NCBI RefSeq assembly: GCF_034351645.1
Contig: NZ_CP133782.1
Location: forward strand, 5,672,001-5,736,000
Direction of reading: 5' to 3'
Source of the DNA: Pseudomonas sp. DC1.2
GTDB lineage: Bacteria; Pseudomonadota; Gammaproteobacteria; Pseudomonadales; Pseudomonadaceae
DNA length: 64,000 nt
Under the pieces are notes generated by a model. The model did not search any database, had not been told where the DNA came from, and was given only the letters and a program-made list of their open reading frames with translations. The position numbers were made by a program, and so were the translations under genes. Below, piece by piece: positions 1 through 64,000 of this stretch; positions within the stretch are counted from its first letter, which is position 1, and each line of letters opens with the position of its first letter.

Positions 1-1893
1 TCGACCTTGCAGTTCGGGCAGGATCTGCATTTGGGTGCGGTTGCGCTCATTCCATGGTTTGAGCAGGAAGCCGCCAATCCCGGACTGCACGCCGTTATAG
101 CCGTTGATCTGGAAAGACGAGTAGTACTCCGGGAAGGCTTTGAAGATATCGATGAATTCGTCGGTGTAAGTATTCAAGTAATTCAGGTTGGTCGGTTGAG
201 GCGCACTGGACATCATGAAAATGATGCCTTGGTCTTCAGCCGGCGCCAGCTCCGACTTGGTGAATTTGAGGAACACTGGAATCAGGCACAACACAATCAC
301 GGCAAACACCAGTACCACTGGCCGTGTATTCAGAGTGCCATGCAGCAGCAGTTGATAACGCCGTTTGAGGCTTTCGAAAATACGGTCCAGTCGGTGGGCG
401 AGCCCCGAACTGCTGGCCTCGGGACGAAGCAACAGAGCGCACATCATCGGCGAAAGTGTCAACGCGACAATGCCGGAAATCACCACCGCACCGGCCAGAG
501 TCAAGGCGAATTCCTTGAACAGTGCACCGGTCAAACCATCCAGGAACCCAATTGGCGCATAGACCGCCGCCAAAGTGACGGTCATGGAAATCACCGGCAG
601 GGCAATTTCCCGCGCGCCCTCAAGCGCCGCGTCCATCGGTCCCTTGCCGTCCTCGATATGTCGGTGAATATTTTCGACCACGACGATCGCATCGTCTACC
701 ACCAGACCGATCGCCAGGACCATCGCCAATAGAGTCAGCAGGTTGATCGAGTACCCCATCATCTGCATGAAGAACATTACGCCAATCATCGACAGCGGAA
801 TGGTGACCACCGGGATCACTACCGACCTTAGCGCCCCCAAAAACAGGAACACCACCACGATCACGATCAGCACAGCTTCAAACAGCGTCTTCACCACTTC
901 ATTGATCGACGCCTGGATAAATTGTGTGGCGTCATAGGCTATATCTACCTTGAGGCTGGGCGGCAGTTGAGTCTCCAGCTCAGGCATGAGCTTGCGTACT
1001 TCCTTGATCACGTCCAGCGGGTTGGCGCTCGGTGTCGCCTTGATGGCGATGTAAACCGAAGGTGTGCCACCAAAGGAGCTGATGGCGTTGTAGTTTTCCG
1101 CACCCATTTCCACCCGCGCCACATCCCCCAATAACACTCGGCTATCGCCATCGGTTTTCAGGGTGATGGCAGCAAAGGCTTCGGCGGTTTTCAGATCGGT
1201 ACTGGCGTTAATACTGGTAACCACATATTCGCCTTTTACCTCACCGGCAGCCGAAAGGTAGTTGTATCGGCGTACCGCTGCGGTGACATCGTTGGCGCTC
1301 AAGCCGAACCCCGCAAGCTTCACCGGGTCGAGCCACAGGCGCATGGCAAATACCTGACTGCCGAGGATTTCGGCTTCGGCCATCCCAGGCAGCGTGGCGA
1401 GCTTGGGCTGGATTACCCGAGACAGGTAGTCGGTGATTTGCGAATTATTCAGTTGCCGGCTGGAAAAGCTGATGTACATGAGCGCCGAGGCGTCAGCGGC
1501 CTCCTTGCTCAGCACCGGGTCTTCGGCGTCCTGTGGCAGCTTGTTCTTGACCTCGTTAGCCTTGGCCAACAGTTCGGTAAACAGACGATCGCTGTTAGAC
1601 CCGATGCGTGCGTAGATCGAAATCACCGAAAAATTCTGGCGGCTGACCGACGTCATATAGTCAATGCCCTCGGCACTGGCCAGGCTTTGCTGCAACGGTT
1701 GGGTGATATAGCCCTGAATGGTTTCGGCATTCGCACCTGGGTATGCGGTAGTGACTGTGATCAGTGCGTTCTCCATCTTCGGGAATTGCCGCAACGCCAG
1801 CTTGCTGTAAGCCTGAAACCCCAGCAGCATGATCAACAGACTGACCACCACGGCCAACACCGGGCGGCGAATGAAAACATCGGTGAACTTCAT
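1..1893 (-). CDS. RND-family multidrug efflux permease (partial, N-terminal part)
   Basis: Inner-membrane proton/drug antiporter of the AcrB/MexB type, cut by the left window edge: about 631 of roughly 1,000-1,030 expected residues are visible. The start MKFTDVFIRRPVLAVVVS is the usual RND N-terminus leading into TM1. A TM4 motif GLVVDDAIVVVENIHRH near residue 400 carries the paired aspartates of the proton relay. Its ATG overlaps the TGA of the upstream membrane fusion gene by four bases (ATGA), so the two are translationally coupled. Substrate cannot be read from the sequence, and no outer-membrane partner is seen. Family call is firm; subfamily is not. Confidence 0.93.
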   Translation of the reverse strand, partial: MKFTDVFIRRPVLAVVVSLLIMLLGFQAYSKLALRQFPKMENALITVTTAYPGANAETIQGYITQPLQQSLASAEGIDYMTSVSRQNFSVISIYARIGSNSDRLFTELLAKANEVKNKLPQDAEDPVLSKEAADASALMYISFSSRQLNNSQITDYLSRVIQPKLATLPGMAEAEILGSQVFAMRLWLDPVKLAGFGLSANDVTAAVRRYNYLSAAGEVKGEYVVTSINASTDLKTAEAFAAITLKTDGDSRVLLGDVARVEMGAENYNAISSFGGTPSVYIAIKATPSANPLDVIKEVRKLMPELETQLPPSLKVDIAYDATQFIQASINEVVKTLFEAVLIVIVVVFLFLGALRSVVIPVVTIPLSMIGVMFFMQMMGYSINLLTLLAMVLAIGLVVDDAIVVVENIHRHIEDGKGPMDAALEGAREIALPVISMTVTLAAVYAPIGFLDGLTGALFKEFALTLAGAVVISGIVALTLSPMMCALLLRPEASSSGLAHRLDRIFESLKRRYQLLLHGTLNTRPVVLVFAVIVLCLIPVFLKFTKSELAPAEDQGIIFMMSSAPQPTNLNYLNTYTDEFIDIFKAFPEYYSSFQINGYNGVQSGIGGFLLKPWNERNRTQMQILPELQGR

Positions 1894-3050
1894 AGCGCAC
1901 CTTCAGCGAGGGCTGGTTGGTCAGGCACTGCTGGCTGATTCTTGTCAGGGCTGATGGCGACAGGGGTACCGGTTTCCAGCTTGAGCTGGCCGGCGCTGAC
2001 CACCTGATCACCATTTTTCAATCCGCGCGTTATCAGCACCAGACCGCCTCGCCGCTCGCCAGTTTCTACAAAACGCCGTTCGGCAATCAGGACGGGCTGG
2101 TTGTTGGCGTCTTTTTCCACGCTGCCGTCATCGGCTTTTTTCTGCGTGATGGCATATACCGAGTTGCCGTAAAGGGTGAACGTAATCGCGCTTTCCGGGA
2201 GCACAATCTCAACCTTCGGATCAGGCAGCAACACCCGCAGGCTGGCGAACATGCCGGGGAGCAGTTTGTTGTCAGGGTTGGCCAGGGTGGCGCGCACCAA
2301 CAAATTGCGCGTGGTGTTCTCAACCTTTGGGTTGATGGCACTGATGGTGCCGGGAAAGGCTTGTTGCGGGTAGGCCGACACCTCGACCTGCACGCCTTGC
2401 CCGATTGCCACTTTAGGCACCGATTGTTCGGGAAGATAAAAGTCGACGTAGAGGCTGCTCAGGTCCTGCAAAGTGGCAATCACAGTGCCGCTGGCCAGGT
2501 AATCGCCGACATCGACCTGACGAATACCGATGACACCGCCGAACGGCGCTAAAATGTGCTTCTTAGCCAGGGACGCCTTGAGTTGATTGACGGTGGCCAG
2601 GTTCTTTTGCAATTGGGCCGAGAGTCGATCGAACTCACCTTTGGAGATGGCCCGATCACCGACCAATTGGCTGCCGCGTCCAAAATCCAGCTTTGCCAGG
2701 CCAAGATCGGCCTGGGCGGTTTCGAGCAGCGCCTGCTCTACCGCGCTATCGAGCTGAACCAGAGGTTGTCCGACCTTCACCGTTTGCCCTGATTCGAACT
2801 GCACGTCCTTGACGGTGCCGGCAATCTCCAGGCTCAGGTTTACGCCGCGCAGTGCCTTGAGCGAGCCCACCGCCGGCAATCGCTCCTGCCATTTCTGCTC
2901 CTGCGCCGTCACCACGGCCACACTGACTGGAGGGCGGGGTGTGGAAAAACCCTGTACTTGCTGATAGATGGAATAAGCCTTGTAGCTCGCCAGCATCAAT
3001 ACAACACACAGAGAAACACCCAACATGATCATCATGCGACGGCGCAGCAT
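1890..3050 (-). CDS. RND efflux periplasmic adaptor (membrane fusion protein)
   Basis: 386-residue HlyD/AcrA-type adaptor that bridges the RND permease and an outer-membrane channel. An N-terminal membrane anchor (about residues 5-25) is followed by a lipoyl-like half (GTVKDVQFESGQTVKVGQPL), an alpha-helical hairpin rich in Gln/Leu/Ala (about 105-165), the second lipoyl half (ILAPFGGVIGIRQVDVGDYL), a beta-barrel domain and a C-terminal membrane-proximal domain. It is the first gene of a two-gene operon with the permease and overlaps it by ATGA. No regulator gene is adjacent, because the neighbouring DNA is the attTn7 island. Confidence 0.93.
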   Translation of the reverse strand: MLRRRMMIMLGVSLCVVLMLASYKAYSIYQQVQGFSTPRPPVSVAVVTAQEQKWQERLPAVGSLKALRGVNLSLEIAGTVKDVQFESGQTVKVGQPLVQLDSAVEQALLETAQADLGLAKLDFGRGSQLVGDRAISKGEFDRLSAQLQKNLATVNQLKASLAKKHILAPFGGVIGIRQVDVGDYLASGTVIATLQDLSSLYVDFYLPEQSVPKVAIGQGVQVEVSAYPQQAFPGTISAINPKVENTTRNLLVRATLANPDNKLLPGMFASLRVLLPDPKVEIVLPESAITFTLYGNSVYAITQKKADDGSVEKDANNQPVLIAERRFVETGERRGGLVLITRGLKNGDQVVSAGQLKLETGTPVAISPDKNQPAVPDQPALAEGAL

Positions 3051-3549
3051 ATTCCGATTCCTTGGAAAATTTGAACACCCGAAGTCAAAGCAACTTGCAC
3101 ATTACTCCAGGTAACAAAATGTTTCCAATAGCTAAAACCGACACGTCGGGACGTTGGATCACTAGACCCTCTACCTAGAGCCTCGCGCGAGATATTGAAA
3201 TTTTCTATGCAGCGGATTCTTTCGTGATCGCGCCGGGTAAAAGTGGTTTTTTCGGGTATGTGCTTGCTGGCAATCGCCGAGTCCAACGTTTGGTTCAAAA
3301 ACAGCTGAGATTATCCTGCCCAGAATTCGAACAGGCGTCCCACGTCTCCCTCAAGTAGACCCTCATGCTGCGCGTGCTCCACAGAGAGCCATAAGCGTGG
3401 CGTCCCGAGTGGCTGCTTATCGAGTTAGCTGGTTTACTCTGCCAAATCGGTAAGATGACCTTCGACGCGTATTCCGCCTCACTTTTGAATAGCATCTGAC
3501 TGTGCATCGATGCTCTACCAACCATCTCCCTGATGAAGGCTAGCGAGAA
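3051..3549. other. Gene-less left flank of the attTn7 island
   Basis: About 500 bases between the efflux operon and the small ORF behind tnsB. The frames open here (for example minus-strand frames at 3032-3298 and 3295-3525) have no recognisable domain and poor start contexts, so I do not call genes. The left end of the Tn7-like element should lie here, but I see no clear copy of the 20-bp repeats found beside glmS. The stretch GCTAAAACCGAC at 3131-3142 is only a weak match. The efflux operon promoter must lie near the low-coordinate end. Confidence 0.5.
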
Positions 3550-3717
3550 CTAGTTGGGAATGAAGATCTGCTTTAACATATTTGCCAATTGCTCAGAGGC
3601 AATCAAAGCATCAAGGGAATCAAGCGCAGCAACGGGGTCAGGCCTGACCGTGACCTTCGCGCGGATCTTCTCGATGTCCAGGCATTCACTGAACCGGTCA
3701 ACGATCACCTTGTTCAT
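3550..3717 (-). CDS. 55-residue ORF coupled to tnsB (unknown; possible tnsC remnant)
   Basis: The ATG overlaps the tnsB stop as ATGA, the same coupling seen between tnsA and tnsB, so this is the third cistron of the operon. The translated product begins MNKVIVDRFSECLDIEKIRA, ends LKQIFIPN and stops at TAG. It has no Walker motif or other domain I recognise. In Tn7 the gene in this place is tnsC, an AAA+ ATPase of about 555 residues. The ORF may be the start of a deleted tnsC or a distinct small protein. The same frame stays open beyond the TAG for about 75 codons (to 3295) without resembling an ATPase. Confidence 0.5.
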   Translation of the reverse strand: MNKVIVDRFSECLDIEKIRAKVTVRPDPVAALDSLDALIASEQLANMLKQIFIPN

Positions 3718-5723
3718 TTGGCCTTTCCTATGAAGCGCTCGTAATCTGCTGCATCACGCTGCGCTGACGCGTTTTTCGCAGGTCGTCCCGTTCTCCTATC
3801 TCCAGCATGCCAGTCCTCTCCGGTTTCCTGTTTGAACCGGTCCTTAAAATACTGCTGTACAGCAGGAATTTCATCATAAAGGGCAGCATCTCCTTTACGT
3901 CGCATTTGATCATACAACTGCAAGTCGCGAAGCGAGATGTCGACGGTCCCCTCCAGAGTTCGTTGAGAACTTACGAAATCCAATTCATAAAGCCTACCGC
4001 ATACCTCGATCCAAATATGGCGGACGCACATTATTAAGGTGTATGCAGTGGTTTTTATCACGCCATCTTTTGCAACTCGATCGAATACCCCTGTGGCGAC
4101 AAGCTCCGCAGATCTATATTTGCGACCGTAAAAATACACAGCGTCATTTCGAATTGCCGCCGGGCGCACAGCGAGAAACTCTCGAATCGCAGTGTGGAAC
4201 TGCATACTGTCCGCAGAGTTTCGACCTCGTTGATCCCAGTAGTTGAAAATTGCGAGGGGGGTGGGCTTGACTCCAGCGAGGACCAGCTCGTCGTCCAAGC
4301 GACCGCTGGCATCAGACGCATGGTTGTCCATAAGGACTTGGAGGATCTCCCGCTTAGCCATGTGTACGAAATTAAGCCGACTATGTACGAAGGTAGGCTG
4401 ATCCAGCGTCTTCTTGTCTCGTGGATGAGATGCCTCAACGGTGGCCTTGGACTGCCCTGAAAATACAGGGGTGGTTTCAAAGGTACCCAGCCAGTTGATC
4501 GCCGATTCCACGTCGAAGTTCGCTCCCGGTCCGCGATCAAATATGAGCCCGCGTGAAAGGCCCTCACTTGGCCATTCGTCGGGCCCGACAGTCAGCCCAA
4601 ATAACTCCGCGAATTTGACTTTATCGGCAGCCATTGAGAACAGGCACATTTTGTACGCATCCATAGTCTCCTTGCCTTCAGCAAAGCCGATCCCGATCAC
4701 GAGTCCTGAAAGGCAACAAACTCCTCGAACGACACAAAAACTATCAACCGCGCTCCCTTCCGAAATGCCCGAGAGCTTTTCAGATATGTAGTAGCCATCA
4801 AACTCTACACGTTGGTTTACGTTAAGTAGGCGGTCAGCAAAGCTTCCCTGGGAGCCGGTATTGGCGCGGGTTTTGTGCTCACCTCTGACGGCAATAGAGC
4901 GTTGTCTTGGGCTAAATCGATGATCTATTTGAGTTCTGACTTGAGAGCGTGTAGGAAACGGCCCGTTACTAGGATGGATGAACTCAATTTTGCCATTCCT
5001 TTTTACGGCGTTGCAGCCGAACTTCTTTGTTACGATTTCACGGTATATGTCGTTAGCTGTTTTATTCGGAGCCCTGAACTCGACATATCCTTCAATTATT
5101 TTTTCCTTCATTTCCGCGTCTGCCCGAAAGCCCCAATGCTTGCCCTTTGACGAAGGGCGTCCCAGCCTGCGGACGTATGAGGGATCATCACGATTCCAAC
5201 CTCCAATACGATGAAGGGGAGGCATCAAAGTCCATTTATTGCGGCCAAAAACGATGTATGTGTAGAACCAGAGCCGCAAGCGCGAAGTGTTCTGGATAGG
5301 CTTCAAGGCCTTGGCGTGAGCGTTAATGATGTTGTCCGGATTATCGCTTGCCAGAATCTCGCCTAGCCGGAGGACGAGTTCAGAAATGGCTGCGAAACGC
5401 CGGTTGACCTTCTGGTCGTAACTCTCATTAGTTGAAATACGCAGCACCTCTCGCTGAGCTACGGAGAGTCCATTGACCGGCTCAAGCCAGGGGGGGATTT
5501 TATCCGCCGGGCCGTCCTCCAAAATCAAGCCGGCTTCAAGCGCTTCCTCGAATTCAAACCTCGTTAAAGTGATCAGATGCGATCTGATCTTACGACCGTC
5601 GTCGCAGAAATTGATCAGTCGCACCCGATTGGTGCTCCCATCGCTGTGAAGGAAGTGATAGGTCTTGCCTTTCTCCAGGTAACAAAAACCCTCGGGAGCA
5701 ATAAGCCTGGCACCAGCCATCAT
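3714..5723 (-). CDS. tnsB: TnsB-like DDE transposase
   Basis: 669-residue transposase of the Tn7 TnsB / Mu MuA superfamily, which cuts the 3' ends of the element and joins them to target DNA. The catalytic triad is intact by eye: D309 (VEFDGYY), D396 (LIFDRGPGAN) and E430 (SKATVEASHPR). The spacings of 87 and 34 residues closely follow those of Tn7 TnsB. N-terminal residues about 1-290 would hold the helix-turn-helix DNA-binding domains. A basic C-terminal tail (about 625-669) is where TnsB contacts TnsC. It overlaps tnsA upstream (ATGA) and a 55-codon ORF downstream (ATGA). It is longer at the N-terminus than a bare rve domain and shows no frameshift, so it is probably functional as an enzyme. 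Confidence 0.9.
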   Translation of the reverse strand: MMAGARLIAPEGFCYLEKGKTYHFLHSDGSTNRVRLINFCDDGRKIRSHLITLTRFEFEEALEAGLILEDGPADKIPPWLEPVNGLSVAQREVLRISTNESYDQKVNRRFAAISELVLRLGEILASDNPDNIINAHAKALKPIQNTSRLRLWFYTYIVFGRNKWTLMPPLHRIGGWNRDDPSYVRRLGRPSSKGKHWGFRADAEMKEKIIEGYVEFRAPNKTANDIYREIVTKKFGCNAVKRNGKIEFIHPSNGPFPTRSQVRTQIDHRFSPRQRSIAVRGEHKTRANTGSQGSFADRLLNVNQRVEFDGYYISEKLSGISEGSAVDSFCVVRGVCCLSGLVIGIGFAEGKETMDAYKMCLFSMAADKVKFAELFGLTVGPDEWPSEGLSRGLIFDRGPGANFDVESAINWLGTFETTPVFSGQSKATVEASHPRDKKTLDQPTFVHSRLNFVHMAKREILQVLMDNHASDASGRLDDELVLAGVKPTPLAIFNYWDQRGRNSADSMQFHTAIREFLAVRPAAIRNDAVYFYGRKYRSAELVATGVFDRVAKDGVIKTTAYTLIMCVRHIWIEVCGRLYELDFVSSQRTLEGTVDISLRDLQLYDQMRRKGDAALYDEIPAVQQYFKDRFKQETGEDWHAGDRRTGRPAKNASAQRDAADYERFIGKAK

Positions 5724-6757
5724 GATTCTTTCTCCTGAAAGAGGGTCCCGTAGACCTTCAGGAGATCACCGTCATCTGTCGATAAAGGATGATCAATCAG
5801 GATTGGCTTGAAGAAATTGATGGGAAGCCTGCGCTCCCAGATGTCCTGGTAGATTTTTGAAATGAATTGATCACGTCGGCCCCAACGTTCTGCATATTTG
5901 ATCGCCAGATAGGCAACGGGCTCACCGACGCTAACAGCTTCTCGAACAGCATCACTGAAGTCATCCAGCAGGCTGCGTTCGAGCGTCAGTGGGACCTGGT
6001 GGGTGGTAAACAGTAAATCCAAATTAGCAATCACTGTGGGAGGGAGCTCTTCCAAAGACACTTGCACGGTCCGTATACCCGCGCTGGCGTAGTACATCTT
6101 TTCCAGCTTGGCTCGAAGAAATGCATGATCCCGATCCTTCTTCTGCTGCACCGGAGTCTTCGGGCTCGACAGCCTGCGTTCACCAAATGCGTCTTTACGA
6201 TCTTTTACTGTCCAGTTGACGGCATATGGAATGCCTTCCGCTCCTTTCAAATACAGCAACAGGTCGCCCTGATAAGGAAACGGAATTTTCGTCCGACGGC
6301 CGTCGGGCAAATCGACAGCGATTTCGTAATGCTTGAACCCAATCTCTTTTGCGACCTCGACCGTCCCTCTCACCGAAGGCAGAAAAATGCCTTTCGTTAA
6401 TGGGTGACCGCGCAATGGATTGCCGGATTTCAACGGCCATAGCATTTTTTGCTCGTGCAGATCGAACAAATCGGGATGGGAAAGTGCCAATTGGGTGAAC
6501 ACTTTCTCAGGGGTGGATAGCGCATGCACCTCGCGACCGAGCACGCGGCTATTGAGTCTGCAGATACGCGATCCCTTCGGAGCTTCGCGTGGCTTAGCTA
6601 GGGTCGAGGGGATGTACGTGTCACCCCAGTCAAAGCTGCTTTGGCGACTGAGGATTAATTTAATTCGTTCTTCCGGCGTCATATACGCATTCCATTTTCC
6701 GGGTGTTACGTCATCACATCGCTTGGGGATAAAACTCTTAAGCTCATGAAAACCCAT
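5720..6757 (-). CDS. tnsA: TnsA-like endonuclease
   Basis: 345-residue protein in the TnsA position, immediately upstream of and overlapping tnsB. TnsA is a restriction-enzyme-like nuclease that cuts the 5' ends of Tn7, giving cut-and-paste movement. Candidate active-site residues are E84 (STPEKVF) or E102 (DLHEQKML), D165 (PYQGDLLLYL) and K185 (NWTVKD), in the E...D...K order of the family. The C-terminal third would be the winged-helix domain that contacts TnsC. It is longer than Tn7 TnsA (273 residues). The annotated ATG has a weak ribosome binding site; an internal Met at residue 26 is an alternative start. The assignment rests on position and motif spacing. Confidence 0.82.
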   Translation of the reverse strand: MGFHELKSFIPKRCDDVTPGKWNAYMTPEERIKLILSRQSSFDWGDTYIPSTLAKPREAPKGSRICRLNSRVLGREVHALSTPEKVFTQLALSHPDLFDLHEQKMLWPLKSGNPLRGHPLTKGIFLPSVRGTVEVAKEIGFKHYEIAVDLPDGRRTKIPFPYQGDLLLYLKGAEGIPYAVNWTVKDRKDAFGERRLSSPKTPVQQKKDRDHAFLRAKLEKMYYASAGIRTVQVSLEELPPTVIANLDLLFTTHQVPLTLERSLLDDFSDAVREAVSVGEPVAYLAIKYAERWGRRDQFISKIYQDIWERRLPINFFKPILIDHPLSTDDGDLLKVYGTLFQEKES

Positions 6758-7318
6758 GTATTACGGGCTCGAACAAAGGTCGGTTCTGTGGATAACACCA
6801 ACTTTCCTGTGGACGAACGATACCGTGCGAGACTTGACGTCTCGCAGGCGGGAATAGAGAATGGAAAGGTCAGCGGTCTAACCTGACTTATCCACAGGGG
6901 CCCAAGTTGGCGCTTGGGTCCCCTGTCTCTTAGTTTCTCGATTAATATTATAGATACGCGATAAGTATTCCTTTGTCGGATGCTAGTATTACTTCCGCGG
7001 TTAGCGGGGAGTGCAATTTTAGTACGAGCTTCATTCAAAGAATTGACGAAGCATCGAAACCAAAAAACGAATTATGGTAACGCCTGAAATTGTTGCATGA
7101 CAATAAAAAGAATCATTATGTAACGCGTGTGGTGCTGCATTCCTTATGCTAAGCATGGACGGTTAATTCCATGTAATCACGATTGTAAAACCGCGCTCAC
7201 CGCACCTATAGCGTGCAATGGAATTAAAAGAGTCGGGTTTTATCTCTCATCGTGATTTATGGGGATCCAGTAACCTCGCCTATTCTAAAGCCCCATCCGA
7301 CTGATAGCTCTTTAGGTC
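6758..7318. promoter_or_regulatory. Divergent tnsA / tnsD control region
   Basis: 561 AT-rich bases between two divergent genes. Seen in it: two exact DnaA-box 9-mers (6787-6795 and 6888-6896); a hairpin with a 7-bp stem at 6827-6845 (GCGAGAC/GTCTCGC); a longer stem at 6897-6923 (GGGGCCCAAG pairing with CTTGGGTCCCC, one bulge); an interrupted palindrome CATGGA...TCCATG at 7154-7173; and GAATTAAAA at 7221-7229, the core of the 20-bp repeats found beside glmS. In Tn7, TnsB represses its own operon by binding end repeats next to tnsA, so these could be TnsB sites or operators. That function is inference. Confidence 0.45.
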
Positions 7319-8911
7319 ATGACTCGGCCAGACCCGATTTTGCGGTGGCTTGATGATGAGACATTTTTCAGCCTCTGCAGCCGCCAACACCAATTTCTGG
7401 GTCACCTGGACACTTCCAGCACGTTAGAGTGGCTGTTCGGTTCATCCCCGCGTTCTATCAGCCATGACTTTCCCAGTAACCTCAGCTCGCTAGACCTTCG
7501 GGTGACAGGCCTTTGGGGGGATTCCACATCGATTATCTATGAGCACACTATTCTCCCTCTGCTGATCCCGTTTCAGTGCAAAGATCGAATCAACAACGCT
7601 GTTCTAGCGATGAAAAGCCCATCAATTGGATCAATGAAGTACAGTCTCGGCCTTGTGACCGGGCGATTCGGTGCCGAGCATCCTTTGAAGGCTTGCACGT
7701 CTTGCATGCGAGAGGATCGTCTAACCCTTGGGGTCGCTTATTGGCACCTTACGCACCAATATCCAGGCGTAGTGTTGTGCCCCGTTCATGAAGTGCTTTT
7801 AAAGGATTGCGTCGAGAATCGGCAGTGGTCGGGGCGGTTTAAATGGATCCTTCCGAGCGAAGAGCTGTTTGAGTCGGACTCGCTACGCTATCCTAGCGAC
7901 GTAGCTAAAAATGCTCTTATAAAGATGAGTGAAGCAGTACTCGACGTTGTGTCTGTTGGTAAATCAAGGTGCTTCGACCCGGATATAGTCCAAAACGTGT
8001 ACAAGGATGCGCTCGATCTACTTGGAACAAGCTTCGATATGCGAGGCAGCATGGCAACCTCGTTCGCCGAATACGCATCGCTTATTCAACCATATTCGCC
8101 ATATACCTCCCTTCCAACTACGCCGTCAAAAGCGTCGGCTTTTATCGCACAAATGACGCGCAAAGCCCGTGGCAGATGCCATCCCCTAAAGCATTTGGTG
8201 CTGATCACTTGGCTATTTGGCCGGCTTGAGATCTTTATCGATCAATACGACATGTACAGTACAGCTAATTCATTAACTAAACCTAGCAAACTTTATTTCG
8301 CGGAAGAGGATCAACAGACTACTACCGATGAGATAAAAATTTCAGTTACTCGTAGGCCTAAAAAATTAAAACCTGAGTTACGTGCTGCAATCTTGGAAAG
8401 CCTGAAAAAAGGAGAAACAAAAGATAAAATTTGTTCTGAATTCAAAGTTTCAGTTAGCACCGTTAATCGACTTCTATCTTCAGATCGATTAGTAAAATCG
8501 TCAAGAAAAGAGAAGCAGTTAAGGGAAAATCTACGCACTTATCGTGCACAATGGGACCGTGCGATCAAAGAAAGCAACCAAATGTCGACAAACGACTTAC
8601 GATCAAGCATGCCTAATTTATATGCTTGGCTCTATCGAAATGATCGTGATTGGTTGCTAGAGCGTAATTCAGAATTGCCATGCGGACGGCTGGGAAATTA
8701 CTCATCCATCGACTGGGACAAGCGTGATGTATCACTCCAAGATCTGATACTTTCGAGGATGCATCAGGCGTATGGCGAATTCGGCCAACTGAGATTATCT
8801 AAAGCTGCGCTCTTCAACCTAGTTCCAAGTTTGTCCCGATCACTAGAAAAACGCACCCATTACCCTAAAACTCGATTTCTTCTTAGAGCACTATTACAAC
8901 AGAAGGAGTGA
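7319..8911 (+). CDS. tnsD: TnsD-like target selector (TniQ family, full length)
   Basis: 530 residues, close to the 508 of Tn7 TnsD, which binds the 3' end of glmS and directs insertion just downstream. The zinc site is C126-x2-C129-x24-C154-x2-H157 (ACTSC ... LCPVH), the same spacing as in Tn7 TnsD (C124, C127, C152, H155). A basic helix-turn-helix segment follows near residues 345-395 (KDKICSEFKVSVSTVNRLL), and a DNA-binding C-terminal region continues to the end, so the protein is not a short TniQ. It is transcribed divergently from tnsA rather than within the tnsABC operon as in Tn7. The start ATG has only a weak AGG upstream. Base composition is AT-richer than the host genes. Confidence 0.87.
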   Translation: MTRPDPILRWLDDETFFSLCSRQHQFLGHLDTSSTLEWLFGSSPRSISHDFPSNLSSLDLRVTGLWGDSTSIIYEHTILPLLIPFQCKDRINNAVLAMKSPSIGSMKYSLGLVTGRFGAEHPLKACTSCMREDRLTLGVAYWHLTHQYPGVVLCPVHEVLLKDCVENRQWSGRFKWILPSEELFESDSLRYPSDVAKNALIKMSEAVLDVVSVGKSRCFDPDIVQNVYKDALDLLGTSFDMRGSMATSFAEYASLIQPYSPYTSLPTTPSKASAFIAQMTRKARGRCHPLKHLVLITWLFGRLEIFIDQYDMYSTANSLTKPSKLYFAEEDQQTTTDEIKISVTRRPKKLKPELRAAILESLKKGETKDKICSEFKVSVSTVNRLLSSDRLVKSSRKEKQLRENLRTYRAQWDRAIKESNQMSTNDLRSSMPNLYAWLYRNDRDWLLERNSELPCGRLGNYSSIDWDKRDVSLQDLILSRMHQAYGEFGQLRLSKAALFNLVPSLSRSLEKRTHYPKTRFLLRALLQQKE

Positions 8912-9005
8912 CGGACGTCTCACCAGATTACGGAACTATCCGGAATCTTATCGCGGCCTAGCGCTATTAGGGACCTACTAAACGCTTAACAAAATAATTA
9001 GAACC

Positions 9006-10151
9006 CTATCCGTACACTTTTCTGGGTTGGATACTCGGAATAGCTGGGTGTGGTGGATCAGCCCATCTTGGAGTCCGTTGGACTCCGTTATCTTTTACAT
9101 CGCTAAAGGAACAGCATGGATAGGCTATCGAGATGCTCTTTCTAATCGAATCACCACGCCCAAACTCAAGAGAAAGAGGTGATGGATATGGGCAATACCA
9201 GTTGCCAACCCCAAGCGAATAGTTTTCGTCCACATAATTGGCTGACTCATGACCTCCGGCCCTGTACGTGGACCATAACGATGTTATATCTCGTATTTGA
9301 TCGCAAAGGTCAATTACATCCGCGACAAAATCCTGAAGACTATCATAGAGCATAGTTACAGAGTTGATAATACTGTCGAAATCGACACGTTCAAAATAGA
9401 ATGCAATATTACTTTCCGCATGCTCTTTCACCAGAGCCAGCTGATTACTTATAGTTCGTGACAGGCTATATAACTCTTCTTGGTTAAATGCATTCAAAAG
9501 TATCTCTGACGAATTTGAAAAAAACCTAACCTCCAGTGCTTCTAAAGCTGGTATTAATGATATGTGAAATCGGTATTTGTAAATTTCATCGACTAACCGT
9601 GAGCGCTTTAGCTCTGCAAGATCGTTGTTCACTCTTGAGGGGCTTTCGCTGAGATACTTTCCGCAACACCCCTCCCACATAACATTTCGACTGTGCCCGT
9701 GAGAGGTAAATGGCCTATCGCAGGCAGGACATACGGACTCTAAAATGACGTTATGAATTGCACATACGCCAACAGATTCTAGGGAAGGCCTGCGCCAATA
9801 TGAGAAACCAATTTTTTTGAAATCAGACTTCACGCATTCAGGACAGAAGGTCAATCGATTCGGAAAGGCAGGGTCGACATCTGCGAATTCGGCAATATAT
9901 TTACTGCCGGAATAGGCCATGTCCTGGGAGTTTTTGAACACCGAGAGCAACGGTTGATAGGTGTGGTTATGCAAAACGCGGTTGAAACCAGAGCATCCAT
10001 GCCAGCCCAGTAATGACGCAACGTTTCTAACGTTTTCGCTGGTGAGGCTTTTAGACGTATACCATTTTGGAGACCAGCCTTCGCCAAAAATAAAGATATT
10101 GCGTTCTATAAAGGAGCGTATTGTTTCATCTCGCTGAATGCGTAGAAGCAT
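9006..10151 (-). CDS. Second TniQ/TnsD-family protein
   Basis: 381-residue TniQ-domain protein. Zinc-binding residues are C103-x2-C106 (TFCPECV), C130-x2-H133 (VCAIH) and a further pair C141/C144 (CPACDRPF), with CC near a GKYL motif soon after. The C-terminal half is AT-rich and carries no helix-turn-helix that I recognise, so it is shorter than TnsD and resembles target-selector accessory proteins. It is convergent with the tnsD gene (94-base gap) and follows a 55-codon ORF on the same strand. Two TniQ proteins in one element usually serve different targets in Tn7-like families; that is family knowledge, not something seen here. No CRISPR-Cas genes accompany it. Confidence 0.8.
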   Translation of the reverse strand: MLLRIQRDETIRSFIERNIFIFGEGWSPKWYTSKSLTSENVRNVASLLGWHGCSGFNRVLHNHTYQPLLSVFKNSQDMAYSGSKYIAEFADVDPAFPNRLTFCPECVKSDFKKIGFSYWRRPSLESVGVCAIHNVILESVCPACDRPFTSHGHSRNVMWEGCCGKYLSESPSRVNNDLAELKRSRLVDEIYKYRFHISLIPALEALEVRFFSNSSEILLNAFNQEELYSLSRTISNQLALVKEHAESNIAFYFERVDFDSIINSVTMLYDSLQDFVADVIDLCDQIRDITSLWSTYRAGGHESANYVDENYSLGVGNWYCPYPSPLSLEFGRGDSIRKSISIAYPCCSFSDVKDNGVQRTPRWADPPHPAIPSIQPRKVYG

Positions 10152-10171
10152 TGTTAGAAGTCACTTTTATT

Positions 10172-10339
10172 TTATGCGCCAATTCGAAGAGCGTGAGGTA
10201 TATACGAGCTCAAGGCCGAAGGGTCAACAACGGCCTCGATATGATCCGATTCAATTACGTCGCGGCCTAAAATTGCCAATGATGCTGCATCAGGTGTTCC
10301 AGCTTGCGACGTGATGTCAAAGAGAGGAAGCGGCCGCAT
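10172..10339 (-). CDS. 55-residue ORF between the repeats and tniQ (unknown, perhaps a C-terminal remnant)
   Basis: Open from ATG 10339 to TAA 10172. The product begins MRPLPLFDITSQ and ends YIPHALRIGA, with ordinary amino-acid usage. The ATG lies inside the second 20-bp repeat and has no ribosome binding site. The stop is 20 bases upstream of the tniQ ATG. It may be the tail of a gene that once stood before tniQ (tnsC or another regulator in typical elements), cut when the right junction formed, or chance. No domain recognised. Confidence 0.4.
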   Translation of the reverse strand: MRPLPLFDITSQAGTPDAASLAILGRDVIESDHIEAVVDPSALSSYIPHALRIGA

Positions 10340-10378
10340 GGGACCGTTTTAATTCACATGCGACCGTTTTAATTCTCA
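10337..10378 (-). repeat. Two tandem 20-bp direct repeats beside attTn7 (candidate element right end)
   Basis: Read on the minus strand, TGAGAATTAAAACGGTCGCA (10378-10359) is followed at once by TGTGAATTAAAACGGTCCCA, 18 of 20 bases identical. The first begins 31 bases after the glmS stop codon, close to the point about 25 bases downstream where Tn7 elements insert. Tn7 right ends carry overlapping repeats of about 22 bp bound by TnsB, so a right end is the best guess. IS21-family elements also have multiple terminal repeats starting with TG, so an IS21 remnant is an alternative. A target duplication was not found. Confidence 0.55.
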
Positions 10379-10383
10379 AAAGC

Positions 10384-10445
10384 CAGAGGTTTCATCACCT
10401 GTGGATAACTATTCCACCGTCACTGACTTCGCCAAATTGCGCGGC
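10384..10445 (-). other. attTn7 region (3' end of glmS)
   Basis: The last codons of glmS (ending SVTVE-stop) are the DNA bound by TnsD in Tn7, and Tn7 inserts about 25 bases beyond the stop. Here that spacer is intact and also contains an exact TGTGGATAA box (10400-10408). The island with tnsAB and tnsD begins just after it. Assigned from family knowledge and position. Confidence 0.75.
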
Positions 10446-12244
10446 TGGTCAACGTCGGTGCCCTTGAGCACGGCCACGTAGTAAGACAGTAGTTGCAGCG
10501 GGATGGTGTAGAGGATTGGCGACAGGATGTCGTGGATGTGCGGCATCTGCACCACGTGAGTCCCTTCGCCATTGCTCATGCCGGCTTTTTCGTCGGCGAA
10601 GACGATCAGTTGACCGCCACGGGCGCGGACTTCCTGAAGGTTCGACTTCAACTTTTCCAGCAATTCGTTGTTCGGCGCCACGGTGACCACCGGCATGTCG
10701 TTATCCACAAGCGCTAACGGGCCGTGTTTCAGTTCGCCCGCCGGGTAGGCTTCGGCGTGGATATAGGAGATTTCCTTGAGTTTCAGAGCACCTTCCATCG
10801 CCACTGGGTACTGCGTGCCCCTGCCCAGGAACAGCGTGTGGTGCTTGTCGGCGAACAGCTCGGCGATTTTTTCCACAGTGCTGTCCATAGCCAACGCTTC
10901 ACCCAGACGGGTTGGCAGACGACGCAATTCTTCGACCAGGGTGGCTTCAACGCCTTTGGCCAACGTACCGCGAACCTGGCCAAGGGACAGGGTCAGCAGC
11001 AACAGGCCCACCAACTGCGTGGTGAAAGCTTTGGTGGAGGCCACGCCAATTTCGCGACCGGCCTGAGTCAGTAAGGTCAGGTCGGACTCACGTACCAGAG
11101 AGCTGATGCCGACGTTGCAGATCGCCAGGCTGGCCAGAAAACCGAGTTCCTTGGCATTGCGCAGGGCGGCCAGGGTGTCAGCGGTTTCACCGGACTGGGA
11201 AATCGTCACAAATAGGGTGTCGGGCTGCACCACCACTTTGCGGTAACGGAATTCGCTGGCGACTTCGACCTGGCAAGGAATGCCGGCCAGTTCTTCCAGC
11301 CAGTAGCGGGCGACCATACCGGCGTGATAACTGGTGCCGCAGGCGACGATTTGTACGTTGCGCACTTTGGCGAATAGCTCGGCAGCCTGTGGGCCGAAGG
11401 CTTGTACCAGCACCTGGTTCGGACTCAGGCGACCTTCAAGGGTGCGCTGCACCACGCTCGGTTGTTCGTGAATTTCCTTAAGCATGAAGTGGCGAAATGC
11501 GCCCTTGTCGGCGGCTTCGGCGCCATCGCGATACTGCACCGCTTCACGCTCGACGGCTTTGCCGTTGACATCCCAAACCTGGACGCTGTCGCGGCGAATT
11601 TCGGCAATATCGCCTTCTTCCATGTACATAAAGCGGTCTGTGACCTGACGCAAAGCCAGCTGGTCGGATGCGAGGAAGTTTTCCCCCAGGCCTAGACCAA
11701 TCACCAGTGGGCTGCCGCTGCGGGCGGCGACCAGACGGTCCGGCTGGTCGGCGCTGATAACGGCTAGACCGTATGCACCGTGCAGCTCTTTGACTGTTGC
11801 CTTGAGTGCCACAGTCAGGTCACGCAGATCCTTGAGCTTATGGGCCAGCAGGTGCGCGATGACTTCGGTGTCGGTGTCCGACGTAAACACGTACCCCTGC
11901 GCCTTCAACTGTTCACGCAGGGCTTCGTGGTTCTCGATGATACCGTTGTGTACAACAGCCAGATTCTGCCCGGAAAAATGCGGGTGAGCGTTGCGCTCGC
12001 AAGGAGCACCATGGGTGGCCCAGCGGGTGTGGGCAATGCCCAATCGACCGATCAGCGGCTCGCTGGCCAGGGCTTGTTCCAACTCACTGACTTTGCCCGG
12101 ACGACGCACCCGATCAAGGATCCCGTCGTTGGTGAAAACCGCCACACCGGCGCTGTCATAGCCGCGGTATTCCAGGCGCTTGAGGCCCTCGACCAAAATC
12201 GCGGTGATGTTACGTTCTGCAACTGCGCCAACAATTCCACACAT
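10409..12244 (-). CDS. glmS: Glutamine-fructose-6-phosphate aminotransferase (isomerizing)
   Basis: 611-residue cytosolic enzyme making glucosamine-6-phosphate from fructose-6-phosphate and glutamine, the first step to UDP-GlcNAc for peptidoglycan and LPS. The start MCGIVGAV places the nucleophilic cysteine at position 2, so the upstream in-frame ATG at 12265 is not used. An N-terminal class II glutaminase domain (about 1-240) is followed by two SIS domains, with SQSGETADT and the C-terminal [13 protein letters not shown]. The start lies one base after the glmR stop, so the genes are coupled. Its 3' end is the attTn7 target. No glmS ribozyme is present, as expected outside Gram-positive bacteria. 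Confidence 0.98.
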
Positions 12245-12245
12245 G

Positions 12246-13022
12246 CTATTTCTCCTGACTGACAACCGCGCAAATCAAGTTGATACCGCGGGCCTGAATC
12301 TGATCCCGTGCCTCCAGCGGCAGGCGATCATCGGTAATAAGGGTATGGACACTGCTCCAGGGCAGTTCCAGGTTAGGGATCTTGCGGCCAATCTTGTCGG
12401 CCTCCACCATCACGATCACTTCCCGGGCGACGTCGGCCATAACTCGGCTCAAACCCAGTAATTCGTTGAACGTGGTCGTACCACGCATCAGATCGATGCC
12501 ATCGGCACCGATGAACAATTGGTCAAAGTCGTAAGAGCGTAGTACCTGCTCCGCGACCTGCCCCTGGAAGGATTCGGAGTGCGGGTCCCAAGTGCCGCCG
12601 GTCATCAGCAACACTGGCTCGTGCTCGAGTTCGCTCAAGGCATTGGCCACATGCAGGGAATTAGTCATCACCACCAAACCGGGCTGCTGACCCAGCTCCG
12701 CGATCATCGCCGCCGTGGTGCTGCCGCTGTCGATAATAATCCGTGCATGCTCGCGAATCCGCGTCACCGCAGCGCGGGCGATTGCCTGCTTGTATTTGGA
12801 AACCGGTTGCCCGATGTCAGCCACCAACTCCTGAGGCATGGTGATTGCGCCTCCGTAGCGACGCAACAACAGTCCGTTGCTTTCCAGGGCTGCCAAATCC
12901 TTGCGAATCGTCACTTCCGAAGTTTCGAAGCGTTTGGCCAGGGCGTCCACAGTGACCTCCCCCAACTCGTTGAGCAAGGCGAGGATGTTGTGACGACGTT
13001 GGGGTGTATTGCGCTTCGACAT
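12246..13022 (-). CDS. glmR: DeoR-family regulator GlmR
   Basis: 258-residue DeoR-type transcription factor. An N-terminal helix-turn-helix ([20 protein letters not shown], then [13 protein letters not shown]) is followed by a sugar-phosphate-sensing domain with DSGSTTAAM and GADGID motifs. The start at [10 protein letters not shown] was chosen over an upstream ATG at 13064 because it matches the compact DeoR N-terminus. It sits between glmU and glmS. In P. aeruginosa the gene at this place is glmR, linked to cell-wall and antibiotic phenotypes. Its target here is inferred to be glmS. Confidence 0.9.
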
Positions 13023-13120
13023 AGGCTGATAAGTTTCGATTCGAAAGATAACGGAAGCAATCAAAACCTATCAGCGAAACTTCGTCAAGCGTGCAGCTGA
13101 AAAAAAGCGCTGTGGATAAC

Positions 13121-14488
13121 TTAGTTTTTCTTAAGCTTCACTGGCCGCTTCCAGCCATCAATGTTCTTCTGTCGCGCTCGGCCTACGGCTAACTGCGCGT
13201 TATCCACATTTTGAGTAATGGTCGAACCGGCCGCCGTGGTCGCCCCGGTAGAGATATCCACAGGCGCTACCAACGAATTGTTAGAGCCAATAAACACGTC
13301 TTCACCCAGCACAGTTTTCCACTTATTGGCGCCGTCGTAGTTGCAGGTAATGGTCCCCGCACCGATGTTGGTCCGCGCACCGATCTCGGCATCGCCCAAA
13401 TAACTCAGGTGGCCCGCTTTCGCGTCCTCGCCCAAGTGCGCGTTTTTTAATTCAACAAAGTTGCCCACATGTGCTCTTGCTTCCAGCACGGTGCCTGGAC
13501 GCAGACGGGCAAACGGACCGGCGTCGCTGCCCTCGCCCATAATCGCGCCCTCGATGTGACTGTTGGCTTTGACCACTGCACCTTTGCGCAGGGTGCTGTC
13601 CTTGATCACACAGTTCGGGCCAATGATCACGTCGTCTTCGATGACTACGTTGCCTTCGAGGATCACGTTAATGTCGATCAGCACATCACGACCGACGGTC
13701 ACTTCACCGCGCACATCAAAACGGGCCGGGTCACGCAGAGTCACACCCTGAGCCATCAAACGCCGTCCGGCGCGCAGCTGGTAATGGCGCTCAAGCTCCG
13801 AGAGTTGCTTGCGATCGTTGGCGCCCTGCACTTCCATGGCGTCATGGGGTTGTTCGGTGGCCACCACCAGACCATCGCTGACCGCCATTGCAATCACATC
13901 GGTCAGGTAATACTCACCCTGGGCATTGTTGTTGGAGAGACGGCTCATCCAGTCACCCAGACGTTCGAAAGGCAGCGCCAGAATGCCGGTGTTGCCTTCG
14001 GTGATCCTGCGTTCGGCGTCGTTGGCGTCTTTCTGTTCGACGATGGCAGTCACGTTGCCTGCCGAATCCCGAACGATTCGGCCGTAACCGGTCGGGTCAT
14101 CCAATTCAACCGTGAGCAAGCCCAGTTGCTGCGGCGCCACCTGCTTGAGCAAGCGTTGCAGAGTCTCGACTTCGATCAGCGGCACATCACCATAAAGAAT
14201 CAAAACGGTGTCAGCCGTAATGAACGGCACGGCCTGGGCAACGGCGTGACCCGTACCGAGCTGTTTATCCTGGCGCACGAAATTCAGGTCATCCGCAGCC
14301 AGACGCTCACGCACCGCGTCAGCACCATGGCCAATCACCACGTGAATGCGCTGTGGATCAAGTTGCCGGGCACTGTGGATAACATGGCCAAGCATCGAGT
14401 TCCCGGCAATCGGGTGCAGAACCTTTGGCAACGCCGAACGCATGCGAGTGCCTTGGCCGGCAGCGAGGATAACGATTTCAAGAGACAT
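13121..14488 (-). CDS. glmU: Bifunctional GlcNAc-1-P uridyltransferase / GlcN-1-P acetyltransferase
   Basis: 455 residues, the usual length. The N-terminal pyrophosphorylase domain starts with [18 protein letters not shown]. The C-terminal half is a left-handed beta-helix of hexapeptide repeats that acetylates glucosamine-1-phosphate. It acts in the cytosol to give UDP-GlcNAc. A hairpin terminator separates it from atpC upstream, so it is probably transcribed from its own promoter in 14489-14547. The glmR gene follows after about 100 bases containing two exact TTATCCACA boxes. Confidence 0.98.
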
Positions 14489-14547
14489 GACTGGCTACCA
14501 ATCCTGGGTGGTCAGCAATTGCGACCAGGTTATGAAAGTCGGAAAAG

Positions 14548-14576
14548 AAAAAAGGGTAGCCGAGGCTACCCTTTTT
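14548..14576 (-). terminator. Intrinsic terminator of the atp operon
   Basis: GGGTAGCC and GGCTACCC form a tight hairpin flanked by A6 on one side and T5 on the other, so it can act in both directions. It lies between atpC and glmU and would end atp transcription on the minus strand. Confidence 0.85.
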
Positions 14577-14605
14577 AATCAATCGCACAATAAGTCGATG
14601 ACGGA

Positions 14606-15031
14606 TTAACCGCCGTACTTCTTGCGTATCTGCTGGACGGTGCGCAGCTGAGCTGTCGCCTCGGCCAGACGTGCGGCAGCAGAACCGTAATCGAATTCTG
14701 CACCACGTTCATGCAAGGCCTTCTCGGCAGCCTGAACGGCTTGCTGAGCGGAGGCTTCATCCAGGTCGGCAGCACGTTGCACAGTGTCGGCAAGAACCTT
14801 GACCATGTTCGGCTGAACCTCGAGGAAACCGCCGGAGATGTAAAACACCTCGGCTTCCCCGCCCTGCTTGATCAAGCGGATCGGACCCGGCTTGAGATTA
14901 GTGATCAGCGGCGCGTGACCCAGAGCGATACCAAGATCACCCAGAGCACCGTGCGCAATCACCATCTCGACCAGACCGGAGAAGATTTCACCTTCCGCGC
15001 TGACGATATCGCAATGGACTGTCATAGCCAT
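14606..15031 (-). CDS. atpC: ATP synthase epsilon subunit
   Basis: 141-residue subunit of the F1 central stalk, a beta-sandwich domain plus a C-terminal helical hairpin that can inhibit ATP hydrolysis. It starts [19 protein letters not shown], typical of the family. It is the last gene of the atp operon, 45 bases after atpD, and is followed by an intrinsic terminator. Confidence 0.97.
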
Positions 15032-15076
15032 CTGATTGCCTCAACCTAAATTAGCGCCCGTTGCCGGGCGCCGGGA

Positions 15077-16483
<1,407 letters not shown>

Positions 16484-17344
16484 TTAAACCGCGGCAGCGC
16501 CGCCGACGATTTCCGAGATCTCTTGGGTGATCGCAGCCTGACGCGCCTTGTTGTAGATCAGCTGCAAATCGCTGATCAAATCACCGGCGTTGTCGGTAGC
16601 GTTCTTCATCGCGATCATCCGCGCAGCTTGTTCAGCCGCGTTGTTCTCGACCACCGCCTGGTAAACCTGCGACTCCACGTAACGAACCATCAAGCCGTCA
16701 AGCAGCTCTTTGGCGTCCGGTTCGTAGAGATAGTCCCAGTGGTGCTTGAGTTCTTGATCCGGGGTTGCCACCAATGGAATCAACTGCTCCACGGTAGGCT
16801 GTTGCGTCATGGTGTTGATGAACTTGTTGGATACAACGCTCAGACGGTCGATACGACCATCGAGGTGGGCATCCAGCATCACCTTGACGCTGCCGATCAA
16901 GTCATTGATCGACGGCTCTTCACCCAGGTGGCTGATAGCTGCTACGACGTTACCGCCGAAGTTGCGGAAGAAAGCCGCACCCTTGCTACCAACAACACAC
17001 AGATCGATCTCGACGCCGTTTTCACGGTTTACCGCCATGTCCTTGACCAGGGCCTTGAACAGGTTGGTGTTCAAGCCACCACACAGACCACGGTCACTGC
17101 TCACCACAACGTAACCAACGCGCTTGATAGCGCGGTCGATCATGAATGGGTGGCGATATTCCGGGTTAGCGTTGGCCAAATGACCAATAACCTGGCGGAT
17201 GCGCTCCGCGTAAGGACGGCTAGCAGCCATGCGCATTTGTGCCTTGCGCATTTTACTGACCGCCACTTTTTCCATGGCGCTGGTAATCTTTTGCGTGCTT
17301 TTGATGCTCGCAATCTTACTGCGAATCTCTTTTGCGCCTGCCAT
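16484..17344 (-). CDS. atpG: ATP synthase gamma subunit
   Basis: 286-residue rotor shaft of F1. The N-terminal helix ([20 protein letters not shown]) and the C-terminal helix ([15 protein letters not shown]) that form the coiled coil inside the alpha3beta3 ring are both present. It is in the standard place between atpA and atpD. Confidence 0.98.
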
Positions 17345-17394
17345 GTAACACCTATCAGGTTAGCAAGCGGGAGCCTTGCGGCTCCCGCTGCGGC

Positions 17395-18939
17395 TTACCA
17401 GGTTTGGGTGGCCTTGAACTTCTCGATACCGGCTTTCATGCCAGAGTCGATTTCGTCATTGAAGTCACCCTTCACGTTGATCTTCGCCATCAAATCGGCG
17501 TGATCGCGGTTGAAGAAAGCAATCAGCGCTTGTTCGAAGCTGCCGATCTTGGCGATTTCAACGTCAGTCAGGAACCCACGCTCAGCGGCATACAGCGACA
17601 GCGCCATGTCAGCAATCGACATTGGTGCGTATTGCTTCTGCTTCATCAGCTCAGTAACGCGCTGACCATGCTCAAGTTGCTTACGGGTCGCTTCGTCCAG
17701 GTCAGAAGCGAACTGGGCGAATGCCGCCAGTTCACGGTACTGAGCCAGAGCGGTACGGATACCACCGGAGAGCTTCTTGATGATCTTGGTCTGCGCGGCA
17801 CCACCCACACGGGATACCGAAACACCGGCGTTCACTGCAGGACGGATCCCGGAGTTGAACATGGCCGATTCCAGGAAGATCTGACCGTCGGTGATGGAAA
17901 TCACGTTGGTCGGAACGAACGCGGAAACGTCGCCAGCCTGGGTTTCGATGATCGGCAGTGCGGTCAGGGAGCCGGTTTTGCCGGTCACTGCGCCGTTGGT
18001 GAACTTCTCTACGTACTCTTCCGAAACGCGGGATGCGCGCTCCAGCAGACGGGAGTGGAGATAGAACACGTCGCCTGGGTAAGCTTCACGGCCTGGTGGA
18101 CGGCGCAGCAGCAGGGAAATCTGGCGGTAAGCCACTGCTTGCTTGGAAAGATCGTCATAAACGATCAGCGCGTCTTCACCGCGGTCGCGGAAGAATTCAC
18201 CCATGGTGCAACCGGAGTACGGTGCCAGGAATTGCAGTGCTGCAGATTCCGAAGCGCTCGCTGCCACGACGATGGTGTTAGCCAGTGCGCCGTTTTCTTC
18301 CAGCTTGCGAACAACGTTGGCGATGGTCGATTGTTTCTGACCGATTGCTACGTAGACGCAGAAAATGCCGCTGTCTTTCTGATTGATGATCGCGTCGATC
18401 GCCAGAGCGGTTTTACCGATCTGACGGTCACCGATGATCAGCTCACGCTGGCCACGGCCGACAGGAATCATGGCATCGACAGCCTTGTAGCCAGTCTGTA
18501 CAGGCTGGTCTACCGACTTACGCCAGATCACGCCTGGAGCAACTTTCTCGACCGCATCGGTCAAGGTGTTGTTCAACGGACCTTTGCCGTCAACCGGATT
18601 ACCCAGTGCGTCGACTACGCGACCCAGCAGTTCCTTACCTACCGGAACTTCGAGGATGCGGCCAGTACACTTGGCGCTCATGCCTTCAGCCAGAGACTGA
18701 TAGGAGCCTAATACAACGGCGCCTACAGAGTCTTGCTCAAGGTTAAGCGCCATACCGAAGACGCCGCCCGGAAACTCGATCATCTCGCCGTACATAACGT
18801 CGGCCAGACCGTGAATCCGCACGATGCCGTCAGATACGCTGACGACAGTGCCTTCGTTACGGGCTTGGGAGGTCACATCGAGCTTGTCGATGCGGCCCTT
18901 GATAATTTCACTTATTTCGGAAGGATTGAGTTGCTGCAT
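17395..18939 (-). CDS. atpA: ATP synthase alpha subunit
   Basis: 514-residue non-catalytic nucleotide-binding subunit of F1. P-loop [15 protein letters not shown] is near residue 170. The start [17 protein letters not shown] is canonical, and the C-terminal helical domain is complete. The gap to atpH is 21 bases. Confidence 0.99.
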
Positions 18940-18960
18940 TGCTCTGCTGCCCCTTCAAAC

Positions 18961-19497
18961 TCAAGATTTCAATGCTTCGGCAAGGTTCGCGAGTTTGCCG
19001 CGAATCGAGCCATCGATTACCAGGTCGCCGGCGCGGATGATGACACCACCAATAAGGGTGGCATCCTCCGCAGCGTGCAGTCGCACTTCCCGGCCGAGCC
19101 GTGCACTGAGAACCTTGGCGAGTTTGTCTTGCTGTTCTTGGTTCAATGCAAAAGCACTGGTGACATCCACATCTACCGATTTCTCTTGTTCAGCCTTGTA
19201 CAGGTCAAACAGAGCGGCAATCTCCGGCAAAAGCGGGAGACGGTCGTTTTCAGCAACGACGTGGATGAAATTCTGTGCCTTGACATCAAACTTGTCGCCA
19301 CACACGTCAATAAACGTGGTGGCCTTGTCTGCGCTCGTCAGTCGCGGGGCCTTGAGCACGCGCTGCATGGTGTCGTCTTGCGACACTGCTGCAGCCAGGC
19401 CGAGCATGGCTGACCAAGAGGCCAGTTGCTGGTGGGCCTGGGCGTGCTCGAAGGCTGCCTTAGCGTAAGGTCGGGCCAACGTGGTCAATTCTGCCAT
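18961..19497 (-). CDS. atpH: ATP synthase delta subunit
   Basis: 178-residue peripheral stalk subunit joining F1 to the b subunits. It starts [19 protein letters not shown], a clear OSCP/delta signature, and keeps the C-terminal [20 protein letters not shown] motif. It lies 12 bases after atpF. Confidence 0.98.
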
Positions 19498-19509
19498 GAT
19501 CGCCCTCGC

Positions 19510-19980
19510 TTAAATTTCAGCAGCCAGTTTGTTTACCAGCTCCGCGTGCGCGTTTTGATCGATTGTGGAACCCAGGATCTTCTCGGCGCCAGAGACTGCC
19601 AGGCTACCCAATTGGGCACGCAGCGCGTCTTTGACACTGTTAAGTTCCTGCTCGATCTCGGCCTGAGCCTGAACCTTCACACGGTCAGCGTCGATACGGG
19701 CTTTTTCAACAGCCTCTTCAACAATCTGGTTACCGCGTTTCTTGGCTTGCTCAATGATTTCGGCTGCCTGAGCTTTTGCTTCGCGCAGTTGTTGACCCGC
19801 TTTATCTTGGGCCAATTCCAGGTCGCGAGCTGCTCGGGCGGCAGCGTCCAGTCCATCCGCGATCTTCTTCTGACGTTCGTGCAAAGCCGCGATGACCGGA
19901 GGCCACACGAACTTCATGCAAAACAGTACAAAAATGAAGAACGCAACGGACTGGCCAATCAGGGTTGCATTAATGTTCAC
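19510..19980 (-). CDS. atpF: ATP synthase b subunit
   Basis: 156 residues: one N-terminal membrane helix (about 5-25, [20 protein letters not shown]) followed by a long charged coiled coil that forms the peripheral stalk. The length equals that of E. coli AtpF. It sits between atpE and atpH. Confidence 0.98.
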
Positions 19981-20036
19981 GCCAACACCTCGCTCGTTCG
20001 TTGCACATCACACCAATCACTCGAAGGTTCGAGTGA

Positions 20037-20309
<273 letters not shown>

Positions 20310-20427
20310 TTACGTCGTATGGTTTAGGTTTTTTAGATTTTAAAGCGGTAAAACAAATCGTTTCATAGCCCTGATCGGGCCCCCTCTCGTTTGACCGAGA
20401 GGGACATCAGACTAGTCGAGACTGGCC

Positions 20428-21724
<1,297 letters not shown>

Positions 21725-21869
21725 TTTTACTCCCCAATGGTCGGCTGCCAGAATTCAATAACTTGGCATAATTTGTGCCGACAAAATGCGCGCAGAGTAT
21801 AGGGGCGGTTCAGCCCCTATTCAACTGTCAGGTAGTGATTTCCGACTGCGCGCTACATATGGAAATGTT

Positions 21870-22742
21870 TCAACGAATGTGTGCAAGCACGCCTTGGAGC
21901 TCGTCGAGGGAGTTGTAACCAATCACCAACTGACCTTTGCCCTTCTTTCCGTGGCGGATCTGCACCGCAGAGCCTAGGCGCTCAGCCAGGCGCTGCTCAA
22001 GGCGAGCGATATCCGGGTCTGTTTTTACCGGCTCAGCAGGCTCCTGTTTGCCACTCAACCACTGGCGAACCAGTGCTTCCGTCTGGCGCACTGTCAGCCC
22101 CCGTGCGACAACATGTCGCGCCCCTTCAACCTGTTGATTTTCCGGCAAACCCAGCAAAGCGCGCGCATGACCCATCTCCAGGTCACCGTGGGACAGCATG
22201 GTTTTGATAACTTCCGGCAACGCGATCAGGCGCAATAGGTTGGCGACTGTAACGCGGGACTTACCCACCGCGTCGGCGACTTGTTGCTGGGTCAGCTGAA
22301 ATTCCTGCTGCAAACGCTGCAAGGCGACCGCTTCTTCGATCGGATTGAGGTCTTCACGCTGGATGTTCTCGATCAGCGCCATGGCAATGGCCGTTTCATC
22401 CGGCACATCGCGGACCATCGCGGGGATCGTTTCCTGGCCTGCCTGCTGGCTAGCGCGCCAGCGGCGTTCGCCGGCGATGATTTCAAAGCGACCGCTGCCG
22501 ATCGGACGAACCACGATCGGCTGCATCACACCCTGGGCCCTGATCGACTGCGCCAGTTCTTCCAGCGCCTGAGGGTCCATGTCCCGACGCGGCTGATATT
22601 TGCCTCGCTGGATCAGGTCCAGAGGCAGGTGTTGCAACTCGCGCTGATCGGCTTGCACCGCTTGCTCTTCCAGCGAGCTGACAGTCGGACCACTCAGCAG
22701 TGCATCCAGTCCACGTCCTAGACCTCGTTTCTTGACGGCCAT
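21870..22742 (-). CDS. parB: Chromosome partition protein ParB (Spo0J)
   Basis: 290-residue centromere-binding CTP switch. The ParB/Srx fold carries the GERRWRASQQAG box (near residue 95), followed by the helix-turn-helix LTQQQVADAVGKSRVTVANLL that reads parS, and a C-terminal dimerisation domain. It lies nine bases after parA. Two parS sites in recF (34247 and 34877) are its likely targets. Confidence 0.98.
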   Translation of the reverse strand: MAVKKRGLGRGLDALLSGPTVSSLEEQAVQADQRELQHLPLDLIQRGKYQPRRDMDPQALEELAQSIRAQGVMQPIVVRPIGSGRFEIIAGERRWRASQQAGQETIPAMVRDVPDETAIAMALIENIQREDLNPIEEAVALQRLQQEFQLTQQQVADAVGKSRVTVANLLRLIALPEVIKTMLSHGDLEMGHARALLGLPENQQVEGARHVVARGLTVRQTEALVRQWLSGKQEPAEPVKTDPDIARLEQRLAERLGSAVQIRHGKKGKGQLVIGYNSLDELQGVLAHIR

Positions 22743-22751
22743 GGGGATTCC

Positions 22752-23549
22752 TTAAGTTGCCTGAGCGGCGGCGGTGCGTGAGTTTTTGCGTTGACGACGA
22801 ACCATCTCGCCCGCCAATGCCAGATAGGCAATCGCGCCTCGCGATGACTTGTCGTATGCCAACGCCGGCATGCCGTAGCTTGGCGCTTCAGCCAGGCGAA
22901 TGTTGCGCGGAATCACGGTGTCGTAGAGCTGCTCGCCAAAGTGTTCCTTGAGCTGCGCCGAGACATCGTTCATCAGGCTCAGGCGCGGGTCGTACATGGT
23001 CCGCAACAGGCCTTCGACTTTCAGGTTCGGGTTCAACAGTTCGGCGATGCGCTTGATGTTATCCACAAGGTCGCTCAAGCCTTCGAGCGCAAAGTACTCG
23101 CACTGCATGGGGATAATTACCCCATCGGCAGCCACCAACGCGTTCAGCGTCAGCATCGACAGGGACGGCGGGCAGTCGATCAGAATGTAATCGTAGTTTT
23201 CACGGATCGGCGCCAACGCACTGCGCAGACGGCTTTCCTTCATCTGCATTTCCAGCAGCACCACTTCAGCCGCGGTCAAATCGCGGTTGGCCGGCAGCAG
23301 CTGGTAGCCCCCGTGCTCGGAATAATGCATAGCCTGGGCCAGATCGCACTCGCCGATCAACAGGTCGTAGACCGAGTTTTCGAGGCCATGTTTATCCACA
23401 CCGCTACCCATGGTGGCGTTGCCCTGTGGATCAAGATCGATCAACAGCACCCGACGCTTGGTAGCGACCAGGGAAGCTGCGAGGTTGATGCAGGTGGTGG
23501 TCTTGCCCACACCACCCTTTTGGTTCGCTATCGCGAATACCTTAGCCAT
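22752..23549 (-). CDS. parA: Chromosome partition ATPase ParA (Soj)
   Basis: 265 residues from the ATG before AKVFAIANQKGG; an upstream in-frame ATG at 23567 would add six residues. The deviant Walker A KGGVGKTTT near residue 10 and DCPPSL define a chromosomal Soj-type ParA. It works with ParB to move origins. It overlaps no neighbour; rsmG ends 18 bases upstream. Confidence 0.98.
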   Translation of the reverse strand: MAKVFAIANQKGGVGKTTTCINLAASLVATKRRVLLIDLDPQGNATMGSGVDKHGLENSVYDLLIGECDLAQAMHYSEHGGYQLLPANRDLTAAEVVLLEMQMKESRLRSALAPIRENYDYILIDCPPSLSMLTLNALVAADGVIIPMQCEYFALEGLSDLVDNIKRIAELLNPNLKVEGLLRTMYDPRLSLMNDVSAQLKEHFGEQLYDTVIPRNIRLAEAPSYGMPALAYDKSSRGAIAYLALAGEMVRRQRKNSRTAAAQAT

Positions 23550-23567
23550 TCTTGCTTGTGTTCCCAA

Positions 23568-24212
23568 TCATGCCGTGCGGCGCAGTATCAGCAGATGGCG
23601 TTGGCCTTGGCAACCGGGTACGGCCAAGGCGTGTTCGCTATCGAGGTGGAAGTCTGTCGGCAATGCTACCAGCTCATCGGCGGGATGAACGCCCTTCATT
23701 GCGAGCCAACGTGTATCGGCATCACCAAGGTGGCGAGTCCAGTTACTGAAGTTCTCCATGCTGCTGAACGCCCGGGAGACGATCCCGTTGAATGGCTGCT
23801 CAGGCTGGAACGTTTCAACACGGCTGTGGATAACTTGAAGGTTATCCAGTTTGAGTTCGAGTTTGACCTGGGTCAGGAACCGGGTTTTCTTGCCGTTGCT
23901 GTCCAGGCAAGTCACTTGGGACTCTGGAAACAGGATGGCCAACGGAATACCCGGCATGCCGCCGCCACTGCCAACGTCCAGCCAGCGACCATTTTCGACA
24001 AAAGACATCACACTCAAACTGTCGAGCAAATGCCGAGAAACCATTTCGTCCGGATCACGCACGGCGGTCAGGTTGTAGGCCTTGTTCCATTTGATCAACA
24101 GGGCCAGATAACCCAGTAGCAACGCATGCTGGGTTTCTGTCAGGGAGACACCGAGTTGGCGAGCGCCTGTGGATAACTCTTCGGCATGTTGCGAGGTGAC
24201 CAACGAACTCAA
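23568..24212 (-). CDS. rsmG: 16S rRNA (guanine527-N7)-methyltransferase
   Basis: 214-residue SAM-dependent methyltransferase (GidB). The SAM loop is [17 protein letters not shown]. Its ATG overlaps the mnmG stop by four bases (ATGA), so it is coupled to mnmG. Loss gives low-level streptomycin resistance in several bacteria. Confidence 0.97.
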
Positions 24213-26104
24213 GCGCTTTGCTCCAACTGACGGCCCGCGCCGCGTTTTTTCAAATGAATCATCAACAGCGAAATGGCTGCAGGAGTTACGCCGGGGATAC
24301 GCGACGCTTGGCCCAGGGTTTCTGGACGGGTTGCACCGAGCTTGCCCTGAATCTCTTTGGAGAGACCGGAGATGTTCGTGTAATCGATATCCACAGGCAG
24401 TTTTGTATCTTCGCTGGCCCGCAAGCGTGCAATTTCATCTTGCTGCCGATCGATGTAGCCCGCGTATTTGGTCTTGATTTCGACTTGTTCGGCGACCTGC
24501 GGATCTTCTGCGCCACTACCGGTGACAGAGATCAGGCCAGCGTAGTCGATTTCCGGACGGCTCAGCAGGTTGAGCAAATTGTATTCGTGGGTCAGCGGTG
24601 TACCGAACTTCTCGGAAATGGCATCGCCCTGCTCGGTGCCGGGGCGAACCCAGGTACTTTTCAGACGCTGCTCTTCCAGTTCGATGCTTTCGCGTTTGGT
24701 GCAAAAGGCTGCCCAACGCGCGTCATTCACCAGTCCAAGTTCGCGACCTTTTTCGGTCAGGCGCAAGTCCGCGTTGTCTTCACGCAGGATCAGGCGATAT
24801 TCGGCGCGTGACGTGAACATCCGGTACGGCTCTTGAGTGCCAAGGGTAATCAGGTCGTCGACCAATACCCCGATGTACGCTTCATCGCGGCGCGGGCACC
24901 AGGCATCTTTGCCTTGGGCGAGCAATGCCGCGTTAGCTCCGGCCAGCAAACCCTGGGCCCCGGCTTCTTCGTAACCGGTGGTGCCGTTAATTTGCCCGGC
25001 AAAGAACAGACCGCCGATGACTTTGGTTTCGAGGCTGTATTTCAGGTCACGCGGGTCGAAATAGTCGTACTCAATGGCGTAGCCCGGACGCACGATATGC
25101 GCGTTTTCCATGCCGCGAATCGATTGCACAATTTGCAATTGCACATCGAACGGCAGAGAGGTGGATATGCCATTCGGGTACAGCTCGTGAGTGGTCAAAC
25201 CTTCCGGCTCGATGAAGACCTGATGGCTGTCCTTGTCGGCAAAGCGGTGAATTTTGTCTTCGATCGAGGGGCAATAACGCGGGCCAATACCTTCAATTAC
25301 GCCGGAATACATCGGCGAACGATCAAGGTTGGCGGCAATGATTTCGTGGGTCCGGGCGTTGGTATGGGTAATCCAGCAACTGACCTGTTTCGGATGTTGT
25401 TCTTTGGAGCCCATGAACGACATCACTGGAATCGGCGTATCACCTGCTTGCTCGGTCATGAGCGAGAAATCCACAGTGCGCCCGTCGATGCGCGGTGGCG
25501 TACCGGTTTTCAGGCGACCGACACGCAGCGGCAATTCACGCAAACGATGAGCCAAGGCAATCGATGGCGGATCGCCGGCGCGACCGCCGGAGTAGTTTTG
25601 CATCCCAATGTGGATAAGTCCGCCAAGGAAGGTGCCGGTGGTCAACACCACAGAATCGGCGAAGAAACGCAGACCCATTTGGGTGACAACACCACGCACG
25701 CGTTCCTGCTCAACGATCAAGTCGTCAGCGGCTTGTTGAAATATCCACAGGTTCGGCTGGTTTTCCAAGGTTTCGCGCACAGCAGCTTTGTACAGAAGAC
25801 GGTCAGCCTGGGCGCGAGTAGCCCGCACGGCTGGGCCTTTACGGCTGTTCAACACGCGAAACTGAATACCACCCTTATCGGTAGCCATCGCCATCGCGCC
25901 GCCAAGGGCATCGATTTCCTTGACCAGATGGCTTTTGCCGATCCCACCAATGGCAGGGTTGCAACTCATGGCACCGAGGGTTTCCACGTTATGCGTCAGC
26001 AACAGGGTTTTTGCCCCCATGCGTGCTGACGCCAGTGCTGCCTCGGTACCGGCATGACCGCCGCCGATGACGATCACTTCAAAACGGGAAGGGAAATCCA
26101 CCAC
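24209..26104 (-). CDS. mnmG: tRNA uridine-5-carboxymethylaminomethyl modification enzyme MnmG (GidA)
   Basis: 631-residue FAD enzyme that with MnmE modifies U34 of certain tRNAs. FAD-binding motif [14 protein letters not shown] at the N-terminus; [14 protein letters not shown] and the C-terminal helical domain are present. Two in-frame GTG codons (26104 and 26101) follow GAGGTGC; the second gives MDFPSRF, the form usual in pseudomonads. Upstream is the origin-like region at 26105-26653. Confidence 0.98.
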
Positions 26105-26653
26105 GCACCTCGTGCCTGCTTCTGTCAGGTAATTCAGGAATAGTTTGAGCCCAGGTTTTTGGACCGGGTCGGCAAGTATAGGGACTTAGCCCTTCCTAAA
26201 GAACCCTTTGCACAAAATTTAACCAGCTGTGGAGAAGTCGCGGTTATAGAAATTAAAAAGAAAGAAATTTATTAAATCTTTGTTTTTATGTTTATTTTTA
26301 CTGAGCATACTTTCTGTGGATAGATCTCTATAAGCCTTTATATTCAGTATGTACAGAGATTCAAAACCCTGTGGTCATGTACCCATAAGGGCCTTGGATA
26401 ACCGCTTTAAGCCTGTGGATGAAAGCCATGGTTATCCACAGGGGTGGTTATCTTCAGTTTTTAGGCCCTGTTATCAACTGACCTTAGTGGTAGTTATTCA
26501 CAGGGCTTAATCCACAAAAAAGTGGTGAAACGTTAGATTCCAGGCACAGAAAGTCCGCTCAAGCAGACAGAATCTGATCAGCACTGCGGGGAAATGACAG
26601 AAAGAGAGGGAACAGACAGGCGCAAATGGCCCGTCTGCCAAACAGCGGAGGGA
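26105..26653. other. Second origin-like region (mnmG-mnmE spacer)
   Basis: 549 gene-less bases with an AT-rich tract around 26245-26305 and several DnaA-box-like 9-mers: one exact TTATCCACA (26432-26440) and near matches TGTGGAGAA (26228), TGTGGATAG (26315), TGTGGATGA (26414), TTATTCACA (26494) and TAATCCACA (26508). In E. coli oriC lies beside gidA (mnmG). In Pseudomonas two autonomously replicating regions have been described near dnaA, with only one shown as the main origin, so this one may be vestigial or secondary. Only the box pattern is direct evidence. Confidence 0.6.
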
Positions 26654-28024
26654 TTATTTACCGATGCAAAAGCTGGAAAAAATGCGACCCAACAAGTCAT
26701 CGGAACTGAACGCACCGGTAATTTCACCCAACGCGTGCTGAGCTTGCCGCAAATCTTCAGCCAGCAGCTCACCTGCACCTGCCAGGGTCAACTGAGCCCG
26801 TCCATGCTCAAGCGATGCGCTGGCATGCCGCAGTGCGTCCAAGTGACGCCGGCGAGCACTGAAGCTGCTCTCTGACGTCTGCTCGTAACCCATGCAGGTC
26901 TTGAGGTGTTCACGCAGCAACTCAAGGCCCTCGCCTGCCGATTTGGCACTCAGGCTGATGGTGACATGGCCATCGGCGCTGACTTCCAGGGCAATCGGTT
27001 CGCCCGTGAGGTCAGCCTTGTTACGGATGAGCGTCACCTTGGCCGGGTCTGGTCGGGTTTCGAGGAATTCCGGCCACAACGCAAACGGATCAAGCGCTTC
27101 CGGTGCGGTGGCATCGACCACCAACAACACCCGATCCGCTTCACCGATGGCTTTCAATGCTCGCTCAACGCCGATTTTTTCCACCTGGTCGTCGGTATCA
27201 CGCAGACCTGCGGTGTCGACCACGTGCAACGGCATGCCGTCGATGTGGATATGTTCGCGAAGAATGTCACGGGTAGTGCCCGCAATCTCGGTAACGATTG
27301 CGGCTTCACGACCGGCCAGAGCATTCAGCAGACTGGACTTGCCGGCATTCGGCCGGCCAGCAATCACAACGTTCATCCCGTCCCGCAACAAGGCACCCTG
27401 CCCGGCTTCACGAAGGACTGTGGATAATTCCTCACGGACCTTGTCGAGCATACTCAACACGTGGCCATCGGCGAGGAAGTCGATTTCTTCTTCGGGGAAG
27501 TCGATGGCGGCTTCAACGTAGATACGCAAGCCGATCAATTGCTCGGTGAGGTTATGCACACGTTGGGAAAAGGCACCTTGCAAGGAACGCAGGGCATTGC
27601 GTGCAGCCTGTGCAGAACTGGCCTCGATCAAATCGGCAATTGCCTCGGCTTGGGCGAGGTCGAGTTTGTCGTTGAGGAAGGCGCGCTCGCTGAATTCACC
27701 CGGCCGGGCCAAGCGGCAGCCGAGTTCCAGGCAACGCTTGAGCAGCATATCCAGCACGATCGGGCCGCCGTGGCCCTGGAGTTCCAGTACATCTTCGCCA
27801 GTGAACGAGTTCGGTCCCGGGAAATACAGAGCGATGCCTTCGTCCAGCACCTCTTCGTTTTCACTGAGGAACGGGCCGTAATGCGCATACCGCGGTTTGA
27901 GTTCGCGACCGCTGATAGCTTTGGCCGCCACACTCGCCAGCGGCCCGGAAATGCGGACGATGCCGACACCGCCTCGACCTTGAGCGGTCGCGACGGCGGC
28001 GATAGTTTCACGAGGAACGCTCAT
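26654..28024 (-). CDS. mnmE: tRNA modification GTPase MnmE (TrmE)
   Basis: 456 residues from [19 protein letters not shown]; an in-frame ATG at 28042 is not favoured. The N-terminal tetrahydrofolate-binding domain is followed by a G domain with G1 [10 protein letters not shown]3 [10 protein letters not shown] and G4 NKADL, and a C-terminal CIGK motif with the catalytic cysteine. It is the partner of MnmG, whose gene lies across the origin-like spacer on the same strand. Confidence 0.98.
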
Positions 28025-28056
28025 AAACCGGTATCCAGACAAAAGTGACAGATAGC

Positions 28057-28081
28057 AAAACGCCCCACTAGGGGGCGTTTT
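28057..28081 (-). terminator. Hairpin between yidC and mnmE
   Basis: AACGCCCC and GGGGCGTT form a stem flanked by A and T runs on both sides. It sits just after yidC on the minus strand and would end transcription of the rpmH-rnpA-yidD-yidC unit before mnmE. An exact TTATCCACA lies beside it. Confidence 0.7.
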
Positions 28082-28103
28082 GAGTGGTTATCCACAGTGT
28101 AAA

Positions 28104-29789
28104 TCAAGCGGCTGCTTTGGCAGCCCGTTCGATTTTACGTGTGATGTACCACTGTTGGCTGATCGACAGGCAGTTGTTCACTACCCAATACAGCACCAGA
28201 CCGGCCGGGAACCAAAGGAAGAAGAAGGTGAAGATGATTGGCATCAGCTTCATCACCTTAGCCTGCATCGGATCCGGTGGAGTCGGGTTCAAACGCTGCT
28301 GGATGAACATGGTTGCGCCCATGATGATCGGCAGAATGAAGAACGGATCCTTGATCGACAGGTCAGTTATCCACAGCATGAAAGGCGCTTGGCGCATCTC
28401 AACGCTTTCCAGCAGAACCCAGTACAGAGAAAGGAAAACCGGCATCTGCACCAGGATTGGCAGGCAGCCACCCAGTGGATTGATCTTCTCTTTCTTGTAC
28501 AACTCCATCATCGCCTGCGACATTTTCTGCCGGTCGTCGCCATGTTGCTCTTTCAGCGCCGCCAGTTTCGGTGCCACTGCACGCATGCGCGCCATGGATT
28601 TGTAGCTGGCAGCCGACAGCGGGAAGAAAATCCCTTTGATCAGCATCGTCAGGAAGATGATCGAGAAGCCCCAGTTGCCGACGATCGCGTGGATGTGTTG
28701 CAGCAGCCAGAAGATTGGCTGGGCAATGAACCACAGAATGCCGTAATCGACGGTCAATTCCAGACCTGGGGACAACTCTTTCAGCACTGCCTGGCTTTTC
28801 GGGCCAGCGTACAAAACAGCGCTGACTTCAGCTTTAGCACCCGGCGCAACAGTCAACGCTGGCGCCGTGTAGCCGATGATGTAGTTACCTTTGCTGTCTT
28901 TGCGGGTCTGGACGAGATTGTTTTCGCCCTTAGCCGGAATCCAGGCCGTCACGAAGTAGTGTTGCAACCAGGCAACCCAACCACCGTTGACGTTTTCTTT
29001 CAACTGGCCCTTGTCCATGTCCTTCATGGACACTTTCTTGTACGGCTCGTTACTTGTCCACAGGGCTGCGCCCAGGTAAGTAGCGGTGCCGGTAGCCGTG
29101 CTGGAAGAAGGATCGGAACTGGCGTCACGCTTCAATTGCGCGAACATTGCACCCGACCAAGGCTTGGCGCTTTCGTTATCGATCAGGTAGGAAACGGTTA
29201 CGTCATACAGGCCACGTTTCACGGAGAAACGCTTGATGTAGTTGATACCGTCCTTGCTGAACTTCAGGTCCACGACCAATTGGTCCTGACCGTCCGCCAG
29301 TTGGTAGATCTTCTTCTCCGAGGAGTAAACCGGACGACCGGCAGGACTTGCGTCCGGACCGTCGGTGCCGATGAGACCGCTCTGAGCCAGATAAGTCCGC
29401 TCGTTGCCGTTATCGAACAGCTGGAATGGAATTTCCGGATGGTCCTGGCGACGTGGATACAGCGGCAACGTCAACTGGGCAACATCACCACCTTGTGGAT
29501 CGATGGCCAGGTTGAGCACATCCGTTTTGATCTGGATGAGGTCTTTGCTTACAGCTACCGGAGTTTCAGTAGGTGCAGTGGCACTGGTATCGCTTGCAGC
29601 GCGTGGAATGTCGTCACTGACAGAAGCATTATTGCCAGTCGCCGTGTCCGGTATGCCCGGTGCGGTAGTACTGGAAGCAACATTCTGAGTCGGCAGGGCA
29701 GCCTGGCCATAGTCCTGGTTCCATTTAAGAACCATAACGTAGGTCACGATTGCCAGGGCGACGATCAGGATCGTGCGTTTGATATCCAT
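28104..29789 (-). CDS. yidC: Membrane protein insertase YidC
   Basis: 561-residue inner-membrane insertase of the Gram-negative type: N-terminal anchor (MDIKRTILIVALAIVTYVMV), a large periplasmic domain (about 60-345), then the conserved five-helix insertase core with GGCLPILVQMPVFLSLYWVL. It lies two bases after yidD in the rpmH-rnpA-yidD-yidC cluster. Confidence 0.98.
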   Translation of the reverse strand: MDIKRTILIVALAIVTYVMVLKWNQDYGQAALPTQNVASSTTAPGIPDTATGNNASVSDDIPRAASDTSATAPTETPVAVSKDLIQIKTDVLNLAIDPQGGDVAQLTLPLYPRRQDHPEIPFQLFDNGNERTYLAQSGLIGTDGPDASPAGRPVYSSEKKIYQLADGQDQLVVDLKFSKDGINYIKRFSVKRGLYDVTVSYLIDNESAKPWSGAMFAQLKRDASSDPSSSTATGTATYLGAALWTSNEPYKKVSMKDMDKGQLKENVNGGWVAWLQHYFVTAWIPAKGENNLVQTRKDSKGNYIIGYTAPALTVAPGAKAEVSAVLYAGPKSQAVLKELSPGLELTVDYGILWFIAQPIFWLLQHIHAIVGNWGFSIIFLTMLIKGIFFPLSAASYKSMARMRAVAPKLAALKEQHGDDRQKMSQAMMELYKKEKINPLGGCLPILVQMPVFLSLYWVLLESVEMRQAPFMLWITDLSIKDPFFILPIIMGATMFIQQRLNPTPPDPMQAKVMKLMPIIFTFFFLWFPAGLVLYWVVNNCLSISQQWYITRKIERAAKAAA

Positions 29790-29791
29790 GA

Positions 29792-30037
29792 TTACTCGGC
29801 CATCGAAGAAGAACGGGAGGTAGGGATAGGTGGAACCGGGTCATAACCACCGGGATTCCACGGATGACAGCGACCTAAACGACGAAAGGCCAGCCAGCCA
29901 CCGCGCAGAAGGCCATGATTTTCTATGGCTTCATACGCGTAGCAGGAACAACTGGGGTAGAAACGACAGTGGCTGGCCATCAAAGGACTGATGGCATAGC
30001 GATAAAACTGGATCGGAACGAGTGCCAGTTTACGCAT
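29792..30037 (-). CDS. yidD: Membrane protein insertion efficiency factor YidD
   Basis: 81-residue amphipathic membrane-associated protein aiding YidC/Sec insertion. The conserved core [20 protein letters not shown] and [20 protein letters not shown] is present. It overlaps the end of rnpA by eight bases. Confidence 0.96.
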
Positions 30038-30431
30038 CTGGACTGTCTACCCCTACAGTTTCGGTTTTGACTGCTGGTACCGGCGTGCTGCGTGCCAGAC
30101 GTTTCCAGAGTTTGCCGAAATGCTGAATCAATTCGGGGTTTTCTACGTCGCCCAAACCTTTGCGCGCGACGATAACGATGTCCCATCCCACCAGTGAATC
30201 CTGGTGCAGGCGAAACGATTCGCGCATCAGACGTTTGAGGCGATTGCGCTCGACTGAGAGCTTTACGCTCTTTTTCCCGATAACCAGCCCGAGACGGGGG
30301 TGATCGAGATCGTTGTTGCGCGCAAGGAGCAGGAGATTTTTCCCCGGAACCTTGCCGGTAGGGGAGTCAAAGACTGCCTTGAAATGCCGGGGGGTAAGCA
30401 AACGCTTTTCCCGACTGAAGTCCTGACTCAC
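30030..30431 (-). CDS. rnpA: Ribonuclease P protein component
   Basis: 133-residue basic cofactor of the RNase P ribozyme for tRNA 5' maturation. The RNR motif [15 protein letters not shown] is present. I take GTG at 30431 (V-S-Q-D-F-S-R-E-K) as start by family match; the longer frame from 30527 would run through rpmH. It begins 16 bases downstream of the rpmH stop, with GGAG unusually close to the GTG. Confidence 0.95.
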
Positions 30432-30447
30432 CTCCAGTGCCGGATTA

Positions 30448-30582
30448 TCAAACTGCCAGACGCGCACGACCTTTGGCGCGACGACGCGACAGGACGGCAC
30501 GACCGTTCTTGGTAGCCATGCGAGCACGGAAACCGTGAGTACGAGCGCGTTTGATAGTGCTTGGTTGGAAAGTACGTTTCAT
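30448..30582 (-). CDS. rpmH: 50S ribosomal protein L34
   Basis: 44-residue, highly basic protein; starts [20 protein letters not shown] and ends KGRARLAV. It heads the rpmH-rnpA-yidD-yidC cluster and flanks oriC, as in most pseudomonads. Confidence 0.98.
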
Positions 30583-31148
30583 TGTCGTGTTACCTGGTTC
30601 GTCCACAACGGGCCGGAATGGCCCCCGTTTTAAGAGACCGGGGATTCTAGAGAAAGCAAGCCTCTAGGTCAATTTCCAACCAGCGTTTCCTTATAAATAG
30701 ATATCCAGACGTTTTCTCATCTGACAGACCTTGGCTAGATATAGATATAAAGAAGGAATTATTTAAAGCTTTTCTGTAAAGCTTATAAAAACTAGGGCCA
30801 TGGTTATCTGTGGATAACCACCTCTAGGGCATATAGATCAATGTGTACAGAGGATGACAACTACAGTGGAAAACGGTGGTAAGCCTGTGCTGTGCTGTCG
30901 GATAAGCTGTGCATGGAACAGCTAGTTATCCACAGGCTGGTTATCCACCGAGTTTTGTCCCTACTTGTCCAGTGCCCTCAGGGGCGGTTATCCACAGAGC
31001 TTATACACATACCACTGGTCGCCTTTTTGATGCTTAACGCCTTGATAATTCATGGTCTGTGCGCAACCTGCATGTGGATAAGTGGGCGTCTGGTCGCTAC
31101 AATGGCCGCTTGTTTTTGCCTCACCGGCTTTCAACTTAGGGGATATCC
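30583..31148. other. oriC: Chromosomal replication origin oriC and dnaA promoter region
   Basis: 566 bases between divergent rpmH and dnaA. Four exact DnaA boxes (30809-30817, 30926-30934, 30988-30996, 31073-31081) and near matches (TTATCCACC at 30941, TTATACACA at 31001). An AT-rich stretch rich in TAGATATA and AAAGCTT motifs (about 30690-30795) is a good candidate unwinding element. This spacer is the established origin in Pseudomonas. The rpmH and dnaA promoters must also lie here. Confidence 0.93.
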
Positions 31149-32663
31149 GTGTCAGTGGAACTTTGGCAGCAGTGCGTAGAGCTTTTGCGCGATGAGCTGC
31201 CTGCCCAACAATTCAACACTTGGATCCGTCCACTACAGGTCGAAGCCGACGGCGACGAGCTGCGTGTTTACGCACCGAATCGTTTTGTTCTCGACTGGGT
31301 CAACGAAAAATACCTGGGCCGTGTCCTTGAACTGCTGGATGAGCACGGCAATGGCACTGCGCCTGCGCTTTCTCTATTAATAGGCAGCAAACGCAGTTCG
31401 GCACCGCGAGCAGCGCCTAATGCTCCGTTGGCGGCTGCCGCGTCCCAGGCTCAGGCCGCAGCCATTCCAGCCAACGCCTCAGCCCCGGCAGTCACAACAA
31501 CCAAACGCGCGACGCAAAAAGTTGCTCACGTCAGTGAGGAGCCTTCTCGCGACAGCTTCGACCCGATGGCGGGCGCCAGTTCGCAACAGGCCCCGGTCCG
31601 CGCCGAACAGCGCACGGTGCAGGTTGAAGGCGCGCTCAAGCACACCAGTTACCTGAACCGCACGTTCACCTTCGAGAACTTCGTCGAGGGTAAGTCCAAC
31701 CAGCTGGCCAGGGCTGCGGCTTGGCAAGTGGCGGATAACCCGAAGCACGGCTACAACCCGCTCTTCCTTTATGGCGGCGTTGGCTTGGGTAAAACCCACT
31801 TGATGCACGCAGTGGGTAACCACCTATTAAAGAAGAACCCGAATGCCAAGGTTGTGTACCTGCATTCCGAGCGTTTTGTGGCTGATATGGTCAAGGCGCT
31901 GCAACTGAACGCGATCAATGAGTTCAAGCGCTTCTACCGTTCGGTGGATGCGCTGCTCATCGATGACATTCAGTTCTTCGCGCGCAAGGAACGTTCTCAG
32001 GAAGAGTTTTTCCACACATTCAACGCTTTGCTTGAGGGTGGTCAGCAGGTCATTCTTACCAGTGACCGCTATCCCAAAGAAATCGAAGGCCTTGAAGAAC
32101 GCCTCAAGTCCCGCTTTGGTTGGGGGCTGACAGTCGCAGTCGAGCCTCCGGAGCTGGAAACACGTGTGGCGATCCTGATGAAGAAGGCCGATCAGGCCAA
32201 GGTCGATCTGCCCCACGATGCCGCGTTCTTCATTGCCCAGCGTATTCGCTCCAACGTCCGTGAGCTGGAAGGTGCGCTTAAACGCGTCATTGCCCACTCG
32301 CACTTCATGGGCCGCGATATCACCATCGAGTTGATTCGTGAATCCCTGAAAGACTTGTTGGCGTTGCAAGACAAGCTGGTCTCTGTGGATAACATTCAGC
32401 GGACTGTCGCTGAGTATTACAAGATCAAGATATCTGACTTGCTGTCCAAGCGTCGTTCACGCTCGGTCGCACGTCCGCGTCAGGTCGCCATGGCGCTGTC
32501 CAAAGAGTTGACCAACCACAGCCTGCCGGAAATTGGTGATGTGTTTGGCGGCCGCGACCACACCACTGTTTTGCACGCCTGCCGCAAGATCAACGAACTT
32601 AAGGAATCCGACGCGGACATCCGCGAGGACTACAAGAACCTGCTGCGTACACTGACCACTTGA
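31149..32663 (+). CDS. dnaA: Chromosomal replication initiator DnaA
   Basis: 504 residues from a GTG start preceded by AGGGGAT. Domain I (about 1-80), a low-complexity Ala/Gln linker, the AAA+ domain with Walker [10 protein letters not shown] and Walker [10 protein letters not shown], and the domain IV helix-turn-helix with [15 protein letters not shown]. It binds the boxes in oriC. The coding sequence contains one exact box itself (32384-32392). Confidence 0.99.
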
Positions 32664-32701
32664 TGAAATCCAGCGCAGCTATTAAGGCAAGGGACTAGAC
32701 C

Positions 32702-33805
32702 ATGCATTTCACCATTCAACGCGAAGCCCTGTTGAAACCCCTGCAACTGGTCGCCGGCGTCGTCGAGCGCCGACAGACCTTGCCGGTGCTCTCCAACGTG
32801 CTGTTGGTTGTCGAAGGCCAGCAGTTGTCGCTGACCGGTACCGACCTGGAAGTCGAACTGGTCGGTCGTGTGCAACTTGAAGAGCCAGCTGATCCAGGCT
32901 CTATCACTGTGCCAGCGCGCAAGCTGATGGATATCTGCAAGAGCCTGCCGAACGATGCGCTGATCGACATTAAGGTCGATGAGCAAAAGCTGGTAGTGAA
33001 GGCAGGTCGTAGCCGCTTCACGTTGTCGACGTTACCGGCCAATGATTTTCCAACGGTGGAAGAAGGTCCGGGTTCGCTGACTTGCAGCCTGGAGCAAAGC
33101 AAACTGCGTCGTCTTATCGAACGCACCAGCTTCGCCATGGCCCAACAGGACGTCCGTTACTACCTGAACGGCATGCTGCTGGAAGTTTCCGAAGGCATCA
33201 TCCGCGCTGTAGCCACCGACGGTCACCGTCTGGCCATGTGCTCGATGAAAGCCGATATCGGGCAACCGGATCGTCATCAAGTTATCGTGCCGCGCAAGGG
33301 TATCCTTGAGCTGGCGCGTCTGCTGACCGAGCCGGACGGCCAGGTCAGCATCGTCCTGGGTCAGCACCACATCCGTGCGACCACTGGCGAATTTACCTTC
33401 ACCTCGAAACTGGTAGACGGCAAATTCCCGGACTACGAGCGTGTTCTGCCTAAAGGTGGCGACAAGCTGGTGCTCGGCGACCGCCAAGCGTTGCGTGAAG
33501 CATTTAGCCGTACCGCGATTCTGTCCAACGAGAAGTACCGTGGTATTCGTTTGCAACTGGCCAATGGTCAGTTGAAGATCCAGGCGAACAACCCTGAGCA
33601 GGAAGAAGCGGAAGAAGAAGTTGGTGTCGAGTACAACGGCGGCAATCTGGAAATCGGATTTAACGTTAGCTACCTGCTCGACGTATTGGGCGTGATGACC
33701 ACCGAGCAGGTTCGCCTGATCCTGTCCGATTCCAACAGCAGCGCGCTGGTGCAGGAATCGGACAACGATGACTCGGCCTACGTCGTTATGCCGATGCGTC
33801 TGTAA
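32702..33805 (+). CDS. dnaN: DNA polymerase III beta clamp
   Basis: 367 residues, the standard length, starting MHFTIQREALLKPLQLVAGV and ending YVVMPMRL. Three clamp domains by length. It is 38 bases after dnaA and followed by recF after 20 bases. Confidence 0.99.
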   Translation: MHFTIQREALLKPLQLVAGVVERRQTLPVLSNVLLVVEGQQLSLTGTDLEVELVGRVQLEEPADPGSITVPARKLMDICKSLPNDALIDIKVDEQKLVVKAGRSRFTLSTLPANDFPTVEEGPGSLTCSLEQSKLRRLIERTSFAMAQQDVRYYLNGMLLEVSEGIIRAVATDGHRLAMCSMKADIGQPDRHQVIVPRKGILELARLLTEPDGQVSIVLGQHHIRATTGEFTFTSKLVDGKFPDYERVLPKGGDKLVLGDRQALREAFSRTAILSNEKYRGIRLQLANGQLKIQANNPEQEEAEEEVGVEYNGGNLEIGFNVSYLLDVLGVMTTEQVRLILSDSNSSALVQESDNDDSAYVVMPMRL

Positions 33806-33825
33806 TCATGCTTAGCGCAAGCTAG

Positions 33826-37358
<3,533 letters not shown>

Positions 37359-37441
37359 TCCGGTGTCGGCTCAGGCAATAGTTGCGCATTTTCACAGTTA
37401 GATGAGTCGGCCCACCCTTAACAGTGGGCCGTAGCAGACAG

Positions 37442-37472
37442 AAGGCCAGCGCATTGCGCTGGCCTTTTTTTT
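37442..37472 (+). terminator. Intrinsic terminator after gyrB
   Basis: AAGGCCAGCGC and GCGCTGGCCTT make an 11-bp stem with an ATT loop followed by a run of eight Ts. It closes the dnaA-dnaN-recF-gyrB unit. Confidence 0.95.
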
Positions 37473-37505
37473 GAGTGTTTTGACATCCGCTACCCAGGGC
37501 GCCGT

Positions 37506-39668
37506 CTAAGCTTTTTTTACTTTGAAGCGGCTTAACTCGCGTTGCATCAGCGACGCCCGGGCCGAAAGATCTTTAGCCGCCACCGCGCAATTTTGCGAGT
37601 TGGATTGGTTTTGCTGCGTCACTTCATCGATCTGCTCAAGACCGATACTGGCCTGTTGCAAGCCTGAGGCCTGTTCGCTGGAAGCCTGGTAAATCAGAGA
37701 AACCAGACTGGACACCGCGCTGGTTCCGCTGACGATATTTTTGAGCGATTCTGCAGTTCGGCCCGCGATGATCATGCCGCGTTGCGTCTTGGTCGACGAG
37801 TCTGCGATCAGCGCTGCTGTCTGCTGGGCAGCCTCAGCGCTTCGTGCTGCCAAGCTACGTACCTCGTCCGCTACTACCGCGAACCCACGTCCAAGATCGC
37901 CGGCCCTGGCAGCTTCGATGGCTGCGTTGAGTGCCAACAAATTGGTTTGTGCGGCAATGTTATCGATGGTGGTGATAATCGCAGTAATGTCTTTACCGGA
38001 CTCGTCGATTTCGGCCATGGCGGCAATAAGCTCGCTCATTAGCTTGTCGCTTTCGCCAGCGTCAGCCCTTGACGCCTGGGATTGCTCATCCGCTTTTTTA
38101 GCGTTGGCCGCGTTATCGGTAGTTTGCGCGGCCATCTGCGTCATAACAGCACTGATTTCAGTAATAGACGAGGCGGAATTCGATGCGCCGTCTGATAGCG
38201 ATTGACTCAAATCGGTCACTTGCTCGGAACTGCCAGTGATATGTGTGGCACTGACCTGCACCTCGGAAATGAGGTTGTTGAGGTTGTTGACCATCTTCTC
38301 CAGTGACTTACCCAACGTATCGTGCGGTGAAGACAACCTGACATCCAGATCCAGATCACCTTCGGAAATACGCTCGGCCACCCTAACCTGGCGTTGCAAG
38401 CTTTCTGACATCTCGTTCAACGCGAGCGACAGGTGCCCTACTTCATCCTCTGATTGCTGAACCAGACGGCGAGAGAAGTCCCCTAAACTGATGTTTGCTG
38501 CCAAGGCTGCAGCCTCACGAATGGGCCCAACGATTTTCGCCGCCGCAACCCAGAGGGCTGCCAAGGCCAACAGCGAAATGACCAGCCCCACCGACACCTG
38601 CCAGATACTGTTGCTGATACTGCGCATCTGCAATTCATGCTCTAAGGCAATGGCTTGGCTCATGACGACTGCCTTGGGCAGGCGAATTAACACAGCCCAG
38701 GGTTTACCCGTTCGCCCGAGCTGAATCGGCATCAGCACTTCAATGTTTTGAGTGCTTTGGTTGAGTTGGCTATCGCCGCGCCCGCCCTGGATTTCGCTGA
38801 GTATTTTTTCCCATGTATCGGGTAATAACGTCTTGATGGACTGACCAATCAGGTCAGTGCGCTGACTGTCAGCTACCACCAATCCCTGGTTACTCATAAT
38901 TGTCACCGAGCCCTTGCCGCCATAAAGATCTGCGGACATTTGCTCGCTGAGTTTCTGAATGAAGTCGATATCGAAGTCTGCCCCGACCACTCCATAAAAC
39001 TTGCCATCTGCAACGATGGGAACTGACAAGGTTGTCAGCCAGACATTTTTGCCCTGTACCACATACGGAATAGGGTCCAGCACGCTTTCCTTCAGGGTTG
39101 ATCGCGGGCCGCTGTACCAGCCGCCTTTGAGTACGCCGTTGGGATGACGATCAGCGGAGTCATACTCCACCAATGGCTGCACCGCGACGTTGCCGTTGGA
39201 GTTGCGGGTCCAGTAAGGCGTGAAGCGCCCGGTTAACGGGTTACTGCCATCCGGTACGTTGCGGAACGACAGATCTTTTCCATCTAACGCTTCTGGCTCC
39301 CAACACGAATACGTACCGTTGAAGTCGGGGTTATCCTTCAGGACGCTAAGCAATACGGTATTAATCTGTTCACGTCCCAACGCTAGCGGGCTTTGCGAAG
39401 TCTTGCTGGCGGCAAAGGCATTGGCCATGGTGCGAGCTGCATCCAGGGCATTTTGCAATTTAGTCTGAATGGCGTTCGCCCGGGACTCTGCCAAGTTTTG
39501 AATTTCGCGGATCGTTGATTTTTCAACGAGTGCCGAGACCTCAGTAGCAACATATTGCTCATTTGCCCGAGCGCTAAACAGCCCGTAAATAACTAGGCTG
39601 GCCGATGAAACAAATAAGCAAATACCTGCGGTGACACAAATGCGTGCCTGCAACGACCTCAATTTCAT
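37506..39668 (-). CDS. Methyl-accepting chemotaxis protein with dCache sensor
   Basis: 720 residues. TM1 (about 10-30), a large periplasmic sensor (about 35-350) of the double-Cache type ([34 protein letters not shown]), TM2 (about 360-385), a HAMP segment, and the signalling domain with the hairpin [20 protein letters not shown]. No C-terminal CheR pentapeptide. The ligand is unknown; dCache sensors of this kind often bind amino acids or other small metabolites. The start has AGGGGAT upstream. It is transcribed convergently with gyrB. Confidence 0.95.
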
Positions 39669-40515
39669 AATATCCCCTGCCCGCTATGTTTTTTGCCTAC
39701 GTTAAGGACGGCAGCATTTGATGTTCTTACAGGATGCGGTGAACCATGATCAACTCTTCTGCTGCTTACGCTCATTTATGGTTAACGCCAAAGGACGTGA
39801 ACACATACACAGCGATACAGCTATTGGGCGCAATAAATGCGGTGTTTGGCGAGGTCGAAGTGTTCCTTCTATGAGCTGCCCCACCGAGGTTGGGATTAGA
39901 CGTTGGTCTTCAGCATAAAAGGGCGCAGCGAGTAACTCGCCCTAACCTTAAAAACTTTAACTCCATACAATTGATTCGTATTAGATTTGAACGGTAGAAC
40001 GTTAAATGGGTTCTGGCCCGTTAGCCGTCCGCGACTATTAATTGGCGCCATCAACCCGGCCAAGCTTAATTCTGCACATTAATTAAATTCAAAAGAGCGG
40101 GTGCTGTTAAATCAGCTCATGTTTTTCGATAGTTAAGAAAATGTGAGATCTATCTTATAGATAAGCTCCTTTTCGGGGAGTCTAGGCTTGATGCAGATCA
40201 ATATAATAAAAAATAAAATTACACAGCTCGCTAATGAAATCGATTTATCTTTAATAAGGCTACTACTTTGGTCGTACTTGAATTTTATAAAAGCCAGCGC
40301 TAATTAATATAGCGGTATCTTTTCTAAGTTTCAGGAAGTGTTGTGTGTCAGCGCCAATGCTGAATTGACCCACGTGCTGACGTGAAACGACCCCATCTTT
40401 AAATCACGAAAAATCCAGCAAGATCAGCGCGGGCCAGGCTAATGCCACAGCAACCTTCACGCTGAAGTACGAGTGACGCCAAGCGGCTTCGCGTGGGCGG
40501 TCTGTCGGTTCTGGT
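39669..40515. other. Long gene-less AT-rich stretch upstream of the chemoreceptor
   Basis: 847 bases with no convincing ORF. It contains a perfect Anr/FNR box (40188-40201) and a palindrome GCGAGTAACTCGC (39928-39940) inside a weak stem whose minus-strand end reads CGCCCTTTTAT. A minus-strand transcript starting near the box and ending around 39916 would be about 230 nt. Long 5' leader or small RNA are both possible. The 3' flank of the response regulator fills the right end. Confidence 0.4.
40188..40201. promoter_or_regulatory. Anr/FNR box
   Basis: TTGATGCAGATCAA is a perfect TTGAT-N4-ATCAA site for the oxygen-sensing regulator Anr. The nearest genes are the chemoreceptor (start about 520 bases away on the minus strand) and the response-regulator 3' end. 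No well-spaced -10 box decides the direction: TATAAT at 40202-40207 abuts the site on the plus strand, and TATAAG at 40159-40154 lies on the minus strand. Confidence 0.65.
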
Positions 40516-41235
40516 TTATTCGGTGGTGGCCCCCACCCCCTCCAGCCGATACCCGTACCCGTAAATGGTCAGCAACTGCCAACCACGATCAGCCGTCAGC
40601 CCCAGTTTATTGCGCAGGCGATAGATATGAGTGTCGAGCGGTCGTGAAGAGACCATCTCTTCATGGCTCCAGAAGCGGCCATAAAGATATTCCCGTGACA
40701 GCGGCCGGCCCAGGTTGGTGAACAAACAACGTGCCAGGCGATATTCGCGTTCGGTCATGCCGATGGGCGTGCCAGCGCGAGTGACGGTCAGCTCGGCATC
40801 GTCAAACGCTAGATCATTGAAGTTGAGCACGTCGGCAGCGGTCGCGCGTTGTTGGCTATGCCTGCGCAATACCGCAGCGACGCGGGCTTTCAGTTCATTG
40901 GGGCGGAACGGTTTGCTGACATAGTCGTCGGCCCCGGCATTCAATGCCTTGACGACATCGCTTTCGGCATCGCGGCTGGTGAGCATGATGGCGGCGGGCG
41001 GCGCGTCCATGTGTTCGCGGGTCCAGCGCAGCAACGACAGACCACTGAGGTCTGGCAGCTGCCAATCGAGGATCAGCAGGTCGAACGTTTCCCGGCGCAG
41101 CTGGCGCAACAAGTCTTCTGCACGTTCGAAGCTGTGCAATGACCAGGGGTGTTCGCCCGGTTCGGCCATCTGGCGCAGGGTTTGTTCCACCCAGCGCAGT
41201 TCTGCGGGTTCATCGTCCAGTATCGCGACACGCAT
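40516..41235 (-). CDS. OmpR/PhoB-type response regulator
   Basis: 239 residues. Receiver domain (about 1-125) with acidic pocket DDE at residues 7-9 and phospho-acceptor in LLILDWQLPDL, and a C-terminal winged helix (about 140-235). The C-terminus keeps the RPLDTHIYRLRNKLG motif of the family. It is divergent from the histidine kinase gene at 41375 and probably its partner; the shared spacer would hold both promoters. RBS AAGGAA precedes the ATG. Confidence 0.93.
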   Translation of the reverse strand: MRVAILDDEPAELRWVEQTLRQMAEPGEHPWSLHSFERAEDLLRQLRRETFDLLILDWQLPDLSGLSLLRWTREHMDAPPAAIMLTSRDAESDVVKALNAGADDYVSKPFRPNELKARVAAVLRRHSQQRATAADVLNFNDLAFDDAELTVTRAGTPIGMTEREYRLARCLFTNLGRPLSREYLYGRFWSHEEMVSSRPLDTHIYRLRNKLGLTADRGWQLLTIYGYGYRLEGVGATTE

Positions 41236-41374
41236 GCGCGGTAATTCCTTGACTCTGGGTCGTGGTCAGCTCGGGAGCAGACAATACCGGCTCAACTGCT
41301 GAAGTGAAAGTAAGCGGCCCTCCGTTGGTCGTGGTCCGCTATGATTCTTCAGGTTTAATCTTCCCTTCTGACCT

Positions 41375-42955
41375 GTGACTCATGACCTTGACCCCTTCTG
41401 CCCTGCTCAATCAGTCTTGCCCATGGTGAGCCCGCGCCGTGGTGAGAGCCGCGAGCCGACCCAGGTTCAGCGGCTGTTTCGGCGATTGGTCCGGGAATGG
41501 CTGTGGATAAGTCTGCTCCTGCTACCGCTCACGGGCCTGCTCTCGTTCGGTGCTCAGTCCAGAGAACTCGAAGGTTCGGGAGCTTTGGGCGCGCTGCTAT
41601 CGGTCAGCCTGGTCGCATGCGTACTCGGTTCGCTGTTACTGCGCCCTCGCCTCGCGCTTTGGCTGACGCTGGGCGGCATGAGCTGCGCGCTAGTGATAAG
41701 TGCCTTTTTGGCAGAGCTGCGTTGGTGGTGGTCGCCGGCGGCTAGCCTGTTGGGCATGCTGTTCGGTTACCTGATCTGGAACTGGCGCCGGCTGAGTGTG
41801 GTGCTGACGTACTTCGGCTGGGAGTTGGCGCGCCTGGACAGCGAGCCGAAAGTATTTCCTGAACGCCGCCGTGTGCAGTCCCCCTCCGGCGACCATTTGC
41901 AGGGGCAAATCATCGCCCTGGAGCAAGCCATGAGCCGCACACGTGACACCCGGCGCTTTATCGCTGACGGCCTGGAATATTTGCCCGTGGCCACGTTGAT
42001 CAGCGATCCGAAAGGCCGGATTTTGCTCGGTAACCGCAACGCCCGAGACCTCTTCGGTGGCGACTTGGTGGGGGATGACGTCGTCGAGCAACTGGCCCGA
42101 TTGGGTTATCCGGAACTGCCCAATGGCTCGCGCTCGCTCTTATCGACGCTGGAGTTGCTGGAGTTCAGAGACATTCAGGGGCGCAGCTTGCGTCTCGAGC
42201 GTGCGGCATTGCTACCCGTGGATGGGGGCACGCCGATCGGCTGGTTGCTGAGCCTGACCGACCTGAGTGTGGAGCGCGATGCCGAGGAACAACGTGGCGT
42301 GCTATTGCGCTTTTTGTCCCATGACTTGCGGGCACCGCATTCGGCGATCCTCGCCTTGCTCGATGTGCATCGACAACAACAGGGTTGCGACACGCCACTG
42401 TTCGATCAGATCGAACGTCAGGTACGCAGGGCGTTGGACCTGACAGACGGCTTCGTGCAATTGGCCAGGGCCGAGTCCGAGGCCTATGAGTTCCAGCCAA
42501 GCCTGTTCGCGATGTTGGTGCTGGATGTGTTTGACCAAGCCTACAGCGTTGCGCAATTGAAGCAGATCGAGCTGGTCCGCCCTCTCCACGACGATGCTCA
42601 GGAGTGTTTGATCATGGCGGATCAGGGGTTGCTGACCCGAGCGTTGTTCAATCTGTTGGAAAATGCCATCAAGTACAGCGATTCCGGTACTCGCATCAGC
42701 CTGAACGTCCGTTGCAGCGACGGCTGGTTAACGTGCGAGCTTATCGATCAGGGCAAAGGCATCGCCGCCGATGAGTTGCCTGAGCTGTTCAGTCAGTACC
42801 GACGGTTTACCTCCGCTCAAGGCATCGACGGCGTGGGCTTGGGGCTGTCGATGGTCAAGGCGGTGGTCGATCGCCATGGCGGGCGCATCGCATGCCAGAG
42901 CACGGTCGGGAAAGGCACCTGCTTCACCCTTCAATTCCCGCTGTTGGATGACTGA
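41375..42955 (+). CDS. Membrane sensor histidine kinase
   Basis: 526 residues from GTG 41375, or 510 from ATG 41423 (MVSPRRGESREPTQ). Four hydrophobic segments lie at about 43-60, 70-88, 92-113 and 118-135 with very short loops, so sensing may be within the membrane. Next come a PAS-like domain (about 195-300), HisKA with FLSHDLRAPHSAI (H316 from the GTG), and HATPase_c with NLLENAIKYS, GKGIA and GVGLGLSMVK. It is divergent from the response regulator at 40516. Signal unknown. A terminator follows. Confidence 0.93.
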   Translation: MTHDLDPFCPAQSVLPMVSPRRGESREPTQVQRLFRRLVREWLWISLLLLPLTGLLSFGAQSRELEGSGALGALLSVSLVACVLGSLLLRPRLALWLTLGGMSCALVISAFLAELRWWWSPAASLLGMLFGYLIWNWRRLSVVLTYFGWELARLDSEPKVFPERRRVQSPSGDHLQGQIIALEQAMSRTRDTRRFIADGLEYLPVATLISDPKGRILLGNRNARDLFGGDLVGDDVVEQLARLGYPELPNGSRSLLSTLELLEFRDIQGRSLRLERAALLPVDGGTPIGWLLSLTDLSVERDAEEQRGVLLRFLSHDLRAPHSAILALLDVHRQQQGCDTPLFDQIERQVRRALDLTDGFVQLARAESEAYEFQPSLFAMLVLDVFDQAYSVAQLKQIELVRPLHDDAQECLIMADQGLLTRALFNLLENAIKYSDSGTRISLNVRCSDGWLTCELIDQGKGIAADELPELFSQYRRFTSAQGIDGVGLGLSMVKAVVDRHGGRIACQSTVGKGTCFTLQFPLLDD

Positions 42956-42966
42956 TTGCCGGGCCT

Positions 42967-42997
42967 AAAAAAACCGGCTATATCAGCCGGTTTTTTT
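42967..42997 (+). terminator. Intrinsic terminator after the histidine kinase
   Basis: AACCGGCT and AGCCGGTT form a hairpin flanked by A-rich and T7 runs. The symmetric flanks suggest it may work in both directions. Confidence 0.9.
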
Positions 42998-43125
42998 GCG
43001 TCATAAAAAACTTATGCACCTTTTTCGACGTTTTATGAGCTTAAGAAATATGCATATAAATCATTAGCTTATGAAGTAAATACGGCGATTTTCAAAAAAA
43101 CGGTACACAGGTTATCCACAAATTC

Positions 43126-43905
43126 TCAGACAGCCATCGGATCCGTTGCAGCCGGCGCTTGAGCGGTCGGTGGCAGCGAACCCATGTCTCGCTGCATCTG
43201 CTCGTTCCAGGCCTGGACCCGATCGTTCAGCGCCGCAATGGCCCGCGGCCCGCTGCCCTCGGCGTACATCGGTTCGCCGATGATCACGGTGATCACGCCC
43301 TGCTTCTTCGCCCAACCGGTTTTTGGCCAAAACTTGCCGGCATTGTGTGCAATCGGCAGCACCGGTAGCTCGGCGTTGACGGCCAACGCCGTACCGCCGC
43401 GAGAGAATTTGCCGACGGTGCCGAAGGGAACGCGAGTGCCCTCCGGGAAGATCAACACCCAGACGCCATCCTTCAGCAACTCATCGCCTTTCTTCGCTAC
43501 ATGCTTGAGCGCAGCCTTCGGGTTATCACGATCGATGGCGATCGGTCGCAACATGGCCATGGCCCAGCCAAAGAACGGCACAAACAGCAGTGAGCGCTTG
43601 AGCACCTGGCTCAAGGGCTCGAAGTAGGCCGAGAGAAAGAACGTTTCCCAAGTGCTCTGGTGGTTCGACTGAATCACGCAGGGCTGGTCAGGCACGTTCT
43701 CGGCCCCTTTCACTTCGTAGCGGATGCCCAGAAAGACTTTGCTTAGCCACAACGCGCAACGGCACCAGTACACGTTGATAAAACGATAACGGGCCTTGAA
43801 CGGCAGAAACGGCGCGACAAAAAAGCTCAGACTGCACCACAGCAAAGAGCTGGTGCCCAGCAGCAGGTAAAAGAGAAAAGTTCTGATGGCCTGCAGTATC
43901 GACAT
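43126..43905 (-). CDS. plsC: 1-acyl-sn-glycerol-3-phosphate acyltransferase
   Basis: 259 residues from MSILQAIRTFLFYLLLG; an upstream in-frame ATG at 43950 is less likely. A hydrophobic N-terminus is followed by the acyltransferase signature NHQSTWE (an HX4E variant of NHX4D) and FPEGTR. It transfers the second acyl chain onto lysophosphatidate at the inner membrane. P. aeruginosa has the homologue at the same map place (PA0005). gmhB lies upstream in the same direction, with a gap of about 80 bases. Confidence 0.93.
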   Translation of the reverse strand: MSILQAIRTFLFYLLLGTSSLLWCSLSFFVAPFLPFKARYRFINVYWCRCALWLSKVFLGIRYEVKGAENVPDQPCVIQSNHQSTWETFFLSAYFEPLSQVLKRSLLFVPFFGWAMAMLRPIAIDRDNPKAALKHVAKKGDELLKDGVWVLIFPEGTRVPFGTVGKFSRGGTALAVNAELPVLPIAHNAGKFWPKTGWAKKQGVITVIIGEPMYAEGSGPRAIAALNDRVQAWNEQMQRDMGSLPPTAQAPAATDPMAV

Positions 43906-43987
43906 GGCGATATTTACCGTTGCGGGCTCTGCCCGCCTATTCAAGCGCACCCCGGATCAATCCCTGCTCAGGAATATCAGAAGCGCT

Positions 43988-44521
43988 CTAATTGTGGATA
44001 AGTTCTGCGGCAATCGCCGCCAGATCGTCAAAAATCAAGGTGCCCACCGGCAGGGTCTTGCCCTGAGTCTTTTCGCCTTTCCCGGTCTTTACCAAAACTG
44101 GCTGAGAATCGACGGCTTTGGCGGCTTCCAGGTCACCGAGACTGTCGCCGACGAACCATAAATTAGTCAGCGACACGTTGTAATGCGCGGCGATGGTTTT
44201 CAACATCCCGGGTTTTGGCTTGCGGCAATCGCAGCCTTCGTCAGGCCCGTGTGGGCAATAGACGATCAGCCCGACTTCACCGCCCTGCTCGGCCACTAGC
44301 GAGCGTAAGCGCTCGTGCATGGCATCGAGGGTGGCGATGTCGTAATAGCCGCGAGCGATGCCCGACTGGTTGGTAGCGACTGCTACGGTCCAGCCGGCCT
44401 TGCTCAACTGCGCGATGGCTGCGATTGAACCGGGGAGTGGAATCCACTCCTCCACCGACTTGATGTAAGCGTCGGAGTCGTGATTGATCACCCCGTCCCG
44501 ATCGAGAATCAGCAGTTTCAA
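43988..44521 (-). CDS. gmhB: D-glycero-beta-D-manno-heptose-1,7-bisphosphate 7-phosphatase
   Basis: 177 residues from a TTG start (L-K-L-L-I-L-D-R-D-G) 10 bases after glyS, with GAGGGGC upstream; the start is chosen by family match. HAD phosphatase with nucleophile motif LDRDGVIN, NQSGIARG and the zinc loop CPHGPDEGCDCRKPKPG. It works in ADP-heptose synthesis for LPS core. Confidence 0.94.
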   Translation of the reverse strand: MKLLILDRDGVINHDSDAYIKSVEEWIPLPGSIAAIAQLSKAGWTVAVATNQSGIARGYYDIATLDAMHERLRSLVAEQGGEVGLIVYCPHGPDEGCDCRKPKPGMLKTIAAHYNVSLTNLWFVGDSLGDLEAAKAVDSQPVLVKTGKGEKTQGKTLPVGTLIFDDLAAIAAELIHN

Positions 44522-44531
44522 CAGCAGCCCC

Positions 44532-46586
44532 TCAACCCAGCAGCGAAATGTCGGCGACGCCGAGGAACAGCCCGCGCAGACGTGCCAGCAGCGCATAGCG
44601 ATTGGCGCGTACCTTCGGGTCTTCAGCGTTGACCATGACGGCTTCGAAGAATGCATCCACCGGCTCACGCAAGGCTGCCAGACGTGCCAACGATTCGCTG
44701 TACTGACGCGCTGCGGCCATCGGCTGCACCGCTTGGTCCGCCTGCTGGATCGCCGAATACAGGGAGAACTCGTTGGCGTTGTCGAAATACTTGGCTTCAA
44801 CGACCGTTGGCACAGAGCCTTCGACCTTGCTCAGCAGGTTCGACACGCGCTTGTTCACGGCGGCCAAGGCTGCGGCTTGCGGCAGTTTGCGGAACGCTTG
44901 CACCGCTTGTACACGCTGATCGAAGTCCAGCGCCGAACCCGGTTTCAGGGCTCGCACCGACAGGTAAGTCGCCACATCCACGCCTTCGTCTTCGTAACGG
45001 GCACGCAAACGGTCGAAGATGAACTCCAGTACCGCATCGTTAAGGCCCGCCGCCTTGATCCGGGTGCCGAACGCGGTGACGGCGAAAGCCACGGCATCGT
45101 TCAGGTCGAGGTCGAGCTTCTTGTCGATCAGGATCCGCAACACGCCCAGCGCTGCACGGCGCAGGGCATAGGGGTCTTTGCTACCGGTGGGCAGCATGCC
45201 GATGCCGAAAATGCCGACCAGCGTGTCGAGTTTGTCCGCGATGGCCACGGCCGCACCGGTCAGGGTGGTCGGCAGTTCTGCACCGGCACCGCGCGGCATG
45301 TACTGCTCGTTCAGCGCCAGCGCGACTTCTTGCGGTTCGCCGTCGTTGAGGGCGTAGTAGTAACCGGCGACGCCTTGCATCTCCGGGAACTCACCGACCA
45401 TCTCGGTCGCCAGGTCGCACTTGGACAGCAGGCCGGCACGCGAGGCCCATGCCGCGTTGCCGCCAATGCGTTGCGCGATGAAGGCGGCGAGTTTAGACAC
45501 GCGTTCGGCCTTGTCGTAGACGCTGCCGAGTTTTTCCTGAAACACCACGTTTTGCAGGCGCAGATTGAAGTCTTCGAGTTTCTGCTTCTTGTCTTGCTTG
45601 AAGAAGAACTCGGCATCAGTCAGGCGCGGGCGAACCACCTTCTCGTTACCGGAGATGATCTGCTGCGGGTCTTTGCTTTCGATGTTGGCCACGGTAATGA
45701 ACCGTGGCAGCAACTTGCCTTCGGCATCCAGCAGGCAGAAATATTTCTGGTTGTCCTGCATGGTGGTGATCAAGGCTTCTTGTGGCACATCGAGGAAACG
45801 CTCCTCGAAGGAGCACACCAGCGGCACTGGCCATTCAACCAACGCGGTCACTTCGTCGAGCAAGGCTGGCGGCACAATCGCCGTCCCTTCCTGCATCGTT
45901 GCCAACTCTTCGGTGCGTTTGCTGATCAGCTCGCGACGCTCGTTCGAGTCAGCCAGTACGTAAGCGGCACGCAGGTCGTTGAGGTAGTTAGCCGGCGCAG
46001 TGATGCGCACGTTTTCCGGGTGGTGGAAGCGGTGACCACGCGAATCACGACCAGCCTTCTGGGCGAGGATCGTGCAATCGATGACTTGGTCGCCGAGCAG
46101 CATCACCAGCCACTGAGTCGGGCGAACGAACTCTTCCTTGCGAGCACCCCAGCGCATGCGCTTCGGGATCGGCAGGTCGTTCAGTGAGTCTTCAACGATG
46201 GTCGGCAGCAGGCTCGCCGTAGGTTTACCGGCGATGCTCTGGCTGTAACGCAGTTTCGGACCGCTCTGATCGATTTCGCTCAGGTCGACGCCGCACTTCT
46301 TGGCGAAGCCCAGGGCGGCTTGAGTCGGGTTGCCGTCGGCATCGAACGCGGCCTGGCGCGGCGGGCCGTCGAGGTTGATGCTGCGATCCGGTTGGTGTGT
46401 TGCCAGCGCGGTGATCAGCACTGCCAAGCGACGCGGCGCGGCATAGACGGTTTTAGCTTCGTAGCTCAGGCCAGCGGCTTGCAGGCCTTTATCGATACCG
46501 GCCAGAAACGCGTCGGCCAGGGTATTCAGGGCTTTGGGTGGCAGTTCTTCGGTGCCCAGTTCTACCAGGAAATCCAGAGCACTCAT
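44532..46586 (-). CDS. glyS: Glycine-tRNA ligase beta subunit
   Basis: 684 residues, the usual length for the bacterial beta chain, starting [20 protein letters not shown]. It pairs with GlyQ in an alpha2beta2 enzyme that charges tRNA-Gly. Its ATG overlaps the glyQ stop by four bases. Confidence 0.98.
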
Positions 46587-47536
46587 TGTGCAGCCTCCAG
46601 CTTAGCCAACACTTCATCACGCAGGTCCGGGGTCGCCATCGGGAAGCCCAGCTTGGCGCGAGCCAGCAGGTAGGCTTGCGCAACGGAACGCGCCAGGGTG
46701 CGCACACGCAGAATGTATTGCTGACGCGCAGTCACCGAGATCGCCCGGCGCGCATCCAGCAGGTTGAAGGTATGGGACGCCTTCAACACCATTTCATAGC
46801 TTGGCAACGGCAGCGGCTGGTCGAGTTCGATCAGGCGCTTGGCTTCGCTTTCATAGAAATCGAACAGCTCGAACAGCTTCTCGACGTTGGCGTGTTCGAA
46901 GTTGTAGGTCGATTGCTCGACTTCGTTCTGATGGAACACGTCGCCGTAGGTCACTTTGCCGAACGCACCGTCAGCCCAGACCAGGTCGTAGACCGAGTCC
47001 ACGCCTTGCAGGTACATGGCCAGGCGTTCCAGGCCGTAAGTGATCTCGCCGGTCACCGGGTAGCACTCAATGCCGCCCGCTTGCTGGAAGTAGGTGAACT
47101 GAGTCACTTCCATGCCGTTGAGCCAGACTTCCCAGCCCAGGCCCCAAGCGCCCAATGTCGGCGATTCCCAGTTGTCTTCAACGAAACGGATGTCGTGGAC
47201 CAACGGGTCGAGGCCCACGTGCTTGAGCGAGCCCAGGTACAGCTCCTGGAAGTTGTCCGGGTTGGGTTTCAGGACGACCTGGAACTGGTAGTAGTGCTGC
47301 AAACGGTTCGGGTTTTCGCCGTAGCGGCCGTCAGTCGGGCGACGACTGGGCTGCACATAAGCGGCGTTCCAGGTTTCCGGGCCGATGGCGCGCAGAAACG
47401 TGGCTGTGTGGAAAGTGCCGGCGCCTACTTCCATATCGTAGGGCTGAAGTACCACGCAACCTTGCTCGGCCCAGTATTGCTGGAGGGCGAGGATCAAGTC
47501 TTGGAAGGTACGCACGGCTGGCGTAGGCTGGCTCAC
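46583..47536 (-). CDS. glyQ: Glycine-tRNA ligase alpha subunit
   Basis: 317 residues from GTG 47536 ([12 protein letters not shown]), with AGGTG upstream; the longer frame from 47668 overlaps tag and is not used. Class II synthetase core: [20 protein letters not shown] and [16 protein letters not shown]. Divergent from tag and coupled to glyS by overlap. Confidence 0.97.
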
Positions 47537-47617
47537 GAAATTCACCTGTTTCTTGGGCTGCGATTTAAAGAGCGGGAGTATACCCGATTCATTGCTGCGC
47601 ACGCCCCCTGGAGCCTT

Positions 47618-48175
47618 ATGCCACGCTGCTTTTGGTGTTCCGAAGATCCGCTGTACATGGCTTATCACGATCAGGAGTGGGGCGCGCCGCTACGCGATGC
47701 GCAGGGTTTGTTCGAGTTGCTTTTGCTCGAAGGGTTCCAGGCGGGTTTGTCCTGGATTACCGTTTTGCGTAAACGTGAGCGCTACCGAGAGGTCTTGTTC
47801 GGCTTCGACGTGCAGCGCGTCGCGCAGATGAGCGACGCGGAAATCAACGAGTTGATGCTCGATCCTGGGATCATCCGCAACCGCCTCAAACTCAATGCCG
47901 CCCGACGCAACGCCCAGGCCTGGCTGGCGCTTGAAGACCCAGTGGCGTTTCTCTGGTCGTTCGTTGGTGACAAACCAGTGATCAATCATTTCAAGGATCG
48001 TAGCGAAGTGCCGGCGGTAACGCCCGTCGCTGTAGAGATGAGCAAAGGCCTGAAAAAGGCCGGTTTTACGTTCGTCGGCCCGACCATTTGCTACGCGCTG
48101 ATGCAGGCCTCAGGCATGGTCATGGACCACACCCGCGATTGTGATCGTTACGCAGTGCTGGCGAACGGTGGTTAG
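47618..48175 (+). CDS. tag: DNA-3-methyladenine glycosylase I
   Basis: 185 residues from [22 protein letters not shown], chosen because it is the Tag N-terminus; the long frame upstream is a glyQ shadow. Base-excision repair of 3-methyladenine. Cys4 near the N-terminus and the C-terminal HTRDC match the zinc-binding residues of Tag. Divergent from glyQ. Confidence 0.96.
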
Positions 48176-48215
48176 AATGGCCGCCTCGCGCACAGCACAA
48201 GATCAGGAGTGACCT

Positions 48216-49103
48216 GTGGAAAAGTTTAAAGGCGCCTTGCTGGTAGGCGCTCTGCGGTTGTTTGCCCTGCTTCCGTGGCGGGCTGTTCAGGCCGTGGGGT
48301 CGGCGATTGGCTGGTTCATGTGGAAAACCCCCAACCGTTCCCGCGATGTGGTGCGGATCAACCTGTCCAAGTGTTTCCCGGACATGGACCCGATCGAGCG
48401 CGAGCGGCTGGTGGGCCAGAGCCTGAAAGACATCGGCAAGTCGTTGACCGAAAGCGCCTGCGCCTGGATCTGGCCAGCCCAGCGCTCTATTGATCTGGTG
48501 CGTGAAGTCGAAGGCCTGGACGTGCTCAAGGACGCCCTCGCCTCCGGCAAAGGCGTGGTCGGTATCACCAGCCACCTGGGTAACTGGGAAGTGCTCAACC
48601 ACTTTTATTGCAGCCAGTGCAAACCGATCATTTTCTACCGTCCGCCCAAGCTCAAGGCGGTGGATGATTTGTTGCGCAAGCAGCGGGTGCAATTAGGCAA
48701 CCGGGTGGCCGCGTCCACCAAGGAAGGCATCCTCAGCGTTATTAAGGAAGTGCGCAAAGGTGGTGCAGTGGGCATTCCGGCTGACCCAGAACCGGCCGAA
48801 TCCGCCGGGATCTTCGTGCCCTTCTTCGCCACTCAGGCGCTGACCAGCAAGTTTGTGCCGAACATGCTGGCCGGCGGCAAAGCGGTCGGTGTGTTCCTGC
48901 ATGCCCTGCGGCTGCCGGACGGTTCGGGCTACAAAGTGATTCTGGAAGCCGCGCCAGACGGCATGTACAGCACGGATACCGAGACGTCTTGCGCGGCCAT
49001 GAGCCAAGTGGTCGAGCGTTACGTGCGGGCGTATCCGAGCCAATACATGTGGAGCATGAAGCGCTTCAAGAAGCGGCCCCCCGGCGAAGAACGCTGGTAT
49101 TGA
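48216..49103 (+). CDS. htrB: Lipid A biosynthesis (lauroyl) acyltransferase
   Basis: 295 residues from GTG 48216 with GGAGTGACC upstream. Acyltransferase motif HLGNWE (HX4E) near residue 128 and a Gly/Arg-rich C-terminus. It adds a secondary acyl chain to lipid A at the inner membrane. P. aeruginosa has the homologous HtrB at the same place (PA0011). Two exact TTATCCACA boxes follow at 49120 and 49142. Confidence 0.94.
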   Translation: MEKFKGALLVGALRLFALLPWRAVQAVGSAIGWFMWKTPNRSRDVVRINLSKCFPDMDPIERERLVGQSLKDIGKSLTESACAWIWPAQRSIDLVREVEGLDVLKDALASGKGVVGITSHLGNWEVLNHFYCSQCKPIIFYRPPKLKAVDDLLRKQRVQLGNRVAASTKEGILSVIKEVRKGGAVGIPADPEPAESAGIFVPFFATQALTSKFVPNMLAGGKAVGVFLHALRLPDGSGYKVILEAAPDGMYSTDTETSCAAMSQVVERYVRAYPSQYMWSMKRFKKRPPGEERWY

Positions 49104-49174
49104 GGCGGTTGGCATGATCTGTGGATAACTTCGGGCTCTGATTATCCACACTTGTTCATTCAAGGACGCAGAAG

Positions 49175-49414
49175 ATGTCCGAACACCGTAAATCGTTTCG
49201 AATCAAGATCAGCCACGAGAGCTTCGGCGAGTGCCTTGGCCAAACCCGTTACCTCTCGAGCAAGGGGGTTTACGTCAAGCACCCGAGCTTGTCGGCGTTG
49301 CCCAAAGGCGCGGTGGTCTACGGTCAGGTGCAGGACTTACCCACAGGCGCGCCGCGCGTGCGTATGGAAGTGGTGCAGGTAGACGCTGAGGGGATTGCCC
49401 TGCGTTACCTCTGA
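49175..49414 (+). CDS. Single-domain PilZ protein
   Basis: 79 residues, little more than one PilZ domain. The first c-di-GMP motif RxxxR is seen as R5-K-S-F-R9. The second motif, normally (D/N)xSxxG, reads YLSSKG, with Y in place of D/N. Binding may therefore be altered or lost. P. aeruginosa has a PilZ protein at the same locus. RBS AAGGA precedes the ATG. Confidence 0.85.
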   Translation: MSEHRKSFRIKISHESFGECLGQTRYLSSKGVYVKHPSLSALPKGAVVYGQVQDLPTGAPRVRMEVVQVDAEGIALRYL

Positions 49415-49729
49415 TCAGTGGGCCTGGCGCTCAAGCTTCTTCAGAAATACCGTCATTTCCTTCTCAGCCTGCTTGTCGCCATGGGCGCGAGCGGCCTCCA
49501 GCCCTTGCTCCCACGCCTGACGCGCCGCCGCAAAGTCGGCCAGCGCCAAATGCGCCTTGCCCAATAACTTCCAGGCTGCCGAATACTTCGGGTCGAACTC
49601 AACGCAGCGCCGAAAATGTTCGGCCGCTTTGACGTTTTCCCCAAGATCCAGATACCCCTTGCCCAGACCAAAGCGCAGCAAAGCGTTATCCACACCCTTG
49701 GCGAGCATTTTTTCCAGGGATTCGATCAT
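49415..49729 (-). CDS. Small TPR-repeat protein
   Basis: 104 residues from MIESLEKMLAKGVDNALLRFG; the in-frame ATG at 49795 runs through the palindromic repeat and is rejected. Tandem TPR-like helices: LRFGLGKGYLDLGENVKAAEHF, then KYSAAWKLLGKAHLALADFAAARQAWEQG. It is a scaffold-type fold with no enzyme signature and a homologue at the same place in P. aeruginosa. Convergent with the PilZ gene, ending at the next base. Confidence 0.85.
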   Translation of the reverse strand: MIESLEKMLAKGVDNALLRFGLGKGYLDLGENVKAAEHFRRCVEFDPKYSAAWKLLGKAHLALADFAAARQAWEQGLEAARAHGDKQAEKEMTVFLKKLERQAH

Positions 49730-49750
49730 CTTTCGCACCTCTGTAGTAAA

Positions 49751-49781
49751 GATCGTTCCCACGCCGAGCGTAGGAACGATC
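49751..49781. repeat. REP-like palindrome, copy 1
   Basis: GATCGTTCC...GGAACGATC with an ACGCCGAGCGTA-type centre. Similar palindromes lie at 57059 and 61637. A second motif of the GGGAGCGAGGCTTGCCCGCG type follows at about 49798-49818, also a repeat form common between pseudomonad genes. Confidence 0.75.
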
Positions 49782-49833
49782 AACCTTGCGCTCACCTGCG
49801 GGAGCGAGGCTTGCCCGCGAAGAGGCCTTTGGA

Positions 49834-51207
49834 TCAGAAGAAACTCAACCCGACGTGGAACAGCTTCTCTACATCCCGAATATGCTTTTTATCCACAAGG
49901 AACAAAATCACATGGTCACCGGTTTCGATCACCGTATCGTCGTGGGCGATGATCACTTCTTCGTCGCGGATGATCGCGCCGATGGTGGTGCCGGGCGGCA
50001 AACCAATGTTTTCGATGGCTTTGCCGATGACCTTGCTCGATTTTGCATCGCCATGGGCAATTGCCTCGATGGCCTCCGCTGCGCCTCGGCGCAGTGAGTG
50101 GACGCTGACGATATCGCCACGGCGCACGTGGGCCAGCAAGGTGCCGATGGTCGCCAACTGCGGGCTGATGGCGATGTCGATGTCGCCGCCCTGGATCAAA
50201 TCAACGTAGGCCGGGTTGTTGATGATGGTCATCACCTTCTTCGCGCCCAGGCGCTTGGCCAGCAGCGAGGACATGATGTTGGCTTCGTCGTCGTTGGTCA
50301 GGGCCAGGAAGAGGTCGGCGTCGGCGATGTTCTCTTCCAGCAGCAAGTCGCGGTCCGAGGCGCTGCCCTGCAACACGACGGTGCTGTCGAGGGTGTCCGA
50401 GAGATAGCGGCAGCGCGCCGGGTTCATCTCAATGATTTTCACTTGGTATCGGCTTTCGATCGCTTCGGCCAGACGCTCGCCGATTTGCCCGCCGCCCGCG
50501 ATGACAATGCGCTTGTAGCTTTCATCGAGGCGGCGCATTTCGCTCATGACCGCGCGAATGTTTGCCTTGGCGGCGATGAAAAACACTTCGTCGTCGGCCT
50601 CGATCACCGTATCGCCCTGGGGCAGAATCGGCCGGTCACGCCGGAAAATGGCGGCGACGCGGGTCTCGACGTTGGGCATGTGCTCACGCAATTGCCGCAA
50701 CTGCTGACCCACCAACGGCCCGCCGTAGTAAGCCTTCACCGCCACCAACTGGGCTTTGCCTTCGGCGAAGTCGATCACTTGCAAGGCGCCCGGATGCTCG
50801 ATCAGGCGTTTGATGTAGTGGGTGACGACTTGTTCCGGGCTGATCAGCACGTCCACTGGGATCGCGTCGTTGTTGAACAGTCCGCCGCGTGTCAGGTACG
50901 CGGCCTCGCGCACGCGAGCGATTTTGGTCGGGGTGTGAAACAGGGTGTGTGCCACCTGGCAGGCGACCATGTTGGTTTCGTCGCTGTTGGTCACCGCCAC
51001 CAGCATGTCCGCATCGTCGGCACCGGCCTGGCGTAGCACGGTCGGGAACGAGGCACGGCCCTGAACGGTGCGGATGTCCAGCCGATCACCGAGGGCCCTT
51101 AGGCGTTCGCCATCGGTATCGACCACGGTGATGTCGTTGGCTTCACTGGCCAAGTGCTCTGCCAGCGAGCCGCCGACTTGCCCCGCACCGAGGATGATGA
51201 TTTTCAT
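49834..51207 (-). CDS. trkA: Trk system potassium uptake regulatory protein TrkA
   Basis: 457 residues with two RCK halves, each with a NAD-binding Rossmann motif ([13 protein letters not shown] and [13 protein letters not shown]). Peripheral membrane regulator of TrkH-type potassium channels. It follows rsmB by about 20 bases in the same direction, forming a def-fmt-rsmB-trkA cluster. Confidence 0.97.
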
Positions 51208-51229
51208 CCGGTCACTCCATTGAATCCAT

Positions 51230-52540
51230 TTAACCGCGCGTGGCGGCGATCTTGATCAGCTTGGCGTAGTAGAACCCATCGTGGCCACCTTCCTGGGCCA
51301 GCAATTGGCGACCATGCGCCTGCTTGATCCCGGCCTGAATGGCGATGTCCAGTTCACGCGCGCCTGGGGTACGGGCGAGGAAAGCTGCGATGACTTCGGT
51401 GTTCTCGGTCGGTAACGTCGAGCAGGTGGCGTAAAGCAGAATCCCGCCGACTTCCAGGGTTATCCACAGGGCATCTAGCAGCTCACCCTGAAGCACGGCG
51501 AGTGCGGCGATATCGTCTGGCTGTCGAGTCAGTTTGATGTCTGGGTGACGACGGATCACGCCAGTGGCCGAGCACGGCGCGTCCAGCAGGATGCGCTGGA
51601 ACGGTTTGCCGTCCCACCAGGTCGCGGTGTCGCGCCCGTCGGCGGCGATCAATTCGGCGCTCAGGCCCAGGCGCGCCAGGTTCTCCCGCACTCTTACCAG
51701 ACGCTTGGCTTCCAGGTCCACCGCCACCACGCCGGCCAGTGCCGGTTCAGCCTCAAGGATGTGACAGGTTTTACCTCCCGGTGCGCAGCAGGCGTCGAGT
51801 ACCCGTTGGCCCGGCGCCAGATCGAGCAGGTCGGCGGCCAGTTGCGCCGCTTCGTCCTGCACGCTGATCCAGCCTTCGGCGAAGCCTGGCAGGCTTCGCA
51901 CATCGGCAGCAGCGTCGAGGACGATACCATCACGACTGTAAACGCATGGCGCAGCGGCGATACCGACCTCAGTCAGCAACCCCAGGTAGGCGTCACGCGT
52001 CTGATGGCGGCGGTTGACCCGCAGAATCATTGGCGGGTGTGCGTTGTTCGCCGCGCAAATGGCTTCCCACTGCTCCGGCCAGAACGCTTTCAGGGATTTT
52101 TGCAGCCAACGCGGGTGTGCGGTGCGCACCACGGGGTCGTGTTCCAGTTCGGCCAGCAGCGCTTCGCTTTCCCGCTGGGCGCGGCGCAGCACGGCGTTGA
52201 GCAGGGCCTTGGCCCAGGGTTTTTTCAGCTTCTCGGCGCAACCGACGGTTTCGCCGATGGCGGCGTGTGCCGGCACTCGGGTGTAGAGCAGTTGATAGAG
52301 GCCGACCAAGAGCAACGCTTCGACATCGGCGTCGGCGGCTTTGAACGGCTTCTGTAGCAATTTGGCGGCGAGCGCCGACAGACGTGGCTGCCAGCGCGCG
52401 GTGCCGAATGCCAAGTCCTGGGTGAAGCCGCGATCGCGGTCTTCAACCTTGTCCATTTGCGTCGGCAGGGAGCTGTTGAGTGAGGCTTTTCCGTTAAGAA
52501 CAGCGGCGAGTGCCTTGGCGGCGGCCAGACGCGGGTTCAT
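51230..52540 (-). CDS. rsmB: 16S rRNA (cytosine967-C5)-methyltransferase
   Basis: 436 residues. N-terminal NusB-like domain (about 1-140), then a SAM methyltransferase with [10 protein letters not shown], catalytic cysteines in [18 protein letters not shown] and [12 protein letters not shown]. Its ATG overlaps the fmt stop (ATGA). Confidence 0.97.
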
Positions 52541-53496
52541 TGAGCGTCCACCGCTTGACCGAGCACGGTGCCGACGGCGAATTTCTCACGGCGGCTGTTG
52601 AAAAAATCGCTGAAGTTCAGCGCCTTGCCACCGGGCAATTGCAGACGGGTCAAGCACAGCGCCTGTTCACCGCACGCGACGATCAAGCCGTCCTTGCTCG
52701 CGCTGAGGATTTGCCCTGGCGCGCCTTGCCCTTCTGCGAGGCTCGCGGCCAGCACTTTCAGCGCTTCACCGTTCAGCGTGCTGTGGGTGATCGGCCAAGG
52801 GTTGAAGGCTCGGACCAGGCGCTCTAGCTCAATCGCCGGACGGCTCCAGTCGATGCGCGCTTCGTCTTTATTCAATTTGTGCGCATAAGTGGCGAGGCTG
52901 TCGTCTTGCACGTCGCCGTCCAGCGTACCGGCTGCGAGGCCGGCAATCGCCTGAATCACCGCCGGTGGGCCCATCTCGGCCAAACGATCGTGGAGGCTGC
53001 CACCGGTGTCTTCAGCGCTGATCGGGGTGGTGACCTTGAGTAGCATCGGCCCGGTGTCGAGGCCCAGCTCCATGCGCATCACAGTCACGCCGCTTTCGGC
53101 GTCCCCCGCTTCGACGGCGCGCTGGATCGGCGCCGCACCGCGCCAGCGCGGCAGCAACGACGCATGACTGTTGATGCAGCCCAGGCGCGGAATATCCAGC
53201 ACCGCTTGCGGCAGGATCAGGCCGTAAGCCACCACCACCAGCAAATCCGGTTTCAGAGCCGCCAGTTCAGCCTGAGCGTCGGCGTTGCGCAGCGTCGGCG
53301 GTTGCAACACCGGAATGTTGTTTTCCAGCGCCAACTGCTTGACCGGACTTGGCATCAGTTTTTGCCCACGGCCAGCCGGACGGTCCGGTTGTGTGTAGAC
53401 CGCGATCATCTCGTAAGGGCTGTCGAGCAGGGCCTTGAGGTGTTCGGCGGCGAATTGCGGGGTGCCGGCAAAGACGATGCGCAGTGGCTCAGTCAT
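52537..53496 (-). CDS. fmt: Methionyl-tRNA formyltransferase
   Basis: 319 residues. Formyl-THF-binding N-terminal domain with [19 protein letters not shown] and a C-terminal tRNA-binding domain. It formylates initiator Met-tRNA. Separated from def by a hairpin terminator and coupled to rsmB. Confidence 0.98.
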
Positions 53497-53527
53497 GGAA
53501 GCTCTCGATTACAAAGCAGTCTGAAAA

Positions 53528-53555
53528 GAAAAAGGCTTGCCGCAGCAAGCCTTTT
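53528..53555 (-). terminator. Hairpin between def and fmt
   Basis: AAAGGCTTGC and GCAAGCCTTT pair; the minus-strand 3' side is TTTTTCTTTTC. It would attenuate or end def transcription before fmt, which are usually one operon. Confidence 0.8.
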
Positions 53556-53567
53556 GGAAGGAGGGCA

Positions 53568-54074
53568 TCAAGCGTTCTGGCGATGGAGCTTTTCCAGTTT
53601 CTTCTTGATTCGGTCGCGTTTGAGATTGGACAAGTAATCGACGAACAACTTACCGTTAAGGTGATCGCATTCGTGCTGGATACACACCGCGAGCAGGCCT
53701 TCGGCGATCAGTTCGTAGGGCTTGCCGTCACGGTCCAGCGCCTTGATCTTGATTTTTTGCGGGCGTTCGACGTTTTCGTAGAAGCCCGGCACCGACAGGC
53801 AGCCTTCCTGGTATTGCTCCAGCTCGTCGGTCAGGGTTTCGAACTCGGGGTTGATGAACACCCTGGGCTCGGTGCGATCTTCGGAGAGGTCCATCACGAC
53901 GATACGTTTATGCACGTTGACCTGGCTTGCGGCGAGGCCGATACCTGGCGCTTCATACATTGTTTCAAACATGTCATCGACCAGCTGACGCACTTCGTCG
54001 TCCACTACGGCCACCGATTTGGCGATAGTGCGCAGGCGCGGGTCAGGGAATTCGAGGATGTCTAAAATGGCCAT
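53568..54074 (-). CDS. def: Peptide deformylase
   Basis: 168 residues from [19 protein letters not shown]; the longer frame from 54347 is not used. Motifs [15 protein letters not shown] and HECDH (metal and catalytic residues) are intact. Removes the N-formyl group of nascent proteins. Divergent from tsaP. Confidence 0.98.
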
Positions 54075-54232
54075 AAGCTTATTTGCTGCACATGTGAGGT
54101 AAAGTCGGGTTGATGGCCTGGCGGGTCCGAGGATGCAGGCTACCGTTGTAAAACGTAGCTCCCTTTTTTCGGGAGCGAGCCACGGGGGCTCTGGCGTTTT
54201 ACGCGAACGCACATAATAAAGGGATTCACCGC

Positions 54233-55258
54233 ATGAGGAAATCACTACTCGCCCTGCTGCTTCTGGCCTCAGCTGGTTTGGCACACGGGCAAGTGCAGTT
54301 AAAGGACGGTTTTCCACAGCAATACACAGTCGTAAGGGGGGACACACTCTGGGGGATCTCGGGGAAATTTCTGCGTGAGCCCTGGAAATGGCCGGAGCTT
54401 TGGCAGGCCAACCCGCACATCGAAAACCCCAATCTCATCTACCCTGGCGATTCGCTGACGCTGGTTTACGTCAATGGCCAGCCACGGCTGACCCTTAATC
54501 GCGGCGACTCGCGCGGCACCATCAAGCTTTCGCCACGTATCCGCAGCAGCCCGGTGGCTGACGCCATCCCGAGCATTCCGCTGCAATCGATCAACAGCTT
54601 TTTGCTGAGCAATCGCATCGTCGACAAGGTCGAGGACTTCGACAAGGCGCCTTACATTGTCGCGGGTGATGCCGAACGCGTGCTCAGTGGCACTGGGGAC
54701 AGAATTTACGCCCGTGGTCATTTCGACTCGGCGCAGCCAGTCTACGGGATCTTCCGTCAGGGCAAGGTTTACACCGATCCGCAGAGCAAGGAGTTTTTGG
54801 GGATCAATGCTGACGACATCGGTGGCGGCGAGGTTGTGGCCACCGAAGGGGATGTCGCGACATTGGCCTTGCAACGCACCACCCAGGAAGTGCGCCTTGG
54901 CGACCGTTTGTTCCGTGGTGAGGAGCGGCCGATCAACTCGACGTTCATGCCCAGCGCTCCCAAAACCGAGATCAATGGCCTGATCATCGATGTCCCTCGC
55001 GGGGTAACCCAGATTGGCGTGATGGACGTGGTCACGCTGAACAAAGGGCAGCGCGATGGTCTGGTCGAAGGTAACGTGCTGGAGGTGATGAAAACCGGTG
55101 AAACAGTGCGTGACCGCGTGACGGGCCAACCCCTGAAAATCCCGGACGAACGTGCCGGGTTGCTCATGGTTTTCCGTACTTACGACAAACTTAGTTACGG
55201 GCTGGTACTCCACGCATCGCGCTCCTTGGCGGTCATGGATAAAGTGCGAAATCCTTAG
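54233..55258 (+). CDS. tsaP: LysM-domain protein, TsaP homologue
   Basis: 341 residues. Signal peptide ([19 protein letters not shown]), a LysM domain near residues 30-80 ([15 protein letters not shown] and [13 protein letters not shown]), and a long C-terminal region. The P. aeruginosa homologue at the same place (PA0020) is linked to type IV pilus secretin anchoring. Exported to the periplasm, where it should bind peptidoglycan. Divergent from def; dprA follows. Confidence 0.88.
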
Positions 55259-55337
55259 CAGGCTCCACAAGTTACCAACAGAGTTATCCACAGCTTATTC
55301 CCGTTTGAACGGGGCTCATAACGATCAAGGATGATCT

Positions 55338-56441
55338 ATGTCGCTGTCTGCTTTTACACCGGTTTCCCCTGCGGAACTGGAAGCTCGTTTACGTTTGCAT
55401 CGGTTGCCGGAACTCGGCCCTGTGCGGTTTAAAAAATTGTTTGAGGCCTTCGGCTCTGCGTCAAAAGCCATCAGCGCGCCGGCCGGCGCTTGGCGGGCGT
55501 TAGGGTTGCCTGCTGCGTGTGCGCAAGCTCGACGTTCTGAAGAAGTCCGCGACGGTGCCAGTCACGCATTAGCCTGGCTAGAGCGTTCTGGCCAGCATTT
55601 ATTGATGTGGGACCAGCCCGAGTACCCCGCGCTGCTGGCAGAAATCAGCGATGCGCCGCCGCTGTTATTCGTGGCGGGTGATCCGGGGATACTCGAGAAA
55701 CCGCAACTGGCGATGGTTGGCAGTCGCCGTGCTTCGAGGCCGGGGATGGACACGGCTGCTGCGTTTTCCCGCAGTCTGGCCGGTGCAGGATTCGTCATTA
55801 CGAGTGGTCTGGCCCTGGGCATCGATGCAGCCGCGCACCAGGGCGCTTTGGACGTTGGCGGGCGAACGGTCGGGGTACTTGGCACGGGACTTGAAAAGTT
55901 TTATCCACAGCGCAACCGACGACTGGCGGACGCCATGATTGCCTCAGGCAGTGCCGTGGTTTCGGAGTTCCCGCTGGACGCCGGTCCGACCCCCGGCAAC
56001 TTCCCCCGACGCAATCGGATCATCAGTGGTTTATCCCTCGGCGTACTGGTGGTCGAGGCCAGTGTCGCCAGTGGTTCGCTGATCACTGCGAGGTTGGCGG
56101 CAGAGCAAGGTCGTGAGGTGTATGCGATTCCTGGATCGATTCATCATCCCGGTGCTCGCGGTTGTCATCAGTTGATTCGTGACGGTGCCGTGTTGGTGGA
56201 AACCATCGAGCACATTCTCGAAGCCTTGCGCGGCTGGCAACGGTTGCCCTTATCCACAGAAGCGCCGCCCGCCGAGACTCACCCGCTGCTGCGGTTGCTC
56301 CACGCGGCGCCGCACACCCGCGAAGCATTGGTCGACGCCATTGGCTGGGCTTTGCCGGAGGTACTGGTGGCGCTGACGGAGCTGGAGATGGACGGCCGCG
56401 CGGTGTGCGAAAACGGACGTTGGTTTGCGCGGGTGAGCTAG
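55338..56441 (+). CDS. dprA: DNA processing protein DprA
   Basis: 367 residues. N-terminal helical domain, a Rossmann core with VGSRRASRPG and GLALGIDAAAHQGAL, and a C-terminal winged-helix-like domain. It loads RecA on single-stranded DNA during transformation. Contains two exact TTATCCACA boxes in coding sequence. Confidence 0.97.
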   Translation: MSLSAFTPVSPAELEARLRLHRLPELGPVRFKKLFEAFGSASKAISAPAGAWRALGLPAACAQARRSEEVRDGASHALAWLERSGQHLLMWDQPEYPALLAEISDAPPLLFVAGDPGILEKPQLAMVGSRRASRPGMDTAAAFSRSLAGAGFVITSGLALGIDAAAHQGALDVGGRTVGVLGTGLEKFYPQRNRRLADAMIASGSAVVSEFPLDAGPTPGNFPRRNRIISGLSLGVLVVEASVASGSLITARLAAEQGREVYAIPGSIHHPGARGCHQLIRDGAVLVETIEHILEALRGWQRLPLSTEAPPAETHPLLRLLHAAPHTREALVDAIGWALPEVLVALTELEMDGRAVCENGRWFARVS

Positions 56442-56495
56442 GTTTTATAAGGAAGATCGGTAAACTGCGCAGAGCCATTTTCCGGAGAGTTTTTC

Positions 56496-57053
56496 ATGGT
56501 CAATCGTTGGCGCGTGCAAGAAGCCGCACGAGAAATTCGTGCAGGGGCGGTGATTGCCTACCCAACTGAAGCAGTGTGGGGCCTGGGCTGCGACCCCTGG
56601 AACGAAGAGGCAGTGGATCGACTGCTGTTGCTCAAGGGGCGTTCGGTGGAAAAAGGCCTGATTCTGGTGGCTGACAATATCCGTCAGTTCGACTTCCTGT
56701 TCGAAGACTTCCCCGAGCTGTGGATGGATCGCATGGCCAGCACTTGGCCCGGTCCGAATACCTGGCTGGTGCCGCATCAGAATCTGTTGCCGCAGTGGAT
56801 CACGGGCGTGCATGAAACGGTGGCGTTGCGGGTCAGCGATCATCCTCAGGTGCGGGATTTATGCTCATTGGTCGGGCCATTGGTGTCGACTTCGGCTAAC
56901 CCTCAGGGCCGGCCGGCGGCGCGTACACGGATCCGGATCGAGCAGTATTTTCGTGGGCAGATTGATGTGATCCTGGGCGGCAGCCTCGGTGGGCGCAAGA
57001 ACCCGAGCGTGATTCGCGATCTGGCGACCGGGCACGTGGTGCGCCCGGACTAG
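56496..57053 (+). CDS. tsaC: L-threonylcarbamoyladenylate synthase (YrdC/TsaC)
   Basis: 185 residues, YrdC domain throughout. [12 protein letters not shown] and [14 protein letters not shown] match the substrate-binding core. First step of t6A modification of tRNA. Fifty-four bases after dprA; a palindromic repeat follows. Confidence 0.95.
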
Positions 57054-57058
57054 CGGAA

Positions 57059-57087
57059 GATCGTTCCCACGCGAGTGGGAACGATCA
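57059..57087. repeat. REP-like palindrome, copy 2
   Basis: GATCGTTCCCACGC followed by GAGTGGGAACGATC, near-perfect inverted repeat between convergent tsaC and qor. Could act as a bidirectional stop or mRNA stabiliser. Confidence 0.75.
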
Positions 57088-57094
57088 GTGGTGC

Positions 57095-58072
57095 TCAGGG
57101 CAACAAAACAGTTGAGCCGGTGGTCCGGCGCGCCGACAACTCGGTCTGCGCTTTTGCGGCTTCAGCCAGCGGATAGCGCTGGCTGATATCCACCTTCAGC
57201 TTGCCGCTGATGATCATCTCGAACAGCTCGTCGGCCATACGTTGCAGGTTTTCGGCGTTGTTGGCGTAGGTCGCCAGCGTCGGTCGGGTTACGTACAGCG
57301 AACCTTTCGCCGACAGAATCCCCAGGTTGACCCCGTCTACCGCGCCAGACGCATTGCCGAAACTCACCACCAGACCCCGAGGCGCAACGCTGTCGAGGGA
57401 CGTCAGCCAGGTGTCCTTGCCTACGCCGTCGTACACCACCGGGACTTTCTTGCCTTCAGTCAATTCCAGCACGCGTTGTGCGACGTTTTCATGGCTGTAA
57501 TCGATGGTCGCCCACGCGCCATTGGCTTTGGCCAAGGCGGCTTTGTGCGGTGAACTCACGGTGCCGATCAGCTTCACGCCCAAGGCCTTCGCCCATTGGC
57601 AGGCCAGGGAGCCGACACCACCGGCCGCGGCGTGAAACAGGATGGTTTCGCCAGCCTTGAGTTCATACGTCTGACGCAACAAGTACTGCACGGTGAGGCC
57701 CTTGAGCATCACACCGGCCGCCTGTTCGAAGCTGATGGCGTCAGGCAGATGCACCAGATTGGCTTCCGGCAATACGTGAACGTCGCTATAGGCCCCCAAC
57801 GGACCGCTGCCGTAGGCCACGCGATCACCGACTTTGAACCGCGAGACTTCGCTGCCCACTGCCTCGACCACGCCTGCGCCTTCAGCGCCAAGGCCCGAAG
57901 GCAGCGCGGGCGGTGCGTACAGACCGCTGCGGAAATAGGTGTCGATAAAATTCAGGCCGATGGCCTTGTTGGTCACTCGGACCTGATGTGGGCCGGGCTC
58001 GGCGGGTTGGTAATCCACATACTCGAGCACGTCGGGGCCGCCATGGGCACTGAATTGAATACGCTTTGCCAT
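57095..58072 (-). CDS. qor: NADPH:quinone oxidoreductase (zeta-crystallin type)
   Basis: 325 residues from MAKRIQFSAHGGPDVLEYVD; the long upstream frame is a hemF shadow. Medium-chain dehydrogenase without zinc ligands; NADPH-binding AAAGGVGSLACQWAK. P. aeruginosa has qor at the same place. Divergent from hemF. Confidence 0.96.
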   Translation of the reverse strand: MAKRIQFSAHGGPDVLEYVDYQPAEPGPHQVRVTNKAIGLNFIDTYFRSGLYAPPALPSGLGAEGAGVVEAVGSEVSRFKVGDRVAYGSGPLGAYSDVHVLPEANLVHLPDAISFEQAAGVMLKGLTVQYLLRQTYELKAGETILFHAAAGGVGSLACQWAKALGVKLIGTVSSPHKAALAKANGAWATIDYSHENVAQRVLELTEGKKVPVVYDGVGKDTWLTSLDSVAPRGLVVSFGNASGAVDGVNLGILSAKGSLYVTRPTLATYANNAENLQRMADELFEMIISGKLKVDISQRYPLAEAAKAQTELSARRTTGSTVLLP

Positions 58073-58136
58073 CTGCCTTCTCCTTGGGTCGTGTTCGGGT
58101 GACATCGCTACGAAGCCCCCTATCGGACTCCTAAGC

Positions 58137-58150
58137 TTGATCTTCGTCAA
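58137..58150. promoter_or_regulatory. Anr box in the hemF promoter
   Basis: TTGATCTTCGTCAA matches TTGAT-N4-ATCAA at 9 of 10 fixed bases. A TATGCT -10 candidate lies at 58175-58180, placing the box near -41 to -43, the activator position. Anr control of hemF is known in P. aeruginosa. Confidence 0.7.
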
Positions 58151-58225
58151 CTGCGGCGGGTGCATCGGCGATGGTATGCTACGCGCCCGTTTGCGCCGGC
58201 CACGCTCCGATGGAGCGCCGCGTAG

Positions 58226-59164
<939 letters not shown>

Positions 59165-59177
59165 ACGAGGAATCCCG

Positions 59178-59999
59178 ATGGACCATTACGTCGTATTCGG
59201 TAACCCGATTGGCCACAGCAAGTCGCCGCTGATCCATCGCCTGTTCGCCGAGCAGACCGCCCAGCAACTCGACTACCGCACCGCTATGCCGCCGCTGGAT
59301 GACTTTTGCGGTTTTGCCAAGGCATTTTTCCTTAAGGGTCGTGGCGCCAATGTCACCGTGCCGTTCAAGGAAGACGCGTATCGCCTGGCCGACAGCCTGA
59401 CCGCGCGGGCGCAGCGGGCGGGGGCGGTGAACACATTGAGCAAACGGGCCGACGGCAGTTTGCTGGGCGACAACACCGACGGTGCCGGGCTGGTGCGCGA
59501 TCTGACGGTCAACGCCGGATTCGGTCTGCGGGGCAAACGCATCCTGTTGCTGGGGGCTGGCGGTGCGGTGCGCGGTGCGCTGGAGCCGGTGTTGGCGCAG
59601 CGACCGGCGTCGGTGATCATCGCCAACCGCACGGTCGAGAAAGCCGAGTTGCTGGCGGAACTGTTCGCCGACCTGGGGCCCGTGTCCGCCCGTGGTTTCG
59701 CAGGTTTGCACGAGCCGGTAGACCTGATCATCAACGCCACGTCAGCTAGCCTGTCAGGCGATGTACCGCCGATTGCCAGCCGTTTGATCACGCCGGGCAA
59801 GACCGTCTGCTACGACATGATGTATGGCAAGGTGCCGACGTCGTTCTGCCGTTGGGCCAGTGAACACCGCGCCGCCGTAGCGATGGATGGTTTGGGGATG
59901 CTGGCCGAACAGGCGGCGGAAGCGTTCTACCTGTGGCGCGGCGTGCGGCCAGACACGTCGCCGGTGTTGGCTGAGCTGCGTCGGCAGTTGGCGCTCTAA
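59178..59999 (+). CDS. aroE: Shikimate dehydrogenase (NADP+)
   Basis: 273 residues. Substrate motif [12 protein letters not shown], the catalytic lysine in [10 protein letters not shown], and the NADP loop [10 protein letters not shown]. Aromatic amino-acid pathway. Preceded by hemF and convergent with the sulP gene. Confidence 0.98.
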
Positions 60000-60021
60000 G
60001 GGCGTCAACAGCGATGTCGGA

Positions 60022-61590
60022 TCAATCCTCAAACCGTATCGGGCATTTCTCTGCGCCTTCAAGCTTTCTCAACTCCTCCACCACCGGCGGTCGCGCTCCG
60101 CGCAGGGTCAGGCTGCGGCCCTGCTTGAGCAACCGCCGCGCTTCCTGGTGGAGCATTTCCACGCCGGAATAGTCGATGAAGTTAATCTGCTGTGCTTCGA
60201 TGACGACCTTCGCCCCGTGCATCCGCTGCAAGCGCACTTGCAGGTAGTGGCTGGCGCCAAAGAAGATCGAGCCGCCTACCCGCAAAATATCTTCATCGCC
60301 CTGGCGCCAATGCTGCACGTGGGGCTGCGACGTGCGTTTGAGGTAGAAGAACAATGACACCAGCACGCCGGCGTAGATCGCGGTTTGCAATGGCAGCAGC
60401 AGCGTGGCAACACACGTCAGCGCCATGACCACGAATTCGGCTCTGCTAACCCGCCACAACGCGCGAATGCCGCGATGATCCACCAATCCCCAAGCGATTA
60501 ACAGGATGCTGCCGGCCATGGCCGGAATGGGAATGTGCGCGATCAGTGCCGCGCCGAAGATCGCGAACAACGCCACCCACAACGCAGAAAACACCCCGGC
60601 CAGCGGTGAGCAGGCGCCCGCGTCGTAACTCAAACCTGACCGGGTAAAGGAACCGGCTGACAGCGACCCGGAAAAAAACGCACCCACCATGTTCGATAAA
60701 CCTTGAGCGCGTACTTCCTGATTGGCGTCGAGTAATTGCTGTGAGCGCGTTGACAGCGAGCGCGCAATCGACAGACTGGTGACCAGTCCGAGCATGCCCA
60801 CCGCCACCGCACCGGGCAGCAACCTCAGCACCAGATCGAGGTCCAGCGGTAGCGGGCTAAAGGGCGGAAGTTGGCCGACGAACGCGGTGACTTGTTTGAC
60901 ATGGCCGAACATCGCCGGCCAAAGCCAGACGCACACCCCGCTCAGAACCAACGTGATCAACAAGGTGGGCCAGCGCGGTAATAGCACTTTGAGCAGTGCG
61001 CCGACGACGACGGTCGCCGCCCCCAGTACCCATGAAGGTTTATCCACCGCTGGCAAGTGTTTGATCAAGCTCATCAGGCTGTCCAGCGCTGTCGCCTGGC
61101 TGGGTAAGTCCAGGCCCAGCAGGTTCGGCAGTTGCCCAATGGCAATGACCACCGCCGCGCCGAGGGTGAAGCCCAGGACCACCGAATGGGAAACGAAATT
61201 CACCAATGCCCCGAAACGCAGCAAGCCCAATAGCCACTGAAAAATGCCCGCCAAGAGTGTCAGTAACAGGATCAGCGTGATGTAGTCCTGTGAGGCGGGG
61301 ACGGCCAAAGGGCTGACGCTGGCGTAGAGAACGATCGAAATAGCCGCCGTAGGGCCGCAGATCAAATGCCACGATGAACCCCACAGGCAGGCGATCAATA
61401 CCGGAATGATCGCGGCGTACAGGCCGTATTCCGGTGGGAGACCGGCGATCAAGGCGTAGGCAATGGATTGCGGCAACGCGAGAATCGCGCCGCTCAGGCC
61501 GACGATCAGGTCACGACCGACGCTGGCGCGGGTCTGCCGAGGTAGCCAAGTCAGGAACGGGAAGAGTGAATGGCGACTGGGAAAGGCCAT
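60022..61590 (-). CDS. SulP-family anion transporter
   Basis: 522 residues. About 11-14 hydrophobic segments from residue 25 to 415, then a cytosolic STAS domain (NFIDYSGVEMLHQEA). ICGPTAAISIVLY is a SulP transport motif. The homologue at the same place in P. aeruginosa is annotated as a sulfate transporter. Next to choX and betC, so sulfate released from choline-O-sulfate is a plausible link, but the substrate is not shown. Confidence 0.92.
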   Translation of the reverse strand: MAFPSRHSLFPFLTWLPRQTRASVGRDLIVGLSGAILALPQSIAYALIAGLPPEYGLYAAIIPVLIACLWGSSWHLICGPTAAISIVLYASVSPLAVPASQDYITLILLLTLLAGIFQWLLGLLRFGALVNFVSHSVVLGFTLGAAVVIAIGQLPNLLGLDLPSQATALDSLMSLIKHLPAVDKPSWVLGAATVVVGALLKVLLPRWPTLLITLVLSGVCVWLWPAMFGHVKQVTAFVGQLPPFSPLPLDLDLVLRLLPGAVAVGMLGLVTSLSIARSLSTRSQQLLDANQEVRAQGLSNMVGAFFSGSLSAGSFTRSGLSYDAGACSPLAGVFSALWVALFAIFGAALIAHIPIPAMAGSILLIAWGLVDHRGIRALWRVSRAEFVVMALTCVATLLLPLQTAIYAGVLVSLFFYLKRTSQPHVQHWRQGDEDILRVGGSIFFGASHYLQVRLQRMHGAKVVIEAQQINFIDYSGVEMLHQEARRLLKQGRSLTLRGARPPVVEELRKLEGAEKCPIRFED

Positions 61591-61636
61591 GGGCCCTCTC
61601 GGGTGGGATTTTGCGCAAGGGTAGCAGGACAGAGTC

Positions 61637-61667
61637 GATCGTTCCCTCGCGCTGCGTGGGAACGATC
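61637..61667. repeat. REP-like palindrome, copy 3
   Basis: GATCGTTCCC...GTGGGAACGATC, imperfect; between sulP and choX. Same core as the copies at 49751 and 57059. Confidence 0.72.
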
Positions 61668-61678
61668 AGTGGCGAGTC

Positions 61679-62599
61679 TTAAAGCTTGGCTTTTACTGCG
61701 CCCAATGCATCCTGCCCCTCTAACGTCTTGACGCCGTCGAGCCATTTATCCAGCACCGCCGGATTGGCCTTGATCCAGGCTTTGGCCGCGTCAGCATTGC
61801 TGACTTTCTTGTTCACCACCTCGGACATGATGCTGTTCTCCATTGCCTGGGTGAAACTCAGGTTGGTGAGCAACTTGCCGACGTTCGGGCAGGCCTGTGC
61901 ATAACCTTTGCGGGTCAGTGTATAAACCGCGCCGGTGTCGCCAAAGTACTTCTCGCCGCCCTTCAGGTAATGCATTTTCAACTGCACATTCATGGGGTGC
62001 GGGGTCCAGCCGAGGAATGTTACGAATTTCTGTTTTTTCACTGCGCGAGATACTTCCGCCAGCATCGCCTGCTCGCTGGACTCAATCAGCTTCCACTGTC
62101 CAAGCTCGAAATCGTTCTTCTTGATGATGTCTTGCAGCGAGATATTGGCCGGGGCGCCGGAACCGATGCCGTAGATTTTCTTGTCAAACTTGTCGGCAAA
62201 CTTGTTCAGGTCGGCAAAGTTATGCACACCCGCATCCCATACGTAATCCGGGACCGCCAGCGTGAATTCGGTGCCGTCGAGGTTTTTCGCCAGTTGCGTC
62301 ACATCGCCAGTGGCCACGAACTTGTCGTAGAAGCCCTGTTGCGCGGGCATCCAGTTACCCAAAAATACATCGACCTGGCCATCCTTCAGGCCGCCGAAGG
62401 TGATCGGCACCGCGAGGGTGTCGACTTTGGCCTTGTAGCCCATGCCGTCCAGCAGAAAACCGGTGATGGCATTGGTGGCGGCGATGTCGCTCCAGCCCGG
62501 GTCGGCCATCTTTACCGTGTCGCAGCTCTGATCGGCATACGCCGAAGCACTGCCCAGCGCCAGCAGGCCGATGGTCAGTACTGTGGATAACCTTTGCAT
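61679..62599 (-). CDS. choX: Choline ABC-transporter substrate-binding protein
   Basis: 306 residues from MQRLSTVLTIGLLALGSASAYA, which is a signal peptide; the upstream ATG at 62704 overlaps betC and is not used. OpuAC-type binding protein for quaternary amines; typical FLGNWMPAQQ and GWTPHPMN motifs. No permease or ATPase genes are adjacent, so it probably feeds a transporter encoded elsewhere. It starts 16 bases after betC in the same direction. Choline versus betaine specificity is inferred. Confidence 0.9.
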   Translation of the reverse strand: MQRLSTVLTIGLLALGSASAYADQSCDTVKMADPGWSDIAATNAITGFLLDGMGYKAKVDTLAVPITFGGLKDGQVDVFLGNWMPAQQGFYDKFVATGDVTQLAKNLDGTEFTLAVPDYVWDAGVHNFADLNKFADKFDKKIYGIGSGAPANISLQDIIKKNDFELGQWKLIESSEQAMLAEVSRAVKKQKFVTFLGWTPHPMNVQLKMHYLKGGEKYFGDTGAVYTLTRKGYAQACPNVGKLLTNLSFTQAMENSIMSEVVNKKVSNADAAKAWIKANPAVLDKWLDGVKTLEGQDALGAVKAKL

Positions 62600-62615
62600 G
62601 GACTTCCCCTTCACA

Positions 62616-64000
62616 TTATTGGTTTTGGCAGGGTTGTGGATAACGTGCTTTGCGCTCCAGGTCATCGAGGTCGATGTGGTTGCGCATGTACTGCTGACTG
62701 GCATCCACCAGCGGCTGGTGATCCCAGCTCTTCAGTTTGCCAACGGTTAAAGCCTGTGCGACGAATCGCCGACGCCGTTGGCTGGCGAGAACCTGTTGGT
62801 GAATCGCCGGGATGTTCCATTTGGCACGGGCCTCGAGGATAAAATCCTCGAAAAGCGCCTGATGTTGCAGCGATTGACTAAGTTCTTCCTGCTCGCGTGG
62901 GTCGTTGTGCAAGTCGAAGAGTAGGCATGGGTCATCTTCGCTGTAGATAAATTTATAGGCGCCGCGGCGAATCATCATCAGCGGGCTGATGGTGCCTTCG
63001 GCCATGTATTCGCCAAACACCTCGTCGTGACCGCCCTGGCCTTGCAGGTGTGGCACCAGCGACCGGCCATCCAGCGGCAGGCCCGGCTCCAGTGAGCCAC
63101 CGGCCAGTTCGACGAAGGTCGGCAGCAGGTCCGCCGTGGAAACGGCAGCGCTGACCCGCCCCGCCTCGAACTGCCCCGGCGCACTGATCAACAGCGGGAC
63201 GCGGGCAGCCATTTCAAACCAGTGCATTTTGTACCAGAGCCCACGCTCGCCGAGCATGTCGCCGTGATCACCTGAGAACACAATAATGGTCTGATCAATC
63301 AACCCGGTTTCTTCGAGTGTTTGCAGGAGTTTGCCGACGTTGCTATCGATATAGCTGCACGCACCGAAATACGCCCGACGCGCGTCGCGAATCTTATCCA
63401 CAGGCAGCGGCTTGTTCCACAGGTCGTAAACCTTGAGCAAACGCTGGGAGTGCGGATCGAGTTCGGCCTGTGCCGGGGTGTCCGGCAACGGGATGTCGGC
63501 GTCGTCGTATAAATCCCAAAAGGCCTTGGGAATGGTGTACGGGTCGTGTGGGTGGGTCATCGACACCGTCAGGCAGAACGGTTGGTCACCGTCCTGGCGG
63601 ATGTGATCGAACAAGTACTGCTGCGCCTTGAACACCACCTCTTCGTCGAAATCCAGTTGGTTGGTGCGTACACACGGCCCCGCTTGCAGAACCGAGGACA
63701 TGTTGTGGTACCAGCTCGGCCGCACGTTGGGTTCGTCCCAGTTCACGGACCAGCCGTAGTCGGCTGGGTAAATGTCGCTGGTCAGGCGTTCTTCATAGCC
63801 GTGGAGCTGGTCTGGGCCGCAAAAGTGCATTTTGCCGGACAACGCGGTGCGGTAGCCCAGGCGTCGCAGGTAGTGGGCGTAAGTCGGTACGTCGGCGGGA
63901 AAGTCGGCGGCGTTGTCGTAGGCGCCGATTTTGCTCGGCAGTTGACCACTGACCAACGTGAAACGTGACGGCGCGCAGAGTGGGCTGTTGCAGTAAGCGG
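62616..64000 (-). CDS. betC: Choline-sulfatase (partial, N-terminus outside the window)
   Basis: About 461 residues visible; the N-terminus is cut by the right edge. The sulfatase signature CAPSR (formylglycine cysteine) lies at 63963-63977, upstream of the first start-like codon inside the window, so the gene clearly continues. Other motifs: HPHDPY, FSGDHGDMLGE and KMHWFEMAARVPL. Hydrolyses choline-O-sulfate to choline and sulfate. Upstream of choX with a 16-base gap. Confidence 0.95.
   Translation of the reverse strand, partial: AYCNSPLCAPSRFTLVSGQLPSKIGAYDNAADFPADVPTYAHYLRRLGYRTALSGKMHFCGPDQLHGYEERLTSDIYPADYGWSVNWDEPNVRPSWYHNMSSVLQAGPCVRTNQLDFDEEVVFKAQQYLFDHIRQDGDQPFCLTVSMTHPHDPYTIPKAFWDLYDDADIPLPDTPAQAELDPHSQRLLKVYDLWNKPLPVDKIRDARRAYFGACSYIDSNVGKLLQTLEETGLIDQTIIVFSGDHGDMLGERGLWYKMHWFEMAARVPLLISAPGQFEAGRVSAAVSTADLLPTFVELAGGSLEPGLPLDGRSLVPHLQGQGGHDEVFGEYMAEGTISPLMMIRRGAYKFIYSEDDPCLLFDLHNDPREQEELSQSLQHQALFEDFILEARAKWNIPAIHQQVLASQRRRRFVAQALTVGKLKSWDHQPLVDASQQYMRNHIDLDDLERKARYPQPCQNQ

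What the first reader, a model, noticed from the sequence alone, without database searches (positions are those of the whole stretch)
3550..10378. Tn7-like island at attTn7 with tnsA, tnsB and two tniQ genes but no tnsC
Seen: coupled tnsA-tnsB with an intact D309/D396/E430 triad, a divergent full-length TnsD-like protein, and a second TniQ protein, all directly downstream of glmS. No ORF between glmS and the efflux operon has a Walker A motif. TnsC normally joins target selector to transposase. Either the element is a defective remnant that lost tnsC and its left end, or it relies on a tnsC elsewhere or a different partner.
Basis: partly seen in the sequence, partly recalled or inferred. Interest (0 to 1): 0.75.

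Follow-up and report, generated by a model that had tools for sequence, protein, structure and literature searches.

The report
Tn7-like island with truncated tnsC
This is a 30-kb jumping element parked beside the glmS gene of a Pseudomonas-like bacterium; it has both ends and most of its machinery but its tnsC gene is broken, so it is most likely a stranded copy of an otherwise complete element family rather than a transposon that works without tnsC.

Summary
The genes reported are real: tnsA, tnsB (triad D309/D396/E430), a TnsD and a second TniQ protein lie between glmS and an efflux operon. The missing tnsC is not an ancestral absence. Its start overlaps the end of tnsB; codons 1-87 remain (window 3457-3717) with an in-frame stop at codon 56, and the Walker part is replaced by cargo DNA. 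In related elements tnsC follows tnsB in 25 of 26 genomes fetched; in the 26th the contig ends there. A relative's TnsC finds no other copy in this single-contig genome. The left end is not lost: it lies 20 kb outside the window. The element is 30,421 bp (genome 5651965-5682385), with three left and two right end repeats, ending 23 nt from the glmS stop. The efflux operon and a natural-product-type cluster are its cargo. Best reading: a Tn7-like element recently immobilised by deletion inside tnsC. By-product: the flanking direct repeat of this clade is exactly 4 bp in 17 of 19 copies, whereas two Tn7 copies read the same way give 5 bp, the value a review states for all Tn7 relatives. That clade-level trait is more interesting than the missing tnsC.

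The parts
3714..5723 (-). tnsB, 669 aa, DDE triad D309/D396/E430
5720..6757 (-). tnsA, 345 aa, overlaps tnsB start
3457..3717 (-). tnsC remnant: codons 1-87 of about 449, open frame 55 codons, in-frame stop at codon 56, homology ends near 3457; start overlaps tnsB stop
3384..3460 (+). piece of transposon cargo, 90% identical to G328:C45:406286-406361, joined to the tnsC remnant by deletion; overlaps the remnant's homology by about 3 nt
1890..3257 (-). cargo: efflux membrane-fusion gene (1890-3050) and its upstream DNA; window 2900-3257 is 94% identical to G158, where it lies beside chemotaxis-like genes and not beside glmS
7319..8911 (+). tnsD, 530 aa, TniQ domain plus TnsD C-terminal domain
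9006..10151 (-). tniQ2, 381 aa, glmS-proximal second TniQ protein
10342..10375 (-). right-end repeats: two tandem GAATTAAAACGGTC sites, 20-bp period; element's last base is 10385
10386..10408 (.). 23 nt between element end and glmS stop codon (attTn7 position); begins with GAGG, which also ends the left flank at genome 5651964
10409..12265 (-). glmS, target gene

Best explanation
A Tn7-like cut-and-paste element of a Pseudomonas clade (here in order from glmS: right end, tniQ2, tnsD, tnsA-tnsB-tnsC, cargo, left end) inserted at attTn7. Shown here: both ends, the flanking direct repeat, the attTn7 position and the truncated tnsC. Inferred: as in Tn7, TnsD would bind the glmS 3' end and TnsC would connect it to the TnsAB transposase; a deletion joining tnsC codon 87 to cargo DNA, with a stop at codon 56, removed the ATPase. 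The element is therefore stranded with its cargo (efflux pump and biosynthetic-type cluster) at attTn7.
For: tnsC follows tnsB in 25 of 26 relatives fetched, and in the 26th the contig ends at tnsB. The remnant is collinear with it (66% over codons 1-90) and is the only TnsC match in the genome. The junction partner is cargo in the intact relative G328. Both ends are found: four exact repeat matches in the whole genome, two per end, in inverted orientation. Left-flank genes lie directly beside glmS in relatives G016 and G011. The flanks share GAGG. Over codons 1-87 the remnant is not evolving faster than tnsA/tnsB (pN 0.17 against 0.16-0.17), so the loss looks recent.
Against: tnsA, tnsB, tnsD and tniQ2 are all still open, which a working system would also show; a short time since the lesion explains it equally well. 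The 123-126 nt near 3258-3383 matched nothing in the 398 genus genomes searched. Immobility was not measured. The last 210 nt or so of the left flank do not align to the relatives.
Confidence: 0.93

Rival explanations
1. The element still moves without its own TnsC: TnsA+TnsB act with TnsD/TniQ2 directly, or the 55-87 aa TnsC N-terminus is enough.
For: tnsA, tnsB, tnsD and tniQ2 are intact and both ends are present. Gain-of-function Tn7 variants that bypass regulators are known (recalled, not looked up).
Against: No relative fetched lacks tnsC where sequence continues (25 of 25); the remnant lacks Walker A and everything after about codon 87; tnsA and tnsB show no unusual change against G219.
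Confidence: 0.03
2. The element is mobilised in trans by a TnsC of another element that enters the cell.
For: More than one element can occur in a genome (G192), so mixed occupancy happens.
Against: No second TnsC in this genome. It would be opportunistic, not a standing mechanism.
Confidence: 0.1
3. The genes belong to separate insertions and not to one element.
For: The efflux cluster lies elsewhere in G158, and about 126 nt at 3258-3383 are unmatched.
Against: Same core gene order in many relatives; one pair of matching inverted ends encloses all of it, with only four exact sites in the genome; left-flank genes are neighbours of glmS in relatives.
Confidence: 0.03
4. The tnsC lesion is a sequencing or assembly error.
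For: Only one assembly was seen.
Against: Two independent lesions, a stop and a junction to cargo DNA that a relative carries elsewhere in its element.
Confidence: 0.02

Closest known systems
Tn7 (E. coli; L243 and L244 as controls)
   Same: TnsA/TnsB heteromeric transposase, TnsD, glmS target with insertion about 25 nt past the stop (25 nt in L243; 23 nt here), termini starting TG
   Different: A second TniQ gene next to the right end; right end with 2 sites 20 bp apart and left end with 3 (site numbers of Tn7 itself are recalled, not checked); flanking repeat 4 bp here, 5 bp in both Tn7 copies; tnsC truncated in this copy; TnsA and TnsB match no Pfam family at E <= 1. tnsE was not searched for; none appeared among the 4 island and 17 cargo proteins scanned with Pfam
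Dual tniQ-tnsD Tn7-like elements, including type I-B1 CASTs (PMC10293859, PMC11406308; passages read)
   Same: Two TniQ-family genes, one a glmS-type TnsD
   Different: No CRISPR or Cas gene among the proteins scanned (no dedicated search); tniQ2 sits at the glmS-proximal end and its partner is unknown

Membership tests
Tn7-like transposon (working definition of PMC11406308: TnsB and TnsC plus TnsA and/or TniQ) | TnsB DDE transposase | tested here: met
Tn7-like transposon (working definition of PMC11406308: TnsB and TnsC plus TnsA and/or TniQ) | TnsC ATPase, intact, in this copy | tested here: not met
   codons 1-87 only, with a stop
Tn7-like transposon (working definition of PMC11406308: TnsB and TnsC plus TnsA and/or TniQ) | TnsC ATPase, in the clade | tested here: met
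   25 of 26 relatives fetched, the 26th cut by its contig end; Walker A seen; the profile's best PDB hits are VchTnsC (E 0.0085) and, third, Tn7 TnsC (E 0.029), which is weak
Tn7-like transposon (working definition of PMC11406308: TnsB and TnsC plus TnsA and/or TniQ) | TnsA endonuclease and TniQ/TnsD proteins | tested here: met
Tn7-like transposon (working definition of PMC11406308: TnsB and TnsC plus TnsA and/or TniQ) | Inverted ends with repeated TnsB-type sites | tested here: met
   TnsB binding itself not tested
Tn7-like transposon (working definition of PMC11406308: TnsB and TnsC plus TnsA and/or TniQ) | Insertion downstream of glmS (Tn7's own site) | tested here: met
   element end 23 nt from the stop codon
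[quoted passage not shown]
   4 bp in 17 of 19 copies, 5 bp in 1, none in 1; two Tn7 controls 5 bp
Tn7-like transposon (working definition of PMC11406308: TnsB and TnsC plus TnsA and/or TniQ) | Transposition activity | not testable with these tools
   needs bench work
CRISPR-associated transposon | Cas effector genes or array in the element | not tested
   no dedicated search; none among the 4 island and 17 cargo proteins scanned with Pfam

The most novel reading that the evidence does not exclude
The broken copy belongs to a Pseudomonas clade of mostly glmS-targeting Tn7-like elements whose TnsAB transposase joins target DNA with a 4-bp and not a 5-bp stagger. The clade carries a fast-diverging second TniQ protein at the glmS-proximal end, with an unknown second target or partner.
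Probability: 0.75. Interest if true: 0.5.

Novelty: new variant of a known kind. Interest (0 to 1): 0.38.

Why it matters
It removes a tempting but wrong example of TnsC-independent targeting and shows how a Tn7-like element gets stranded with its cargo. The borders set here reveal a clade whose 4-bp flanking repeat contradicts the printed rule of 5 bp for all Tn7 relatives; since the stagger reflects the spacing of the two strand-transfer sites (established for such transposases, recalled), this is directly testable. It also shows that TnsA and TnsB of a clade found in about 7% of the sampled genomes of the genus (28 of 398) can escape the usual Pfam models.

Tried and rejected
TnsC elsewhere: own-genome searches with PF13401 (47 matches, first 8 as loci, general AAA proteins, not examined one by one), PF05621 (3 matches, none in the island) and a relative's TnsC (only the remnant). 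TnsC-less family: rejected by the neighbourhoods. Left end just after tnsC, as in G214 and G280: not the case in this copy. Efflux operon as native flank: rejected, because the stretch left of the element carries the genes that lie by glmS in relatives. 5-bp repeat with termini shifted by one base: of the 17 copies 8 match on one shift and 7 on the other, so neither fits. Plasmid search with window 3250-3480: no match. Genome-contig scan with TnsB: 90 pattern matches, no relative confirmed. ncbifam: nothing useful. Of the 27 other genomes with strong TnsB, G076 (partial hit on a short contig) was not fetched. Papers: PMC10293859, PMC11406308 and PMC8649781 by passages only; all others by search listing only; Aprile et al. 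2021 on a copper Tn7-like element of P. syringae was seen only as a reference and is not held, so whether it is of this clade is open.

Full report
Setting. The window is genome 5672001-5736000 of a single-contig genome of 5,824,620 bases. Where the 120 listed protein relatives carry a source name, it is Pseudomonas or Metapseudomonas; the genome itself is unnamed.

The proteins. TnsA and TnsB match no Pfam family at E <= 1, but family profiles recover Tn7 TnsA (E 4e-7) and Tn7 TnsB (E 3e-10). The TnsA model (mean pLDDT 85) matches 1t0f (E 7e-10). The TnsB triad D309/D396/E430 is invariant in 21 sequences. TnsD has PF15978 (E 3e-32) and PF06527. The second TniQ protein scores below the PF06527 cut-off, yet its profile and its model (mean pLDDT 77) match Tn7 TnsD (E 9e-6; E 8e-5).

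tnsC. TnsB was sought in 398 genomes of the genus: 37 have a match, 28 of them with E below 1e-90, this genome included. I fetched 26 of the other 27 (G076 was left out). In 25 of 26 a tnsC follows tnsB; in the 26th (G180) the contig ends at tnsB. 24 of these 25 tnsC genes code for 437-450 aa with GLAGVGKS or a close variant; that of the distant G387 codes for 980 aa. In the window the same position holds codons 1-87, with a stop at codon 56, 66% identical over codons 1-90 to the tnsC of G219. Homology ends near 3457, and 3384-3460 is 90% identical to a stretch 16 kb from tnsB in the intact element of G328, inside its ends. So a deletion, with about 3 nt of overlap, joined tnsC to cargo. Over codons 1-87 the remnant differs from G219 no more at nonsynonymous sites (pN 0.17) than tnsB (0.17) or tnsA (0.16), which suggests a recent loss; synonymous sites are near saturation, so no date can be given. 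Own-genome search finds no second TnsC, and none of 130 frames of 30 aa or more between the efflux operon and glmS has a Walker A pattern.

Borders. Next to glmS two tandem repeats about 20 bp apart were visible in all 15 loci printed. In this genome only four places match GAATTAAAACNGTCNC exactly: 5651975 and 5652087 (+), and 5682340 and 5682360 (-); 13 others have two mismatches, against 15 matches of up to two mismatches for the reversed control pattern. With the TG termini the element runs from 5651965 to 5682385, 30,421 bp, ending at window 10385, 23 nt from the glmS stop. The left end has a third, degenerate site between its two exact ones. Left-end sites 111-112 bp apart (outer to inner) and right-end sites 20 bp apart recur in the copies where both were matched. 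Left of the element lie genes for a LysR-like, a GST-like and a 676-aa protein (names read from sequence, no family search). Of five relatives examined, four carry this stretch near glmS, and in G016 and G011 the match reaches within 12 and 72 nt of the glmS match; in G019 and G021 other DNA lies between, and G005 lacks it.

Cargo. Between left end and tnsC lie an efflux operon (membrane-fusion gene; AcrB-type pump) and a natural-product-type cluster: of 17 proteins scanned, 13 match Pfam at E <= 0.01 (acyl carrier protein, ketosynthase, dehydratase-like, short-chain reductase, two AMP-binding, two ATP-grasp, radical SAM, dioxygenase, N-acetyltransferase, MFS and DUF6622); the dehydratase and one AMP-binding match lie below their cut-offs. 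Window 2900-3257 is 94% identical to G158, where the pump and the neighbouring cluster genes sit beside chemotaxis-like genes and not beside glmS.

How it works. By homology to Tn7 (PMC11406308, passages): TnsD binds glmS, TnsC couples target to transposase, TnsAB cuts and joins. Here the coupling part is gone, so the likeliest state is immobile. Decay is common in the clade: 32 of 398 genomes have a tniQ2 match with E below 1e-19, and 8 of them have no TnsB match. All 8 keep tniQ2 beside glmS, in 4 of them with stops or split frames (G022, G250, G094, G341), and G086 also keeps a tnsC tail. In all 27 fetched loci, apart from the window, where both tniQ2 and glmS are in view, tniQ2 is the first core gene next to glmS; 13 of these loci come from a fetch made largely because of tniQ2 hits.

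Flanking repeat. For 19 copies with both ends read, the left flank's last 4 bases equal the right flank's first 4 in 17; one (G192b) has 5; one (G192a) has none; mispaired flanks match in 3 of 342. Shifting one terminus by a base makes 8 or 7 of the 17 into 5-bp repeats, so a uniform 5-bp reading fails. In G180, G331 and G272 the two ends lie on different contigs, so their pairing is assumed; the G214 copy has no glmS in the stretches fetched around its ends. G002's left end and G057's right end start TA and not TG. Two Tn7 copies in E. coli read the same way give 5 bp and a length of 14,067 each (the second needed one mismatch in the end motif). A review passage states 5 bp for Tn7 and all relatives (PMC11406308). 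Two searches of the paper library for a 4-bp duplication with TnsB or Tn7-like listed no paper that describes it by title or abstract (most subscription papers are not held, and these were listings only).

Known. Dual tniQ-tnsD loci are known (1,048 loci, PMC10293859, passage), and 96% of surveyed Tn7-like elements have a tnsC (PMC8649781, passage). So the finding as given is a defective copy of a known kind; the 4-bp repeat is the part that may be new.

Noticed in passing
window 10386-10389 and genome 5651961-5651964; 19 copies in related genomes: Flanking direct repeat of the clade is 4 bp (17 of 19 copies), not the 5 bp of Tn7.
   Followed up: yes
genome 5652185-5675257 (L159 and window 1-3257): Cargo is a natural-product-type cluster with an AcrB-type efflux pump; a piece 94% identical (window 2900-3257), with the pump and neighbouring cluster genes, lies beside chemotaxis-like genes in G158.
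   Followed up: partly
window 9006-10151; loci L035-L105: tniQ2 differs most of the core genes (35% identity to G219 where tnsB has 71%) and sits next to glmS in all 27 loci with both in view; second target or partner unknown.
   Followed up: partly
L046, L047, L048, L097: The tnsA-tnsB-tnsC block faces glmS in the opposite orientation while tniQ2 keeps its place.
   Followed up: no
L042 and L100 (G214): A copy of the clade with both ends and a 4-bp repeat but no glmS in the 20-kb stretches fetched at each end, so perhaps another target.
   Followed up: no
L054 (G387): A distant relative has a 980-aa TnsC-like protein, twice the usual length.
   Followed up: no
L097, L098 (G192): Two neighbouring elements with tniQ2 genes about 45 kb apart; tnsB of one is interrupted.
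   Followed up: no
window 7221-7234 (+): A two-mismatch copy of the end repeat about 100 bp upstream of tnsD; possibly regulatory, possibly chance.
   Followed up: no
P0014 and other TnsB relatives: Many of the 120 listed relatives carry precomputed Pfam PF27135, but the Pfam copy used here returned no family for P0014 or for the window TnsB.
   Followed up: no
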